Assembly (NCBI RefSeq): GCF_017349355.1
Contig: NZ_JAFMPM010000005.1
Span: 372,001-436,000, forward strand
DNA: 64,000 nucleotides
Direction of reading: 5' to 3'
From: Thiothrix fructosivorans
GTDB taxonomy: Bacteria; Pseudomonadota; Gammaproteobacteria; Thiotrichales; Thiotrichaceae
Position 1 is the stretch's first letter; each line of letters begins with the position of its first letter. Positions 1 through 64,000 of the stretch are shown here, piece by piece. The translations under genes and the position numbers were made by a program. The notes beneath the pieces were generated by a model. It saw only the letters and a list, made by a program, of their open reading frames with translations. It made no database searches and had not been told where the DNA came from.

Positions 1-3000
1 AAGGGTTGCTCCGGCAGTTGCACAACCTCGGATAATCAGATCACTGCCATTAACAATGACTTGATTCAAGATCGGCATGTTCAGCAATTGATTTGCGCCT
101 GTATCGGCATCGTTGGCATCGTTGATGGTCACGCCATTTGTGCCGAGATCAATCCCCAATGCGCCATTGGCATAGGTTGGGTTGCGGGTCAGCATGACTT
201 GTTGGGCGGTGTTTTGTAGGGCGACCCCTTGTTTGCTGTTATGCGCAATAATATTACCCTCGCTGCTGGCAAGACCGCCAATCAATGCGAATGAGCCAGC
301 AATATCTATCCCGACGGTATTACCGCCTGCGGTGCTACCATTGGTGGCAACACCGAGGTGGTTACACGCGAGTAAGGCATTGTCAGCACCGCTTTTCAGG
401 CTGATACCGGCGGCAGGAAATTTGGTGAGTGATAGTCCGCGCACCGCGATATTATCGCCTTCGATCAATAGACCATTGGTGTTGGCAGGCAAGCCCGCCC
501 CATCCACTTGTACTCTGAGAATACGCGTACCTAACGTCAGATCGCCGCACATCGCATCGGCTTGGGTGCTGGCATCAAGATAGGTGTTTTTTCCTGTCAA
601 GGCGGGCAATGGGGTCAGTAGTTTAATTGTCCATGCCTTGGTCACGGCACTGTAGCCTGCTTCGGTGGTGGGCATGTTGAAGGTGATTAGTTTGCCAGTG
701 CTGCCGTTGGAGCATTCAATCGCATCGCGCAGTGAGCCAGAATTATTATTGACGTTATTGCTGTCTGCCGTGGTGGTCACGATCAGTGAGCACGGAGCGG
801 CCGTAATGGTCAATGCGTAATCTTCGACTTCACCATCGGGGGCGGCGGCGGTGCTGTTCAGTGCCGCGACAGTCGACCAGCGGAAACGGGCATAGGTTGG
901 AGTAGTCACCGCTGTTTCGGGTAGGGTGGCATTGATGCCGATGATGCCCGTAGCGGGAGCGCTGTCGCCCACGCCCTTATCTTGGACGTCGGTGGCAATC
1001 TGTTCACCCGCATCAGAAAAATCGCCATCGCCGTTAAAATCTATCCAACCTTGCAGATAGCCACCTGCACCGGAAACTTTGGTGGTTAGGGTTACGGTTT
1101 GACCTTGGATCAGGGCAGGGAAGGTAGTACCGTCTTCGTCAGCAGTACCGACGGCATCATCACCCATAGCGGTGGCATTGGGTTGTGCGGCTGTTTCGCT
1201 GTCGGGTGCTTGTGCTCCAAGCTGCATTCCCGCCACGATGTTGTGGAAAGGCGTACCATAGGTAGCAGGTGCATCGCCATAGTCCGTGAATTCGCAGCTT
1301 TCGCGGGCAGCGACGACCACATCATCGACAATCAATTCATTCGGACTTTCACCGTTGTTCAAACCGCCTTCGGTACACCAGTCGGTGGTTTGCGGGTCAC
1401 ACCATTGATCATCGGCGTGACCGTAGTTCACGAACGTGATGGTTGAGGTCGCAGCCGTTGCCGTGAATTCAATCGCGTAATCTTGATTCGGCTCTTTACT
1501 GCCGGGGGCTTTGAAGTGAATGGACTCGGTGGTTGCACCTTTTATATCCACCCGCATAATTCCCGGTGTGAAAGGTTCGGTAGCGTCCGTTTCAGGAATG
1601 GCTTTGAAATAGAGGCGGTAGACTTTGCCAAGCACGGTCGGTACAGATGTCGCTAGCGTTACTGGCTCAGGGCCCCAGTGGGATACACCCGTATCGTCCG
1701 GTACATCGCGCAAGGCAATGGCGTTGATGGGCGTGGTGAGTTTGCCATTCGCGTCAAAGGTATAGCCGTTGGGAATGCTGGGGGAAATACCACGGATCGT
1801 GCCGTTACCGAAATAAATGGCTTTGCCTTGCGCTACCCCTTTGTCTTCGACATCGGCATAAGTATCCGTACCACCGCCTGCGCGTATCCAGTTGCGGATG
1901 TTTTGACTACCTGCCCGCTGAGCACCCCAACTGATATACCCGATGTCGTTGAAATTGTCAGTAAACACAGTGGCTTGGCAAGCCGCTGGCGTGATACCTG
2001 TCACAATACTCAAATTGGGACTGTTGGCGGGGATGGGTTGGTAAATTGCAATGGGGTAATCTTCCACTTCGCCGTTAGTGGCGACGCCCGTTGAGGTGCT
2101 GTTGGTAACGGTAGCATCTGTCGTCAGACGCAAGCGGATAAAAGTCGTGCCTAGCTTAATGTCAGCGGGGATGCTGCTCCACGTCAGAATGACATTGCTG
2201 TTATTTGCACCCGTTGCAACGGCGACGGAGGCGGCTTCATCCGCTTCAAACGTACCGCTCTTGTCAAAGTCAATCCAGCCCAGCAATTTTCCGGCTGTGC
2301 CCGTGGTGTTGGTGACGGTGAAGGTGCTGCTGTAGCTTTTATCCGTAAGTTTCAACACAGGAAAACGCGGCGCTGTCGCGGGGCCATCGGGCAAAATGGG
2401 GCGTGGCGCACCATCGTCTTCCACACCATCGGCGGCGGCGTTAAAACTGAATTGGCTAGTACTTTCCGCGTCAGGCTTTAATGCACCTAGATGAATGCCT
2501 GCGACGATGGCATGGCTGGCACCGCCATAGGTGGCTGGTGCGTCGCCGTAATCATCCGTAATAGGCATCGCAAAGGCTTTGTAGGCGGTGGTGCAAGTAT
2601 TGGGTGCATCCAATTCTGTAGGGCGGGTAAATACGGTACGCTCGGTGTTCGTTGGTGGCGTTGTTTCAGGAAACGGGAAATCGAAAATCTGTGTGCCTGT
2701 TGGGGTTTCATCGTAGAAAGTAATTTTATCGCTGGCGCTATTGCCCGTGAACGTCCCTTGATTACGGGTATCGCCGGAGAAAATCATCTTGCCCCCACCG
2801 CTGAAAGCGCTGTTATTGATGAAATTCCCACCGGCAATCTTCGCCGTTGAACCGTTATGAAATGCTTGATTATTCTGCCACGCCCCGCCGGGTGTCCCCG
2901 TGGCGGTGGTAATCAGAATCGTGCCGGAATTATCCATCAGCGGGCTATTATTGTTAAAACCATCGTAAGACACGAGCGTACAATGGTTGCTAACATCCGA

Positions 3001-3645
3001 GTTAGCATTGATATTGATAAACTTTTTTGCGTAAACCCGCCCGTAGTTATCGAACTTGCCATCCGGGTTGAAGTTGCCTTCCATCTCCAGTCGGTAGTTG
3101 TTGGTTAGGGTTGTACCATTCTGGGTGTTGAAATCTTGCTTCGCTATCACTAGCCCGTCATTGATGAAGCTAGAGCTGTTGCCCAACTGAAAGCTGCTTG
3201 CCATATTCATGCTGGCATTTGTGCGGTTACGGAAGGTGGTCGCGCCATTGGTGTTCAACCCCCCGGTAAAGCTCAGTGTACCGTAGTTGTCGATGACCGT
3301 CCCAGCGTTATAGGCGAAGGTTTGCAGGTTGGCAGTGCCGTAGTTGCTTAACGTACCAGCGACGTTATTGAGGCCAGCAGGAGTGAAGGTGGCGCCGGTT
3401 TCCACGCAAACGCTCGCGCCGCTGGCAAAGCCATCCAACACCCCTGTGTACGTGCCGCTGGCAATTTTGAGTGATTGCCCGGTGGTTAAGGTGTAATTAG
3501 TGCTACCTCCCGTATTGGTGTAGGTATACGCTGCCGTACAATTAGCGGCGAATGCCTGCCCACTGACGGTAGAAAGGAGCAGTAATGCGAATATCACCGT
3601 GACGTTAGTACTGGAAAACCGCGAATCAGGCATGGAGTTAGTCAT
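1..3645 (-). CDS. Large secreted surface protein with GEVED-type domains, 5' part only
   Basis: Open for 1215 codons from the ATG at 3645 to the window edge; the C-terminus lies outside. Residues about 10-32 form a hydrophobic signal peptide ending in a GQAFAAN-like cleavage region. The first ~330 residues are Asn/Gly/Thr-rich short repeats typical of a beta-helix. Then come at least two blocks opening with DYGDAPATYG and closing with GEVEDYPI or GEVEDYAL, which is the hallmark of the GEVED domain of bacterial surface proteins. After them a GSLRDAI motif starts another beta-helix-like stretch, resembling the CSLREA/choice-of-anchor class. Function is inferred as an exported adhesin or matrix protein; no enzyme motif is seen. 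A clear promoter lies upstream at 3682-3709. An alternative in-frame ATG at 3633 is less likely because it lacks a ribosome site. Confidence 0.8.
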   Translation of the reverse strand, partial: MTNSMPDSRFSSTNVTVIFALLLLSTVSGQAFAANCTAAYTYTNTGGSTNYTLTTGQSLKIASGTYTGVLDGFASGASVCVETGATFTPAGLNNVAGTLSNYGTANLQTFAYNAGTVIDNYGTLSFTGGLNTNGATTFRNRTNASMNMASSFQLGNSSSFINDGLVIAKQDFNTQNGTTLTNNYRLEMEGNFNPDGKFDNYGRVYAKKFININANSDVSNHCTLVSYDGFNNNSPLMDNSGTILITTATGTPGGAWQNNQAFHNGSTAKIAGGNFINNSAFSGGGKMIFSGDTRNQGTFTGNSASDKITFYDETPTGTQIFDFPFPETTPPTNTERTVFTRPTELDAPNTCTTAYKAFAMPITDDYGDAPATYGGASHAIVAGIHLGALKPDAESTSQFSFNAAADGVEDDGAPRPILPDGPATAPRFPVLKLTDKSYSSTFTVTNTTGTAGKLLGWIDFDKSGTFEADEAASVAVATGANNSNVILTWSSIPADIKLGTTFIRLRLTTDATVTNSTSTGVATNGEVEDYPIAIYQPIPANSPNLSIVTGITPAACQATVFTDNFNDIGYISWGAQRAGSQNIRNWIRAGGGTDTYADVEDKGVAQGKAIYFGNGTIRGISPSIPNGYTFDANGKLTTPINAIALRDVPDDTGVSHWGPEPVTLATSVPTVLGKVYRLYFKAIPETDATEPFTPGIMRVDIKGATTESIHFKAPGSKEPNQDYAIEFTATAATSTITFVNYGHADDQWCDPQTTDWCTEGGLNNGESPNELIVDDVVVAARESCEFTDYGDAPATYGTPFHNIVAGMQLGAQAPDSETAAQPNATAMGDDAVGTADEDGTTFPALIQGQTVTLTTKVSGAGGYLQGWIDFNGDGDFSDAGEQIATDVQDKGVGDSAPATGIIGINATLPETAVTTPTYARFRWSTVAALNSTAAAPDGEVEDYALTITAAPCSLIVTTTADSNNVNNNSGSLRDAIECSNGSTGKLITFNMPTTEAGYSAVTKAWTIKLLTPLPALTGKNTYLDASTQADAMCGDLTLGTRILRVQVDGAGLPANTNGLLIEGDNIAVRGLSLTKFPAAGISLKSGADNALLACNHLGVATNGSTAGGNTVGIDIAGSFALIGGLASSEGNIIAHNSKQGVALQNTAQQVMLTRNPTYANGALGIDLGTNGVTINDANDADTGANQLLNMPILNQVIVNGSDLIIRGCATAGATL

Positions 3646-3681
3646 TTTTATTCCGGGTAATTTTTATATTTATCAATAAAT

Positions 3682-3709
3682 ATTATAACCTTATCACCAC
3701 GTAATTCAA
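3682..3709 (-). promoter_or_regulatory. Sigma70-type promoter of the surface protein gene
   Basis: On the minus strand TTGAAT (3709-3704), a 16-nt spacer and a perfect TATAAT (3687-3682). The predicted transcript starts near 3675 and leaves about 30 nt of leader before the ATG at 3645. Confidence 0.6.
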
Positions 3710-3797
3710 CCACCTTTAATCCAATGCAAAACGTTTCCCCACTTGCACCGTCGCCGTCATCCCGTTAGATTGCAGGGCAAATCATCAGGAGGCATTC

Positions 3798-5075
<1,278 letters not shown>

Positions 5076-5079
<4 letters not shown>

Positions 5080-5558
5080 TGCGTATCGGTCACGGTTATG
5101 ATGTCCATGCGTTTACGGACGGCGATCATCTGGTGTTGGGTGGGGTGAAGATTCCGCATACCCACGCGTTTAAAGCGCATTCGGATGGTGATGTGTTACT
5201 GCACGCCATTTGCGATGCGTTGTTGGGGGCGCTGGCGTTGGGGGATATTGGGCAACACTTCCCTGATACTGCCGCAGAGTATGCGAACATCGACAGCCGC
5301 ATTTTGTTGCGTCATGTGTATGGCTTAGTGCGTGCGAAAGGTTATGCGGTGATTAATCTGGATAGCACGATTATTGCACAAGCACCCAAGATGATGCCGC
5401 ATATTACCGCGATGCGCGAACACCTTGCGGTGGATTTAAGCTGTGCGCTTGATCAGGTGAACGTGAAAGCGACCACTACGGAAAAATTAGGATTTGCGGG
5501 GCGCAAAGAAGGGATTGCTGCCCACGCCGTTGTTGTATTAGGAGAGTTACATGATTGA
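5076..5558 (+). CDS. ispF: 2-C-methyl-D-erythritol 2,4-cyclodiphosphate synthase
   Basis: 160 residues, the normal size of IspF. It converts CDP-methylerythritol phosphate to the 2,4-cyclodiphosphate in the MEP isoprenoid pathway. Seen: the N-terminal [11 protein letters not shown] with the metal-binding Asp-x-His, [18 protein letters not shown] with the second metal site, DIGQHFPDT, and the C-terminal [17 protein letters not shown]. Start chosen at the ATGATG (5076/5079) because family members begin with MRIGHGYD; longer in-frame starts would add 17 unrelated residues. Overlaps the DUF2069 stop. ispD is not adjacent. Confidence 0.95.
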
Positions 5559-5844
5559 GAAATTAACCGATGAAGCGCTAGCGGTTGTGTTGGAAGGCTT
5601 GCCGGGATGGGTATTGCGTGACACAAAGCTGCACCGTGTGTTGACGTTTGCTGATTTTGTCGAAGCATTTGGGTTTATGACGCAAGTGGCGTTGGTGGCA
5701 GAGCGCATGAATCATCATCCCGAATGGTGCAATGTGTACAAAACTTTGGCGATTAGTTTAACGACGCATGACGCGGGTGGTATTTCTCACCGCGATATTG
5801 AATTGGCGCAAGCCATTAATCGCTTGGCGGGGTATCCCGTATAG
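5551..5844 (+). CDS. phhB: 4a-hydroxytetrahydrobiopterin dehydratase (pterin-4a-carbinolamine dehydratase)
   Basis: 97 residues, the usual size of the family. The signature [15 protein letters not shown], with the paired active-site histidines, and the [10 protein letters not shown] segment are present. The family recycles the pterin cofactor of phenylalanine hydroxylase, though many bacteria carry it without that enzyme. The ATG lies inside the ispF stop region (8-base overlap). Its 3' end overlaps the convergent gluQ gene by 29 bases. Confidence 0.92.
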
Positions 5845-6622
5845 CGTTGATGTTCCAGTGCGTGATTGCCCAATGCCAGCAGTCTGCCAACGTTGCAAAG
5901 TCTGCGGCATCGGGGCAAGGTTGCCTCAATAAGCGTAGCGCCCTGACCAAGGTGTGTAAGCGTTGGTCAGTATTGATGGCAGGGGCGAGAGTTTGCTTAC
6001 TGAGCTTTTGCCCGTGTTCATTGAGTACCAGCGGTACGTGTGCGTAAGTAGGTTGTGCAAATCCTAGCAATTGTTGCAGCCAGATTTGTCGCGGGGTGTT
6101 GTCCAGTAAGTCAGCCCCGCGTACCACTTGATTCACCCCTTGAAATGCATCATCCACCACGACGGCAAGTTGGTAAGCAAACAAGCCATCGGCACGGAGC
6201 AGCACAAAATCGCCCACGTCACGGCTTAAACGCTGACAATATTCCCCTTGAATCTTATCGTTGAAACCAATGGGATGATCGTGGGTGCGTAAACGTATAG
6301 CGGGCAAGGTTGGTAAGCCTTTGCGGGAGCGGGTGCAGGGATAGGTGTGTGCGTGTAGCGTCGCGATGGCTGCATGATAAGCCTCTTGACGTTGACTTTG
6401 GTAGAGGATGTCGCCATCCCATTCAAAACCGTAAGCAGCAAGGGTATGAATAATCGCGTCACTAGCACCGGGTTGTTCGCGGGGTTTATCGAGGTCTTCG
6501 ATACGCAGCAGCCATTTGCCGCACACCTGCCGTGCTGCCAGATAACTGGCAGTGGCAGCCACCAACGACCCTAAATGCAAAGGGCCAGTGGGTGAAGGCG
6601 CAAAGCGACCAATGGTTAGCAA
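5816..6622 (-). CDS. gluQ: Glutamyl-Q tRNA(Asp) synthetase
   Basis: 268 residues resembling the catalytic half of glutamyl-tRNA synthetase without the anticodon domain, as in GluQRS. The family attaches glutamate to queuosine at the wobble base of tRNA-Asp. Seen: [16 protein letters not shown] (HIGH-type motif), [10 protein letters not shown], and KLSKQT (KMSKS-type). The segment [14 protein letters not shown] retains only one cysteine where the family normally has a CxC...C zinc cluster, so the zinc site appears lost or shortened. It begins 11 bases after dksA, the classical dksA-gluQ pair. Confidence 0.9.
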
Positions 6623-6633
6623 GGTTGGCGTCC

Positions 6634-7089
6634 TTAGACCGCCATTTGCCGTTCCTTGATTTCTTGCGTGGTTTTGCAGTCAATGCAGAGTTCAGCCGTC
6701 GGGCGTACTTCTAAGCGTTGTAAGCCGATTTCGATCCCACACGCATCGCAATAACCGTAATCGTCATCATCTACGCGTGAAATGGTGTTTTCGATTTTGC
6801 GGATCAATTTGCGTTCACGGTCACGCGCACGTAATTCCAGCGCAAATTCTTCTTCCTGCGTCGCACGGTCAGCAGGGTCAGAAAAATTGGTTGCATCTTC
6901 CTTCATGTGATCAACCGTGCGGTCAACTTCTTCCATCAAGGATTTTTTCCAAGCAACGAGAATGTTCCGAAAATGCTCCAATTGCTTCTCGTTCATGTAC
7001 TCTTCGCCCGCTTCGGGGATGTACGGCTCAATACCTTCAACGGGCAGAGCTGCTTTTCTTCTGAGGTAATTTGTATCGTCGGTTGCCAT
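6634..7089 (-). CDS. dksA: RNA polymerase-binding transcription factor DksA
   Basis: 151 residues. DksA binds the secondary channel of RNA polymerase and, with ppGpp, retunes rRNA and amino-acid promoters. Seen: a long charged helical hairpin, the coiled-coil tip DPADRATQEEE with the two functional aspartates, and the C-terminal four-cysteine zinc finger YCDACG...LCIDCKT. The ATG at 7089 was chosen over an upstream GTG at 7104 because GGAG lies just before it and homologues begin nearby. Preceded by a leader of about 85 nt and a good promoter; gluQ follows. Confidence 0.95.
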   Translation of the reverse strand: MATDDTNYLRRKAALPVEGIEPYIPEAGEEYMNEKQLEHFRNILVAWKKSLMEEVDRTVDHMKEDATNFSDPADRATQEEEFALELRARDRERKLIRKIENTISRVDDDDYGYCDACGIEIGLQRLEVRPTAELCIDCKTTQEIKERQMAV

Positions 7090-7181
7090 TTTTATCTCCA
7101 ACACAGTGAGTGGCGGCGGTCAGTTATTCCCTTATTTACAGCTTGTCATTCTGATACTGACCGATAATTTACGCGGTGCGG

Positions 7182-7209
7182 ATTATAGCCGAATTGACCA
7201 GAATGACCA
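7182..7209 (-). promoter_or_regulatory. Predicted dksA promoter
   Basis: Minus strand: TGGTCA (7209-7204), a 16-nt spacer and TATAAT (7187-7182). The predicted start near 7175 gives a leader of about 85 nt before the dksA ATG. Confidence 0.5.
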
Positions 7210-7271
7210 GACTTTTTATTGTATGCGTGGTATTAAATCGTATTTTTTGTGCCACCTGTCATTTTTATGAT

Positions 7272-7979
7272 TTACATGAAGCGGAATTGGAAGCTGACGG
7301 CGGCTTCGCCGGGGTCAGTGATGTTCAGTAATAATTCATCAGGTGTGCCAATGGACATGAGTTCACCCGTAAAATGTTGTTTATATTCTTCCGGTGGAAA
7401 GCGGCGTAACGCCAGTACCTTATTATTTTTATCCAAAAAACTGATTTCGATTAACGGGTAAGTTTGCTTAAAATTCGCATCATTTTGGATGGAGGCGCTA
7501 ATCGTTAGTACGTTGGGGGTGTTAGGATGCGAATAAATATTACGACTGAGTAAGTTGATTTTGCGAATATCACGGGGTGTGTTGATGTCACAACCGATGA
7601 CTACACACAGTTGCTTAACGAACGCGGCTGTTGTCGGTTGCTGTGCTAGCCAATGCCGCCCGCTGTATAAGAGTTGGGCTAACAAGAGTACGGTTAATAC
7701 TACCGCAACGCTCCAGAGGATATAACGGTGATTCCAGTGCAACGGCGTAGTGGTTTTAGCCGGTTTTGGCGGCGTAATGGATACCGGCTCGATTAGGTCG
7801 ACAGCGGCTACTGTCCCTAATTTAGCAAACCGCCTTTCTTCGGGCAGTGTTTGGCTCAGGCTTTTCATGGCATCAAAAACGTTGTCACATTCACCACAAC
7901 GCAATAAACCTTGTGCAGCCGTCAATTCCTTCATGGTAACGCGAAAAATCGCGTTGCAGTGGTTACACTGTGTATACAT
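7272..7979 (-). CDS. Zinc-ribbon plus DUF3426 membrane protein
   Basis: 235 residues. The N-terminus has a zinc ribbon with cysteines at 5, 8, 28 and 31 (CNHC...CGEC), the MJ0042-type finger. A single membrane segment lies near residues 88-108 (ILWSVAVVLTVLLLAQLL), and a C-terminal DUF3426 domain of about 110 residues would face the periplasm. Function unknown; in many gammaproteobacteria such a gene follows prmA, as here (127-base gap). No partner can be inferred from the sequence alone. Confidence 0.75.
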   Translation of the reverse strand: MYTQCNHCNAIFRVTMKELTAAQGLLRCGECDNVFDAMKSLSQTLPEERRFAKLGTVAAVDLIEPVSITPPKPAKTTTPLHWNHRYILWSVAVVLTVLLLAQLLYSGRHWLAQQPTTAAFVKQLCVVIGCDINTPRDIRKINLLSRNIYSHPNTPNVLTISASIQNDANFKQTYPLIEISFLDKNNKVLALRRFPPEEYKQHFTGELMSIGTPDELLLNITDPGEAAVSFQFRFM

Positions 7980-8106
7980 GACTCCGCGCCAGTTAAGTAA
8001 TCCGCTTTATTCTAGTTCTTATTTGCTAAGAATACCGATTCAAGGCTGTAGAAAATAACACCGTCAGACGTGCTGGACAAAAAATACAGATTAACGGTGG
8101 CGTTGC

Positions 8107-8988
8107 CTAGCGCCGAATGCCAGTTACTCTGATCCAATCCTCTTTGTGCGTAATGCAAAAATCATCCAGAGAGGATTGGTAAACAGCCGTAATCGCGGCT
8201 GTTTGTTCTGCCAAAATACCGGATAGTACCAATTTTCCACTGGGACGCAGTGCTGCTAATAATGCGGGGGCGAGTTCCACCAATGGTCCTGCCAAAATGT
8301 TTGCCATGACCACATCCCACGTTTGCTTAGGCAATTGTTCGGGGTAACAGGTATGCAATAGTGCAGGCTCAATGCTATTGCGTTCGGCATTGTCTTGGGT
8401 GGCAAGCAAAGCTTGTGGGTCGATGTCTGTCCCTTCGGCATGTTTTGCGCCCAGTTTGAGTGCGGCAATGGCAAGTACACCAGAACCGCAACCGTAATCC
8501 AACACATCTAGCCCAGTCATGTCTTGCCCATCCAGCCACTCAAGGCATAACGCCGTTGTTGGATGCGTGCCTGTGCCAAACGCCAGACCGGGGTCAAGCA
8601 GCAGTTTTACGCTGTCATCGTCGGGGATTTCAAACCAACTGGGGTAAATCCACAAGCGTTTACCGAAGCACATGGGTTGGAAACTATCCATCCAAGCACG
8701 TTCCCACGGTTGGTCTTCGACAATTTCGTATAACACGGATTCGATTTGCCAGTCGGCTTTGCGCGTCTCCAGCAGTAACTGTAAGGCGTTGAGGTCGGTG
8801 TCTTCCTCATACAATGCCGTGACTACCAGATTATTCCACAAGCGCATTTCGCCGGGGCGTGGTTCGAGGATGGGATCATCTTCCGCATCTTGCCAGGTAA
8901 TGGAAACCGCTCCCACGGCTTCCATCGTATCCACGACCACTTCCTGATGTTTGGAAGTGGTATGGCAAATCAGTTGCTGCCAGCTCAT
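8107..8988 (-). CDS. prmA: Ribosomal protein L11 methyltransferase
   Basis: 293 residues, the typical PrmA length. It trimethylates ribosomal protein L11 using S-adenosylmethionine. Seen: [20 protein letters not shown], characteristic of PrmA, then the SAM-binding [19 protein letters not shown], and the catalytic-region motif [10 protein letters not shown]. The ATG overlaps the accC stop by four bases, so it is the last gene of the aroQ-accB-accC-prmA operon, an arrangement common in gammaproteobacteria. Confidence 0.95.
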
Positions 8989-10334
8989 TGTTTGTGCATT
9001 CCCAACATTTTTTCGAGGTAGTGAATATCAGCACCACCGGCACGGAAGGCATGATCTTCCATAATGCGGGTTTGCAACGGGATATTGGTTTTAATGCCTT
9101 CGATGACCATTTCGCTGAGTGCGCCGTGCATCCGATTGATCGCGGTTTCGCGGTCTTGCCCGTGGACAATCAGCTTGCCAATCATGGAATCGTAGTACGG
9201 CGGTACGCTGTAATCGGCGTAAATGTGCGAATCCACGCGCACACCCAAGCCACCTGGCACATGGTAACGGGTAATCTTGCCCGGTGACGGTGCAAAGGTT
9301 TGCGGATCTTCAGCATTGATACGGCATTCAATCGCGTGACCGTTGACCTTGATGTCTTCTTGGCGCAATGCCAGTACTTCGCCGGAGGCAATCAGCAATT
9401 GCTGCTTCACCAAATCCACGCCAGTAATCAGTTCCGTGACCGGATGTTCGACCTGCAAACGGGTATTCATTTCGATGAAATAGAATTCGCCGTCTTCGTA
9501 CAAAAATTCAAACGTACCCGCGCCTCGGTAGCCGATTTTGCGGCAGGCTTCGGCAACACGGTTGCCAATGCGGGCGCGTTGTTCTTCGGTAATGAACGGG
9601 GCAGGGGCTTCTTCCACCACTTTTTGGTTACGGCGTTGCATGGAGCAGTCGCGTTCGCACAGGTGAATCGCATTGCCGTGGGAATCTGCCAGTACTTGCA
9701 GTTCGATGTGACGTGGGCGTTGCAGGAATTTTTCCATGAACACCACATCGTTACCAAAGGCAGCTTTGGCTTCAGCACGGGTTAAAGTGACGGCTGCAAT
9801 CAGTTCGTCAGCGGAATGCACCACGCGCATCCCACGTCCGCCACCACCGCCCGTCGCTTTAACGATCAATGGGTAGCCAATGCGAGTCCCCATTTTGAGG
9901 ATTTCGTCGGGATCTTCGGGCGTACCGCCTTCTGAACCCGGAACGCAGGGAACACCTGCCGCAATCATGGCATCTTTCGCTGAAATCTTGTCACCCATCA
10001 GGCGAATGGTGTCAGCGCGAGGGCCAATGAAAATGAAGCCGCTGGACTCGACGCGCTCGGCAAAGTCCGCATTTTCGGACAAAAAGCCGTAGCCTGGGTG
10101 AATCGCATCCGCACCCGTGACTTCCGCCGCACTAATAATCGCGGGAATGTTCAGGTAGCTATCTATGGAGCGCGGTGGGCCGATACACACGGACTCGTCT
10201 GCCAAGCGGACGTGCTTCAGGTCGCGGTCAGCCGTGGAATGCACCGCTACCGTTTTAATGCCGAGTTCACGGCAACCCCGCAAAATACGCAGGGCAATTT
10301 CGCCCCGGTTTGCGATCAGTACTTTATTTAACAT
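8985..10334 (-). CDS. accC: Acetyl-CoA carboxylase biotin carboxylase subunit
   Basis: 449 residues, full length for AccC. It carboxylates the biotin on AccB with ATP and bicarbonate, the first step of fatty-acid synthesis. Seen: N-terminal [16 protein letters not shown], the ATP-grasp glycine-rich loop [14 protein letters not shown], the [19 protein letters not shown] segment, and the active-site [14 protein letters not shown]. Located 35 bases after accB. Confidence 0.97.
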
Positions 10335-10369
10335 GTTGTCACCTCGAAGGTGTTAGCCAATCGCAACGA

Positions 10370-10825
10370 TTATTCAACAATGAACAGCGGCTGCCCGAAT
10401 TCGACAGGTTGTTCATTCTCAACCAGAATAGCTTTGATGACACCGGATGTGTCGGACTGAATTTGGTTAAGCATTTTCATGGCTTCGATAATGCATAAGG
10501 TGTCACCGACCTTCACGCTTTGCCCTACTTCGGCAAAGGCTTTCGCGGTAGGTGAAGAGGCACGGTAAAACGTTCCCACCATCGGTGATTCCACGACGTG
10601 ACCGGACGGTGCTGCCGGAGCGACAGGTTCAGTCGCCGCAACGGGTGCGGTCATCATCGCTTGTGGGTGTTGTGGTGCGTAGTATTGCTGTGGTGCTGAA
10701 GCGAGTGTCATGCCGGAGTTCACGCGGCTGATGCGTACCGAGTCTTCGCCTTCTTTGATTTCGATTTCGGCGACATCGCTGCCTTCCAGCAAGCTGATTA
10801 ATTTTTGTATTTTACGAACGTCCAT
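10370..10825 (-). CDS. accB: Biotin carboxyl carrier protein of acetyl-CoA carboxylase
   Basis: 151 residues. An N-terminal helical segment ([17 protein letters not shown]) is followed by a Pro/Ala-rich linker and the C-terminal biotinyl domain, with the biotin-accepting lysine in [12 protein letters not shown]. It carries the carboxyl group between AccC and the AccAD transferase. Tandem starts exist at 10828 and 10825; MDVRK matches homologues. The start lies inside the end of aroQ (overlap of 14-17 bases), suggesting coupled translation. Confidence 0.95.
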
Positions 10826-11285
10826 CATGGGTTAATGCTCTGTCGTGTTTGTTGAGTTTCTGTATAGCGGCATACAGTGCGAGTTCATAGCCCATTGTAC
10901 CGAGTCCCAAAATCACGCCTTCGGCTATATCCGATAGATACGAGTGATGACGGAAAGGTTCTCGCCGGTGTACATTGGACAAGTGTATTTCGATAAACGG
11001 TATCGCGACCCCCAGTAAAGCATCCCGCAAAGCAATGCTAGTATGCGTGTAAGCACCGGGATTGATAAGGATGAAATCGACTTGTTCCGTTAGGGCTTGA
11101 TGAATACGATCCACCAAAGCACCCTCGGAATTGTTCTGATAGCAATGCAGCGTTTGTTGTTGCTGATGTGCTAATGCTGTCAGACGCGCTTCAATATCAG
11201 CCAATGTCATATTGCCGTAATGCCCCGGCTCGCGCTTGCCTAGCAAGTTCAGATTGGGGCCGTTGAGCAGAAGAATGCTTGCCAT
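10812..11285 (-). CDS. aroQ: Type II 3-dehydroquinate dehydratase
   Basis: 157 residues, the size of type II dehydroquinases. It catalyses the third step of the shikimate pathway. Seen: [20 protein letters not shown] with the catalytic Arg and Tyr region, [30 protein letters not shown] and the [18 protein letters not shown] catalytic segment. It heads the accBC operon, a frequent arrangement. Confidence 0.95.
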
Positions 11286-11358
11286 TGAAATCTGCCTTTG
11301 CTCTCGAATAACCGTAAAAGCATAACATTCTACACCGAACGGCGGCGATATGCAGCAA

Positions 11359-11392
11359 TTGGGCGCGAAAATGCTGGATTTATCGCGCCCAA
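11359..11392. other. Intergenic hairpin between aroQ and the HerA-like gene
   Basis: TTGGGCGCG (11359-11367) pairs perfectly with CGCGCCCAA (11384-11392) around a 16-nt loop. It has no U-run on either side, so it is not a canonical terminator. It sits directly after the HerA-like gene and before aroQ on the minus strand. Confidence 0.4.
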
Positions 11393-11408
11393 CGGTTAAG
11401 CGTGTTGC

Positions 11409-12929
11409 CTAGCGTCCTTTGAACAATGAGCCGAGCAAACCGCGCACGATTTGTGTGCCGATGCGTCGTCCAGCACTTGACGTTGCTGCTTTCACGGCGT
11501 TTTTCATGAAAGTTTCGCCGATGCTGCCCAGCAAGCTGTCGGCTTCGGGTTCACGGTCGGCAACGCGACGCGCACCATTGTTAGTGCGCCGTTCGGCCTT
11601 TTGTGCGGCGGCTTCAGCTTCTTGTTCCGCCGCTTCGGTGGCAGCGTTTACGGCGCGTTTTTGCAACAGTTCGTAAGCCGATTCACGATCCACCAGATTG
11701 TCGTAACGCCCCGCAAACGGGCTAGTGCGCAAAATATCGCTACGTTCTGCCTCGGTAAGCGGGCCAATCCGTGATTGCGGCGGGCGGATAATGGCGTGCT
11801 GCACGATGGTGGGAATGCCCTTGTCATCCAATACCGATACCAAGGCTTCGCCAACGCCCATTTGCATAATGGTTTCGGCAGTGTCGATGTTCGGATTCTG
11901 GCGGAAGGTTTCGGCAGCAGTCCTTACCGCTTTTTGGTCACGTGGCGTGAATGCGCGTAGAGCGTGTTGCACCCGATTGCCGAGTTGCCCTAGCACCGAT
12001 TCGGGTACGTCCAGTGGCGTTTGGGTAATGAAGTAAATTCCCACACCTTTGGAGCGGATCAGTTTGACGACCTGCTCGACTTTTTGCACCAATGATTTGG
12101 ATGCGCCATTGAACAGCAAATGCGCTTCGTCAAAGAAGAATACGAGGCGCGGTTTTTCCATATCGCCGACTTCGGGCAGATTTTCAAACAATTCAGACAG
12201 TAACCACAGCAAGAAAGTGGCATACAAGCGCGGCGTATTAATCAGGCGATCAGCGGCGAGGATATTGATATTGCCGTAACCGTTTGCCCCAGTGCGCATG
12301 AAATCCCATAAATCCAAGGCTGGTTCGCCGAAGAATTGGTCTGCACCTTGTTGTTCCAGCACCAGCAATTGGCGTTGAATCGCGCCGATGGAGGCAGAGC
12401 TGACATTGCCGTAAGTATTGCTGAGGGTTTTGCTGTTTTCGCCGAGGTATTGCAACATGGCGCGTAAATCTTTCAGATCCAGCAGCAACAGCCCTTGCTC
12501 GTCCGCCACTTTGAAAGCGATGTTTAATACACCTTCTTGGGTGTCATTCAATTCGAGGAGCTGTGCCAGCAGCAAGGGACCCATGTCCGAAATGGTGGCG
12601 CGTACCGGATGCCCGCGTTCACCGGCTAAATCCCAAATGACGGTGGGACAGCCTTCAAAGCGGAAATCGTCAATGCCAATTTTGGCGATGCGCTCATCCA
12701 CTTTGGGGTGTGGGTTGCCGGGTTTGCTAATGCCGGTCAGGTCGCCTTTGATGTCCGCCATGAACACGGGCACACCAATGCGGGATAATCCTTCCGCCAA
12801 AACTTGCAGGGAAATGGTTTTCCCTGTGCCGGTTGCGCCTGCAATCAGACCGTGACGGTTGGCAAAGCGTGGGTTCAAGAAAACGTTTTCTTCGCCCTTG
12901 CCAATGAGGATTCCGCTCGGTTGTGACAT
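11409..12929 (-). CDS. DUF853 family HerA-like P-loop ATPase
   Basis: 506 residues. The N-terminus has the Walker A motif GATGTGKT, followed by ADIKGDLTG typical of HerA/FtsK-type ATPases. LVFFFDEAH is Walker B, and FITQTPLDVPESVLGQLGNR is the sensor region. The C-terminal ~100 residues are Ala/Glu/Arg-rich and possibly coiled coil. Matches the widespread DUF853 (YjgR-like) family, whose function is not established; a DNA-translocase fold is known, the substrate is not. Monocistronic by spacing. Confidence 0.85.
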   Translation of the reverse strand: MSQPSGILIGKGEENVFLNPRFANRHGLIAGATGTGKTISLQVLAEGLSRIGVPVFMADIKGDLTGISKPGNPHPKVDERIAKIGIDDFRFEGCPTVIWDLAGERGHPVRATISDMGPLLLAQLLELNDTQEGVLNIAFKVADEQGLLLLDLKDLRAMLQYLGENSKTLSNTYGNVSSASIGAIQRQLLVLEQQGADQFFGEPALDLWDFMRTGANGYGNINILAADRLINTPRLYATFLLWLLSELFENLPEVGDMEKPRLVFFFDEAHLLFNGASKSLVQKVEQVVKLIRSKGVGIYFITQTPLDVPESVLGQLGNRVQHALRAFTPRDQKAVRTAAETFRQNPNIDTAETIMQMGVGEALVSVLDDKGIPTIVQHAIIRPPQSRIGPLTEAERSDILRTSPFAGRYDNLVDRESAYELLQKRAVNAATEAAEQEAEAAAQKAERRTNNGARRVADREPEADSLLGSIGETFMKNAVKAATSSAGRRIGTQIVRGLLGSLFKGR

Positions 12930-12993
12930 GATGACTCCTTGGTTCTCGTATTTTTAGGTTGCGTTGAGTTTAACAGGAAACGTTCGCAAGTCT

Positions 12994-13920
12994 CTATTGA
13001 AGCTGTAATTTTTGCAAACTCTCCACGGTGATTGCCCCGCTGGCAAGTTGGTTATCGTCTTGAAAGTGCGTGAGGGCGGCACGGGTTTTAGGGTCGAGTT
13101 CGCCGTCGGGTGTGCCTTGGTAATAGCCACGTTGGTGCAGTTGTTGCTGGAGCTGCAAGATTTTCGCGGGGCTAACCGTGGCTTCACACAGCGCGGGCAT
13201 CGTGATAACGCGGTTGGTACGGATGGTTTGTTGTGCCGGGATGGCTTGCATCCGTTCGGGTTGCGGTGTGGTGGTGACGGTGGCAGCTTGTTCGATTCGT
13301 GCCAGTTTAACGTTGGTGTATACTGCCGGAATTTCTTTGCGAACCACTTTGGCAGGTTCTAGCAAGACTTTGCGGGTGATGGTTTCGGTGCGTGAGGGAA
13401 TCAGCGTTTTGACCGTCTGCGCAGGCATGGCAACGACTTGGCGGGTGACATCGGTGTATTCTGCTGGCATAGCCAATAAGCAATGGGCAGGAATACTGTC
13501 AGCGCTAGCGGTCTGTTGTACCGCCGCGCAGGCGGGATTCCAACGTTGCGTGGCATCTTTGACTTTGACGCGTTTGGTTTCGGTGCGGTACGTCGCGGGG
13601 ATGGTGGTGATCTCGATGCGTTCGCGTTGCACTTCGATGGTTTCGGTGACTTCGCCGAATTTCGCGGGAATGACGGTGTATTCATCATAACCATCCGCGA
13701 TTTTGACTTTGCGTTCACCGTAGCCGATTTCCACGGGTGTGGCGTCGTAGCGGAGACTGGGTTCGTAAACTGTGACATTTTCCGTGCTGGGGCGGAACAA
13801 CGTGGGTAATAACACCTGCGATGGGCAGAGTGTATCAGTTGGAGCAGAGTCAGCCGCTGTGGCGTGGGTGGTTGCTGAACTCAATGTCAGTAACACGCAA
13901 AAAAAGTAGAGATTTTTCAT
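12994..13920 (-). CDS. Secreted protein with IPA-type repeats and C-terminal peptidoglycan-binding domain
   Basis: 308 residues from the ATG at 13920, chosen because it begins a standard signal peptide (MKNLYFFCVLLTLSSATTHA); the longer in-frame reading adds 18 unlikely residues. The middle of the protein is built of imperfect 25-35-residue repeats around IPA/MPA-x-Y/F-x-x-V/T-T, for example VIPAKFGEV, TIPATYRTE, AMPAEYTDV and EIPAVYTNV. The last ~60 residues form a PG_binding_1-like domain with LQQQLHQRGYYQGTPDGELD and T-R-A-A-L-x-x-FQ. The protein is probably periplasmic and bound to peptidoglycan; its role is not known. Confidence 0.75.
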   Translation of the reverse strand: MKNLYFFCVLLTLSSATTHATAADSAPTDTLCPSQVLLPTLFRPSTENVTVYEPSLRYDATPVEIGYGERKVKIADGYDEYTVIPAKFGEVTETIEVQRERIEITTIPATYRTETKRVKVKDATQRWNPACAAVQQTASADSIPAHCLLAMPAEYTDVTRQVVAMPAQTVKTLIPSRTETITRKVLLEPAKVVRKEIPAVYTNVKLARIEQAATVTTTPQPERMQAIPAQQTIRTNRVITMPALCEATVSPAKILQLQQQLHQRGYYQGTPDGELDPKTRAALTHFQDDNQLASGAITVESLQKLQLQ

Positions 13921-14036
13921 GGGTAATTCGCAAGTTCTTAGCCGTTGGGGTGTTTGAGAGCGGATTCTAAACAAAAACAGCGTAAAAAACTGGATGTGCT
14001 AGTATTTTTCTTTTTTTGGCATTCCAAGCAATACTC

Positions 14037-15065
14037 ATGCAAGTTCGCGCTGATCAAATTGAAGAACACCTTCGCCATACCCTCGCTTCCGTTTACTTAG
14101 TTAGCGGGGATGAGCCGCTGCAAGTTATGGAAACCGCCGATGCCATCCGCAAAGCCGCTGCCAGCAAAGGTTTCAGCGAGCGCGATGTCCTCACCGTCGA
14201 TGCGCAATTTGATTGGGGGGCACTGTATGACGCGGCGGGTGCGTTATCGTTGTTTGCGGATAAAAAGCTGTTAGACGTGCGTATGACCACCTGCAAAGCG
14301 GGAGTGTCGGGAACAAAAGCCCTGCAACATTACCTCGACTACCTGCCACCGGACAAAATCCTCTTGATGCAATGCGGGCGCTTGGATAAAGCCTGCAAAA
14401 GCGCGGCGTGGGTGAAAAAAATTGAACAAGTCGGGGTGTCCGTGCAGGTGTGGGATTTATCCCCCGCGCAAACCTTGGCGTGGATAGCACGGCGTATGAA
14501 ACAAGCGGGTTTGCAGCCGGATACGGAGGCGGTACGTTACCTGACCGAACGCGTGGAAGGCAATTTGCTGGCGGCGGTGCAAGAAATCGGCAAGCTGGTA
14601 TTGCTGTACGGCAGTCGCCCGATGACAGCGGCGAATATTATGGCAGTGGTGTCGGATAATTCGCGTTTCAGCGTGTTCGACCTTGCCGAAGCGATGTTGT
14701 CGCAAGATGCGCGGCGCGTGCGCCACATTATGCAGGTGTTGCAGGAAGAGGATACTGCAACACCGTTACTGATTTGGGCACTGGGGGATTTGCTGCGCCA
14801 GCTTTACACGGGGTGTGACAATGTGCGCAATAACGCCTCGAACCAAGCCTTGCTGATGCGAATGCCGAAAACGCGTCACAACCTGTTTCAAAACGCTTTA
14901 CGGCGCATGATGAATGCGGATTGGGATCGCCTCTTCACGCTGGCAGCGCACCTAGACCAGCACAGCAAAGGCGTCGGAATTGATGTGTCGCGTCATCCCC
15001 AACGCTTGTGGGATGAAATGTTGACACTGGCATTATTGCTATCGGGGCGTTCGCTGTCGGTTTGA
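14037..15065 (+). CDS. holA: DNA polymerase III subunit delta
   Basis: 342 residues, normal for HolA, the clamp-loader subunit that opens the beta clamp. Seen: VYLVSGDEPLQVMETADAIR at the N-terminus, KLLDVRM, and the C-terminal three-helix region around LLIWALGDLLRQL. Start set at the ATG at 14037, which aligns with the normal N-terminus; an in-frame TTG at 14016 would add seven residues. The lptE gene, often just upstream of holA, is absent here. Confidence 0.9.
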   Translation: MQVRADQIEEHLRHTLASVYLVSGDEPLQVMETADAIRKAAASKGFSERDVLTVDAQFDWGALYDAAGALSLFADKKLLDVRMTTCKAGVSGTKALQHYLDYLPPDKILLMQCGRLDKACKSAAWVKKIEQVGVSVQVWDLSPAQTLAWIARRMKQAGLQPDTEAVRYLTERVEGNLLAAVQEIGKLVLLYGSRPMTAANIMAVVSDNSRFSVFDLAEAMLSQDARRVRHIMQVLQEEDTATPLLIWALGDLLRQLYTGCDNVRNNASNQALLMRMPKTRHNLFQNALRRMMNADWDRLFTLAAHLDQHSKGVGIDVSRHPQRLWDEMLTLALLLSGRSLSV

Positions 15066-15079
15066 GATGTTTTGAGGCG

Positions 15080-15490
15080 TTATTCCACGATCAAACCGTG
15101 GCTGGCATACCAACTGCGGTCAATTTCCCAGGCGACAGCAGTAATACCGGCTTGCGCCTTGGCGAGTTTTGCAGCTTGTTCTTGCACAGCGGCAAGGGCT
15201 TTTTGTGCAGCAATCATTTCGGGGCTATCGGGATTGCTGGTATCCAGATGTGGTTGGGCGATTTGTAGAAATTGCAAGACGGACACTTCTGGCGAGCGCG
15301 GTGTCGTCAAGGTTGCCACACCGTTCTCAATTTTGAGTGTGTGGAACGCGTAGGGATAAGCCTGCAAAGTGGGGTCTGCTTTCAAAGTGGCATTTAATTG
15401 GTTCAGGGCAGGGTCTTGCTTGAGAAACCACAGCAGCCCAAGGCTGAGAAAGAGGGCGGTGACGATGAGGGCTTGGAGCTTATTGGACAC
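15080..15490 (-). CDS. Hypothetical single-pass membrane-anchored protein
   Basis: 136 residues from a GTG at 15490, which has AAGAGG seven bases upstream; a TTG at 15508 is less likely. One hydrophobic segment near the N-terminus (LQALIVTALFLSLGLLWFL) is followed by a soluble region with an Ala/Gln/Lys-rich helix (AAQKALAAVQEQAAKLAKAQ). It should be inner-membrane anchored with a periplasmic tail. I do not recognise the family. It is convergent with holA. Confidence 0.6.
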   Translation of the reverse strand: MSNKLQALIVTALFLSLGLLWFLKQDPALNQLNATLKADPTLQAYPYAFHTLKIENGVATLTTPRSPEVSVLQFLQIAQPHLDTSNPDSPEMIAAQKALAAVQEQAAKLAKAQAGITAVAWEIDRSWYASHGLIVE

Positions 15491-15610
15491 GGTAAAACCT
15501 CTTGACAAGAAACTTGCTTTGTTCTAAATAACACATTAGCATTGTATTATATTCTAATTATAGATATATATGAATATTCTAATGAACCTATCTTGCAACA
15601 GTCACGACCA

Positions 15611-15710
15611 ACAGGTTGCCTAGCAAGGACGATAGCCGCAGCACTTGTGCCTCAGGTGTTGTCGCTATCCTCCTAGCGGTTGGGCATCCTTCGGGATGCC
15701 CCCTTTTATT
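15611..15710 (+). ncRNA. Candidate structured small RNA with its own terminator
   Basis: A gene-free stretch with a long near-perfect stem: AGGA(15626-15629)-C-GATAGC(15631-15636)-C-GCAGCAC(15638-15644), an 11-nt loop, then GTGTTGT(15656-15662)-C-GCTATC(15664-15669)-C-TCCT(15671-15674). That is 17 pairs in three helices separated by symmetrical C-C mismatches. A terminator hairpin follows at 15682-15701. Upstream (15530-15590) is very AT-rich and could hold a promoter. No gene on the plus strand follows, so a riboswitch leader is unlikely. The 5' end is a guess. Confidence 0.4.
15682..15710 (+). terminator. Rho-independent terminator
   Basis: GGGCATCC (15682-15689), TTCG tetraloop, GGATGCCC (15694-15701), then CCTTTTATT. 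The U-rich side is on the plus strand. It abuts the 3' end of pdxA and would end the candidate small RNA. Confidence 0.65.
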
Positions 15711-16707
15711 CTGAATTTTGTGTTCGATTTGCGCCCAATTGCACCGCAAGCGTAATGGCTTCACGCAAGCTACCCGTTTCAGCTTTACCCGTTCCCGCCA
15801 AATCCAATGCCGTACCGTGGTCTACTGAGGTACGGATAATCGGCAAACCCAAGGTAATGTTAATCGCTTTACCGAAGCCTGCATATTTCAATACCGGCAA
15901 ACCTTGGTCGTGATACATCGCCAGAACGGCATCTGCTCCAGCTAGGTGGCGCGGCGTGAACAGCGTGTCAGCAGGCAATGGACCGGTGAGATTCAGCCCT
16001 TGTGTGCGTAAGCGTTGCAACGTTGGGGTAATGACTTCGATTTCTTCCATCCCCAAATGCCCGCCTTCACCCGCGTGCGGATTTAGCCCACACACTAAAA
16101 TATGCGGTTGCGCAATCCCGAATTTCGTTTGCAAATCGTGATGCAGAATCGTTAACACTTCTTCCAGCACGCTAGAAGTGATGCTTTCACTGACTTTGTG
16201 GAGTGGCAGGTGCGTGGTGGCTAGCGCGACACGCAACGTTCCTGCGGTCAGCATCATCACTGGTAGCGGTGCGTGAGTGAGTTCCGCCAGAAATTCGGTA
16301 TGCCCTGTAAACGGCACGCCTGCATCATTGATCACGCCTTTGTGCAACGGTGCTGTGACCATCGCCGCGAATTCACCACTCAGGCAACCCAGAGCCGCTC
16401 GTCGCAGGGTTGCCAGCACGTATTCCGCGTTGGCGGGATTGAGCACGCCGGTTTCAACCGGAGCTGCACAGGCAATCGGCAGGATGAAACATTCGCCCGC
16501 TGCGCAAGGAGCTTGCGTCACCTCCGGTGTATACGTGCGTAACGTTAAGGGGATGCCCAGTTGTTTAGCGCGGGCTTGCAACACGTTGGGGTCGGCAATC
16601 ACGACTAAATCGGCTGCCCACGCTTGCTGTTGCAGCAGGGTAATGATGATGTCAGCGCCGATACCGGCGGGTTCACCAGCGGTGATAGCGATGCGTAGCT
16701 TATTCAT
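15706..16707 (-). CDS. pdxA: 4-hydroxythreonine-4-phosphate dehydrogenase
   Basis: 333 residues, normal for PdxA, which oxidises 4-phosphohydroxy-L-threonine in pyridoxal phosphate synthesis. Seen: [12 protein letters not shown] at the N-terminus, [13 protein letters not shown] with metal-binding context, [24 protein letters not shown] and [12 protein letters not shown]. Two in-frame ATGs exist (16713, 16707); the second matches homologues. The start overlaps the end of lptD, so the two are co-transcribed. surA, which often lies between them, is absent. Confidence 0.95.
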
Positions 16708-18880
16708 AACCATAGACTCGATTTTCCAGCAGGTCGCGTGTGCTGCTGCCGAAGTTGCCCAGCCCTTTCAGTTCTAGCTCGATAAACACGGCGTTGTCTC
16801 GCGTAGTGTTGTCGGGCAGCAAATAGTTGCGGCTGGCGACACGGGTTTTCCAGCAGCAACTTTCGTATTCTGCGCCGATAACGGTTTCGAGATTGCGGTC
16901 ATTTTGTACGTCGCGTTCCAACGAGCCGACGGCTTTCCAATGTTCGTTAATGGGAGCTGAGAACGACAAATTCGCGGATTTGAATGCCTGTTTGCGCTCG
17001 GCGTAACCGACATTTAGGACGCGCTTTTTGTCGTCTTTGTAGTGGACGCGTACTTCGCCCGCATTCACCGTTTTTTCTTCGCTGTCCCAGTACGCCGTGG
17101 TGCTGATACGTGTGCGGGGGTTGATTTCCCCTGCCGCTTCCAGAATCAGTTCGGAACGATCCCCTTGCAGTGGTGTTTCATCTGGCAAGGTCACTTTGCG
17201 GTCGTCGAAGTGATACATCTGCCCGATACTGGCGCGGAACAGTTCACGCCCATCCTTGGGGGATTGGATGCGAGTTGAAACGGAGGCGGTCAAGCGATTG
17301 GCATCTGCAATCCGGTCTTTACCGGTGAAACGGTTTTCTGCAAACAATTGGTTGTAACTCAAGCTGCGTGCGGATGAGTCAAAGACCGGAATGGCGCTTT
17401 GCTCGCGGTAAGGGGTGTAGGTGTAAAACACGCGTGGCTCAAGGGTTTGGATATAGCGCCCGTCTTTGATCTCACGCTCGAAAAACAAGCCCGTATCCAC
17501 GCTGGCGCTGGGAACGGAACGACTGATCTTGGTGCTATGCGCATCATCCAGTGCGTACTCGGTATGGCGCACCGTGATGGAGGGCTTCACGTAGGCGGCT
17601 TGCGTGGCAAACTTTTTACTGGCTCGTGCCATCACATCCAAACGTGTGCCGTTGGTTTCGGTCTTGCTGCCGGTGAAGTTGGTGTATTCGGTTTCCGCGC
17701 TGACATTAAGCCCATTGCCTTTTTGCGGTGGGTTGTAACGCAACAGCAATTGCGGTAAGCGGGCGTGTGGGGCGGTGCCGCCGTCGAGTACTTGATAGTT
17801 TTGTAATAGGCTTGAGAACGACCAGTTGTTGCCTGCGGTTCGGTATTCCAAGCGGCGTTCTAGATTTACCACGCTGGTGGCTTCTAGCGAGTTGCCAAGG
17901 TCGACGAAATACTGGTCATCAGAGACACCTTCCGCCTTGAGTTGCAGGCTGGATAAGGCATTGATACGCGTATCGTTATGCACATTGAAGTAAAAACGGT
18001 TGTTTTTGTCGCTGGCGTTGTCGTTGGGCAGGAGTGTGTAGGCGGCTACTCCTTGGTTTTTGGGGGTCAAGTAGCGAAATTCGCCGCCTAGTTGCAAGCC
18101 GCGTCGTCCCAATAACGTGGGCGTGAGGGTGAGATCGTAGTTGGGGGCAAGATTCCAATAGTACGGCGCACTCAATTGCACGCCGGAACGTTCGTTGGTG
18201 CTGAGTATCGGCCAGAGAAAGCCCGATTTACGCGCATCGGTGAGCGGAAAGGAGAAGTACGGTAAGTATAAGACTGGCACATTGCGAATTTTTAACGTGG
18301 CATGGCGAGCCGTGCCGCGTTCTTGCTGATGATCCAGATCAATGGTGCTGGCATTCAAACTCCAGTCCGGTTTGTCGACAGGACAGGTGGAATAGCTGGA
18401 GGTTTCCAAGCGCGTGAGGGTGGGGGATTCTTGCACCACCCGCTTGCTGAAGCCTTGTCCGCTGGCTTGGTTGAGGCGGTATTCTGCATCCTGCATTTCG
18501 CCGGTGTTTTGCAGCAAGTTGTAATGGAGAGTGCGGCTACTGACCTGCATATTATCGCTGCTAAAGCTGACATTGCCTGAGCCACTGACGATGCCTGCGG
18601 GCTGTTCGTAGCTGGCTTCATCGGCTTGTAACTGCTTGTTTGCTTGCGAGATATGGACATTGCCATTCATGGTGGAAACGCCTTGCCCCCGAAACAGCGC
18701 CGCGTCCGCTTCGATATACACTGCTTGCGCAGGTAAGTTGGGCGGGCGCTGCACAGCAGCAGAAACCACCGCCGGTACGGGGCAGCTCATCCATTCGGTT
18801 TGGGCGAAGAGGGCGGAAGGACTACAGGCTAAACCCAGTAGTGCGCCCCGTAAGAAATACGGGTGTATGTTGATTCCCAT
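16700..18880 (-). CDS. lptD: LPS-assembly outer-membrane protein LptD
   Basis: About 726 residues from the ATG at 18880, chosen because it starts a signal peptide ([26 protein letters not shown]); ATGs at 18889 and 18913 are alternatives. An N-terminal LptA-like jellyroll region ([37 protein letters not shown]) is followed by a beta-barrel of alternating short strands. Two cysteine-containing segments ([12 protein letters not shown] and YESCCWKTR) match the positions of LptD disulfides. It inserts lipopolysaccharide into the outer leaflet with LptE. The stop overlaps pdxA. Confidence 0.9.
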
Positions 18881-19204
18881 GCTTGTCATGCAGCATTTAA
18901 AGCAGCCTAACATCGCACACTCTACGCATAGACTCAATGGAAAATATCCGTTAAAAAGCGCTTTTTGATTGAAACGGTAACAAAAAAAAGTGTAACCTAG
19001 GCGAACTTGCGATAAGTAACTTAAACAGTAATACACAAGAGCAATGCGTGTCATTGTGATTATTGCGTGGTTTAGACGAATAAAATTATTTATTTTTGAA
19101 TAAATTTCAAATATCATCTTGAAGTGTAGATTATTTATTCAGATAATGCTTATTTTACGGTCAGTATCAAGCGACAACTTATTTGTTCTTGTGAGGGAGA
19201 AACA
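18881..19204. other. AT-rich divergent control region between lptD and the AT-hook gene
   Basis: Roughly 320 bases with no convincing gene in normal codon usage. The right half (19080-19150) is strongly AT-rich. It must hold the promoters of lptD (leftward) and of the AT-hook gene (rightward); I cannot assign hexamers with confidence. Confidence 0.4.
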
Positions 19205-19669
19205 GTGAGAACTGCTGATTATACGAATGGAATGTCCGGCATGACGGCTTTACACAATAACAGTCAAGACAACGAAATAGGTCAAACATCCATGCAGACA
19301 GATGATGCTCTTAATAAACGTGGCAGAGGTCGCCCCAAAGGCGCCACGTCCAGTACGTTGGCAGATGTGCGGACACAAGCAGCGGAAGAAAAGCGTAAAA
19401 TTCGGGATGAGCTAACCAATAAGGTCAACCAGTTACGCAGCCAGCTTGATGAGCTAGATGCCAACTACAAGGAAGAAGTGCGTGAGTTACGTGAAGCGCT
19501 GCGAGCCAGTGAACAACGTGAAGCCTTTTTCCGTGCAGCACTCGAAGAGCGCTTGCACGTCGTGGCTGAACACATCCACAAAAGCCTGACGGATTGGGCA
19601 ACTGCCGAATTAGAGGAAGGTCAAATTACGCAACGTAAGCGTGGTCGCCCACGCAAAACGTTTAAGTAA
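19205..19669 (+). CDS. Double AT-hook coiled-coil DNA-binding protein
   Basis: 154 residues starting at GTG (19205), supported by GAGGGAG seven bases upstream. Two AT-hook motifs flank the protein body: RGRGRPKG at residues 39-46 and RKRGRPRK at 144-151. Between them residues 55-115 are highly charged with heptad-like leucines (VNQLRSQLDELDANY, REALRASEQ), consistent with a coiled coil. AT-hooks bind the minor groove of AT-rich DNA, so a dimeric DNA-bridging, nucleoid-associated role is inferred. No known family name can be given. It stands alone, convergent with dapE. Confidence 0.7.
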   Translation: MRTADYTNGMSGMTALHNNSQDNEIGQTSMQTDDALNKRGRGRPKGATSSTLADVRTQAAEEKRKIRDELTNKVNQLRSQLDELDANYKEEVRELREALRASEQREAFFRAALEERLHVVAEHIHKSLTDWATAELEEGQITQRKRGRPRKTFK

Positions 19670-19689
19670 TTCTCACTGTGTGTCGGGCA

Positions 19690-20844
<1,155 letters not shown>

Positions 20845-21192
20845 TTAGTTTTGAAAAAGCTGGCGGTAAGAATCCGGTGAAAAGCCCACCACATGCCGCG
20901 TTCCCGTATCGAGCAACGGGCGTTTGATAATGGATGGCTGTTCCTCCATGACTGCCAAAGCAATCGCTTCATCCATGTTCTCGCGGGTTTCTTCCGGCAG
21001 TTTGCGCCAAGTCGTGCCTTTGCGGTTGACCAGCGTTTCCCAGCCAAATTCTGCTACCCATGCGCGTAACCAGACCGGATTTACGCCATCCTTACGAAAA
21101 TCGTGGAAAGTGTATTCAATACCGCGTTCGCTCAGCCATGCACGGGCTTTTTTCACGGTGTCGCAATTGGGGATGCCGTACATGATGGTCAT
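20845..21192 (-). CDS. ArsC/Spx-family protein of the YffB group
   Basis: 115 residues from the ATG at 21192. The N-terminus MYGIPNCDTVKKARAWL has a single active-site-type Cys, and the middle has FRKDG and RKGTTWRKLPEE, as in the YffB branch of the ArsC/Spx thioredoxin-fold family. Function is unknown; a glutathione-dependent reductase has been suggested for the group. It overlaps the preceding S24-fold gene by four bases and precedes dapE, which is the usual position of this family. Confidence 0.8.
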   Translation of the reverse strand: MTIMYGIPNCDTVKKARAWLSERGIEYTFHDFRKDGVNPVWLRAWVAEFGWETLVNRKGTTWRKLPEETRENMDEAIALAVMEEQPSIIKRPLLDTGTRHVVGFSPDSYRQLFQN

Positions 21193-21611
21193 TTGTCGTA
21201 CCACTTGTGGTAGGTGCGGCGTTTGCCATTGGGTGGTCGATAACTGCCTGCCGAACGTTGGGTAATCACGCCTTCGATGCGCTTCATGCCGCTGATTTCG
21301 ATGGCTTCGTAGTCGTCATTGAGGGCAACGAGGATGTATTTGCCTTCGACAATGCGCAATTGGCGGAAAATGTATTCATCTTTGTCGTCAATCGCGAATA
21401 CATACGCGCCGTCGCGCACGATGCCGGTTGGGTCAATCACGATCACGCAACCTTTGGCGAATTCCGGTTCCATGCTGTCGTCGATGACTTGCATGGCGTA
21501 GGGTTCGTTTTCGGAACAATTGCCCTCGGAACTCATGTTGTGTTTGAAATCTTGCCCGGTGGCAGTCAAGTTTTGCTTGAAGGTTTCAACACTGATGCGG
21601 GTTTCGGACAT
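21189..21611 (-). CDS. S24 (LexA/UmuD-fold) protein without DNA-binding domain
   Basis: 140 residues. Residues ~40-125 match the S24 fold: AMQVIDDSMEPEFAKGCVIV contains the nucleophile-type Ser-Met-Glu, and DGAYVFAIDDKDEYIFRQL is the strand pair that normally carries the catalytic lysine. By alignment to LexA (VTVKRL) that lysine is Arg here (YIFRQL), so self-cleavage may be lost. The first ~38 residues are too short for a helix-turn-helix. Four bases separate it from cysG and it overlaps the next gene. Biological role unknown; a signal or scaffold role is a guess. Confidence 0.65.
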   Translation of the reverse strand: MSETRISVETFKQNLTATGQDFKHNMSSEGNCSENEPYAMQVIDDSMEPEFAKGCVIVIDPTGIVRDGAYVFAIDDKDEYIFRQLRIVEGKYILVALNDDYEAIEISGMKRIEGVITQRSAGSYRPPNGKRRTYHKWYDK

Positions 21612-21614
21612 GGC

Positions 21615-23054
21615 TTATACCTCTACAGGGGCAACAGGGTGATCGAGGCTGAATTCGCTGGCAATAACGTGGCGTTGCGGTTCGTACCAATGCAATTTGC
21701 TATGCAACTGCACCACTTCACCGACGATGGTGAGGGTGGGGGCGCGGACACCGCTGTCTTTCACCAATTGCGGCAAGGTGGCAATCGTGCCGATGTGGAC
21801 GCGCTGGTTGCGGGTTGTGCCTTGCTCGACCAATGCCGCAGGCGTATCGCCGGAACGCCCGAAGGCTTGCAATTGCTGGCTGATCACTTCGATGCCGGTC
21901 AAACCCATGTAGAAGACCACGGTTTGATTCGGTTGTGACAATTGCGCCCAGTTCAGGTCGATGCTGCCGTCTTTCAAATGCCCGGTGGCAAAGGTGCAGG
22001 ATTGCGCGTAATCGCGGTGTGTCAGCGGAATCCCTGCGTAAGAGGAACAGCCGGAAGCGGCGGTAATGCCGGGAACAACTTGGAACGGTACGCCGTTTTC
22101 TGCCAGCGTTTCGATTTCTTCGCCGCCGCGCCCAAAGATGAACGGGTCGCCGCCTTTCAGACGCAACACGCGCTTGCCTTGCTTGGCGAGTTTCACCAGC
22201 AAGTCGTTGATTTGGTCTTGCGGTACAGCGTGGCTGGCTTTTTCTTTGCCGACGTAAATGCGTTCGGCACGTTGGTTTGCCATGTCCAAAATCGACTTGG
22301 AGACGAGGCGGTCGTACACCATCACGTCGGCTTGCTGCATTAAGCGCAAGGCTTTGAAGGTCAGCAAATCGGGGTCGCCGGGGCCTGCACCGACCAAATA
22401 GACTTCGCCCATCGTTTGTCCGTTGGGGTAGCTTGCCAGCATTTCATCCAGCAAACGCCGCGCATCCTCGACGTGACCGGCGTACACCAGTTCGGCAAAG
22501 GGGCCTTTCAGGGCTTGTTCCCAGAAGGTTTTGCGCTGTGCTTCGGGCAGGTGCTTTTTCACAATGTCGCGGTATTCTTCGGTGATGCCTGCGAGTTCGC
22601 CGCATTGGGGCGGAATCATGGTTTCCAGCTTCATCCGCAATTGCCGAGCTAACACGGGGGACGCGCCGCCAGTGGATATGGCAATAGTGACGGGCGAGCG
22701 GTCGACGACTGAGGGAATAATGAAATTGCCAACCGAGGCATCATCGACCACGTTCACTGGCATATTCAGCGCATCGGCAAGGCTGGCAATGTGCGCATTG
22801 ACGCTGGGGTTATTGGTGGCAGCAATGACGAGGAATTGCCCATCAATGTCGCCATCAACAAACGGACGCGCATGGTGCTGGACGTTTTGTCCGCTAGTGA
22901 TAATACCCATTTCCGTGGTGATGTCGGGGGCAATTAACGTGACGACAGCTCCCGCTTTGAGCAGGCTATCGACTTTACGTTCGGCTACTTTGCCACCGCC
23001 GACCACGAGGCATTGACGGTTATGCAGGTCGAGAAAAACGGGAAAACGATCCAT
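21615..23054 (-). CDS. cysG: Siroheme synthase (uroporphyrinogen methyltransferase / dehydrogenase / ferrochelatase)
   Basis: 479 residues in two parts. Residues 1-~210 form the precorrin-2 dehydrogenase/ferrochelatase module with CLVVGGGKVAERKVDSLL for NAD, and ISTGGASPVLARQLRM containing the regulatory serine. Residues ~215-460 form the SAM-dependent methyltransferase with VYLVGAGPGDPDLLT, YDRLVS and VLRLKGGDPFIFGRGGEE. It makes siroheme from uroporphyrinogen III, the cofactor of sulfite reductases including DsrAB. A dsrS-like gene lies in the same strand run, which fits a sulfur-oxidation context. Confidence 0.95.
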   Translation of the reverse strand: MDRFPVFLDLHNRQCLVVGGGKVAERKVDSLLKAGAVVTLIAPDITTEMGIITSGQNVQHHARPFVDGDIDGQFLVIAATNNPSVNAHIASLADALNMPVNVVDDASVGNFIIPSVVDRSPVTIAISTGGASPVLARQLRMKLETMIPPQCGELAGITEEYRDIVKKHLPEAQRKTFWEQALKGPFAELVYAGHVEDARRLLDEMLASYPNGQTMGEVYLVGAGPGDPDLLTFKALRLMQQADVMVYDRLVSKSILDMANQRAERIYVGKEKASHAVPQDQINDLLVKLAKQGKRVLRLKGGDPFIFGRGGEEIETLAENGVPFQVVPGITAASGCSSYAGIPLTHRDYAQSCTFATGHLKDGSIDLNWAQLSQPNQTVVFYMGLTGIEVISQQLQAFGRSGDTPAALVEQGTTRNQRVHIGTIATLPQLVKDSGVRAPTLTIVGEVVQLHSKLHWYEPQRHVIASEFSLDHPVAPVEV

Positions 23055-23077
23055 TGGTCACCTAAAACTGGGTATGT

Positions 23078-23530
23078 TTATTTGCCACGTTTGGGGCGGC
23101 TTTCGTAGTGGACGACACCTTTGACGAGTTCGCCATACGGGAAATCGGCAATGTTAGCGTATTTTGAGAGCGCGATGTTGACCAATTCGTAGATGTCTTG
23201 CGTGGTTTTTGCCGCTATTTGCTCAGGAAAAAGGTGCTGTTGCAGGGCTAAGGTGCCGCCTGCTTGCACTTTGAGTTCCTTATTGTGCGGTAACGGGCCA
23301 TCAATCAGGGTTTCACGCAGGGCAAAGCGGGATTTTTCACGCAAGGTGTCTAAAAAAACCGTGCAATTGGCGAGACTCGCCTCTGACAGGCAGCCGACCG
23401 CTTCGCGGGTTGCCAGCAGGAAACGCTCGTGGCGGCTGCAATCGCAACGGCGATTATTTAATGCCTTCTCGAATACGCAGCGGTTGGCGTTAACTTCGCG
23501 GTAAACACTGCGGTATTGGTCTTCATCCAT
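23078..23530 (-). CDS. Conserved hypothetical protein of sulfur oxidisers
   Basis: 150 residues. The N-terminus has a cysteine cluster (NRCVFEKA, RRCDCSRH), with further single cysteines at CLSE and NCTV. The rest is mostly helical (FALRETLIDGPLPHNKELKVQ). No catalytic motif is recognised. It lies between the 78-residue gene and cysG, all minus strand with short gaps, so it is probably co-transcribed with dsrS. From memory similar proteins occur near dsr genes, but I cannot verify this here. Confidence 0.6.
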   Translation of the reverse strand: MDEDQYRSVYREVNANRCVFEKALNNRRCDCSRHERFLLATREAVGCLSEASLANCTVFLDTLREKSRFALRETLIDGPLPHNKELKVQAGGTLALQQHLFPEQIAAKTTQDIYELVNIALSKYANIADFPYGELVKGVVHYESRPKRGK

Positions 23531-23537
23531 GCGCGGC

Positions 23538-23774
23538 TTACTTTTCCCATTCCATCAGGATGGGTTTTTCGCGGGTTTCGTGCAGGTTTTCTTCGGCTTC
23601 CAGTTGGCTGGCGGCGAAGACGATTTTGACGATGGCTTTGTCACCCGGTTCTTGTTTGGCTCGTAAGTCACGCGCCAGTTCTCGCGCGTCTTTGTAAACT
23701 TCACAGGCTTGCTGCATGTCCAGATTTTTGATCATCGGGTTAGGTTGGGTGATTTTGAACACGTAGTAGGGCAT
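23538..23774 (-). CDS. Small conserved hypothetical protein
   Basis: 78 residues, charged, beginning MPYYVFKITQ and ending MEWEK. Predicted to be a small soluble alpha/beta protein; no motif recognised. Gaps of eight bases to each neighbour place it in one operon with the dsrS-like gene. Confidence 0.6.
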   Translation of the reverse strand: MPYYVFKITQPNPMIKNLDMQQACEVYKDARELARDLRAKQEPGDKAIVKIVFAASQLEAEENLHETREKPILMEWEK

Positions 23775-23782
23775 GGGTGTAC

Positions 23783-25027
23783 CTATTTGAGTAAAAGGTT
23801 GGTTTGCGCCAGCAAAGGTTTGATCAAGGGTTCGAGGCGTTTGCGCATCACTGAACCGACCGAATCGTTGCCGCCAAAATACGGAATGAGGGAATCTTCC
23901 CCCATTTGCGCCAATATTAACATAGCCTTAAATAGGGGCAATGTATCGGGATTCAAGGTGTCACGCACGGCTTTTGCGTCGGCTGGGCAATCATCATTCG
24001 TGTGGCAGAATTGTTCAGCGCGTTGCAGGGCGGCATTCAGGTCGCGTACTCCACGCGATTCCGGTAACGGCAGCGGGAAGCGTTTGTCGATGGCGATGAA
24101 TAAGGAGATGACGACTTCTTGATCGACGGGTTTTTCGAGTGCGAGTTGTAGGGCGCGTAACCAGTTTTGCCCTGCGCTATCGAGGGTTTGGCTGAGGGCT
24201 TGGGCGTAGGGATTGCCATTTTCTAAAAGTTTTGCCAGTTGCGCAATGAGGTCGGCGTGGTGACGGTGCGGATTGTCGGGCAAGGGAATGTACGTGGGGT
24301 CAGCGTGCAGGAAGCCGATGTAGAACGGGTTTTTGCGTTTGGCGCGTTCCCAGAGTTTGGTGCGTTCGCTGGGGGGAATGAGTTCACCTTGCAGGCAGAG
24401 GCGCACGGTGTCTACTACGTCGAGTTGGATTTCCTCGAAGGGCAGGAATTCGAGCAGGTAGGCGGTGAGTTCTTTGCCAAGTTCGCCCGCGACAACTTCG
24501 GGGTTTTCTAGGAGGCAACGGGCGTTGGTGGCGCTGGGGCTTGCCCACCATGCGCGGCGGGCGATGTCGTGGGTTAAACCGGGGGTGTAGACCACGGCGG
24601 CGACGGCTTCGGGTTCGCCGAGCAGCAACATTTGGTCGAGGTTATTGCGGGCGTGACCCATACGCGTCCAGCGTTTCAGGAAGATCGGGTAGCCGCCGGG
24701 GGAGCCGGTGACTTTCATGGAGAGCAATTCGCGTACCCAGCGCAGGTATTGCTCGTCCCGCGCTGTGGGGTTGAGGCGCACTTTCGCTTCGCCGCGCTCG
24801 GTGAGGGCGTGGACAGTCATGGTGGACTCGTTAATGCGCACGGCTTGCAGCGGTTGAGCAAGCAGGACGTTGAGCCGCAGGTTGTCTTCGTTGGAAAGCT
24901 GCAAAGTGCGTGTACCGATTATCCTAGGGAATGGGTCAAGATTATCGGCGTAGGCGGGTGGGATGCCAATAACCCTGTTGTGGTAGTATCCTTGGGCAAT
25001 ACGAAAAAAGCGATTAAGGATACCCAT
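23783..25027 (-). CDS. dsrS: DsrS-like sulfur-oxidation protein
   Basis: Up to 414 residues. The core from residue ~42 ([64 protein letters not shown]) resembles DsrS, a cytoplasmic protein encoded at the end of dsr operons of sulfur oxidisers; its biochemical role is unknown. The outermost ATG (25027) has no ribosome site and lies on the parC start, so translation may begin further in, for example at the TTG at 24904. Heads a run that includes cysG. The assignment rests on recalled family resemblance. Confidence 0.6.
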
Positions 25028-27263
25028 GAACTACGAAGGCATCGAAACCCTCCCGTTGCAGGAATACACCGAAAAGGCGTACCTCGATTATTCCATGTAC
25101 GTTATTCTCGACCGCGCTCTGCCGCACCTTGGCGACGGCTTGAAACCCGTGCAGCGGCGGATTGTCTATGCGATGTCGGAACTCGGTCTGACGGCGGCTT
25201 CCAAACACAAGAAATCGGCACGTACCGTCGGTGACGTACTCGGTAAATTTCATCCGCACGGCGACTCAGCCTGCTACGAAGCAATGGTGCTGATGGCGCA
25301 ACCGTTTTCCTACCGTTACACACTGGTGGACGGGCAGGGTAACTGGGGTTCGCAAGATGACCCGAAATCCTTCGCGGCGATGCGTTACACCGAATCGCGC
25401 CTCACCGCTTACGCCAAAGTATTACTGCAAGAATTGGGGCAGGGCACGGCAACGTGGCAACCCAATTTCGACGGCACGCTGGAAGAACCGACCATTTTGC
25501 CTGCGCGTTTGCCCAATATCTTGTTGAATGGTGGCAGCGGCATTGCGGTGGGCATGGCGACGGATATTCCGCCGCATAATTTGCGTGAAGTGGTGAATGC
25601 GTGCTTGCACTTGCTCGATCATCCGCACGCAACGCTGACGGATTTGTGTGCATACATTCCCGCGCCGGATTTCCCAACCGAAGCGGAAATCATCACCCCA
25701 GCGGCGGATTTTCTTGCGCTCTACGAAAAGGGCAATGGCACGTTCAGAATGCGGGCGCGTTACGAGATCGAAGACGGCGACATTATTATTACCGCTTTGC
25801 CGTATCAGGTGTCCGGCAGCAAAATTTTGGAACAGATTGCCGCGCAAATGCAGGCGAAAAAGCTGCCATTGGTGGAAGACTTGCGCGACGAATCCGACCA
25901 CGAACAGCCCGTGCGTCTGGTGATCGTGCCACGTTCCAACCGTGTCGACGTGGATATGTTGATGTCGCACCTGTTCGCCAGTACCGATCTGGAACGCAGC
26001 TACCGCGTCAATATGAACATGATCGGTCTGAATGGTCGCCCGCAAGTCAAAAGCCTGCTGCACATTCTCACTGAATGGCTGACATTCCGCCGCCAAACCG
26101 TTATTCGTCGGTTGGAATGGCGTTTGGATAAGGTGGAAAAACGGCTGCACCTGTTGGCAGGTTTGCTGGTGGCCTTCCTGAATTTGGACGAAGTGATTCA
26201 TATCATTCGTACCGAAGACGATCCGAAAAAAGTGCTAATGAAGCGCTTCGATTTGAGCGATATTCAAGCCGATTACATCCTCGACACCAAGCTACGCCAA
26301 TTGGCGCGTTTGGAGGAAATGAAAATTCGCGGCGAATTGGCTGAGTTGGAAAAAGAGCGCGAGATGCTGCTGGCATTGCTCAGTTCTGACACGAAATTGA
26401 CGAACCTGATCCGCAAAGAGCTGAAGGAAGACGCGAAACTCTACGGTGATGAACGCCGTTCGCCGCTGAAAGTACGTGCCGCAGCACAGGCGATGGATGA
26501 AACCGCCATGATCCCCTCCGAACCCGTCACGGTAGTGGTGTCGAAAATGGGCTGGATTCGTTCCGCTAAAGGTCACGATATTGACCCGACCTCGCTGAGT
26601 TATAAGCAGGGTGACGAATTCCTCACCTCGGTACGTGGACGTTCCAGCCAGCAAGTGGTATTGCTGGATAGCACGGGGCGCACGTATTCATTGCCTGCGA
26701 ATGGCTTGCCCTCGGCACGCGGACAGGGTGAGCCACTCACGGGCAAACTTGCGCCGCCTGCGGGAGCGAAGTTCCAGTATGCGTTGATGGGTAAGGATAG
26801 CGATCAGTATTTGTTGCATTCGACCGAAGGTTACGGTTTTCTGTGCGCGTTCAGCGATATGCAAAGCCGTGTCAAAGCAGGCAAAGTGACCCTGACCGCA
26901 GGCGATGGTGCGGATATTTTGCCGCCGTTGTTGGTAGCGGATACGGCAACCGATTCGCTGGTGTTGGTATCGTCCACGGGCTATGTGCTGATTATTGGTT
27001 TGGCGGATGTGCCGCAGCTTTCCAAAGGCAAGGGCAATAAACTGATTAGTTTGAAAAAAGGCGGGTTGGGTATTGCCGATGAAACGCTGCTATTTGCTGC
27101 CATTTTGCCGCGCACCGCTGGCTTTACTATTCGTGCTGGAAAGCAGTTTAAAACCATCAAAGGCAGTGAACTCGACGAATACCGCAGCGAACGTGCCAAA
27201 CGCGGTAAATTGCTGCCAAAAGGCTACCAAAATGTCACTGGTCTGGAGATAAGTGGTCATTAG
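25026..27263 (+). CDS. parC: DNA topoisomerase IV subunit A
   Basis: 745 residues, normal for ParC. It is the DNA-breaking subunit that decatenates daughter chromosomes with ParE. Seen: [19 protein letters not shown], the active-site region [11 protein letters not shown] with the catalytic Tyr, [20 protein letters not shown], and a C-terminal beta-pinwheel with [16 protein letters not shown]-type repeats. AAGGA precedes the ATG by five bases. The ATG overlaps the outermost dsrS ATG in a shared CATG, an unusual divergent arrangement. Confidence 0.96.
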
Positions 27264-27343
27264 TAGGGAAAACTTGAATCCTACGGCGACTGACCTACTA
27301 TTTACGGCAGACAGACAATCCCTAACACAGAGGTTAACAAGAA

Positions 27344-28231
27344 ATGATGCGGATTCTTTTACTCATCCTGACCAATTTTGCGGTTATGGGTGTGTTGTTT
27401 GTGTCGATGAATATCATCGGCGGTTTGCTGGGCTTCAATATGAGCAGCGGCAGCATGGGCGGCTTCATGGTGATGGCGCTAATCATGGGCTTTGGCGGCT
27501 CGTTCGTGAGCTTATTGATGTCCAAGTGGATGGCAAAGCGCAGCATGGGCGTGAATGTGATTGAAACGCCCAACACGACGCAAGAACGCTGGTTAGTCGA
27601 AACGGTGCGTCGCCAAGCAGAAAAAGCGGGCATCGGTATGCCAGAAGTTGGCATTTTCTATTCACCCGATCCTAACGCCTTTGCAACGGGGGCGAATCGC
27701 AATAGCGCGTTGGTGGCGGTTAGCCAAGGCTTGCTGGACAATATGACGGCGGATGAAGTCGAGGCGGTGTTAGGGCATGAAATTGGTCACGTTGCTAACG
27801 GTGATATGGTCACGCAAACCTTGCTGCAAGGCGTGGTGAATACGTTCGTGATTATTTTTGCGCGGTTGATTGGCATGGCGGTTGATAATTTCTTCCGCCG
27901 TTCGGATGATCAAAGCGGTGGGGCGGGTTTCGGTTACTACATTGGTTCAATGGTGGCGCAAGTGGTGTTGGGCTTTGCTGCCAGTGCCATCGTGATGTGG
28001 TTTTCGCGCTGGCGTGAATTTCATGCCGACAAAGCGGGGGCGGATTTGGCAGGTCGGCAGAAGATGATTGCGGCATTGCGGCGCTTGCAGCAAGGGCATT
28101 CCGCGCAAGATTTGCCGGGTGGTATGGCAGCGTTTGGTATCTCCGGTGGTTTTTCCAGTGGGATACAAAAGCTGTTCACCACGCATCCACCGTTGGAAGA
28201 TCGGATTGCAGCGCTGGAAAACATGCGCTAA
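27344..28231 (+). CDS. htpX: Membrane-bound zinc protease HtpX
   Basis: 295 residues. It degrades damaged inner-membrane proteins. Two N-terminal membrane segments (residues ~4-26 and ~38-58) are followed by the zinc motif VLGHEIGHVANGD, then two further hydrophobic segments and the third zinc ligand in WREFHADKAGADL. The catalytic domain faces the cytoplasm in the known family. Preceded by GAGG about ten bases upstream of the ATG. Confidence 0.95.
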   Translation: MMRILLLILTNFAVMGVLFVSMNIIGGLLGFNMSSGSMGGFMVMALIMGFGGSFVSLLMSKWMAKRSMGVNVIETPNTTQERWLVETVRRQAEKAGIGMPEVGIFYSPDPNAFATGANRNSALVAVSQGLLDNMTADEVEAVLGHEIGHVANGDMVTQTLLQGVVNTFVIIFARLIGMAVDNFFRRSDDQSGGAGFGYYIGSMVAQVVLGFAASAIVMWFSRWREFHADKAGADLAGRQKMIAALRRLQQGHSAQDLPGGMAAFGISGGFSSGIQKLFTTHPPLEDRIAALENMR

Positions 28232-28239
28232 AGCCTTAT

Positions 28240-28278
28240 AATCCCCGCTTTCATTTATCCTGAATCGGGGATTTTTTT
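28240..28278 (+). terminator. Terminator-like hairpin overlapping the pyrD ribosome site
   Basis: AATCCCCG (28240-28247) pairs with CGGGGATT (28266-28273) around an 18-nt loop and is followed by five more T before the pyrD GTG at 28279. It can end htpX transcription. The only Shine-Dalgarno-like bases for pyrD (GGGGA, 28267-28271) lie inside the stem, so folding would also block pyrD translation. Confidence 0.6.
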
Positions 28279-29295
28279 GTGTATAAACACCTACGCGATT
28301 TGCTATTTCTCCTACCTGCGGAAACCTCGCACCACTTTTCTCTTAACGCGCTGAAATGGGCTGGCAAAACGGGTTTGCTGGGCAAGCCTGTGGCGTTGGC
28401 TGGCAAGGCAGTCAACGTCATGGGCATTGATTTTCCTAATCCCGTTGGGCTGGCAGCGGGGTTGGATAAGAACGGGGAATACGTCGATGCACTCGCCGCG
28501 TTGGGGTTTGGCTTTGTCGAAATCGGTACGGTCACGCCGCGTCCACAACCGGGCAACCCCAAGCCACGTTTGTTCCGTTTGCCGGAAGCGCAAGCCATCA
28601 TCAATCGCATGGGCTTCAATAATCACGGCATGGATTATTTGTTGGATCAGGTGAGCAAGGTCAGTTACCAAGGTATCCTCGGCATTAATATTGGCAAGAA
28701 TTTTGATACGCCAGTGGAAAAGGCGGCGGATGATTATTTGATTGGGTTGCGCAAGGCTTATTTGCACGCGCACTATATCACCGTGAACATTTCTTCGCCG
28801 AATACGCCCGGTTTGCGCACCCTGCAATACGGCGATGATTTGAAGCGTTTATTGGTAACGTTGCGTGAAGAGCAAAGCAAGCTGGCGCAGGAACATGGGC
28901 GTTACGTGCCAGTGGCGATCAAAGTTGCACCGGATTTAACCGAGGCGGAAATTCGTGATATGGCAGGTGTGTTTTCGTCGGTACAAATTGATGGCTTGAT
29001 TGCGACCAATACCACACTGGATAAAGCGTCTATTCAAGGTTTGCCCTATGCGAATGAGCAGGGTGGTTTGAGCGGTAAGCCGTTGACGCAGCATTCGACA
29101 GAGGTGATTCGTCAATTCCGTGCGGATATGGCTAGCGAGATTCCGATTATTGGTGTGGGCGGCATTTTGTCAGGTGCAGATGCGCAGGCGAAACTGGCGG
29201 CGGGGGCGAGTTTGGTGCAAGTGTACAGTGGGTTTATTTACCGAGGACCTGAGCTGGTGCGCGAATGCGTGGAGGCTACCCGCACGCTGGGTTAA
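28279..29295 (+). CDS. pyrD: Dihydroorotate dehydrogenase, quinone-dependent (class 2)
   Basis: 338 residues starting at GTG. It oxidises dihydroorotate in pyrimidine synthesis and passes electrons to membrane quinones. Seen: the N-terminal amphipathic helix region, FPNPVGLAAGLDKNGEYVDAL, NISSPNTPGLR with the class-2 catalytic serine, ATNTTLDKASIQGL, and the FMN-phosphate loop VGGILSGADAQAKLAAGA. The GTG lies right after a T-run of a hairpin that hides the ribosome site, suggesting conditional expression. Confidence 0.95.
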   Translation: MYKHLRDLLFLLPAETSHHFSLNALKWAGKTGLLGKPVALAGKAVNVMGIDFPNPVGLAAGLDKNGEYVDALAALGFGFVEIGTVTPRPQPGNPKPRLFRLPEAQAIINRMGFNNHGMDYLLDQVSKVSYQGILGINIGKNFDTPVEKAADDYLIGLRKAYLHAHYITVNISSPNTPGLRTLQYGDDLKRLLVTLREEQSKLAQEHGRYVPVAIKVAPDLTEAEIRDMAGVFSSVQIDGLIATNTTLDKASIQGLPYANEQGGLSGKPLTQHSTEVIRQFRADMASEIPIIGVGGILSGADAQAKLAAGASLVQVYSGFIYRGPELVRECVEATRTLG

Positions 29296-29308
29296 ACGTT
29301 AGCCACAA

Positions 29309-29345
29309 AAAACCCCGAAGCCAAGTGCGTTGATTTCGGGGTTTT
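29309..29345. terminator. Bidirectional rho-independent terminator
   Basis: AAAACCCCGAA (29309-29319) pairs with TTCGGGGTTTT (29335-29345). T-runs follow the stem on both strands, so it can end pyrD on plus and the SoxK-like gene on minus. Confidence 0.85.
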
Positions 29346-29359
29346 AGCAATTCAAAGAA

Positions 29360-29782
29360 TTAATTGACAGCTTTGGTTTCAACACCGGCGGTTTTGGCTT
29401 TTTCCGCTTGTTCCTGACCTTGTTTGCCAGCGTTTTCAATGGTTTTAGCCAATTTCATCGCGTCTTCTTTTTTACCTTCGTTGGCTGCTTTAATGGCGTC
29501 TTCCAAATGCTTGGAAGCAGACTTGTCTTTCCAGAACCATTCAAAACCGGCTTTTTTAGCAGCAGTGTTAGCCGCTTCTGCCGCTTCGATGGCCGCTTTG
29601 ACTTCAGCATCGGCATCAGCGCTTAACTCAACCTTTTCTTCTTTTTTCGCATCAGCAGCAGGTTTTGCTTCGGCTTTCGCTTCTGCTGGTTTTGCGTCAT
29701 CCGCTTTTTTGTCATCAGCGGCAATGGCAACGGTTGCCATTAGGGACAGTGCTACGGCAGCAAACAGTGCTTTTAAGTTCAT
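29360..29782 (-). CDS. Periplasmic Ala/Lys-rich protein resembling SoxXA-binding proteins
   Basis: 140 residues from the ATG at 29782, which has GGAGGA upstream; an in-frame TTG precedes it. A clear signal peptide (MNLKALFAAVALSLMATVAIAA) is followed by a low-complexity Lys/Ala/Glu region to ~60. The C-terminal half is helical, with AAEAANTAAKKAGFEWFWKD and DAMKLAKTIENAGKQGQEQA. This pattern resembles the SoxXA-binding protein (SoxK/SAXB) family that assists thiosulfate-oxidising cytochromes. No sox gene is adjacent, so the assignment is tentative; a general periplasmic helical protein is the alternative. Confidence 0.45.
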   Translation of the reverse strand: MNLKALFAAVALSLMATVAIAADDKKADDAKPAEAKAEAKPAADAKKEEKVELSADADAEVKAAIEAAEAANTAAKKAGFEWFWKDKSASKHLEDAIKAANEGKKEDAMKLAKTIENAGKQGQEQAEKAKTAGVETKAVN

Positions 29783-29863
29783 CAATGAGTTCCTCCTCTC
29801 TTATGATAACGTCAATGAGATAAATCAAATTGCTTGAATTACTCTGAGGCGTATTGATAGCAG

Positions 29864-29892
29864 TTTACCGACTGAAGGTCAAACCCTATAAT
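29864..29892 (+). promoter_or_regulatory. Predicted guaBA promoter
   Basis: TTTACC (29864-29869), a 17-nt spacer and a perfect TATAAT (29887-29892). The predicted start near 29899 leaves about 29 nt of leader before the guaB ATG at 29928. Confidence 0.6.
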
Positions 29893-29894
29893 GA

Positions 29895-31388
<1,494 letters not shown>

Positions 31389-31391
31389 TTG

Positions 31392-32969
31392 ATGACACAG
31401 AATATTCATGCGGATCGTGTACTGATCCTTGATTTTGGTTCGCAATATACCCAGTTGATTGCGCGGCGTGTGCGCGAGGTTGGCGTTTACTGCGAAATTT
31501 ACCCGTGGGATGTGGAAGCACAGGCGGTTGCGGATTTTGGTGCGAAGGGCATTATTTTGTCGGGTGGGCCTGAATCCGTGACCGATGCTGAACCACCGAA
31601 AGCACCGGAGAATGTGTTTACGCTGGGTGTGCCGGTGCTGGGCATTTGCTACGGAATGCAGACGATGGCGGTGCAACTCGGTGGTGCGGTGGAATCGTCC
31701 AGTCATTGCGAGTTTGGTTATGCGCAAGTGCGGGCGCGTGGGCATACCGAATTGTTGCGCGAAATCGAAGATCATGTGACCGCTGACGGTTTCGGCTTGC
31801 TGGATGTGTGGATGTCGCATGGCGATAAAGTCACTGCGATGCCAGACGGTTTCAAGCTGATGGCAAGCACCGATTCCGCGCCGATTGCGGGGATGGCGGA
31901 TGAATCACGGCATTTCTACGCGCTGCAATTCCACCCCGAAGTGACGCATACCAAGCAGGGCAAGCGCATTTTGCAACGCTTTGTGCAGGGCATTTGCGGT
32001 TGCGCAGGGTTGTGGACGACGGCGAATATTATCGACGAAAACATTCGCACGGTGCGTGAGAAAGTTGGGTCGGATGAGGTGATTTTGGGCTTGTCTGGCG
32101 GGGTAGATTCGTCGGTGGTCGCGGCATTGTTGCATAAGGCGATTGGTACGCAATTGACCTGTGTGTTCGTGGACACTGGCTTGCTGCGTTACCGCGAAGG
32201 CGATCAGGTGATGGCGATGTTCGCTGAACACATGGGCGTGAAAGTGATCCGGGTGGATGCGGAGGAACGTTTCCTTGCTGCCCTTGCGGGTGTGACTGAC
32301 CCGGAGAAGAAGCGCAAGATCATTGGCGGGTTGTTCATTGATATTTTCGACGAAGAATCTTCCAAGCTGACTTCGGCGAAATGGTTGGCGCAAGGCACGA
32401 TTTACCCGGATGTGATCGAATCGGCGGGGGCGAAAACGGGCAAGGCGCATTTGATTAAGTCGCATCATAATGTTGGCGGTTTGCCGGAAAATATGAAGAT
32501 GGGGCTGGTCGAGCCGTTACGCGAATTGTTCAAGGACGAAGTGCGCGTGATGGGCGTGGAACTCGGTTTGCCGCCGGAAATGGTGTATCGCCATCCGTTC
32601 CCAGGCCCTGGTTTGGGGGTGCGGATTCTGGGTGAGGTGAAGAAGGAATACGCGGATTTGCTGCGGCTGGCTGACCATATTTTCATTGAGGAACTGCGCA
32701 AGCATGACTTGTATGACAAGACTTCGCAGGCGTTCGCGGTGTTCTTGCCGGTGAAATCGGTGGGCGTGACGGGCGATGGGCGGCGTTATGATTACGTGAT
32801 TGCGTTGCGGGCGGTGGAGACGATTGACTTCATGACGGCGCGTTGGGCGCATTTGCCGTATGAGTTGCTGGATCTGTTGTCGCGGCGGATTATCAATGAG
32901 ATACGCGGGGTTTCGCGGGTGGTTTATGATATTTCGGGGAAACCACCGGCTACGATTGAGTGGGAGTGA
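31392..32969 (+). CDS. guaA: GMP synthase, glutamine-hydrolysing
   Basis: 525 residues from the ATG at 31392, three bases after the guaB stop. It converts XMP to GMP. The N-terminal class I amidotransferase domain shows [15 protein letters not shown] with the catalytic Cys, and [10 protein letters not shown] with the His/Glu. The ATP-pyrophosphatase P-loop is [16 protein letters not shown], and the C-terminal dimerisation domain has [16 protein letters not shown]. Complete, with no irregularity. Confidence 0.97.
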
Positions 32970-33064
32970 AGACCCTCACCCCCCAGCCCCCTCTCCCGGA
33001 GGTAGAGGGGGAGTAAGAATGTAGTGGCGAGCTTCTGTTGTAGGGGCTTGCCCTGCAAGCGATT
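32970..33064. repeat. REP-like palindromic elements between guaA and the conflict operon
   Basis: CCCCCTCT (32987-32994) pairs with AGAGGGGG (33004-33011), within a CCCTCACCCCCCAGCCCC context typical of dispersed proteobacterial palindromes. A second short unit beginning TGTAGGGGCTTGCC follows near 33040. Similar GTAGGGGC units occur at 40718-40784. May also serve as guaA terminator. Confidence 0.5.
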
Positions 33065-33070
33065 CTTTCC

Positions 33071-33099
33071 TTGCGCATCCTTTGTTCAGCCGCTATAAA
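33071..33099 (+). promoter_or_regulatory. Predicted promoter of the protease/AAA+/DGR operon
   Basis: TTGCGC (33071-33076), a 17-nt spacer and TATAAA (33094-33099). It lies 33 bases upstream of the first gene of the operon; GGAG precedes that ATG. Confidence 0.5.
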
Positions 33100-33132
33100 G
33101 AAAAATAATTTTTACGGGCTGGAGAAATCAAA

Positions 33133-33465
33133 ATGGCACAGAAATTGGAATTGGCAGAAGTCATTAAGGCGTTGCGCGAGGAATTAAACCTTGCCAAGCG
33201 TGATGGAGAAGGGCAAGGCATTCGTTTTAACATCAACAATGTAGACATCGAACTGCAAACCGTGGTTGAACGTAAAGTGGATGCGGGTGTGTCTGGCAAA
33301 GTGCGTTTCTGGGTGATTGATGCGGATGCGAAAGCCAACGGTGAACTGAAAGATGCTGTGACCCAGAAAATCAAACTCAGTTTGCAGGTAGTCGATACGA
33401 CCAAAACGGCTGAAGAAATCGCAGCAACAGGTTCCAATGCGATGACAATCAACGATAAAGCCTGA
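33133..33465 (+). CDS. Trypco2-like small protein (trypsin-co-occurring domain 2)
   Basis: 110 residues. An N-terminal helix (LELAEVIKALREELNLAKRD) is followed by a beta-rich half (GIRFNINNVDIELQTVVERK, GKVRFWVIDADA, KIKLSLQVVDT), which matches the shape of the trypsin-co-occurring domain 2 family. These proteins are found next to trypsin-like proteases in predicted conflict systems and are thought to bind or regulate the protease. The next gene, 16 bases on, is exactly such a protease. First gene of the operon. Confidence 0.7.
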   Translation: MAQKLELAEVIKALREELNLAKRDGEGQGIRFNINNVDIELQTVVERKVDAGVSGKVRFWVIDADAKANGELKDAVTQKIKLSLQVVDTTKTAEEIAATGSNAMTINDKA

Positions 33466-33481
33466 CCAATGAGGGTGCATT

Positions 33482-34978
33482 ATGCTCAATGCCGATTGGT
33501 TGGTGCAAGTTTATGCACATCATAAAGATGACTACCCTTGTATTGGCACGGGGTATTCCATTGGAAATGGGTTAGTTCTGACTGCCCGTCATGTGGTGGT
33601 TTTTGATGAACGCGCCGCTGATCCTCGCTTAAGATTGTTATGGCCTGAGCAAAATAAACATGAGATGCCGTTTGCGGATGCGGATATTATGTTTGATGGG
33701 TTTGCTTGCGAGCCAAATATTGACGTTGCAGTTATCCGTTGCCCCCAAGCAACACCATTCAAACCACCTCAGATAGACTGGTTGCTTACTGATCTTGTGC
33801 CAACCACTGCGTGGGCAGGTCGTGGTTTTCCACGAGCAGCCAAAGAACCAACGATTCGCGATGATTTGGGCATGTCGGGCACAGTGGCAGGTTTGAAAAA
33901 GCATGTGGTCGAATTGGCAACCGATGTTGATGCGATAGAAGCCAATGGTTGGGCGGGCTTTTCAGGCTCTCCGGTGTTTATTGGTCAGCAATTGGCTGCG
34001 GTGATTACCCATGACTATTCATCGTTAGAAGGCTACTTCAAAGCTGTTTCAATTCCTTGGCTATTGCACAATGAAGAATTATTTCGTGAAATCGTCAAGC
34101 CTGCTAAGCAGGTAACAGCCCAATTGCACGCCAAGGTAAAAGCCGAAGCAACGCGCATTCTGGATGGGCAAGCGGTGCTGCGTGAGAAATTGAAAGTCGC
34201 CTTGAAGCTGGATTCCGGTGCTATGGCGACTGGTATCGCAGCGTACCTTGTTGAAAAGCAAGAGGTTGGTCAAGCCATTGGAGTACTCGCTCAAATCTCC
34301 TTGGAACTGGATAAGAAAAAGCCGGAATCACTCAAAGAGCGGTGGGAAGATTATTTAACCGATGTTGAGCAATTGTGCGGCTGGTTGTTGATCAATAGCG
34401 TTGATCCTGACTGGTGGCTTAAACACGAAGCAAGTTTGCAAAGTATTGCCCAAGATAGCGTTACCCGCAGTTTATCTTTGGATACACAAGCCTATGTGGA
34501 AGTCATCATTTCGCGCAGTTTATTACAGCAAGCCCGCTATGATCTTGATGAATACGGTGATCCCATACCCGCCAGCAGTATTCATGACCCGATGGTGTTT
34601 GATGGGCATACGGCGGGTGCATCCGATATTCAGATATTGAGTGAGATTTTTAAGCAATTGCGACGAGTCGACAGCGCACCGCAAGATGTTGATAGGCTTC
34701 TGGCTGATATACAAAAAACTGCCCGTGCCTTATCGAAACGCCAAGACAGTAAGCCGATCTATTACATCGTTTCTAATACTTATTTGGAGATGTTAAAGGA
34801 TTTGGCTTGTTACCCGAAGCTGAAAGAAAAATTAGCAGGATGTGTACAGTTCATCTGTTGTGTGCAAACGAGTCTTGATGAGTTGTCGCCTTGTCGTGAA
34901 GATCAAAGTTCGTTGCTGGAAGATCTAGCCGTTATACTCCGACTCAAGAACCCCAAGCGAGTAGCTGCCCATGTCTAA
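33482..34978 (+). CDS. Cytoplasmic trypsin-like serine protease, predicted conflict-system effector
   Basis: 498 residues with no signal peptide, so intracellular. Residues ~1-200 form a chymotrypsin-fold domain: VLTARHVVV gives His37, NIDVAVIR gives Asp81, and AGFSGSPVF gives the catalytic Ser161. The remaining ~300 residues are largely helical (KAEATRILDGQAVLREKLKV) and unassigned; they could be a sensor or adaptor region. The start is 16 bases after the Trypco2-like gene, and the end overlaps the AAA+ gene by eight bases. Inferred role: a protease unleashed on target recognition. Confidence 0.75.
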   Translation: MLNADWLVQVYAHHKDDYPCIGTGYSIGNGLVLTARHVVVFDERAADPRLRLLWPEQNKHEMPFADADIMFDGFACEPNIDVAVIRCPQATPFKPPQIDWLLTDLVPTTAWAGRGFPRAAKEPTIRDDLGMSGTVAGLKKHVVELATDVDAIEANGWAGFSGSPVFIGQQLAAVITHDYSSLEGYFKAVSIPWLLHNEELFREIVKPAKQVTAQLHAKVKAEATRILDGQAVLREKLKVALKLDSGAMATGIAAYLVEKQEVGQAIGVLAQISLELDKKKPESLKERWEDYLTDVEQLCGWLLINSVDPDWWLKHEASLQSIAQDSVTRSLSLDTQAYVEVIISRSLLQQARYDLDEYGDPIPASSIHDPMVFDGHTAGASDIQILSEIFKQLRRVDSAPQDVDRLLADIQKTARALSKRQDSKPIYYIVSNTYLEMLKDLACYPKLKEKLAGCVQFICCVQTSLDELSPCREDQSSLLEDLAVILRLKNPKRVAAHV

Positions 34979-36041
34979 ACAAGAAGTGCCGAAGCTCAAG
35001 GATTTTATCCCACCCAATTTTACCGTTTCCAATCTGGGGCGGAAGTTACACCACGTTTTCAACGAAGAGGATTGCTACGCACTGTGGGCGGCGTATTCCG
35101 CAGGGCGACCGTTGTTGGTCAGGGGAAAACCGGGGACGGGTAAGAGCCAGATGGCAAAGGCGATAGCCGAACAATTGGGCTGGGCGTTTGTTAGTGAAGT
35201 CATACACGGTAGTACCGAACTTAGCGATTTGCATTGCCACTTTGATGCGATAGGGCGTTTAGGTGAAGCGCAAGCACGTAGTATGGGTAACGATTCACCC
35301 CCAGCGTCAGGTTGCAGCGCGATCCAAGATCGGCTTAATCCGCTGAATTTCCTTTCGCCCGGTGTATTCTGGTGGGCTTATGATTGGCAGGCCGCCGCGC
35401 ATCAGTATAAAACCTGTTATACCCGCTTACGTCCTGAACCGTTAAAGCCCGACAGCACAACCTCGCAAGGTAAAACATGGCAGCCACAAATCGGCGGTGT
35501 TGTGTTGCTCTTGGATGAAATGGATAAAGCTGAGCCTGATTTGCCGAATGGTTTGCTGGAGACTTTGGGGCAGTACCGTTTCAGTGTTCCTTACCTGCAT
35601 GATACCCAGCAGGCGAACAGTGTATTGAATAACCCTGTACAGGCTGATCCTGTGCGGGTGCTGGTGGTGATTACCACGAATGAGGAGCGTGAATTGCCCT
35701 CTGCCTTCGTGCGCCGCTGTTTTGTACACACTTTGAAAATGGAAGAGTCCCCCGAAAAAATAACGGTGACATGGCATGATGAGACTGTTGAAAAACGCCA
35801 TGTGTGGTTAGTGGAACGCGGTAAATTGCATTTTGATAGCCGTATTGCGGATGCTGTCTATTTGCAGGCGGCTAAACAGCTATGGGCAGATAGGGAAGGG
35901 GATAGCCAAAACCGTTATCCACCGGGATTAGCGGAATACATCGACTTGCTGAGTGCACTGCAATCGTTGGATAAAGCAGAGCAGCAAACCCGGCTTGATA
36001 AAATAGCCCGTTATGCTCTGAAAAAAGAAGTGGACGGTTAA
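34971..36041 (+). CDS. MoxR-type AAA+ ATPase
   Basis: 356 residues. Walker A is RGKPGTGKSQ (residues ~51-60), Walker B VLLLDEMDKAEPD, sensor 1 VVITTNEERELP, and a candidate arginine finger FVRRCF, all as in the MoxR family. The N-terminal 45 residues include YALWAAYSAGRPLLV. MoxR ATPases act as chaperones on vWA-type partners; here the next gene, three bases on, is a plausible partner. Overlaps the protease gene by eight bases, implying coupled synthesis of effector and ATPase. Confidence 0.85.
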   Translation: MSKQEVPKLKDFIPPNFTVSNLGRKLHHVFNEEDCYALWAAYSAGRPLLVRGKPGTGKSQMAKAIAEQLGWAFVSEVIHGSTELSDLHCHFDAIGRLGEAQARSMGNDSPPASGCSAIQDRLNPLNFLSPGVFWWAYDWQAAAHQYKTCYTRLRPEPLKPDSTTSQGKTWQPQIGGVVLLLDEMDKAEPDLPNGLLETLGQYRFSVPYLHDTQQANSVLNNPVQADPVRVLVVITTNEERELPSAFVRRCFVHTLKMEESPEKITVTWHDETVEKRHVWLVERGKLHFDSRIADAVYLQAAKQLWADREGDSQNRYPPGLAEYIDLLSALQSLDKAEQQTRLDKIARYALKKEVDG

Positions 36042-36044
36042 ACA

Positions 36045-38939
36045 ATGGCATGGGGGCGGTTGGCACTGCTACAAGCGGCGGGAGAAGAGGATGCCAAGCT
36101 GCAAAAAATGGCGACTGTGTTTGGTTATGTCAAACAGTCTGCGCCAGAACCGCTTATCGTTGATGATGCCGATACCGCTTCACACCACACCACTTCAACA
36201 TTGATACCGTTTGAAACGACACCAGACGTAGCTATTTCACAACGCCCACCTGCCCGTTTTTTGCGGGTCAATAGAATCGCCCGTTTAACAGAGCCGGACA
36301 AACAAGCGTCGGACTATCTGCATGACCCCGCCATGCGTTTATTGCCTAATCCAAACAGCACGGATTCATACCATTTTGCACCGCCACCACCCTTATTGCC
36401 GCTCTCACGCCTTGTTCCCTTTTTGTTGAATAGCCTTGGGGTGTCTCGCACCAGCAAACGTTTGGATCAGCAACGACTGGCACGCCAAGTGGCATTGGGT
36501 AAAGCGTTGCAGCGTTTACCGCAGATGTCGCGCCAACATTGGGCGCAACGTTTGCATATTATTGTGGATGCAAGGCTGCATTTAGAACCGTATTGGGGCG
36601 ATTTTGCGCGTATCATCCAACAATTCAAGGCGTTGTTGGGTGAGGATGCTGTTGAAGCTATCCGTTTTGAGGATACGGCTTGGTCTGGGGAAATACCTGA
36701 TTGCATCCCGTGGCCGGGGCAGGCGGATGACGAGTGGCAACAGTGGCAACTCCCACCAGCGGATGTGCCAATTTTGGTCTTGGGGGATTTGGGGGTAACA
36801 GCCGATAATGTTAGTGCCAGTGCCAACTGGTCACGTTTGCTCAGGGTATTGCGCTCGCATCCCGCACCCCTGTTGACGCTCAGCCCCGTGATGCACTCCC
36901 CGCAGCAGCAGCGCTTGTGCCGTACTTTCAAACCGCATCCCCTCAATGATGCTTATCGGTTGCCACGCCACCCAAGGCCGAGTGGCTTTGCATTGACTTC
37001 AGATCAACCCGTTCCAATGGACGATATTTTGGCTTTATTGTCGTGCCTGCCGGTGGTCGATACGGGGTTGTTACGGCGTTTACGCCTTGCTTTGCATTGG
37101 GGGGGAAGTGAGCGGGAAGGTGAAGTTTGGAATCACCCTGATATTCGCCGGATTGGGTTGGGTATCCGTTTAGATGAGCGGGTGGCTGAACGTTATCGTC
37201 AAGTCTATCAACAGCGTTTTGCGGAATCGGCGCAAGCTGAAGCGTTGTGGCAGATTGTGCAAGCCCATCATGCCTCGGCTTATGAAGGATTACGGCAACT
37301 GGAAAAACTGAACCAGTGTGTGTTGGAACAGCGCGATGATGCCGCGTTACGGGATTATCTGCAACGCTTGTGTGCCACTGTTACCCAAGAGGGGCAAGGT
37401 TCGGCACGGCATAAAATCTTGGTGATGCAATGCCGCACTATTCTGGCTTCTAAACCAGAAAGCATTTGGAGTAGTGAGCATAATGAGCTGGCGTACCACT
37501 TGTTTGGGGTGGCTTACGCAGAAGAAATTCGGGCGGGTAAATGGCCTGAGCAATTGGAAAAAGGCTTTGATCCGGCACGATTGCAGTGGGTGCTGGATGC
37601 AACAGCGCGGGAGGAATGGGTTCAGTGGCAGGTAGTGCAAGTCGGTGATCAGGGACAATTTAAGCTACAACAAGCCGGTGATGGTGGTGAGGTATACGCG
37701 CCAATAACAACATTTGAAGCACTGAAACAATTTCCCCCTGCCATCGGTTTAGAAAACGCTGTTGTTGCTCAATCTGGCAGAGTCGTTGAGATGCCTGATA
37801 ATGGCACTGTTTCTATTCAATCAGCGCACAGCAGAATTGAGATTGAAGCCATTTCTAAACCTTCATGGGCGAGCAATCTTTGGCGTAATGTCAATGGGTT
37901 ATGGGCAGGGCTTGTTTGGTTAGGTAAAGAAGAATTTCAACATTGGTATTTTGCTGAATCTTTAGGTGTAGGAAATTGGGCGTTTGCGCGACCGTTTGGT
38001 TCTGACAGATACGGTTTGTATGTTGATTTAACCATAAACAGTATCACCCAACGCTTCCGCTGGATCGAACCCGGCACATTCCTCATGGGTTCACCCGAAT
38101 CCGAAGCAGACCGTGAACCGTGGACAAAAGGTAGTGAAACCCAACACCCAGTCACCCTAACCCAAGGCTTTTGGTTGGCAGATACCACCGTTACCCAGTC
38201 GCTATGGCAAGCGGTTATGGGTGAAAATCCCAGCAGCTTCACCGACAACCCCAATAACCCGGTAGAACAGGTAAGCTGGAATGACAGTCAGGAATTTATT
38301 AAAAAACTGAATAGCCTGCTTCCCGGCCTTCAGGCCAAACTCCCTACCGAAGCCCAGTGGGAATACGCTTGCCGTGCCGGAACCACCACCCCATTTTCGT
38401 TCGGCGATAACATTACCCCAGAACAAGTTAATTACGACGGAAATAATCCCTACGCAGGCGGTAAAAAAGGTCTATATAGAAAAAAGACCGTTCCCGTCAA
38501 ATCCCTCCCAGCCAACCCGTGGGGTTTGTATGAAATGCACGGCAACGTGTGGGAATGGTGTCAGGATGTGTGGCAAGAAAAATTACCGGCTTCGCCGGTT
38601 AAAGACCCGGAGGGTGTCGCCGGAGGCGACCAAGCAGGCGTTTTGCGCGTCGTTCGCGGCGGTTCGTGGAACGACAACGGCAGGGACGTGCGTTCTGCCA
38701 TCCGTGGCAGGAACGATCCCGCTTACCGTCACGACGACATAGGCTTCCGGCTTGCCCTAGGTCTTGAGCTACAGCCAGCCCAGCAGGGCGGTGGAGCCGC
38801 AAAACAAGAGGAGCGGACGGCGGGGACACAGACAGGCGCGAGCGGGACGCCGCGACAGGCTGGGTCAGCGCCGGGAGCGGTGGACAAAGCAGGAAAATTT
38901 ATCAAAGGATTGTTTGACAAGTTCAGGAAGAACACATGA
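36045..38939 (+). CDS. SAV_2336-like / FGE-domain protein, DGR target 1
   Basis: 964 residues. Residues ~110-370 resemble SAV_2336-type regions associated with MoxR ATPases (LHIIVDARLHLEPYWGDFAR, VPILVLGDLGV). A helical middle follows. Residues ~650-905 form a formylglycine-generating-enzyme/sulfatase-modifying domain with the C-type lectin fold (FRWIEPGTFLMGSPESEAD, LPTEAQWEYACRAGT, YEMHGNVWEWCQD, VVRGGSW, GFRLALG). DGR variable repeat 1 covers residues 863-906, just at the ligand-facing end of this fold. A Gly/Ala-rich tail ends in a basic helix (KFIKGLFDKFRK). Inferred role: the recognition subunit of the module, with specificity rewritten by the DGR. Confidence 0.8.
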   Translation: MAWGRLALLQAAGEEDAKLQKMATVFGYVKQSAPEPLIVDDADTASHHTTSTLIPFETTPDVAISQRPPARFLRVNRIARLTEPDKQASDYLHDPAMRLLPNPNSTDSYHFAPPPPLLPLSRLVPFLLNSLGVSRTSKRLDQQRLARQVALGKALQRLPQMSRQHWAQRLHIIVDARLHLEPYWGDFARIIQQFKALLGEDAVEAIRFEDTAWSGEIPDCIPWPGQADDEWQQWQLPPADVPILVLGDLGVTADNVSASANWSRLLRVLRSHPAPLLTLSPVMHSPQQQRLCRTFKPHPLNDAYRLPRHPRPSGFALTSDQPVPMDDILALLSCLPVVDTGLLRRLRLALHWGGSEREGEVWNHPDIRRIGLGIRLDERVAERYRQVYQQRFAESAQAEALWQIVQAHHASAYEGLRQLEKLNQCVLEQRDDAALRDYLQRLCATVTQEGQGSARHKILVMQCRTILASKPESIWSSEHNELAYHLFGVAYAEEIRAGKWPEQLEKGFDPARLQWVLDATAREEWVQWQVVQVGDQGQFKLQQAGDGGEVYAPITTFEALKQFPPAIGLENAVVAQSGRVVEMPDNGTVSIQSAHSRIEIEAISKPSWASNLWRNVNGLWAGLVWLGKEEFQHWYFAESLGVGNWAFARPFGSDRYGLYVDLTINSITQRFRWIEPGTFLMGSPESEADREPWTKGSETQHPVTLTQGFWLADTTVTQSLWQAVMGENPSSFTDNPNNPVEQVSWNDSQEFIKKLNSLLPGLQAKLPTEAQWEYACRAGTTTPFSFGDNITPEQVNYDGNNPYAGGKKGLYRKKTVPVKSLPANPWGLYEMHGNVWEWCQDVWQEKLPASPVKDPEGVAGGDQAGVLRVVRGGSWNDNGRDVRSAIRGRNDPAYRHDDIGFRLALGLELQPAQQGGGAAKQEERTAGTQTGASGTPRQAGSAPGAVDKAGKFIKGLFDKFRKNT
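38631..38760 (+). repeat. DGR variable repeat 1 (VR1)
   Basis: 130 nt aligning without gaps to TR (40445-40574). Hand alignment gives 11 differences, every one at a TR adenine: codon 1 A to C, codon 5 AAG to TTG, codons 15 and 19 AAC to GAC, codon 26 AAC to GGC, codon 32 AAC to TAC, codon 34 AAC to CAC, codons 35 and 36 AAC to GAC. The 3' end is unmutated and GC-rich (GGCTTCCGGCTTGCCCTAG), the expected initiation-of-homing region. Confidence 0.93.
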
Positions 38940-39442
38940 AACAAAAATTTTTCAGAATTCCGGTAGCCAACCCGGATGACACCGAGTCCGACCTCAACAC
39001 CTTCTGTGACCAGCACCGCGTTTCCAACGTCGACAAACAGTTTGTCGCGGATGCCGCCAACAGCTTCTGGGCAGTGTGCGTCACTTGGTCAGACAACGAA
39101 GGCTCCCTCGCAGGCAACACGTTCAAGCGCACCACCAACCCCAAAACCGGCAAGATCGACTACAAGGAAGTGCTGAACGACGACGATTTCATCGTGTTTT
39201 CGCGCCTGCGTGAATTGCGCAAAACCATCGCCGAGCGTGACGGCATCGCCGCCTACAACGTCTTCACCAATGAACAACTCGCAGCCATCGTGCAGCGCCG
39301 CATCAGCAGCAAAACCGCCTTGATGGAAGTGGATGGCATCGGGCAAACCCGCGCAGACAAGTACGGCGATGCCTTCATCGAATGCCTACAAACGCTTGTT
39401 GTGCCGAACCCCGCCGATGAAACGCACCCTGATCACCCTTGA
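38936..39442 (+). CDS. HRDC-domain accessory protein of the DGR
   Basis: 168 residues. Residues ~78-155 form an HRDC-type helical nucleic-acid-binding domain (FSRLRELRKTIAERDGIAAY, FTNEQLAAIVQRR, LMEVDGIGQTRADKYGDAFI). The N-terminal part (FFRIPVANPDDTESDLNTFC) resembles a small domain found with such accessory proteins. Many DGRs use an Avd or an HRDC protein together with the reverse transcriptase; here the ATG overlaps the target-gene stop by four bases, and the end overlaps the reverse transcriptase by 26 bases. Likely partner of the reverse transcriptase in template binding. Confidence 0.8.
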   Translation: MKQKFFRIPVANPDDTESDLNTFCDQHRVSNVDKQFVADAANSFWAVCVTWSDNEGSLAGNTFKRTTNPKTGKIDYKEVLNDDDFIVFSRLRELRKTIAERDGIAAYNVFTNEQLAAIVQRRISSKTALMEVDGIGQTRADKYGDAFIECLQTLVVPNPADETHPDHP

Positions 39443-40424
39443 AGCCATCGCCGAACGCAAAAATCTGGTGGAAGCCTTCCACAAAGCCGCCAAAGGCAAA
39501 CGCCACCGCCGCGACGTACAAGCCTTCCTGCAACACTTCGACACCAACCTCAACCGCCTCGGCGACGACATCCGAGCTGCCCGCCTGCCTTACGGCAAAT
39601 TCCGCGCCTTCCAAATCCACGACCCCAAAAAGCGTCTGATCCACGCCGCCTGCTTTGAAGACCGCATTTTCCACCACGCCTTGATGAACCTCGCAGGGGA
39701 AGTGCTGGAACGTGCGATGATGCCCACCAGTTACGCCTGCCGCCCGAATAGGGGCGTTCACAAAGCGGCAGTAAAAGTGCAGCAACACCTGCGCCAGTAT
39801 GCCTATTACGCCAAGATCGACATCAGCGGCTATTTCGCCGCCATCGACCATGACCGCCTGTTGCAAGTTCTGCTGCGCCGTTTCAAGGGGGCGGAATGCC
39901 AAGCCCAATTACAGCGCATCATCGCTAGCCACGCATCCACCCCACAATGCGGCTTGCCCATCGGTTCGCTGACCTCGCAATATTTCGCCAACTACTATCT
40001 GGACGGGCTGGATAGGCTGTTAGCAAGCCTGCCAGCGGTGCGGGCGCATATCCGTTACATGGATGACATCCTCTGGTGGTGCGACAGCAGGCAGGCGGTA
40101 ACGGCAACCCTGCAAACCGTCATCCGCTGGCTACAGCAAGAGCGCGGTTTGCAGGTCAAACCCAATGTGCAAATCCAACCCAGCAAACAGGGCGTGACTT
40201 ACTGCGGTTTTCGCATCCTGCAAGGCACAATCCGCCTCAGCCGTCGGCGCAAACGCCGCTACCAGCAACGGCGGCAATACTGGGAACAGCTTTACCTGAA
40301 CGGCATGATCGACGCCAACCAGCTACAGCTTGCCCATGCCGCTGTGCAAGCCATCGCCGCCGGAACGGATAGCCTCGCATGGCGGCAGGAAAACTTGCGC
40401 CGTCATCCGCCTCTATCGCTATAA
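39417..40424 (+). CDS. Diversity-generating retroelement reverse transcriptase
   Basis: 335 residues from the ATG at 39417; the longer open frame upstream is inside the HRDC gene and lacks similarity. Seen: motif A-type [16 protein letters not shown] with the first catalytic Asp (135), the DGR-typical [16 protein letters not shown] at ~180-194, and the catalytic RYMDDILWW (YMDD at 214-217). The basic C-terminus ([14 protein letters not shown]) fits the thumb. It copies the TR transcript with errors at adenines and installs the cDNA in VR. All catalytic residues are intact, so the element may be active. Confidence 0.92.
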
Positions 40425-40444
40425 TCAGGCTGGGTGACAGATCG

Positions 40445-40574
40445 AAAGCAGGCGTTAAGCGCGTCGTTCGCGGCGGTTCGTGGAACAACAACGGCAGGAA
40501 CGTGCGTTCTGCCATCCGTAACAGGAACGATCCCGCTAACCGTAACAACAACATAGGCTTCCGGCTTGCCCTAG
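40445..40574 (+). repeat. DGR template repeat (TR)
   Basis: 130 nt starting 20 bases after the reverse transcriptase stop. In the VR reading frame it contains ten AAC codons plus AAA and AAG, so adenine mutation can vary about 12 residues. Mutating the A positions of AAC can never create a stop codon. It reads [18 protein letters not shown] and onward, but no protein is expected from it. Similarity to both VRs ends sharply after CCCTAG. Confidence 0.93.
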
Positions 40575-40717
40575 CTCAACACGCCGTTGGAATGGGCGTG
40601 AAAGACCAGATCGTCATCCCGCCTTGCGGGCAACCGTAAGCAAAAAGCAAGGTCAGCGGTGCGCTAGTAATGGGGTGGATGCCCCGTGAACGCCCATCGC
40701 ATGACCGTTTTAACCAT

Positions 40718-40784
40718 GTAGGGGCAGACCCCCGTGTCTGCCCTTTCCCCGACCAAGAGGGCAGACACAGGGGTCTGCCCCTAC
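40718..40784. repeat. 27-bp inverted repeat upstream of DGR target 2
   Basis: Left arm 40718-40744 beginning GTAGGGGCAGACCCC and right arm 40758-40784 ending GGGGTCTGCCCCTAC are reverse complements with one mismatch, around a 13-nt loop. Probably a mobile palindrome of the REP/MITE kind; it would fold strongly in RNA and may separate the DGR operon from target 2. Confidence 0.8.
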
Positions 40785-40799
40785 GAAAGAATAGATGTT

Positions 40800-41597
40800 A
40801 TGACCCGTAACCACCTCTCCCCACCCACCTTCCCCTACGCTTGGGCATCCGACTGGGGCGAAGACCGCTACGGCCTGTGGCAAGCCTTCACCTACAAAGA
40901 CGTGCGCCACGCCTTCCGCTGGATACAGCCAGGCAAATTTGACATGGGTTCACCCGAAACCGAAGAAGGTCGCGATAACGATGAAGACTTACACCACGTT
41001 ACCCTAAAACAAGGTTTCTGGCTCGCTGAAACCACTGTCACTCAAGCCCTGTGGGAAGCCGTCACGGGAGGCGAGAACTCTAGCCACTTCAAAGGCAAAA
41101 ACCGCCCAGTCGAAAAAGTAAGCTGGCACGACATCCAAACTTTCCTCACCCAACTCAACCAGCTTCACCCCGATTTAAACGCCCGTCTACCATGGGAAGC
41201 CGAATGGGAATATGCCTGCCGTGCCGGAACCCAAACTCCGTTCCACTTTGGCGGCAAGGATGATTTGAGTCTGGAAAGAGTGAACTATTCGGGTGAGTGG
41301 GATAAGTGGAGTGACAAGGGCGAAACCAAGGAAGTTAAAACCTACCCCTGCAATGCTTGGGGCTTATACGAAATGCACGGTAACGTCTGGGAATGGTGTC
41401 AGGATGTATGGCAAGAAAAATTACCGGCTTCGCCGGTTATAGACCCGGAGGGTATCGCCGGAGGCGATAAGGCGGGCGTTTTGCGCGTCGTTCGCGGCGG
41501 TTCGTGGGCCGCCACGGCAGGAGCGTGCGTTCTGCCTTCCGTGGCAGGGGCGATCCCGCTTACCGTGACTACGACATGGGCTTCCGGCTTGCCCTAG
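40800..41597 (+). CDS. Free-standing FGE-domain protein, DGR target 2, frameshifted in its variable repeat
   Basis: 265 residues as read. It starts at the ATG at 40800 after a weak GAAAGA. The whole protein is an FGE-sulfatase/C-type lectin domain: FRWIQPGKFDMGSPETEEGR, WLAETTVTQALWEAVTGG, LPWEAEWEYACRAGTQ, YEMHGNVWEWCQD, VVRGGSW. At residue ~239, inside VR2, one base of a TR-derived AAC codon is missing. The frame then ends at the TAG at 41595-41597 as an unrelated tail. Restoring the base would continue with VRSAFRGRGDPAYR, GFRLALGLELQPAQQGG and stop at 41668. So it is either a recently inactivated target or a sequencing artefact. The downstream DNA still resembles the tail of target 1. Confidence 0.75.
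   Translation: MTRNHLSPPTFPYAWASDWGEDRYGLWQAFTYKDVRHAFRWIQPGKFDMGSPETEEGRDNDEDLHHVTLKQGFWLAETTVTQALWEAVTGGENSSHFKGKNRPVEKVSWHDIQTFLTQLNQLHPDLNARLPWEAEWEYACRAGTQTPFHFGGKDDLSLERVNYSGEWDKWSDKGETKEVKTYPCNAWGLYEMHGNVWEWCQDVWQEKLPASPVIDPEGIAGGDKAGVLRVVRGGSWAATAGACVLPSVAGAIPLTVTTTWASGLP
41469..41597 (+). repeat. DGR variable repeat 2 (VR2), with a one-base deletion
   Basis: 129 nt against the 130-nt TR. Hand alignment gives 19 substitutions, all at TR adenines (for example AAC to GCC twice, AAC to GGC twice, ATC to TTC, ATA to ATG), plus loss of one base in the third AAC of the AAC run (41514-41515). The 3' 19 bases match TR and VR1 exactly. Confidence 0.92.
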
Positions 41598-41745
41598 GTC
41601 TTGAGCTACAGCCAGCCCAGCAGGGCGGCGGAGCCGCAGGGCGCGGTGCGCCCCAAGCGAAGAAGTAAGCGCACGGCTCTGACGCGGGCAGGCGTGGCGG
41701 GACGCCGCGACAGACCGTGACAGTGCCGGGAGCGGGCAATGCTCT

Positions 41746-41927
41746 TGTAGGTCGGGCTTCAGCCCGACAATTGGTATGGATGCGTATGGTATGGATAAGG
41801 GATGTCGGGCTGAAGCCCGACCTACGGGGTGGATGCCGTTGTAGGTTGGGCTTCAGCCCGACATCTTCAAAAATGCGGCATGATTAACAATGCACGATTG
41901 TGATTGTCGGGCTGAAGCCCGACCTAC
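41746..41927. repeat. Cluster of four REP palindromes left of the RAYT gene
   Basis: Units of the form TGTAGGTCGGGCTTCAGCCC and onward, alternating in orientation: 41746-41770 (plus), 41803-41825 (minus), 41840-41863 (plus), 41905-41927 (minus). Each has an internal GTCGGGCT/AGCCCGAC stem. Between the first two lies one full copy and one partial copy of the 15-bp unit expanded on the other side of the RAYT gene. Confidence 0.85.
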
Positions 41928-41936
41928 GTGTGGTTG

Positions 41937-42386
41937 CTAGCACCAAATGGAGTCCCAATGTGGGTAATCTCCAATATGCTTTACCAACCCTGCACGCAAT
42001 GGATTCGCAACGATGTAACGGGCAATTTGAAGACCGTCATCTTCTGTACGCAAAGCACGATCAAAAAAGCCGGGTTGCCAGAAACGACCTGCATGGTTGA
42101 GATGCTGATCCAACTGTCGGGCAGTGCCGCCTTTTAGACGACGCATGGTTTCGGATAACCCCGTATTACCTTCCAGCCGTAACAAGGCATGAAAGTGGTC
42201 GGGCATTACTACCCATGCCAGCCATTTTACGTTGAGTTCCCGTTCAAGTTTTGGCAAATGGCTCACCAGCATCCGCGCTGCTGTAAAATCTTCAAATACA
42301 GGGTAACGTTCATGCACTACCGTTGTGACGAAATATTCTTGTGATGGCGAGCTATAGCGGCCTTTACGTAATTCGTTGTAACTCAA
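41937..42386 (-). CDS. REP-associated tyrosine transposase (RAYT)
   Basis: 149 residues, complete. It is a Y1-type HUH nuclease of the IS200/IS605-related RAYT group. WVVMPDHFHALLRL carries the His-x-His metal site, and ARYIVANPLRAGLV carries the catalytic Tyr. FWQPGFFDRALR is also typical. RAYTs are domesticated single-strand transposases that act on flanking REP palindromes; such palindromes lie on both sides here (41746-41927, 42437-42627). Likely responsible for spreading the TGTAGGTCGGGCTTCAG units in this genome. Confidence 0.92.
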   Translation of the reverse strand: MSYNELRKGRYSSPSQEYFVTTVVHERYPVFEDFTAARMLVSHLPKLERELNVKWLAWVVMPDHFHALLRLEGNTGLSETMRRLKGGTARQLDQHLNHAGRFWQPGFFDRALRTEDDGLQIARYIVANPLRAGLVKHIGDYPHWDSIWC

Positions 42387-42436
42387 ACTGATTTTTCTGC
42401 TAGTAGAACCAATCGCAAAATCCTACCCGATTCTCT

Positions 42437-42627
42437 TGTAGGTCGGACTTTAGTCCGACAATTGGTATGGATGCGTATGGTATGGATGCGTATGGTATGG
42501 ATGCGTATGGTATGGATGCGTATGGTATGGATGCGTATGGTATGGATAAGGGATGTCGGGCTGAAGCCCGACCTACGGGAGGGGGAGGTATGTGGCGTAT
42601 GTTGTAGGTCGGGCTTCAGCCCGACAT
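42437..42627. repeat. Cluster of three REP palindromes right of the RAYT gene
   Basis: Units at 42437-42461 (plus, a variant with compensatory changes GTCGGACTTTAGTCCGAC), 42554-42576 (minus) and 42603-42627 (plus). The compensatory pair of changes keeps the stem intact, which shows that the fold is what matters. Confidence 0.85.
42464..42538 (+). repeat. 15-bp tandem repeat (minisatellite), five copies plus a partial copy
   Basis: GGTATGGATGCGTAT repeated exactly five times (42464-42538), then GGTATGGATAAGG. The corresponding place in the left REP cluster (from 41773) has only one copy plus the same partial end. Confidence 0.95.
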
Positions 42628-42707
42628 TTCTCAAAATAATGCATAGTGGTGAAACTACCTTGATCTAGGTATAGTTAAGTCTAATAAAAAAATCCAAAGG
42701 CACTGCC

Positions 42708-45700
42708 ATGTTACCTTTTCTGCGCCTCTTATCCCTCTGGCTATTCCTGCTCACCGCAGCATACGCCAACCCCTTGCCCACCGATCAAGTCCCCGAACCC
42801 CTCAAACCGTGGGTAGGCTGGGTACTCGATGGTCACAAAGACCTAGCCTGCCCCTACCTCTACAACGCCGAAGAGCGTCAATGCGCTTGGCCGGGGCGCT
42901 TAGATTTGCAACTCACCGCCACAGGCGGCACGTTTACCCAACACTGGGAAGTCTACGGTGAAACCCAACTTCGCCTCCCCGGTGATGCGCAACATTGGCC
43001 GCAAAACGTCCACCGTGCCGACAACACCCCGCTCGTCGTCACCACGCAAGACGGCTACCCCAGCATCACCCTCGCCGCAGGCAGCCACGACATCAGCGGG
43101 CAATTCGTCTGGGACAAACTCCCCGAAGCCCTGTTCGTCGCACCCGCCACGGGTTTGGTGCAATTAAGCGTCAACGGCACAGTCATCGCCACCCCCGAAT
43201 TCAACGCCGCTGGCAGCTTATGGTTAAGCCGTTCCCCGCAAGCCGCCAGCGAAGACGGTCTAGAAGTGCAAGTTTTCCGCAAAGTGCTCGATTCACACCC
43301 GCTCGAAGTCACCACCACCATCCAGCTCCGTGTCGCAGGCAAGCAACGTCAAGCCGAACTTGCCCCCGTCTTGCTGGACAGTTTCATCCCGCTGCACCTC
43401 GACAGCCCGCTGCCCACGCGCATGGGTCAAGACGGCAAGCTGCAAGTGCAACTGCGCCCCGGCGAATGGACGCTGAAACTCACTGGACGCGCTCCCGCCA
43501 CTATCACCGCCTTAACGTTGCCTGCCAGCGCCGCGCCGTGGCCTAGCGAAGAAGTCTGGGTATTTGAAGCTGATGCCACCATGCGCCAAGTGCAAGTCGA
43601 AGGCGTGAATAGCGTTGACCCCAGCCAAACGCGCTTGCCGGAAGAATGGGCAAGCCTGCCCGCTTACCTCATGACCACTGACAGCAAAATGACCTTGGCA
43701 GAACAACATCGCGGCATGGCAGACAGCCCCGCACAACTCAGCTTGAGCCGCCAACTCTGGCTGGATTTCGACGGTAACGGCTACACCCTGCAAGACAATC
43801 TCTCCGGCACATTAGCGCAACAATCCCGCTTGGAAGTGTCGCCCGACATACGTTTGGGTCGCGTCAGCATCGGCGGTCAGCCGCAACTGATCACGCAACA
43901 AACAGAAGGCACAGCGGATGGTGTGGAAGTACGTCAACGTACCCTCAACCTCGAAGCCGACAGTCGTTACACCGCTGCACGTTCCAGCCCGCCCGTGAGC
44001 GGTTGGCAGCAAGAATTGCAGCAAGTCACCACCACCTTGCACCTGCCGCCCGGTTGGTTGCTGTTTGCCGCGAGTGGCACGGATAACTTACCGCTGACAT
44101 GGTTGCAACAATGGAGCTTGCTGGATTTGTTTCTGGTGCTGTTGATCACTGTGGCAACGGGGTATTTGTACGGCTGGCAATGGGGTGCGGTCGCCGGTGT
44201 CGCCTTGCTATTAACGTGGCATCAAAGTGACGCGCCGCAATTTATCTGGCTGAATTTGCTGGTAGTCACTGCATTGTTGCGCTCAATTCCGACGGGGGCG
44301 ATGCAACGTTGGTTGGCGCGTTACCGCTGGCTGAGTTTGCTGGTGCTGGTGTTGATCGTATTGCCGTACACCATCGACACGGTACGCAATGCGCTGTATC
44401 CGCAATTGCAAGGCAACGGCGGGCATGTTGGTTTTGAACAAACGGCGGTAGCGGCTAAACCTGCCGCCCCAGAAGCAGCGATGGATATGATGGCTGAACA
44501 AGCCGCGCCTGCTGCCGAAGCCCCTATGCCTGTGCCTGCTCCCGCCCCGATGATGAAATCAAGCGGCAATTATATTGAAGATAAAGCCGGTGGTGCAGAC
44601 AGTAGCCTAGCCGCACTCGGTTCTTATGCATCGTCGCGCAATGCCAAGCAGCAAGCCAATTTGCGCGAAATCGACCCCAATAGCATGATCCAAACCGGCC
44701 CCGGCTTACCGACGTGGAACTGGCAGCAAGTCTCCTTGCAATGGTCGGGCGTGATTCAGCCGGATGAACGCATGGGGCTGTGGTTGATTGCGCCGCTGGT
44801 GCATTCCTTGCTGAAAGTGCTGGGTGTGTTGGTGCTGCTGGTGTTAGCCGCCCGTTTAGCTTTGCCCGCAGGCAAATTCGCAGCGGTATTGCAAGCTGCT
44901 CGCCATCCACAGCAGTGGTTGCATACGGCACTACTGCTGGTTGTTGTGCCGTGGGTGTTAGCATTGCCGCAACCTGCGTTCGCGGAAACACCGCCGCCGC
45001 CGGATGCCGCATTGTTGCAAACGCTTGAGGAACGCTTGTTACGTGCGCCGGACTGTTTGCCCGACTGTGCGCAAATCGAGCAGATGAACCTGACGCTGGG
45101 GAATGAAGGTTTAACGATTCGCCTGCGTATCCATGCCGCGACGGCGCTGGCTGTGCCTGTGCCGAGCAGCCAAAGTACGTGGTTGCCGCAAACCGTGTTG
45201 GTTGATAATGCCCCCACGCAAGCCTTGCGCCGCGATGCCGAACAGCAATTGTGGGTGGTATTAGCGCAAGGGGCGCACGACGTGGTATTGCAAGGCAGCT
45301 TGCCTACCCGCAACAGCCTTGCATTGCCGTTGCCTTTGAAACCGCGTCACGTCACATGGAGCGGGGAAGGCTGGCAAGTAGACGGTATCCGCGACAACGG
45401 TGTGCCCGAAGAACAGTTGCAACTGAATCGCACCACGACGGCAGCGTCGGATGCTACTTTGCAAGACATGCCCACCTTGCCCGCGTTTGTGAAAATCGAA
45501 CGGCGCTTGGATTTGGGGCTGGATTGGTATGTCACCACCACGATCCGCCGTGTGTCGGACAGCGCTGCGCCGATCAGTTTGGCGATTCCTTTGCTCAAGG
45601 GCGAACAGCCGCTGAGTGAGCAATTCACCATCAAAGACAATGCGCTGCAAATCAATCTCAAGCCACAGCAAGCCAGCGTGGAATGGACATCGCGTTTGCC

Positions 45701-46889
45701 ACAAACCGACACCTTCACCCTCACTGCCAGCAATAACAGCGCGTGGTTGGAAGAATGGCGCGTGGCGGCAAGCCCCGTGTGGCACGTTGTTGCGACCGGT
45801 TTGCCAGTGAATGCTTACGAAGAAGCCGATGCGCAAGGCACATTGCTGTGGAAACCGTGGGCAGGTGAAACCTTGACGCTGGCGGTCAACCGTCCGCAAG
45901 GGGTGGCAGGGCAGACCGTGACCTTGCTCGCCAGCCAAATGCAGGTGGACGTGGGCAAACGCGCTCGTGATGTGACCTTGCGGTTGAATTTGCACAGCAG
46001 CCGTGGTTCGCAACACAGCATCCGTTTGCCGGAAGGCACGGTATTGCAAAGCCTCACCATTGATGGCACGAAGCAAGCGATTCAACAACAGCAAAACACG
46101 GTGCTGTTGCCGCTCTTGCCCAAAAAACAGGAAGCCGTGTTGGAATGGCAGGAAGCAGGCGCGTTACCGTTGCATTATACGTTCCCTGCGGTGGATTTGG
46201 GTTTACCGAGTGTGAATGCTGAAGCCCATTTAACCGTGCCGCAAGACCGTTGGGTATTGTGGGCGCACGGGCCGTTGTTAGGGCCTGCGGTGTTGTTCTG
46301 GGGCGTGTTGGTGGTGCTGCTGGTCTTGGCGGTTTTGCTGGGGCGTTCGGGGATTACGCCGTTGAAAAGCTGGCAGTGGTTCTTGCTGGGAGTCGGTTTG
46401 AGCCAAAGTTCCTCGCTGTTGATGGTGCTGATGGCGTTCTGGCTGATAGCACTGGCGCTGCGTGGCAAGTTGGCGGTGGAAACTTGGCAACGTCCGCGTT
46501 GGCAGTTTAATGCGATGCAAGGTGGCTTGGCGTTTTTGACGCTGATTGCCTTGGCAACCTTAATCGGGGCAGTGGCAAAAGGCTTGCTAGGTTCGCCGGA
46601 TATGCAAATCGTCGGCAATGGCTCGTGGGGTCAGCAATTGCAATGGTATCAAGACCGAGTGGCAGGCGAATTGCCGCAACCGGGGGCGATCAGTGTGCCG
46701 ATTTGGTATTACCGCTTGCTGATGTTGGCGTGGGCATTGTGGCTGGCAATGGCATTGCTGGGCTGGTTGCGCTGGGGGTGGACTGCCATCAACCACGGCG
46801 GGCTGTGGCAGTCGCAGCCGTCACACGACCCGATGCGCGACAAACTTACTGAGGTTGTCGAGCACGTCGCCACCCCGCCGGAAGCCTAA
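42708..46889 (+). CDS. Very large membrane protein of unknown function
   Basis: 1393 residues. A signal peptide (LRLLSLWLFLLTAAYA) is followed by a ~450-residue beta-rich periplasmic region. A cluster of membrane segments around 470-560 comes next, then a Pro/Ala/Met-rich stretch (EAAMDMMAEQAAPAAEAPMP) at ~590-610, another membrane segment near 710, a second signal-like segment near 750, a second beta-rich region to ~1170, and four or more membrane segments at the C-terminus. I do not recognise the family. The overall symmetry suggests an internal duplication or fusion. The 3' end overlaps the convergent glutathionylspermidine-synthase-like gene by 69 bases. Confidence 0.8.
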   Translation: MLPFLRLLSLWLFLLTAAYANPLPTDQVPEPLKPWVGWVLDGHKDLACPYLYNAEERQCAWPGRLDLQLTATGGTFTQHWEVYGETQLRLPGDAQHWPQNVHRADNTPLVVTTQDGYPSITLAAGSHDISGQFVWDKLPEALFVAPATGLVQLSVNGTVIATPEFNAAGSLWLSRSPQAASEDGLEVQVFRKVLDSHPLEVTTTIQLRVAGKQRQAELAPVLLDSFIPLHLDSPLPTRMGQDGKLQVQLRPGEWTLKLTGRAPATITALTLPASAAPWPSEEVWVFEADATMRQVQVEGVNSVDPSQTRLPEEWASLPAYLMTTDSKMTLAEQHRGMADSPAQLSLSRQLWLDFDGNGYTLQDNLSGTLAQQSRLEVSPDIRLGRVSIGGQPQLITQQTEGTADGVEVRQRTLNLEADSRYTAARSSPPVSGWQQELQQVTTTLHLPPGWLLFAASGTDNLPLTWLQQWSLLDLFLVLLITVATGYLYGWQWGAVAGVALLLTWHQSDAPQFIWLNLLVVTALLRSIPTGAMQRWLARYRWLSLLVLVLIVLPYTIDTVRNALYPQLQGNGGHVGFEQTAVAAKPAAPEAAMDMMAEQAAPAAEAPMPVPAPAPMMKSSGNYIEDKAGGADSSLAALGSYASSRNAKQQANLREIDPNSMIQTGPGLPTWNWQQVSLQWSGVIQPDERMGLWLIAPLVHSLLKVLGVLVLLVLAARLALPAGKFAAVLQAARHPQQWLHTALLLVVVPWVLALPQPAFAETPPPPDAALLQTLEERLLRAPDCLPDCAQIEQMNLTLGNEGLTIRLRIHAATALAVPVPSSQSTWLPQTVLVDNAPTQALRRDAEQQLWVVLAQGAHDVVLQGSLPTRNSLALPLPLKPRHVTWSGEGWQVDGIRDNGVPEEQLQLNRTTTAASDATLQDMPTLPAFVKIERRLDLGLDWYVTTTIRRVSDSAAPISLAIPLLKGEQPLSEQFTIKDNALQINLKPQQASVEWTSRLPQTDTFTLTASNNSAWLEEWRVAASPVWHVVATGLPVNAYEEADAQGTLLWKPWAGETLTLAVNRPQGVAGQTVTLLASQMQVDVGKRARDVTLRLNLHSSRGSQHSIRLPEGTVLQSLTIDGTKQAIQQQQNTVLLPLLPKKQEAVLEWQEAGALPLHYTFPAVDLGLPSVNAEAHLTVPQDRWVLWAHGPLLGPAVLFWGVLVVLLVLAVLLGRSGITPLKSWQWFLLGVGLSQSSSLLMVLMAFWLIALALRGKLAVETWQRPRWQFNAMQGGLAFLTLIALATLIGAVAKGLLGSPDMQIVGNGSWGQQLQWYQDRVAGELPQPGAISVPIWYYRLLMLAWALWLAMALLGWLRWGWTAINHGGLWQSQPSHDPMRDKLTEVVEHVATPPEA

Positions 46890-47999
46890 TCCACAGCCTT
46901 CCCACGCAAAGAAGACGCCTGCCTGATAGCTGCGCCCTTGCGCATCTTGCGGGTAGGCGGCGAAGGCTTGGTAAATGGTGCGGTAGCGGTCGTATTCGCC
47001 AGCCATTTGCGTGAGGATATTGCCCGCTGCGTCGTAAATCACGGTATTTTCGCCTTCCCGCCCGAACATCTTTTTCGCGACCTGCTTTTTACCGTGCAGC
47101 ATGGCGGTACGGGTTTCCAGCAAATACGGCGAATCGGGGAATAAGTCGTAGAGCACTTTTAGGATGCCCTTGCTTTGGAACAGCAGGGTATATGCCGGAT
47201 TGAGAATCACGGTGGCAGTATGACGGGTAATGTCATCCAGAATGCCGTTGATGCCGTCGGTTTGCAGGGCAATATCTTCCCACGGGTAGAGCTTGAACCA
47301 GTAGTCGAAGCGCGTGCCAGCGGGGTTGAAAATGCCTGCCTGTTCTAAAAAGCCCACTTCATCCATGTAGCAAAAATCGGTTTGGAAGCCTGCATCCGTT
47401 GCCATTTGCTGCAAAAAGCGCACGGTACGCTCATCTTCCGGCTGGTCGCGAATGCTGGAGAATAGGATATTCTGATAGTTGTAAAACTCACCAAACCGTG
47501 CGGGGTCTGCCTCGCCCGTCACCAAACGGCGGAAATTATTGATAATGCTTTCGTAAACCGAGTTGAATTGCGCTGCTTCGTCCATGTGGTTGGCTTTGAG
47601 CAATGCCCATTGCACGATGGCGGTTTCAAACAAACTGGTCGGAGTATCCGCGTTGAATTCGATCAGTTTGATGGGCAAGCCATCGACACCGCCTGCGAAA
47701 TCAAAGCGCCCGTACAAGTGGCGGTGATCGTTATCCCAACTGCGTTTGATGTGATCCGCGAGGTTGAAGGGGATGTCTAACTCCAGAAATAAATCATGGT
47801 CGATGACGTGCTGCGCAGCGGCGATGAACATGTCGTAGAGCGTGTTGGCGGCTTCGTAATACGCCTCTACTTCGCTCTCGGTGACGTGGACAATTTCATC
47901 GGCGACGTAAGGCTGACCGTCGGGATCGGTGTGCCATGTCATGCCGACTTCTTCCATCAATGCGGGGCTGATGGGTTGTACTTTTTCTAGCTTTATCAT
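46821..47999 (-). CDS. Glutathionylspermidine synthase family protein (ATP-grasp)
   Basis: 392 residues, the size of the YgiC/YjfC group, which has only the synthetase domain of glutathionylspermidine synthase. Seen: GRFDFAGGVDGLPIKLIEFN, ADTPTSLFETAIVQW, WFKLYPWEDIAL, NPAYTLLFQSKGILKVLYDLFPDSPYLL and KMFGREGENTVIY, the conserved ligase core. Members probably join a peptide to an amine with ATP; the true substrate is not known. Three bases after the UPF0323 lipoprotein gene, a recurrent partner. Confidence 0.85.
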   Translation of the reverse strand: MIKLEKVQPISPALMEEVGMTWHTDPDGQPYVADEIVHVTESEVEAYYEAANTLYDMFIAAAQHVIDHDLFLELDIPFNLADHIKRSWDNDHRHLYGRFDFAGGVDGLPIKLIEFNADTPTSLFETAIVQWALLKANHMDEAAQFNSVYESIINNFRRLVTGEADPARFGEFYNYQNILFSSIRDQPEDERTVRFLQQMATDAGFQTDFCYMDEVGFLEQAGIFNPAGTRFDYWFKLYPWEDIALQTDGINGILDDITRHTATVILNPAYTLLFQSKGILKVLYDLFPDSPYLLETRTAMLHGKKQVAKKMFGREGENTVIYDAAGNILTQMAGEYDRYRTIYQAFAAYPQDAQGRSYQAGVFFAWEGCGLGFRRGGDVLDNLSKFVAHRVV

Positions 48000-48002
48000 G
48001 GT

Positions 48003-48662
48003 TTAACCGCCTAATGAGCTGCTGGAAGAGGGGCTGGCGCTACTGCCTGTGCTGCTACTGCTTTTGTTGCCAAAGAAGCCGGATTTGGGTTGCTGTGTTT
48101 GGTTCGGATTGACAGCGCGGGTATCCGTGCCGCCAGTGGCAGGGCGGCTGATGCTGCTTTGCGCCCGGCTGGCTTGTTGTTGCTGATGTTGTTGGTAGTT
48201 GGCATTGCCCATCAGTTTGTTGGCAATCATGCCGCCGATCAGTGCGCCTGCTGCGGAGGCGAGGATGGTTTCGCCTAAGCTCAAACCCTGATTGGTGGCG
48301 ACGGGCTGGGTTAGATTGGACGTGCCATCTTCGACCTTTTTGGCTTCCGCTTCCGCCATTTTTTTCAATTCGGCTTCGGTGAGGATGCGTTCATTGCCGT
48401 TCAGGTCTTTGAGGATGGCGCGGGTTTCGCTTGCCGGATATTTTTCCTTTAGCTCAAAGGTGTCGGGGTTTGCGCTAGTTTGCTGGATGACCATGAACAT
48501 GCCCTCACCCTTGGCTGCTTCGGAAATCGTGCCTGCGCTGGGTTTTTCCGGCGGTAGCGGGGGTTGGTCGCTGCCGCAGCCTTGCAAACTAGCGAGGATA
48601 GTCAAGCCAAGGCTGCCGACCATTGAGTAGGAAACGATGGATTTGATGTAAGGTTTGCTCAT
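48003..48662 (-). CDS. UPF0323-type lipoprotein
   Basis: 219 residues. The signal peptide ends at a lipobox-like LASLQGC, so it is probably lipidated. EGMFMVIQQTS, EKYPASETRAILKDLNG and GTSNLTQPVA followed by SLGETILASAAGALIGGMIANKL match the UPF0323 family. The C-terminal ~70 residues are Gln- then Ser-rich low complexity. Function unknown, but the family often accompanies a glutathionylspermidine-synthase-like gene, as here. Confidence 0.75.
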   Translation of the reverse strand: MSKPYIKSIVSYSMVGSLGLTILASLQGCGSDQPPLPPEKPSAGTISEAAKGEGMFMVIQQTSANPDTFELKEKYPASETRAILKDLNGNERILTEAELKKMAEAEAKKVEDGTSNLTQPVATNQGLSLGETILASAAGALIGGMIANKLMGNANYQQHQQQQASRAQSSISRPATGGTDTRAVNPNQTQQPKSGFFGNKSSSSTGSSASPSSSSSLGG

Positions 48663-48774
48663 GTGGGGGGTCTCGTGCCGATTGTCTGGAAAAGCTGTGG
48701 ATTGTGCAGTTTACCGCGATAATTAACGGGTGCACACACAAACCCTAACAATAAAATTTCAACGAGAGTTAGTC

Positions 48775-49239
48775 ATGAAAAAAATGATTTTTGCCGCATC
48801 TATCGTCTTTTCCCTGTTCGCGTCTTCTGCTGTTCTGGCGGAAACCATCAATATCAATACAGCGGATGCAGCAACACTGGATACGTTGGACGGTATCGGT
48901 GAGAAAAAAGCCGAAGCAATCGTGGCTTACCGCACTGAACACGGTGAATTTAAAGCACTGGAAGATCTGAAAGAAGTGCCGGGTATTGGTGATAAAATGT
49001 TCGATAAAATCAAAGCAGATATTGCTCTGACCAATGCAAGTGCACCTGCTACTGCTAAAGCAGAAACCGCTGAGAAAGCCCCAGAGATGGCTGCCGCCCA
49101 AACAGAAGTTAAAACAGAAGCCAAAACTGAGGCAAAGGCTGATGTGAAAGCCGACACAAAAACGGACGAAAAAGCCGAAGCAACCCCTAAAACTGACAAA
49201 GTATCGACGAATACCATCAATAAAGAGCATAAGTCTTAA
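48775..49239 (+). CDS. ComEA-like secreted helix-hairpin-helix protein with Lys/Ala-rich tail
   Basis: 154 residues from the ATG at 48775 (GAGAG upstream). A signal peptide (KKMIFAASIVFSLFASSAVLA) is followed by a double helix-hairpin-helix domain: ININTADAATLDTLDGIGEK and EVPGIGDKMFDKIKADIAL. This is the periplasmic DNA-binding fold of ComEA. The last ~65 residues are a repetitive tail rich in K, A, E and T (KTEAKTEAKADVKADTKT). Likely binds incoming DNA in natural transformation; no other com genes are nearby. Confidence 0.8.
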   Translation: MKKMIFAASIVFSLFASSAVLAETININTADAATLDTLDGIGEKKAEAIVAYRTEHGEFKALEDLKEVPGIGDKMFDKIKADIALTNASAPATAKAETAEKAPEMAAAQTEVKTEAKTEAKADVKADTKTDEKAEATPKTDKVSTNTINKEHKS

Positions 49240-49302
49240 GCAACTTTGTTATCTTATGGCAGGTGCAGCAGCCGTTGCACCTGTCAATAAAAGAGGGCGA
49301 AC

Positions 49303-50334
49303 ATGCAAACTATTCCTTGTATTTTGGTAACGGGCGGTGCGGGTTACATCGGTTCTCACACGTGTGTTGAACTGTTGGCGGCGGGCTTTCAGGTCATCGT
49401 GTTGGATAATCTGTGCAATAGCTCGCCGGAATCGTTGCGCCGCGTTGCCAACATTGCCGGTGTCTCCCACATTCCCTTTTACGAAGGGGATATTCGTGAT
49501 GCCGCCATGCTGGATCGCATTTTTAGCGAACAGCAGATTGACAGCGTGATTCATTTTGCTGGTTTGAAAGCAGTGGGTGAATCGGTCGAAAAGCCGCTGG
49601 AATACTACGATAACAACGTGGCAGGCACGGTATCGCTGCTACAAGCGATGCAGCGTCACAGTGTGAAAAACATTGTATTTAGCTCGTCTGCAACGGTATA
49701 CGGCGACCCGCATACCACGCCGATTCAAGAGCATTTTCCGTTGTCAGCAACGAATCCTTATGGGCGTTCCAAGCTAATGATTGAGGAGATGTTAGGCGAT
49801 TTGTATAAAGCGGATGCTACTTGGCAAATCGCGTTACTGCGTTATTTCAACCCCGTTGGCGCACACGCGAGCGGTAGTATTGGTGAAGATCCTCAAGGCG
49901 TACCCAATAACCTTATGCCTTACATTGCGCGAGTGGCGGTTGGGCAATACCCGCACTTATCGGTGTTTGGGGGCGATTACCCAACACATGATGGCACGGG
50001 TGTGCGGGATTACATCCACGTCGTGGATTTAGCCAAAGGGCATGTGAAAGCCTTGCAAGCGTTTTTGCGTGGCGATGTGCCTAACCTGTTAGTGGTGAAT
50101 TTAGGCACAGGGCAAGGCTATTCGGTATTGGATATGGTCAAAGCCTTCGCAGCAGCCAGTGGCAATGACGTGCCGTATCAAATCGTGGCACGGCGGGCGG
50201 GTGATATTGCCTGTTGTTATGCAGACCCTGCACGGGCAGAAACCTTATTGCACTGGACAGCGGAGAAGACATTGATGGAGATGTGTCAAGATACGTGGCA
50301 CTGGCAGAAGCAGAATCCACGGGGGTATAATTGA
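49303..50334 (+). CDS. galE: UDP-glucose 4-epimerase
   Basis: 343 residues, normal for GalE. It interconverts UDP-glucose and UDP-galactose for polysaccharide synthesis. Seen: NAD-binding [32 protein letters not shown] with the catalytic Ser, [14 protein letters not shown] with the Tyr-x3-Lys pair, and [20 protein letters not shown]. Preceded by a 9-bp hairpin near 49259-49284. The Wza-like export gene follows, consistent with an exopolysaccharide role. Confidence 0.95.
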
Positions 50335-50520
50335 AACTTGTATCCGATAAGGGCTGATGGCGAGTGTTAATGTGGTCTATAGTCCTATTGTCTGTGGATT
50401 GAATGCGTTTAATCCGTGCGGTGTCGCAAGCCTAACACGGGGCATCTACTATCCGATACAAAGCAAGGCTAACCCCTTAACCCCTCAAAATTGTTAAAAA
50501 TACTATCAGGGAGATTCCCA
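50335..50520. other. Intergenic region before the export lipoprotein gene
   Basis: 186 bases without a gene. An inverted pair TTGTATC (50338-50344) and GATACAA (50455-50461) is the only structure noted; an AT-rich ATTGTTAAAAATACTAT just before the ribosome site could contain a -10 box. Confidence 0.3.
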
Positions 50521-51204
50521 ATGAAAATGACTTGGAAATTGTTATTGCCACTGCTGGCGTCATTAAGCATGACGGCTTGTTCTAATAACGTACCACAACA
50601 TTCTGCCTTACCGGGTTCAACAGTCAGTGCTGAATCGGCTAGTTTACCGACAGGGACATCTGGGAGTGATCGTATCGCGCCGCAAGATTTGCTGGAAATT
50701 GATGTTTTCAAAGTCCCGGATTTGTCCAAAGAAGTGCGTGTGGATGACAACGGCAATATTACGTTGGCACTGATCGGTACGGTACATGCACAAGGTATGT
50801 CGGCAAGCCAATTGGAAAAGCAAATTGCGACACGTCTGGAAAAAGATTACATGCACAACCCACAAGTGAATGTGCTGGTGAAAGAATCCACGGGTAGCAA
50901 AATTACCGTATCCGGTGCCGTGAATAAGCCGGGTGTGTATGCCTTGGCGGGTGATACCACGCTGACGCAAGCGATTGCGCAAGCAGAAGGTTTGAGCCGT
51001 TTAGCCATCAAGGATAACGTGACCGTTTTCCGTAACAACAAGCCTTACACGGTGCGTTTGGAAGACGTGAACATGGGGCGCGTCGCTGACCCTGTAGTGA
51101 TCGCTGGCGATAAGATTCAAGTACACACCTCCGCAACCAAAGAAGCGGTACAAGATTACGGCGGTGTAGGTGGTTTGTTATCACCGTTCGGTTTACTGCG
51201 TTAA
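50521..51204 (+). CDS. Polysaccharide export lipoprotein, Wza-like
   Basis: 227 residues from the ATG at 50521 (AGGGAG upstream). The lipobox LASLSMTAC follows a signal peptide. RIAPQDLLEIDVFKVPDLSK and VDDNGNITLALIGTVHAQGM match the polysaccharide export (Poly_export) domain, and ITVSGAVNKPGVYALAG begins an SLBB domain. Such proteins form the outer-membrane channel for exopolysaccharide. It is shorter than full Wza. A terminator follows, so it is not in an operon with other eps genes. Confidence 0.85.
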   Translation: MKMTWKLLLPLLASLSMTACSNNVPQHSALPGSTVSAESASLPTGTSGSDRIAPQDLLEIDVFKVPDLSKEVRVDDNGNITLALIGTVHAQGMSASQLEKQIATRLEKDYMHNPQVNVLVKESTGSKITVSGAVNKPGVYALAGDTTLTQAIAQAEGLSRLAIKDNVTVFRNNKPYTVRLEDVNMGRVADPVVIAGDKIQVHTSATKEAVQDYGGVGGLLSPFGLLR

Positions 51205-51244
51205 GTACTACGTTCCTATTCGCACGGGCAAGTGTGACACTTTA

Positions 51245-51269
51245 GGCGGCTTAATTTAGCCGCCTTTTT
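51245..51269 (+). terminator. Rho-independent terminator after the export gene
   Basis: GGCGGCT (51245-51251) pairs with AGCCGCC (51258-51264) around TAATTT, followed by TTTTT. Confidence 0.9.
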
Positions 51270-51277
51270 GTTGTCTG

Positions 51278-51778
51278 TTATTCGTAACGTTTGCCTGCGA
51301 GTTCGATCCAACCGCCTTTGCGCCCTTTCGGATCATGGTGTGTCCAATGCAGCACGCCACCGCGATTATTCCACACGTATTCCCCGCTGATGGTGACGTT
51401 TTGCCCTGTTTGCACGGGGACGCGTTGCGCCAGATCAATGTTATGCGCGACCAGCAAGGTGGTATCAGCGGATAATTCCACGAGGAAACGTTGGTGGGCG
51501 CTGCCTTCGGTATCATCTTTGAGAACTTTGACAATACTGCCTTGTACGGTTGTCCAGAATTTTGCATCGGGGTCATTTTTGGCACGGCGAATTTTGTCGA
51601 TGGCGGTACGGTAATCGCTACTGCTGGCAGCGGCAGTGTTACGCGTGGTTTCTGTGGCAACCGCTGGCGACGGTCGGTTGCTGGCTGGTTTGTCGTTGGG
51701 TTGTTGAAAATATTGGTAAACCACCAATACGCCAGCACTGGCTAGCATGACTAGCCCTTTAATAAGTTTTTGCTGCAT
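51278..51778 (-). CDS. DUF3465 family protein
   Basis: 166 residues from the ATG at 51778. An N-terminal membrane anchor or signal (LIKGLVMLASAGVLVVYQYF) is followed by a linker, then a compact beta domain with FWTTVQGSIVKVLKDDTEGS, HQRFLVELSADTTLLVAHNI, and GEYVWNNRGGVLHWTHHDPK, characteristic of DUF3465. The last motif suggests a nucleic-acid-binding OB-like fold, but function is not established. It lies 19 bases after the GTPase gene and may be co-transcribed. Confidence 0.75.
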   Translation of the reverse strand: MQQKLIKGLVMLASAGVLVVYQYFQQPNDKPASNRPSPAVATETTRNTAAASSSDYRTAIDKIRRAKNDPDAKFWTTVQGSIVKVLKDDTEGSAHQRFLVELSADTTLLVAHNIDLAQRVPVQTGQNVTISGEYVWNNRGGVLHWTHHDPKGRKGGWIELAGKRYE

Positions 51779-51797
51779 GGAATGCGCCCTTGCCCCC

Positions 51798-53216
51798 TCA
51801 GTGTTTACTATCAACGACCGGATCGTTTTTAACGGTGTTGTGCAAGTAGGAAATGATTTCCTCACGCGCTTCGGTTAGCACAGAATCACGATCCAGCGAG
51901 TCCAAAATGCGTTCCACAGTCAGTTTGGGGCCTGCGTCACCCCACGATTTGCCGTTAGCAAGCCACTCTTCCGCGACTCGCCCGACGACGAGAGTGCTGT
52001 ACCAAGCGACTGCGCCTTGTGCTGCGCCCGTAATCAGGGTGGAAATGCCCGCACTGCCTAGTTTAAGTGCGGACGATACCAGATGTACTGCCCATACTGT
52101 GCCCGCCAACAGCAACATTTGCCCTAAAATAGTACGGATCAGGTCACTGGCTTCGTTACGTGAAATGGGTAAGCCGTATAATTTTGAGAGGTGCACAATC
52201 ATGGTGGCATCAATTGCGGCTGCCGCTAATAAATCGGCTACGGGAATAGGGTTGAATGCTACGGCGACCCCTTTACCAATGCAGTACAGACGGATGGTTT
52301 GTTCACCGAGTTCGCGTTTGATCGCAAGGATGCGCTGCCCGACTTCTTTACTGAGATGCCCTGCAAACAGTGAGGCATTGAGTGCCGACAGGGTTTTGCC
52401 TTCCGCTTCGATAATGTCCCATAAGCGTGTTTTGAGGGCGCTGATATTGATGGGACGTTCACGGATACTTTCGATTTCTTCGCCGTGTTCATCCACATAA
52501 ATAATCGTTTGGCGGCTGGCTTGGGCGGTGGTAAAAATGAGATTTTCCGGTGCAATCATGCCTTGAGTGCGGTTGCGCAAGACGCTGCGTAATTGCTGCT
52601 GCTCTTTTTCAGTGTAACGATCCGCTTTATTGACCAGCAATAGGGTAGGGCGGTGTGAACCCGTGACGGTTTTGAGCGCTTGGAATTCCACATCGGTCAA
52701 ATCGCCATCCACGACGAAGAGCACTAAATCGGCACGATTTGCGACCTCATGCGCCATCTTTTCGCGCGATTCGCCGTCGATTTCATTGATGCCGGGGGTG
52801 TCGATGAGGAATAAACCACCGTCGCTGTATTCTTGCCATTGCTGCATATTGACACTGCGGGTTTCACCGTGCAACACGCTGACACTGAACACGGTTTGCC
52901 CCAATAAAGCATTGAGCAGGGATGATTTGCCGACGCTGACACGCCCAAAGACAGCCACATGCAAATGCCCGTGCTCCAGCTTATCGAGCATTCCGCGCAC
53001 TTGGGTGTAGTCATTGCGCAAGCTCTCGCGCACATCATCCGGGATACGGGAATCGTCCAGCAATTGGCGCAGGCTTTCGGTGGCAAGCTGTAAGTGCGTA
53101 TCGCCGGTGTTTTGTGGCGGCGTTGCGACGACTTCGGGCATTTCTTCCTTACTTGCCCCGATACTGTTCAATAACCAATCTGGCAAATGTTTTTGTACGT
53201 TCTTCCAGATTTCCAC
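51798..53216 (-). CDS. Era-like GTPase with C-terminal DUF697-type membrane domain
   Basis: 472 residues from a GTG at 53216 with AGGAG seven bases upstream; the longer open frame upstream is inside the neighbouring gene. G1 is FGRVSVGKSSLLNALLG, G3 DTPGINEI and G4 LLVNKADRY. The C-terminal ~180 residues are hydrophobic and contain NPIPVADLLAAAAIDATMI followed by LSKLYGLP, typical of DUF697. Probably a membrane-associated GTPase. It starts 68 bases inside the end of the next GTPase gene, so the two are made together. Confidence 0.8.
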   Translation of the reverse strand: MEIWKNVQKHLPDWLLNSIGASKEEMPEVVATPPQNTGDTHLQLATESLRQLLDDSRIPDDVRESLRNDYTQVRGMLDKLEHGHLHVAVFGRVSVGKSSLLNALLGQTVFSVSVLHGETRSVNMQQWQEYSDGGLFLIDTPGINEIDGESREKMAHEVANRADLVLFVVDGDLTDVEFQALKTVTGSHRPTLLLVNKADRYTEKEQQQLRSVLRNRTQGMIAPENLIFTTAQASRQTIIYVDEHGEEIESIRERPINISALKTRLWDIIEAEGKTLSALNASLFAGHLSKEVGQRILAIKRELGEQTIRLYCIGKGVAVAFNPIPVADLLAAAAIDATMIVHLSKLYGLPISRNEASDLIRTILGQMLLLAGTVWAVHLVSSALKLGSAGISTLITGAAQGAVAWYSTLVVGRVAEEWLANGKSWGDAGPKLTVERILDSLDRDSVLTEAREEIISYLHNTVKNDPVVDSKH

Positions 53217-54642
53217 TGAGCATCTCCTGAAATGTTGCTGCTGCGGTCGCTGCTTTGAGTGCGCCGCGTTGTTCGAGGGTGCGCACGACAGATTTACCGA
53301 GCGCATCAAAAATAAGCCCGTAGGCAACGGCATGAACCAAGCCACCTGCTACCGTGCCAATACCGGGGAAGGCTTTTAGACCATTACCCGCAACTGCTAG
53401 TAAGACAGGGACACTTTTTTGCAACTGCCCCTGACTAAAGTTGAGGAATTGGTCAATGTCGAGCTGGCTGACTGGGCTATCGTACAGTTTGCATAATTCT
53501 TGCACCATACGCGTGCCGATGACACCTTGCACCAAAAGGTCTGTACCGGGGCTGACTGAGGCAAGTGCGCCCAGTATGGCTTTGTGGGTGGAACTGCGCA
53601 CGATTTTTTCGGCTTGGCTCTTACGGTAATCGTCGCGGGTGCTGTCGAGTTTTTCCTGTACCAGATGCATGACGCTGGTATCGCGTTGCTGGGAGAGCCA
53701 TTCGAGCCTATTGTCGATTTCGGTTTGTAAGTGCGAGGTGAGGCTGGCAACGTCCATTTTGCGGGGGCGTTGCACGGTTTCTTCGCGCCCGTCGGGGTAG
53801 ACGCGCACAATTTCTTCTGTGCCACCGGATTGAATGAACAACACATCCGGCGTGATGCTGTTAGGCAGTGCGCTGAAACGGCTGCGGATGCGGTGTGCGA
53901 GTTGCGTCTGTTCTTCTGGCGTGTATTGGTCGCGCTTGTTAATGGCAATCAGCAGCGGTTTGCCAAACGCCGCCAGTTCCAGCAAATCTTGGTATTGGCT
54001 GCGGCTGAGATCGGAATCGGTGACGTACACCACGATTTGGGCGCGAATCGCTTCATCACGCGCCGCCGCGTCGAGTGTGCCTTCGGCTTCGTTACGCCCC
54101 GGCAGGTCGGTCAGCATCAGGTGGTCGCCGGAGATGGTTTGCCATGTGTATTCGCGGATTTCACGGGTTGAACCGCCGCGCAAATTGATTTCTACCCCAG
54201 CGCTCGGCAGCAAAGCTTTGATAATCGACGATTTACCCGTGCTGACATCGCCGAAAAATGCAATGTGGACTTGTCCGGCTGCTTTACGTTCGTGCAAGCG
54301 TTCGATTTCGATTTCCAAGGGGGTGGTATCCATACCTGCCTCCTTGATCTGCGCGATTTCTTGGGTGACATTCGCCTCGGTGACGGGTTTGTTGACCGTG
54401 CGTTTTATCGCGCTGGTGCTGCTGCCACCGGTGACCAGTTTGTAGATAATCCAGCCACTGAACCCCACGACAACGACGATCACGGTGCTGTAGCTGTAAA
54501 ACACCCAATGGGGGAGCAATAGCAGCCTGTCCCACAAGTCGAGGAAACTTTTAGTGGCAAAAAACAGGAATAGCAGGAACAGCAGTGTCATTAATAACAT
54601 GCCGCCTGCCATCAGCCAGCGTAAGCGTCGGGTAATTTTCAT
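53149..54642 (-). CDS. Membrane GTPase with two N-terminal transmembrane segments and DUF697-type tail
   Basis: 497 residues. Membrane segments at about 9-32 and 44-66, then the G domain with G1 FFGDVSTGKSSIIKALL, G3 DLPGRNEAEG and G4 AINKRDQY. The C-terminal part has SPGTDLLVQGVIGTRMVQEL and LCKLYDSPVSQLDIDQFL, parallel to the neighbouring GTPase. The pair probably arose by duplication and may act as heteromers. Function unknown. Confidence 0.8.
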   Translation of the reverse strand: MKITRRLRWLMAGGMLLMTLLFLLFLFFATKSFLDLWDRLLLLPHWVFYSYSTVIVVVVGFSGWIIYKLVTGGSSTSAIKRTVNKPVTEANVTQEIAQIKEAGMDTTPLEIEIERLHERKAAGQVHIAFFGDVSTGKSSIIKALLPSAGVEINLRGGSTREIREYTWQTISGDHLMLTDLPGRNEAEGTLDAAARDEAIRAQIVVYVTDSDLSRSQYQDLLELAAFGKPLLIAINKRDQYTPEEQTQLAHRIRSRFSALPNSITPDVLFIQSGGTEEIVRVYPDGREETVQRPRKMDVASLTSHLQTEIDNRLEWLSQQRDTSVMHLVQEKLDSTRDDYRKSQAEKIVRSSTHKAILGALASVSPGTDLLVQGVIGTRMVQELCKLYDSPVSQLDIDQFLNFSQGQLQKSVPVLLAVAGNGLKAFPGIGTVAGGLVHAVAYGLIFDALGKSVVRTLEQRGALKAATAAATFQEMLSGNLEERTKTFARLVIEQYRGK

Positions 54643-54690
54643 GGTAGATCGAGTTCTTCTATTTCCTTAGGTGGACGGTGCTATTATCCA

Positions 54691-54718
54691 TTGAATGAGT
54701 CCGCGTGGGAAATATAAT
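54691..54718 (+). promoter_or_regulatory. Predicted potABCD promoter
   Basis: TTGAAT (54691-54696), a 16-nt spacer and TATAAT (54713-54718). The expected start near 54725 would leave only about seven bases before the TTG start codon, cutting into the AGGAG at 54721-54725, so either the message is nearly leaderless or the real start is upstream. Confidence 0.5.
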
Positions 54719-54731
54719 ACAGGAGTAATGC

Positions 54732-55841
54732 TTGAACCGACTACCCATCCTCACCCTGAGCCATATCAGCAAACGTTTTGCGGCGCAGGAAGTACTCTCC
54801 GATTTTCATCTCACGATCAATGACGGCGAATTTTTCACAATTTTGGGCCCTTCTGGCTGCGGTAAAACCACGGTATTGCGTTTGATCGCAGGGTTTGAGC
54901 AACCGAATGAAGGAAAAATCTTGCTGAATGGCGAGGATATTGCCGGAATTCCTGCGGAAAAACGCCCCGTGAATACCGTTTTCCAAAGTTACGCGCTGTT
55001 TCCGCACCTGAGCGTGTTCGACAACGTGGCGTTTGGGCTGAAAATGGCGGAGGTGGATGCGCAGAATATCGCGGTACGGGTCGCGGATGCGTTGGCGATT
55101 GTGCGTTTGTCGGATTTTGCCACGCGTAAACCGCATCAGCTTTCCGGCGGGCAAAAGCAACGGGTAGCGATTGCGCGTGCCGTGGTAAATCGCCCAAAAA
55201 TTCTATTGTTAGATGAATCACTTAGTGCACTTGATCACAAGCTCCGCCAACAAATGCAGTTGGAGTTGAAGCAATTGCAACGCCAATTGGGGATTACCTT
55301 CGTCTACGTGACCCACGACCAGGAAGAAGCGCTGTCGATGTCTGACCGGATTCTGGTCATGCACAACGGGCAGGCGCAGCAAGTCGGCACACCTCGCGAA
55401 ATTTACGAAGCGCCGCGTAATTTGTTCGTGGCGCAATTCATCGGCGAAATCAATGTGTTCGACGGCGAAATTACTCGTGCATTGGGCGAATATCAGTACC
55501 AAGCCATGATTAACGGCGTGGAACGCGACATTCGCTGTGATCACCGTTTTGCCGCTGGTGATAGGGTGCATGTGATGTTACGCCCCGAAGATTTGCGCAT
55601 TGATTGCCGTCCGAATGTATTGGAACGCAAAGGTTTTCCCGGCGTTGTGTTGGAGCGCAATTACACCGGACAAACCTTGAACTCACATATTCGGCTGGAA
55701 AACGGGCAGGCGGTGACGGTACACGAATTTTTTGACGAAGATGACCCCGATTTCGATTACAGCATTAACCAAAAAGTGGGCGTGGATTGGGTGCCGGGTT
55801 GGGAGCATGTGATCCCTGCGGAAAGGTCGGGTCAAGCATGA
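54732..55841 (+). CDS. potA: Spermidine/putrescine ABC transporter ATPase
   Basis: 369 residues, starting at TTG (AGGAG six bases upstream). Walker [17 protein letters not shown], signature [16 protein letters not shown], Walker [14 protein letters not shown], switch [16 protein letters not shown], and a C-terminal TOBE-type regulatory domain ([14 protein letters not shown]). It energises polyamine import with PotB, PotC and PotD, which follow with overlaps. Confidence 0.95.
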
Positions 55842-56704
55842 AAGTGCTGAATTTTCGCCGCGTCGCGATTGTACTGACGCTGGTGTGGCTGGGGCTGTTT
55901 GTGCTCGTGCCGCACGTCTTAGTGGTGCTGACCAGTGTGATGTCACCCGACCCGCAACATCTGGCGGTGTGGCCTGTGACCTTGGCTTCATGGGAACGTT
56001 TGTTTGAACCCGTCTATGCGGAAGTGTTTTGGCGCAGTTTGTGGTTGTCGACGCTGACCACGGCCATTTGCTTGGTGTTGGGGTATCCGTTTGCGTACAT
56101 TGTCGCTAAATTGCCGGGGGTGTGGCGCGGTGTGCTGCTATTTTTGATGATTGTGCCGTTTTGGACGAATAGCCTGATTCGGACTTACGCGATTAAGCTG
56201 ATTCTGGGCAATAAGGGGCTGGTGAATGCCGCGTTGCTGGGGGCAGGTTTGGTGGATGAGCCGCTGCAATTGTTGTATACGCCGTTTGCGGTGGTGTTTG
56301 GGCTGGTGTATGTGTTGTTGCCGTTTATGGTGCTGCCGTTGGTGTCGAGCTTTGATAAGTTGGATGGTACGTTGTTGGAGGCGGCGCGGGATTTGGGTGC
56401 AGCGTTCTGGGCGCGGTTCCGACTGATTATTGTGCCGCTGACCATGCCGGGGATTATTGCGGGGAGTTTAATGGTGTTTTTGCCTGCGATGGGGATGTTT
56501 TACGTCGCCGATTTGCTGGGCGGGGCGAAGAATTTGCTGCTGGGGAATATTATTAAAAACCAGTTTCTGGTGGTGCGCGATTGGCCGTTTGGCGCGGCGT
56601 TTAGCGTGGCATTGATTGTGATCATGGCGGGGTTGTTGTGGTTGTATTTCTTGGCGAATCAGCGGATTAATCGACAAGGGGGGCTGGATGATGAAGGTCT
56701 TTAA
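55838..56704 (+). CDS. potB: Spermidine/putrescine ABC transporter permease
   Basis: 288 residues from the ATG overlapping the potA stop (ATGA). Six hydrophobic segments, and the permease EAA loop [20 protein letters not shown] contacting Pot[20 protein letters not shown] is typical of PotB. Inner-membrane half of the channel. Confidence 0.95.
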
Positions 56705-57464
56705 GTGGAGTTTTATCGCCGCCATCTTCGCTTACCTCTACCTGCCCATTGGCATTTTGGTGATCAATTCCTTCAACGCCTCCAAATACGGCTACGAATG
56801 GAAAGGCTTCACCTTGGAATGGTACGCCAAGCTCTGGGAAAATGAGGCGCTCACGCAAGCCTTTCTCAATTCGCTGCTCATCGCGAGTCTTGCTGCGACC
56901 GCTGCCACAATCATCGGCACGTTAATGGCGTTAGCCTTGCACCGCTACCGTTTCCCGCTGAAAGCTACCGCGAGTAGCTTGCTGTTTATCGTGATGATGT
57001 CACCCGACATTGTGCTGGCAATCACGTTCCTCATTATTTTTATCGCGCTGGGTATCCAACTGGGTTTTTGGTCGTTGCTGATTGCGCACATCACTTTTTG
57101 CCTACCGTTCGTGGTCATTACGGTGTATGCGCAACTGAAAGGGTTCGACAAATACTTGTTGGAAGCGGCGCAAGATTTGGGGGCAAGCGAAAGTCGTATT
57201 TTCCGCCTGATTATTTTGCCCTTGGTGTTTCCGGCGATTGTGGCAGGCTGGTTATTGAGCTTTACCCTGTCGCTTGATGATGTAATTATCAGTTCGTTTG
57301 TGACTGGCTCTAGCTTCGAAATTCTGCCGATTCGGGTATTTTCAATGGTTAAAGTCGGGGTATCGCCTGAAGTGAATGTGTTGGCAACGCTGTTGCTGGC
57401 GATTTCGCTGCTGTTGGTGACGTTTTCAACTTTGTTGCTCAGGAAAAAATACACTCATGACTAA
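56688..57464 (+). CDS. potC: Spermidine/putrescine ABC transporter permease
   Basis: 258 residues, starting within the end of potB (tandem ATGs at 56688 and 56691). Six membrane segments; the EAA loop is LEAAQDLGASESRIFRLIIL. LPIGILVINSFNASKYG near the N-terminus is typical of PotC. Its end overlaps potD by eight bases. Confidence 0.95.
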   Translation: MMKVFKWSFIAAIFAYLYLPIGILVINSFNASKYGYEWKGFTLEWYAKLWENEALTQAFLNSLLIASLAATAATIIGTLMALALHRYRFPLKATASSLLFIVMMSPDIVLAITFLIIFIALGIQLGFWSLLIAHITFCLPFVVITVYAQLKGFDKYLLEAAQDLGASESRIFRLIILPLVFPAIVAGWLLSFTLSLDDVIISSFVTGSSFEILPIRVFSMVKVGVSPEVNVLATLLLAISLLLVTFSTLLLRKKYTHD

Positions 57465-58488
57465 AACTGCTCGCTTTGCCGCCTTGCTGTTGCTGGCATC
57501 CAGTGCCTTGCACGCCGAAGAAAAACTCGTGGTATACAATTGGGCACAATACATCCCCGAAAGTGCGGTGACAGATTTTGAGAAAGAAACCGGCATCGAC
57601 GTTGAATATTCCACCTACGAAAACAACGAAGTCATGTACGCCAAGGTCAAATTGCAACAGGGCAAGGGCTACGATGTGATCGTGCCTTCGGCGTATTTGG
57701 TGTCGAAAATGCGTCAGGAAGGTTTGCTGCAAAAAATCGACAAAACCAAACTCACCAACCTAAAAAATCTCTCAGCAGACTTGCTAGATAAGCCCTACGA
57801 CCCCGGCAATGATTACAGCATTCCCTATTTGTGGGGTAGCACTGGCATTGGCGTGAATGCTAAAGAAATCGACCCCAGCACGATCACGTCATGGGCAGAT
57901 TTGTGGGATGAAAAGTGGCAAGGCAAGCTGTTGTTGACCGATGATGTGCGCGAAGTTTTCCACATGGCGCTGAAAAAAAACGGCTTTTCTACCAATACCA
58001 CCAACCCTGACGAAATTAAAATCGCTTACGAAGATCTGCAAAAACTCATGCCGAACGTGTTGGTATTCAATGCTGATGCGCCGCGTGAACCGTTCATGGC
58101 GGGCGATGTCGACCTCGGCATGATTTGGAGCGGGGAAGTGACGATGGCACAGCAAGAAAACCCGGATATTAAGTACATTTTCCCCAAAGAAGGCGCGGGA
58201 TTCTGGGTGGACAGCTTCACCATCCCGACGGGTGCGAGCAACGTGGCTAACGCGCACAAATTCATCGACTACATGCTACGCCCCGAAGTTGGGCAAAAAG
58301 TGGTGGAAGAGTTGGGTTACAGCACACCGAATACCGCTGCACAAGCCTTGTTAAGTGAAACGTTGCGCAATAATCCGGTCATTTTCCCACCAGCGGATGT
58401 GATGAGCAAAGCCGAATTCCAAAACGATGTCGGTGACGCAACGAAGATTTACGATGGGTATTGGGAAAAGCTGAAGACGGGCAAATAA
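57457..58488 (+). CDS. potD: Spermidine/putrescine-binding periplasmic protein
   Basis: 343 residues with a signal peptide (TKTARFAALLLLASSALHA). LVVYNWAQYIPESAVTDFEK, VPSAYLVSKMRQEGLL, PYLWGSTGIGVN and GMIWSGEVTMA match PotD and carry residues that bind the polyamine. Delivers substrate to PotBC. The operon has only one binding protein. Confidence 0.95.
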   Translation: MTKTARFAALLLLASSALHAEEKLVVYNWAQYIPESAVTDFEKETGIDVEYSTYENNEVMYAKVKLQQGKGYDVIVPSAYLVSKMRQEGLLQKIDKTKLTNLKNLSADLLDKPYDPGNDYSIPYLWGSTGIGVNAKEIDPSTITSWADLWDEKWQGKLLLTDDVREVFHMALKKNGFSTNTTNPDEIKIAYEDLQKLMPNVLVFNADAPREPFMAGDVDLGMIWSGEVTMAQQENPDIKYIFPKEGAGFWVDSFTIPTGASNVANAHKFIDYMLRPEVGQKVVEELGYSTPNTAAQALLSETLRNNPVIFPPADVMSKAEFQNDVGDATKIYDGYWEKLKTGK

Positions 58489-58501
58489 AGGGTAGGGGGA
58501 T

Positions 58502-58521
58502 GGGCGGTTCGTGAACCGCCC
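58502..58521. terminator. Hairpin between potD and rnt
   Basis: GGGCGGTTC (58502-58510) pairs with GAACCGCCC (58513-58521). It sits between the convergent potD and rnt genes and has no clear U-run; the GTAGGGG/CCCCTAC flanks make it look like another REP-type unit that doubles as terminator. Confidence 0.5.
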
Positions 58522-58524
58522 CTA

Positions 58525-59166
58525 CTAATTCTCGATGGCTTTAAACGCGGCATCCAGTGTTTGCCATGTATTCACGAAATGGCAAAATAAATCTGCTGTC
58601 TTTTCAGCATCATACACGGCTGAATGTGCGGAATCCGCATCCCAACCCATGCCTGCTGCTTGTGCCAGCCGTGCTAAGACCGTTTGCCCATACATTACCG
58701 CCCCTAACGACACCGTATCCAACGTACTAAACGGGTGGAAGGGATTACGAGTGGCTTTGATGCGTTCAGCACCTGCATTGATAAAGTTTAAATCGAACGG
58801 CGCGTTATGCCCGACCAGAATGGCGCGGTTGCAGCGGTTGATTTTCACTTCTTTACGGATCACTTTGAAGCATTCTTCCAGCGCTTTTGGCTCTGGCACT
58901 GCCATGCGCAAGGGGCTAAACGGCTTGATGCCATTCACTTCGAGCGATTTGGGATCCATATTGGCATTGGGGAAGGGTTCAATGTGCCAACTGAAGGTGC
59001 GGTGGCGCGAAAGCTCACCTTTTTCGTCGATGCGCAGCACTACGGCTGCCACTTCGAGCAACGCATCCTTGCGGCAATCAAAGCCACCCGTTTCCACATC
59101 GACTACCACAGGGAGAAAGCCACGGAAACGTCCGGCGAGTGGGATTATATCTATATCATCTGTCAT
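58525..59166 (-). CDS. rnt: Ribonuclease T
   Basis: 213 residues, the RNase T size. A DEDDh exonuclease that trims the 3' ends of tRNA and other stable RNAs. Seen: PVVVDVETGGFDCRKDALLE with the first Asp-Glu pair, LVGHNAPFDLNFINAG with the second Asp, and DADSAHSAVYDAEKTADLF with the His and last Asp. Convergent with potD. Confidence 0.93.
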   Translation of the reverse strand: MTDDIDIIPLAGRFRGFLPVVVDVETGGFDCRKDALLEVAAVVLRIDEKGELSRHRTFSWHIEPFPNANMDPKSLEVNGIKPFSPLRMAVPEPKALEECFKVIRKEVKINRCNRAILVGHNAPFDLNFINAGAERIKATRNPFHPFSTLDTVSLGAVMYGQTVLARLAQAAGMGWDADSAHSAVYDAEKTADLFCHFVNTWQTLDAAFKAIEN

Positions 59167-59374
59167 AGCGAGAGCTTAACGGAACTGATAGAAAATGCCT
59201 ACAAAAGATTTCAAAAATTATTTGATATTTTTAAGTAAATGAAAAATAAGTATTTATTTTTACGAATAACTTTTTCTTCAAAATATTCGGTGGCTATGTT
59301 ATTGTTTCTGTCCATCTGGACTGCTGCTGTCATGGTGTACGCCAGATTTACCGCTGGAAGCAAGAGGATTAAGA
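59167..59374 (+). promoter_or_regulatory. AT-rich control region of the pyruvate dehydrogenase operon
   Basis: 208 gene-free bases between the divergent rnt and aceE genes; 59200-59300 is strongly AT-rich. TATGTTATTG near 59293 is a candidate -10 region. AGGA lies six bases before the aceE ATG. No operator is recognised with confidence. Confidence 0.4.
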
Positions 59375-62032
59375 ATGAATAAGTCGCTGCAAGATATTGA
59401 TTTACAAGAAACTAAAGAATGGATTGATTCACTTGAAGCAGTCATCGAGTCAGAAGGTCTAGAACGCGCTCATTTCCTATTGGAAGAGCTGATTGCCACC
59501 GCCCGTCAGAACGGTGCGAACCTGCCATACTCCGCCAATACCGCTTACATCAATACTATCCCCCCGCATTTAGAACAGCACACACCGGGCAATCGCACCA
59601 TCGAATCGCGCTTGCGTTCCTATATTCGCTGGAATGCGGCAGCAATGGTAGTACGTGCCAACCGCGAAAGTCCCGAATTGGGTGGGCATATTGCTACCTT
59701 CGCTTCGGCTGCTACGCTGTATGACGTGGGCATGAACCATTTCTGGCACGCGCCTTCCCCGCAACACGGCGGCGACTTGCTGTATATCCAAGGTCATGCC
59801 GCCCCGGGGATGTATGCGCGTTCCTTCCTCGAAGGACGCTTTACCGAAGCCGATCTGGATAATTTTCGTCAGGAAGTCGATGGCGGTGGTTTATCCTCTT
59901 ACCCGCACCCGTGGTTGATGCCGGATTATTGGCAGTTCCCCACGGTTTCAATGGGTTTGGGACCGATCAAGTCGATCTACCAAGCACGTTTCATGAAATA
60001 CTTGCAACACCGCAAGCTAGCTGAAACCGCTAACCGTAAGGTGTGGGCATTCGTCGGTGATGGCGAAACCGATGAGCCGGAAACGCTCGGCGCAATTTCC
60101 CTCGGTGGGCGTGAAAAACTCGACAACCTCGTGTGGGTGGTCAACTGCAACCTGCAACGCCTCGATGGTCCAGTGCGTGGCAATGGCAAAATCGTGCAAG
60201 AACTCGAAGCGGTGTTCCGTGGCGCAGGCTGGAACGTTATCAAAGTCATGTGGGGATCTTACTGGGATCCACTGCTCGCGATGGACAAGGATGGCTTGCT
60301 CAAACAGCGCATGATGGAAGCGGTCGACGGCGAATACCAGAATTACAAATCCAAAGACGGTAAATTCGTGCGCGAACACTTCTTCGGCAAATACCCTGAG
60401 CTGAAAGAAATGGTCGCGAAAATGAGCGATGCAGACATCTGGCGTTTGAACCGTGGTGGTCACGATCCGCACAAGGTTTACGCTGCTTACCACGCTGCCG
60501 TGAACCACACGGGGCAACCGACTGTCATCTTGGCACATACTGTGAAAGGCTACGGTATGGGCGCAGCAGGTGAAGGTCAAAACCGTACCCACTCACAGAA
60601 AAAGCTGAGTGGCGAAGAAATGATTGCCTACAAAAACCGCTTCAATATCCCGCTGAATGATGAAGATGCGGCAGCCGCCAAATACTACCGCCCTGATCCG
60701 AATGGCGAAGAAATGCAGTACTTGCTGGAACACCGCAAAGCACTGGGCGGTTTCTTGCCGCAACGTCAAACGCACGCAACCCCGCTGAAAGTGCCGGATA
60801 TTTCGATTTTCCAACCGTTACTTGAAAGCACGGGCGACCGCGAAATGTCCACCACGATGGTCTTCGTGCGCTTGCTGACCTTGTTGGCGCGTGACAAGAA
60901 CATGGGCAAAAACGTCGTGCCTATCGTACCGGACGAGGCGCGTACTTTCGGTATGGAAGGCATGTTCCGCCAGATGGGGATTTATTCCTCGGTCGGGCAA
61001 TTGTACGAACCGCAAGATAAAGATCAGGTCATGTTCTACAAAGAGGACAAGACCGGGCAAATTCTGGAAGAAGGCATCAACGAAGCGGGCGCGTTTTCGT
61101 CATGGATTGCAGCAGCAACGGCGTATAGCACCCACGGTGTGAACATGGTGCCGTTTTACATTTACTACTCCATGTTTGGTTTCCAACGCATTGGTGACTT
61201 GGCTTGGGCGGCGGGCGATTGCCGCGCACGCGGCTTCCTGATTGGTGGCACGGCGGGGCGTACCACGCTGGCGGGTGAAGGCTTGCAGCATCAGGATGGG
61301 CATGGCTTGATTCAGGCGGGTTTGATTCCGAACTGCTTGTCTTACGACCCAACCTTCTCCTACGAACTCGCGGTTATTATCCAGAATGGTCTGAAGCGCA
61401 TGTATCAGGATCAGGAGGATGTGTACTACTACATCACCGCAATGAACGAAAACTATACGCATCCTGCGATGCCAGCCGGTTGCGAAGACGGCATTGTCAA
61501 AGGCATGTACTTGTTCAGCGGTGGTGGCAAAAAGCGTAAAAAAGTGCAACTGATGGGGTCAGGCACGATCTTGCGCGAAGTGATTGCGGCTGCGGAATTG
61601 CTCGACCGGGAATGGGGCGTGGATGCGAATGTGTGGAGCGTCACCAGTTTCAACGAAATTGCCCGCGAAGCGCGTGATTGTGACCGCTGGAATATGCTGC
61701 ACCCGCTGGAAGATGCGAAAGTGCCGTATGTGACGCAAGCCTTGAAAGGGCAACGTGGCCCCGCGATTGCCGCCACCGACTACATCCGCCAATACCCTGA
61801 CCAAATCCGTGCATGGCTGCCGATGCCGTTCACCGTGCTGGGGACAGACGGTTTTGGGCGTAGCGATACCCGTGCGCAATTGCGTAAACACTTCGAGGTA
61901 AACCGTCATTACATCGTGATTGCTGCACTAAAAGCGTTGGTGGATGATAAATCCCTGCCAGCCGCTGATCTGGTGAAAGCGATGGAAAAATACGGCATCA
62001 ACCCTGAAAAACCTAACCCACGTCTGGCATAA
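59375..62032 (+). CDS. aceE: Pyruvate dehydrogenase E1 component, homodimeric type
   Basis: 885 residues, full length for the single-chain E1. It decarboxylates pyruvate and acetylates the lipoyl group of E2 with thiamine diphosphate. Seen: GGHIATFASAATLYDVGMNH, the ThDP motif FVGDGETDEPE ending in WVVNCNLQRLDG, HTVKGYGMG, and VPFYIYYSMFGFQR. Eleven bases before aceF, so in one operon with aceF and lpd. Confidence 0.97.
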   Translation: MNKSLQDIDLQETKEWIDSLEAVIESEGLERAHFLLEELIATARQNGANLPYSANTAYINTIPPHLEQHTPGNRTIESRLRSYIRWNAAAMVVRANRESPELGGHIATFASAATLYDVGMNHFWHAPSPQHGGDLLYIQGHAAPGMYARSFLEGRFTEADLDNFRQEVDGGGLSSYPHPWLMPDYWQFPTVSMGLGPIKSIYQARFMKYLQHRKLAETANRKVWAFVGDGETDEPETLGAISLGGREKLDNLVWVVNCNLQRLDGPVRGNGKIVQELEAVFRGAGWNVIKVMWGSYWDPLLAMDKDGLLKQRMMEAVDGEYQNYKSKDGKFVREHFFGKYPELKEMVAKMSDADIWRLNRGGHDPHKVYAAYHAAVNHTGQPTVILAHTVKGYGMGAAGEGQNRTHSQKKLSGEEMIAYKNRFNIPLNDEDAAAAKYYRPDPNGEEMQYLLEHRKALGGFLPQRQTHATPLKVPDISIFQPLLESTGDREMSTTMVFVRLLTLLARDKNMGKNVVPIVPDEARTFGMEGMFRQMGIYSSVGQLYEPQDKDQVMFYKEDKTGQILEEGINEAGAFSSWIAAATAYSTHGVNMVPFYIYYSMFGFQRIGDLAWAAGDCRARGFLIGGTAGRTTLAGEGLQHQDGHGLIQAGLIPNCLSYDPTFSYELAVIIQNGLKRMYQDQEDVYYYITAMNENYTHPAMPAGCEDGIVKGMYLFSGGGKKRKKVQLMGSGTILREVIAAAELLDREWGVDANVWSVTSFNEIAREARDCDRWNMLHPLEDAKVPYVTQALKGQRGPAIAATDYIRQYPDQIRAWLPMPFTVLGTDGFGRSDTRAQLRKHFEVNRHYIVIAALKALVDDKSLPAADLVKAMEKYGINPEKPNPRLA

Positions 62033-62043
62033 GGAGCGCGATC

Positions 62044-63369
62044 ATGGCAATCCAAGCAGTTTTAGTGCCAGACATTGGCAGCTTTAAAGATGTTGAAATC
62101 ATTGAAGTACTGGTGAACGTTGGCGATACCATCGCCGTTGAAGACTCGTTGATCACGATTGAATCCGACAAATCGTCGATGGAAATACCATCGCCAGTGG
62201 CGGGGGTGATTAAAGAACTGAAGGTGAAGGTGGGGGATCGGATTTCGGAAGGGAGTTTGGTGGTGATGATGGAGGTTGGGGATGCGGTCGCTGGCGCGGC
62301 TGTTGCTCCGCAAGCCCCCCCATCCCAGCCTTCCCCCGCAAGGGGGGAAGGGGCGAAGATAGCCTCCGAACCTAAGTCAGTTGTTGCACCCGTCTTGTCC
62401 CCTTCACCCCTTGCGGGGGAAGGGTTAGGGAAGGGGGGTTCTTCTCCTGACTTCAGCAAAGCCTACGCCACCCCGTCCGTGCGCAAGTTTGCCCGCGAAC
62501 TCGGTGCTGACCTCAACAAGGTCAAAGGCTCAGGCCGCAAAGGACGTATTACCCAAGATGACGTGAAAGCGTACATCAAGGATGTGATGAGCTTTGGCGG
62601 GATGCCATCAGCGGCAGCTTCCGGCAATACGCTTGGCGTTGCGCCAATGCCGGACATCGACTTCAGCCAATGGGGTGCAATCGAAACCGTGCCGTTGTCG
62701 CGCATCAATAAGCTGACCGGAGAATTCTTGCACCGCAACTGGGTACACATTCCGCATGTGACGCAGTTTGATCAAGCGGATATCACCGATCTGGAAGCCT
62801 TCCGCAAGCAGTTGAATGAGGAAAATGCCAAGTCGGGAATGAAAATTACCCCGCTGGTATTCATTATGAAAGCGGTAGTGGCAGGGTTGAAGGCTTACCC
62901 ACGTTTCAATTCCTCGCTGGATGCGAAGGGTGAAAACCTGATCCGTAAAAGCTACTACAACATCGGGGTGGCGGTGGATACACCGGATGGCTTGGTCGTG
63001 CCGGTATTCCGTGATGTGGACAAAAAGTCGATCATGCAATTGTCCGAAGAGCTGAAAGAAATGTCGGCGAAGGCGCGTGATAAGAAGCTGAAACCGGCGG
63101 ATATGCAGGGCGGTTGCTTCTCGATTTCCAGCCTTGGCGGGATTGGCGGCACGAAATTTACCCCGATTGTGAATGCGCCAGAAGTGGCTATTTTGGGCGT
63201 ATCCAAGTCCGACATGCAGCCCATTTGGAACGGTAAGGAATTTGCGCCGCGCTTGATGTTGCCGCTGTCGTTGTCGTATGACCATCGCGTGATTGATGGC
63301 GCAGATGGCGCACGTTTCACCACTTACCTTGCCAAAATGCTGGGTGATATTCGGAGGTTGCTGGTATGA
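62044..63369 (+). CDS. aceF: Dihydrolipoamide acetyltransferase (E2 of pyruvate dehydrogenase)
   Basis: 441 residues. A single N-terminal lipoyl domain (lysine in TIESDKSSMEIPSPVAG) rather than the three of E. coli. The linker is unusual: residues ~92-134 (QPSPARGEG, PSPLAGEGLG) are translated from a palindromic repeat. The E3-binding domain follows (TPSVRKFARELGADLNKVKG), then the catalytic domain ending LSYDHRVIDGADG with the active-site His and Asp. Stop overlaps the lpd start (ATGA). Confidence 0.96.
   Translation: MAIQAVLVPDIGSFKDVEIIEVLVNVGDTIAVEDSLITIESDKSSMEIPSPVAGVIKELKVKVGDRISEGSLVVMMEVGDAVAGAAVAPQAPPSQPSPARGEGAKIASEPKSVVAPVLSPSPLAGEGLGKGGSSPDFSKAYATPSVRKFARELGADLNKVKGSGRKGRITQDDVKAYIKDVMSFGGMPSAAASGNTLGVAPMPDIDFSQWGAIETVPLSRINKLTGEFLHRNWVHIPHVTQFDQADITDLEAFRKQLNEENAKSGMKITPLVFIMKAVVAGLKAYPRFNSSLDAKGENLIRKSYYNIGVAVDTPDGLVVPVFRDVDKKSIMQLSEELKEMSAKARDKKLKPADMQGGCFSISSLGGIGGTKFTPIVNAPEVAILGVSKSDMQPIWNGKEFAPRLMLPLSLSYDHRVIDGADGARFTTYLAKMLGDIRRLLV
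62315..62444. repeat. Palindromic repeat inserted in frame in the aceF linker
   Basis: A left unit with CCTTCCCCCGCAAGGGG and a right unit with CCCCTTGCGGGGGAAGGG are near reverse complements about 60 bases apart, forming a composite inverted element. Open in the aceF frame. A close relative lies in lpd at 63619-63734. Confidence 0.85.
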
Positions 63370-64000
63370 GCAAGATTATCGAAGTCAAAGTCCCTGACAT
63401 TGGCAGCTTCAAAGACGTTGAAATCATTGAAGTGTTGGTAGATGCTGGTTTCCAGATTGAGGCGGAAGATTCGTTGATTACGATTGAGTCTGATAAGTCG
63501 TCGATGGAAATTCCTAGCCCTGTCGCTGGCACGATTAAGCAGATGTTGGTGAAGGTGGGTGATCGGGTGTCGGAAGGGTCGGCGTTGCTGATGTTGGAGG
63601 TGGTAGAGGCGGAAGAATCCCCCCCATCCCAGCCTTCCCCCGCAGGGGGGGAAGGAGGAAGAGGCGCTCCGTCCACTTCTTCTGTCTTGTCCCCTTCACC
63701 CCTTGCGGGGGAAGGGTTAGGGATGGGGGGTTCTTCAATTGAAACCGAACTCGTCGTCCTAGGTTCTGGCCCCGGCGGTTACACCGCTGCGTTCCGTGCT
63801 GCTGATCTTGGCAAGAAAGTGGTGCTGATCGAGCGTTACCCCAACATTGGTGGCGTATGCCTCAACGTCGGCTGCATTCCGTCGAAGGCGTTGTTACACA
63901 CAGCAGAAGTGATCAATGAGGCGAAAGAGTTTGCCAAGCATGGCGTGAAATTCGGCGAGCCGGACATCGACCTTGATGCCGTGCGAGCGCATAAAAGCGA
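63366..64000 (+). CDS. lpd: Dihydrolipoamide dehydrogenase with N-terminal lipoyl domain, 5' part
   Basis: 211 codons before the window ends. Residues ~1-80 form a lipoyl domain nearly identical in pattern to that of aceF (lysine in TIESDKSSMEIPSPVAG). A repeat-derived linker follows (PSQPSPAGGEG, PSPLAGEGLG), then the FAD-binding VVLGSGPGGYTAAFRAADLG and the redox-active disulfide GGVCLNVGCIPSKALLHTAE. It reoxidises dihydrolipoamide for E2. E3 proteins with their own lipoyl domain are known but less common. The C-terminus lies outside. Confidence 0.95.
   Translation, partial: MSKIIEVKVPDIGSFKDVEIIEVLVDAGFQIEAEDSLITIESDKSSMEIPSPVAGTIKQMLVKVGDRVSEGSALLMLEVVEAEESPPSQPSPAGGEGGRGAPSTSSVLSPSPLAGEGLGMGGSSIETELVVLGSGPGGYTAAFRAADLGKKVVLIERYPNIGGVCLNVGCIPSKALLHTAEVINEAKEFAKHGVKFGEPDIDLDAVRAHKS
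63619..63734. repeat. Palindromic repeat inserted in frame in the lpd linker
   Basis: The same two-unit inverted element as in aceF: CCTTCCCCCGCAGGGGGGG-type left unit and CCCCTTGCGGGGGAAGGG right unit, in the same translation frame, at the equivalent place after the lipoyl domain. Confidence 0.85.

Follow-up and report, generated by a model that had tools for sequence, protein, structure and literature searches.

Does the Thiothrix genome carry a complete diversity-generating retroelement (DGR), and if so, which proteins does it rewrite and to what end? The window that we analysed is a stretch of 64,000 nucleotides, to which all positions refer unless another contig is named; every feature of the window given below with coordinates lies on the forward (+) strand. 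The DGR is complete, with the gene order VR1 (first variable repeat), HRDC gene, reverse transcriptase (RT) with a YMDD motif, template repeat (TR), and a second FGE gene with VR2, and the coordinates bear out the order proposed in an earlier note on this DNA. The long target (36045–38939, 964 aa) consists of an N-terminal region of ~640 aa, an FGE domain with VR1, and a tail; it is followed by an HRDC-domain accessory gene that overlaps both the long target and the RT (38936–39442; PF00570, E 1.4e-16), the RT itself (39420–40424, alternative start 39333; PF00078, E 2.1e-20), and a short FGE-only target that is frameshifted within VR2 and whose relatives are in frame (40800–41597; ORF finder start 40734). 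Immediately upstream of the long target are genes for a Trypco2 (trypsin-co-occurring) protein (33133–33465; PF19631, E 2e-21), a trypsin-like protease as candidate effector (33482–34978; PF13365 Trypsin_2, E 2.3e-7), and a MoxR-like AAA ATPase as candidate signal relay (34971–36041; PF07728 AAA_5, E 2.7e-9; 8-base overlap with its neighbour), the label "MoxR-like" being taken from the layout in PMC10907252 together with the AAA_5 match. The range given by the earlier note, 38631–41597, covers the core and leaves out these upstream genes and a third VR on another contig. We consider it likely, as a single judgement on the explanation as a whole, that the element is a chromosomal HRDC-type DGR set in a MoxR/trypsin conflict-type operon of this Thiothrix species, a filamentous sulfur bacterium.

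Read in the frame of the VRs, the TR (40446–40577) contains 10 AAC codons; the VRs differ from it almost solely at its adenines. In VR1 (38632–38763), 10 of 32 TR adenines and 1 of 100 other sites are changed (Fisher 1.9e-6), and in VR2 (41469–41600) the counts are 18 of 29 and 1 of 100, with one gap (1.35e-13). VR3, placed in trans on the other contig, has changes at 19/30 adenines and 2/100 non-adenine sites and keeps its reading frame; pooled over VR1–VR3, 47/91 adenines versus 4/300 non-adenine sites are changed (Fisher 1.9e-30). Aside from the gap in VR2, all non-adenine sites of VR1 and VR2 match the TR save the base at the 3′ boundary, and VR3 has one non-adenine difference beyond it. 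That boundary base, C in the TR and G in all seven VRs aligned (two each from the window, G005, and G002 loci, plus VR3), is the sole constant non-adenine difference. Stop codons cannot arise in the TR core, and ~4e14 protein variants are possible. Short inverted repeats with a GGA loop lie 24 bp past VR1 (38788–38800), a candidate homing hairpin, and past VR2 (41625–41637); neither is significant alone, and hairpins flanking VRs are mostly not significant against shuffles.

The RT retains an intact catalytic YMDD motif (codons 40056–40067) and an IGSLTSQ motif, and its best PDB match is 8ub7 (E 9.5e-42). In a tree, it groups with the DGR RTs of BPP-1, Nostoc, and Prosthecochloris (96/92), apart from three RTs of the same genome bearing a QG...SP motif. 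At 15 of 16 related loci, the HRDC gene immediately precedes the RT, and excerpts of PMC4891356 report an HRDC accessory gene in Treponema denticola DGRs. The locus has the components by which a DGR is recognised, namely an adenine-restricted TR/VR pair, an RT of DGR lineage, and an accessory protein, which may be Avd, HRDC, or MSL and is here HRDC (PF00570). The earlier note had proposed a TR/VR alignment and had held that an RT failing to group with DGR RTs would speak against its reading; the change is nearly confined to TR adenines and the RT falls among its DGR counterparts, which, together with the relation of the FGE domain to 2y3c described below, supports the claim of a complete DGR with FGE/C-type-lectin targets.

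The FGE domain of the long target spans aa 673–904 (PF03781, E 1.4e-47), and the best PDB sequence relative of the FGE is the T. denticola DGR variable protein 2y3c; judged by sequence (PF03781 and 2y3c), the target has the FGE fold and C-terminally placed VR of a C-type-lectin/FGE variable protein. Because almost 60 further residues come after it as a tail, VR1 does not form the extreme C-terminus. VR2 lacks one base (about 41508–41514) relative to the TR and VR1 alike, and the short free-standing target is therefore frameshifted: the frame is lost within VR2, a stop follows at 41597, and the usual FGE ending lies in another frame. The idea that the extreme C-terminus of both targets is rewritten consequently holds for neither VR1, with its tail, nor VR2, with its frameshift. 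A third target, on the other contig, is a TIR-FGE protein carrying VR3 (TIR_2, E 8.2e-18). Other candidates in this genome were set aside: C5:255373 belongs to the TR of the genome's second DGR, two VR-like ends in L030 (C5:143286 and about C5:144419) have ~20% or more non-adenine differences from the TR, and further low-scoring matches were dismissed as targets of this TR. Among 14 members scanned, no convincing Pfam match was obtained for the N-terminal region of the long target, and a PDB search with query A6 returned nothing (best E 0.2). The stretch VLILSDLG looks by eye like what we take to be a vWA motif; a comparison of this part with three vWA sequences scored 12.5 in hhalign, within the range of 40 column shuffles (up to 14.6), and a degenerate vWA domain is thus unconfirmed.

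The TR is itself held within a conserved RNA fold. A helix closes the TR into a loop: its 5′ strand (40432–40443) pairs with a 3′ strand (40609–40619) in a conserved, spacer-like structured element past the TR (40603–40710), with further stems downstream; covariation is 0.586, versus at most 0.194 in slid controls. The downstream RNA model is present in 7/7 RT-bearing Thiothrix genomes and in one without an RT. Searched alone against 398 genomes, it matches five others, each time directly past a TR- or VR-type repeat, with an adjoining RT in three of the five; at L111, no RT is present in the 1,500 bases examined upstream. A match at L086 (E 0.018) was discounted, as it lies farther from the RT than the others do and lacks a closing helix at the expected spacing, and MIR/mir Rfam matches in 38500–42700 were rejected, all being under their gathering scores. 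Prosthecochloris aestuarii pPAES01 gave a weak match (E 0.57). The BPP-1 spacer does not match the model; BPP-1 has a candidate closing helix of 8 pairs. We lean towards the view that cellular DGRs share this TR-loop fold, with a closing helix mostly of 7–13 pairs between the 5′ flank and the spacer plus conserved stems, and that what defines the element is the fold and not just the RT. The fold would extend to one DGR from a cyanobacterium and, weakly, to one from an alphaproteobacterium, and would outlive the RT as a scar after loss of the core, as in the hybrid VR/TR repeat at L109.

Could these patterns have arisen otherwise? FGE ends are conserved between paralogs, and the VR/TR differences might reflect ordinary paralog divergence with no part played by a DGR; this is extremely improbable, being contradicted by the adenine-specific change in VR1, VR2, and the pooled VR1–VR3 and by its recurrence in 25 of 25 usable VRs from this and related loci (p 1.3e-5 to 3.3e-14), beside a DGR-type RT. 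We also doubt that the DGR has recently fallen silent, its VRs being past products and its homing now absent. The out-of-frame VR2 fits such a history, and decay is common in the genus: the G002 RT is missing ~98 residues, YMDD among them; in G004, the RT closest to that of the window is cut short and continues into a partial TR; and G006 and G015 have no core and retain differing, in-frame targets. Loss of or damage to the RT or the whole core in G002, G004, G006, and G015 indicates that such loci often decay. At the window locus, however, the RT, TR, HRDC gene, and RNA element are all intact, and its two VRs keep their close non-adenine match to the TR, whereas those of G002, with its broken RT, have 4 and 7 non-adenine differences, albeit in a single case. 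Viewed from one genome snapshot, a DGR that is still active appears the better reading. As to the base lost from VR2, a sequencing or assembly error that leaves the short target intact is a serious contender, if one that we do not quite favour: a single base is involved, within a G/C-rich run, the remaining ORF is open, and comparable second targets are in frame at 10/10 loci. Against it, indels can arise in VRs, as small in-frame examples elsewhere show: there are 3-base gaps in G002 VR1 and in the TIR target of G003. The frameshift present in this assembly could be overwritten by later homing from the intact TR.

For an active DGR, we propose that the 5′ flank of the TR RNA pairs with the spacer just downstream, holding the TR as a loop before the conserved stems, and that the RT copies this RNA with errors opposite adenines, the HRDC protein probably filling the role of Avd in phage BPP-1. 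The cDNA would then replace the 3′ part of FGE genes sharing the non-adenine bases of the TR, the recipients being the adjoining long target (VR1), the short target (VR2), and the TIR-FGE protein in trans (VR3). The rewritten FGE loops may be the surface by which sensors bind their ligand, the signal then passing via MoxR to the trypsin-like protease or acting through TIR directly. The predicted function is most likely that of a diversified sensor of a conflict system, with rewriting of the receptor end probably serving recognition of changing invaders. Kin- or surface-recognition or adhesion receptors would suit a filamentous genus such as Thiothrix, and the PADLOC matches other than the RT are partial and mostly weak; we nonetheless regard that role as unlikely, given that the trans target bears a TIR, that the genome's second DGR rewrites a NACHT-FGE protein, and that Trypco2, trypsin, and MoxR neighbours are known from predicted conflict systems (PMC10907252 and excerpts of PMC7159879). 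The conflict-system sensor is the reading that we retain.

Two targets for one TR had been thought distinctive, but the long and short pair is found at 10 of 16 related loci, and Doré et al. (2024, PMC10907252) describe it as frequent in RT clade 5A; the cassette type is already known and the two-target layout is published. New here is the structured RNA around the TR, and in the literature searched we found no description of a conserved TR-RNA fold and no paper combining "diversity-generating retroelement" and "Thiothrix". Thiothrix can be added to the bacteria in which probable immune-type sensors are diversified, and its loci offer natural comparisons between cassettes that are present, broken, and missing, with two of these at a single syntenic locus. 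The covarying fold makes it testable which parts of the template RNA besides the TR are read by an HRDC-type DGR, a search with the RNA model can detect DGRs as well as their scars independently of an RT, and the frameshifted VR2 allows a straightforward test of natural repair of a damaged target by homing.

Several known systems resemble this locus, most of them described here from excerpts of the papers cited. The VMAP ternary conflict systems (Kaur et al. 2020, PMC7159879) share the MoxR ATPase (here an AAA_5 match and its position), the trypsin with Trypco2, and an FGS/FGE target with a DGR; no vWA match was found in 14 members scanned against Pfam, and hhalign against three vWA sequences scored no better than column shuffles; nor was a VMAP domain found here, the trypsin protein matching only Trypsin_2 in Pfam. 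The T. denticola DGR (PMC4891356; TvpA, PDB 2y3c) shares an HRDC gene overlapping the RT and an FGE-type C-type-lectin target, but its targets are mostly lipoproteins and its accessory gene lies between the TR and the RT. The BPP-1 DGR of Bordetella phage has a homologous RT (32.5% identity) and a structured spacer RNA past the TR, and is the precedent for adenine priming and for recovery of missing target bases (PMC12875486); it differs in having Avd in place of HRDC, the TR ahead of the RT, and a tail-protein target. The DGR of P. aestuarii plasmid pPAES01 (NC_011061) shares the order FGE, HRDC, RT, FGE, but has an annotated Avd in addition to HRDC. In layout, the locus also resembles RT clade 5A DGRs that accompany ternary-like systems of the MoxR type, exemplified by DGR 8 of Thiohalocapsa PB-PSB1 (Doré et al. 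2024, PMC10907252), in which MoxR is directly upstream of a long target whose N-terminal extension has no known domain, a short CLec-only target is present, and Trypco and trypsin are neighbours; PB-PSB1, like the Thiothrix genome, has several DGRs and trans targets. The gene layout agrees with that paper, the main text of which does not contain the word HRDC. The Thiothrix locus stands apart from DGR 8 in its frameshifted short target, its TIR-FGE protein in trans, and the RNA fold described here.

The template repeat (TR, 40446-40577) of this diversity-generating retroelement (DGR) and its two variable repeats, VR1 in the long FGE target (38632-38763) and VR2 in the short one (41469-41600), are recognisable from sequence, as the earlier note held, and all three align without doubt. 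Of the 32 TR adenines aligned with VR1, 10 are changed, against 1 of 100 non-A bases (Fisher 1.9e-6); for VR2 the counts are 18 of 29 adenines and 1 of 100 non-A bases, plus one gap (Fisher 1.35e-13). The lone non-A change in each is the boundary base, CTAGCTC in TR becoming CTAGGTC, and it is common to all seven VRs aligned (two each from the window and from loci of the Thiothrix genomes G005 and G002, and VR3, described below). Read in the VR1 frame, TR carries ten AAC codons, and if all 15 codons of its core that contain an A were fully randomised, they would yield ~4e14 proteins and never a stop.

Trypco2, a trypsin-like protease, a MoxR-like ATPase, the long FGE target, HRDC, and the reverse transcriptase (RT) lie on one strand with overlaps or intergenic gaps of at most 16 bases, and we infer that they are co-transcribed; TR begins 21 bases 3′ of RT, and the short FGE gene is next. 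The best PDB relative of the RT is 8ub7 ('Reverse transcriptase', E 9.5e-42; second-best match E 3.8e-11), which we take to be the BPP-1 DGR enzyme, and BPP-1 brt matches the window RT at 32.5%. A tree was built from 17 RTs after removal of one row that was a wrong ORF; in it, 14 DGR-type RTs group together (96/92) with the window RT among them, as the earlier note expected, and three RTs of the same genome with a QG...SP motif fall apart from them. NCBIfam gave no match at cut-off for window genes; PADLOC scored highest for RT models (E 6e-40 for the general RT model) and for DpdF, the latter over the HRDC domain (E 3e-14), and its remaining matches are partial and weak.

Several other features adjoin these genes. 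A long palindrome (40718-40784) separates the short target from the RNA element described below, and a Y1 (IS200-like) transposase gene (41937-42386, PF01797) is flanked at ~41740-41930 and 42438-42630 by repeated palindromes of type GTAGGTCGGGCTTCAGCCCGAC (by eye), a REP/RAYT-like arrangement. Also seen by eye is a short tandem repeat at 42460-42548 (unit ~15 bases, ggatgcgtatggtat); beyond it, a 1393-aa ORF without a Pfam match (42708-46889) has relatives adjoining the locus in genomes G004 and G006.

The proposal that the extreme C-terminus of both targets is rewritten did not hold. The long target has a tail of nearly 60 residues after VR1; in this assembly VR2 is without one base relative to both TR and VR1, so that the short target leaves its frame inside the VR and stops at 41597, with the usual FGE ending in a different frame. 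The loss may be either a real lesion or a sequencing error. The second-target VR is in frame at all ten related loci where it was read, and G004, G006, and G015 likewise have in-frame short targets.

A search of the same genome with TR gave six matches: TR, VR1, VR2, two weak ones, and a strong one on contig C6. The last, VR3, has changes at 19 of 30 adenines and at 2 of 100 non-A sites. It forms the in-frame end of a TIR-FGE protein of 391 aa (TIR_2 E 8.2e-18; FGE E 2.2e-45), more than 140 kb from the closest RT domain listed on C6. Among 13 genomes of the genus, G002, G003, G007, and G015 encode full-length relatives of this protein, and the relative in G005 is interrupted. Contig C5 holds a second complete DGR (L029 8371-12861) with its own RT and a NACHT-FGE target; here 19 of 31 adenines and 3 of 94 non-A sites differ between TR and VR. 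The interval from target to RT contains no ORF of at least 120 aa on that strand, and hence neither HRDC nor Avd was seen in it. Elsewhere on C5 (139-147k; L030 625-5536) a MoxR-type ATPase, a long FGE, and a short FGE have VR-like target ends, with no RT or TR between or beside the genes.

We collected 16 related loci, including those of Ca. Thiothrix singaporensis (same contig as G005), Thiothrix sp. STA_22 (G002), Nitrosomonas sp. Nm51, and T. eikelboomii. HRDC lies immediately 5′ of RT in 15 of the 16, both FGE targets were found at 10, and a MoxR match at six, several contigs being too short to show one. The window and 14 of these loci (L050 and L051 left out) gave 25 usable VRs after removal of L045 VR2 (a chance 30-base alignment) and L052 (contig end); every one of the 25 is A-specific (p 1.3e-5 to 3.3e-14), with at most seven non-A changes per VR. 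A Prosthecochloris plasmid DGR (L101) has an annotated Avd gene as well as an HRDC gene.

Alignments of the sequence around TR in the window and its relatives (15, then 16 sequences) revealed a conserved region 3′ of TR, the RNA element (40603-40710). RNAalifold predicts a closing helix between it and the TR 5′ flank (GGGUGAC with GUCAUCC in the window), one hairpin, and a longer stem containing an inner stem. The structure tested comprised these helices plus four pairs prolonging the first, excluding pairs inside TR; 27 of its 37 pairs have two-sided changes, and its covariation score is 0.586 versus at most 0.194 for slid controls and 0.250 +/- 0.018 for shuffles (0 of 500 as high). The four added pairs are weakest, three of them being unpaired in 6 of 16 rows.

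Because this structure was drawn from the scored sequences, held-out tests matter. R1, a covariance model built on the downstream part without the closing helix, matched held-out L065, L087, L085, and L088 (E 2.6e-18 to 6.4e-9), L086 weakly (E 0.018), and, with filters, not L089, L090, or L091. With filters off, it matched downstream of RT in a Nostoc plasmid DGR (5.5e-7), L091 (1e-4), L051 (0.003), and, weakly, Prosthecochloris (0.57), and gave no match there in L089, L090, the BPP-1 spacer, or the second DGR of the same genome; the element is therefore not universal among DGRs. No Rfam family exceeded its gathering score at the element. For the closing helix, the longest helix at ten non-training loci averaged 9.5 with the locus's own element versus 6.8 when paired with elements of other loci, a value that none of 2000 permutations reached for the own pairing (L109, L086, and L065, the last with a partial TR, left out), and at the 16 training loci 9.0 versus 7.4 (0 of 2000); individually it is unconvincing in L112 (6), L091, and L110 (both 7). 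When the control was random windows drawn from within each locus, the values for three held-out loci were 0.005, 0.025, and 0.049.

The RNA element occurs in 8 of 16 Thiothrix genomes, namely all seven with an RT match, plus G015. Across 398 genomes of the phylum, R1 alone under stricter filters matched six, our own and five of one other genus, each of the five matches immediately 3′ of a TR- or VR-type repeat. RT adjoins three of these (L110, L113, and L112, the RT of the last being truncated at a contig end), and none was seen beside L109 or L111. L111 (21-330) has a TR-like repeat with intact AAC codons, the closing helix, and the element, with no RT within 1,500 bases upstream of the repeat. 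In L109 (1380-1610) a VR-like core passes directly, without an intervening RT, into a boundary of TR type and then the element, a hybrid such as VR1-TR recombination would leave, judging from this one case.

Other loci have lost or damaged the core. At the syntenic place in G004 and G006 (upstream genes 93% alike over 3.6 kb; flanking ORFs presumably guaB and guaA), MoxR and the long and short targets are present with VRs in frame and differing, and a DUF559 gene stands in place of HRDC-RT-TR (domain scanned in G004 only). In G004, G006, and G015 the gene immediately 5′ of the short target is of the DUF559 type. The two VRs of the G006 locus (L064) best fit two different TRs, the short-target VR being closest to the window TR (5/100 non-A) and the long-target VR to that of G002 (5/101). 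In G015, where the locus lies at a different place, the long, short, and TIR targets agree with the window TR at 99, 99, and 98, respectively, of 100 non-A sites. Searches for an RT (at E 1e-20) and for an additional TR found none there, and 23 TR-like bases (21 identical) remain, followed by the element. The G002 RT (L032 8503-9291) has an in-frame internal deletion that takes out YMDD; TR, HRDC, and both targets are kept, and its VRs have more non-A differences than those of the window.

We think the conserved template-RNA fold is the part worth following. Titles and abstracts on DGR spacers, covariation, or RNA structure, with few subscription journals covered, contained no description of it; according to PMC12875486, the BPP-1 spacer is structured and primes cDNA (further sources: PMC7159879, PMC4891356, PMC10053308, and PMC3240598). 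The window locus itself is a sound DGR of published type, with one target broken and one previously unlisted. It follows the clade 5A layout described by Doré et al. (PMC10907252), who propose that DGR targets may be antigen sensors.
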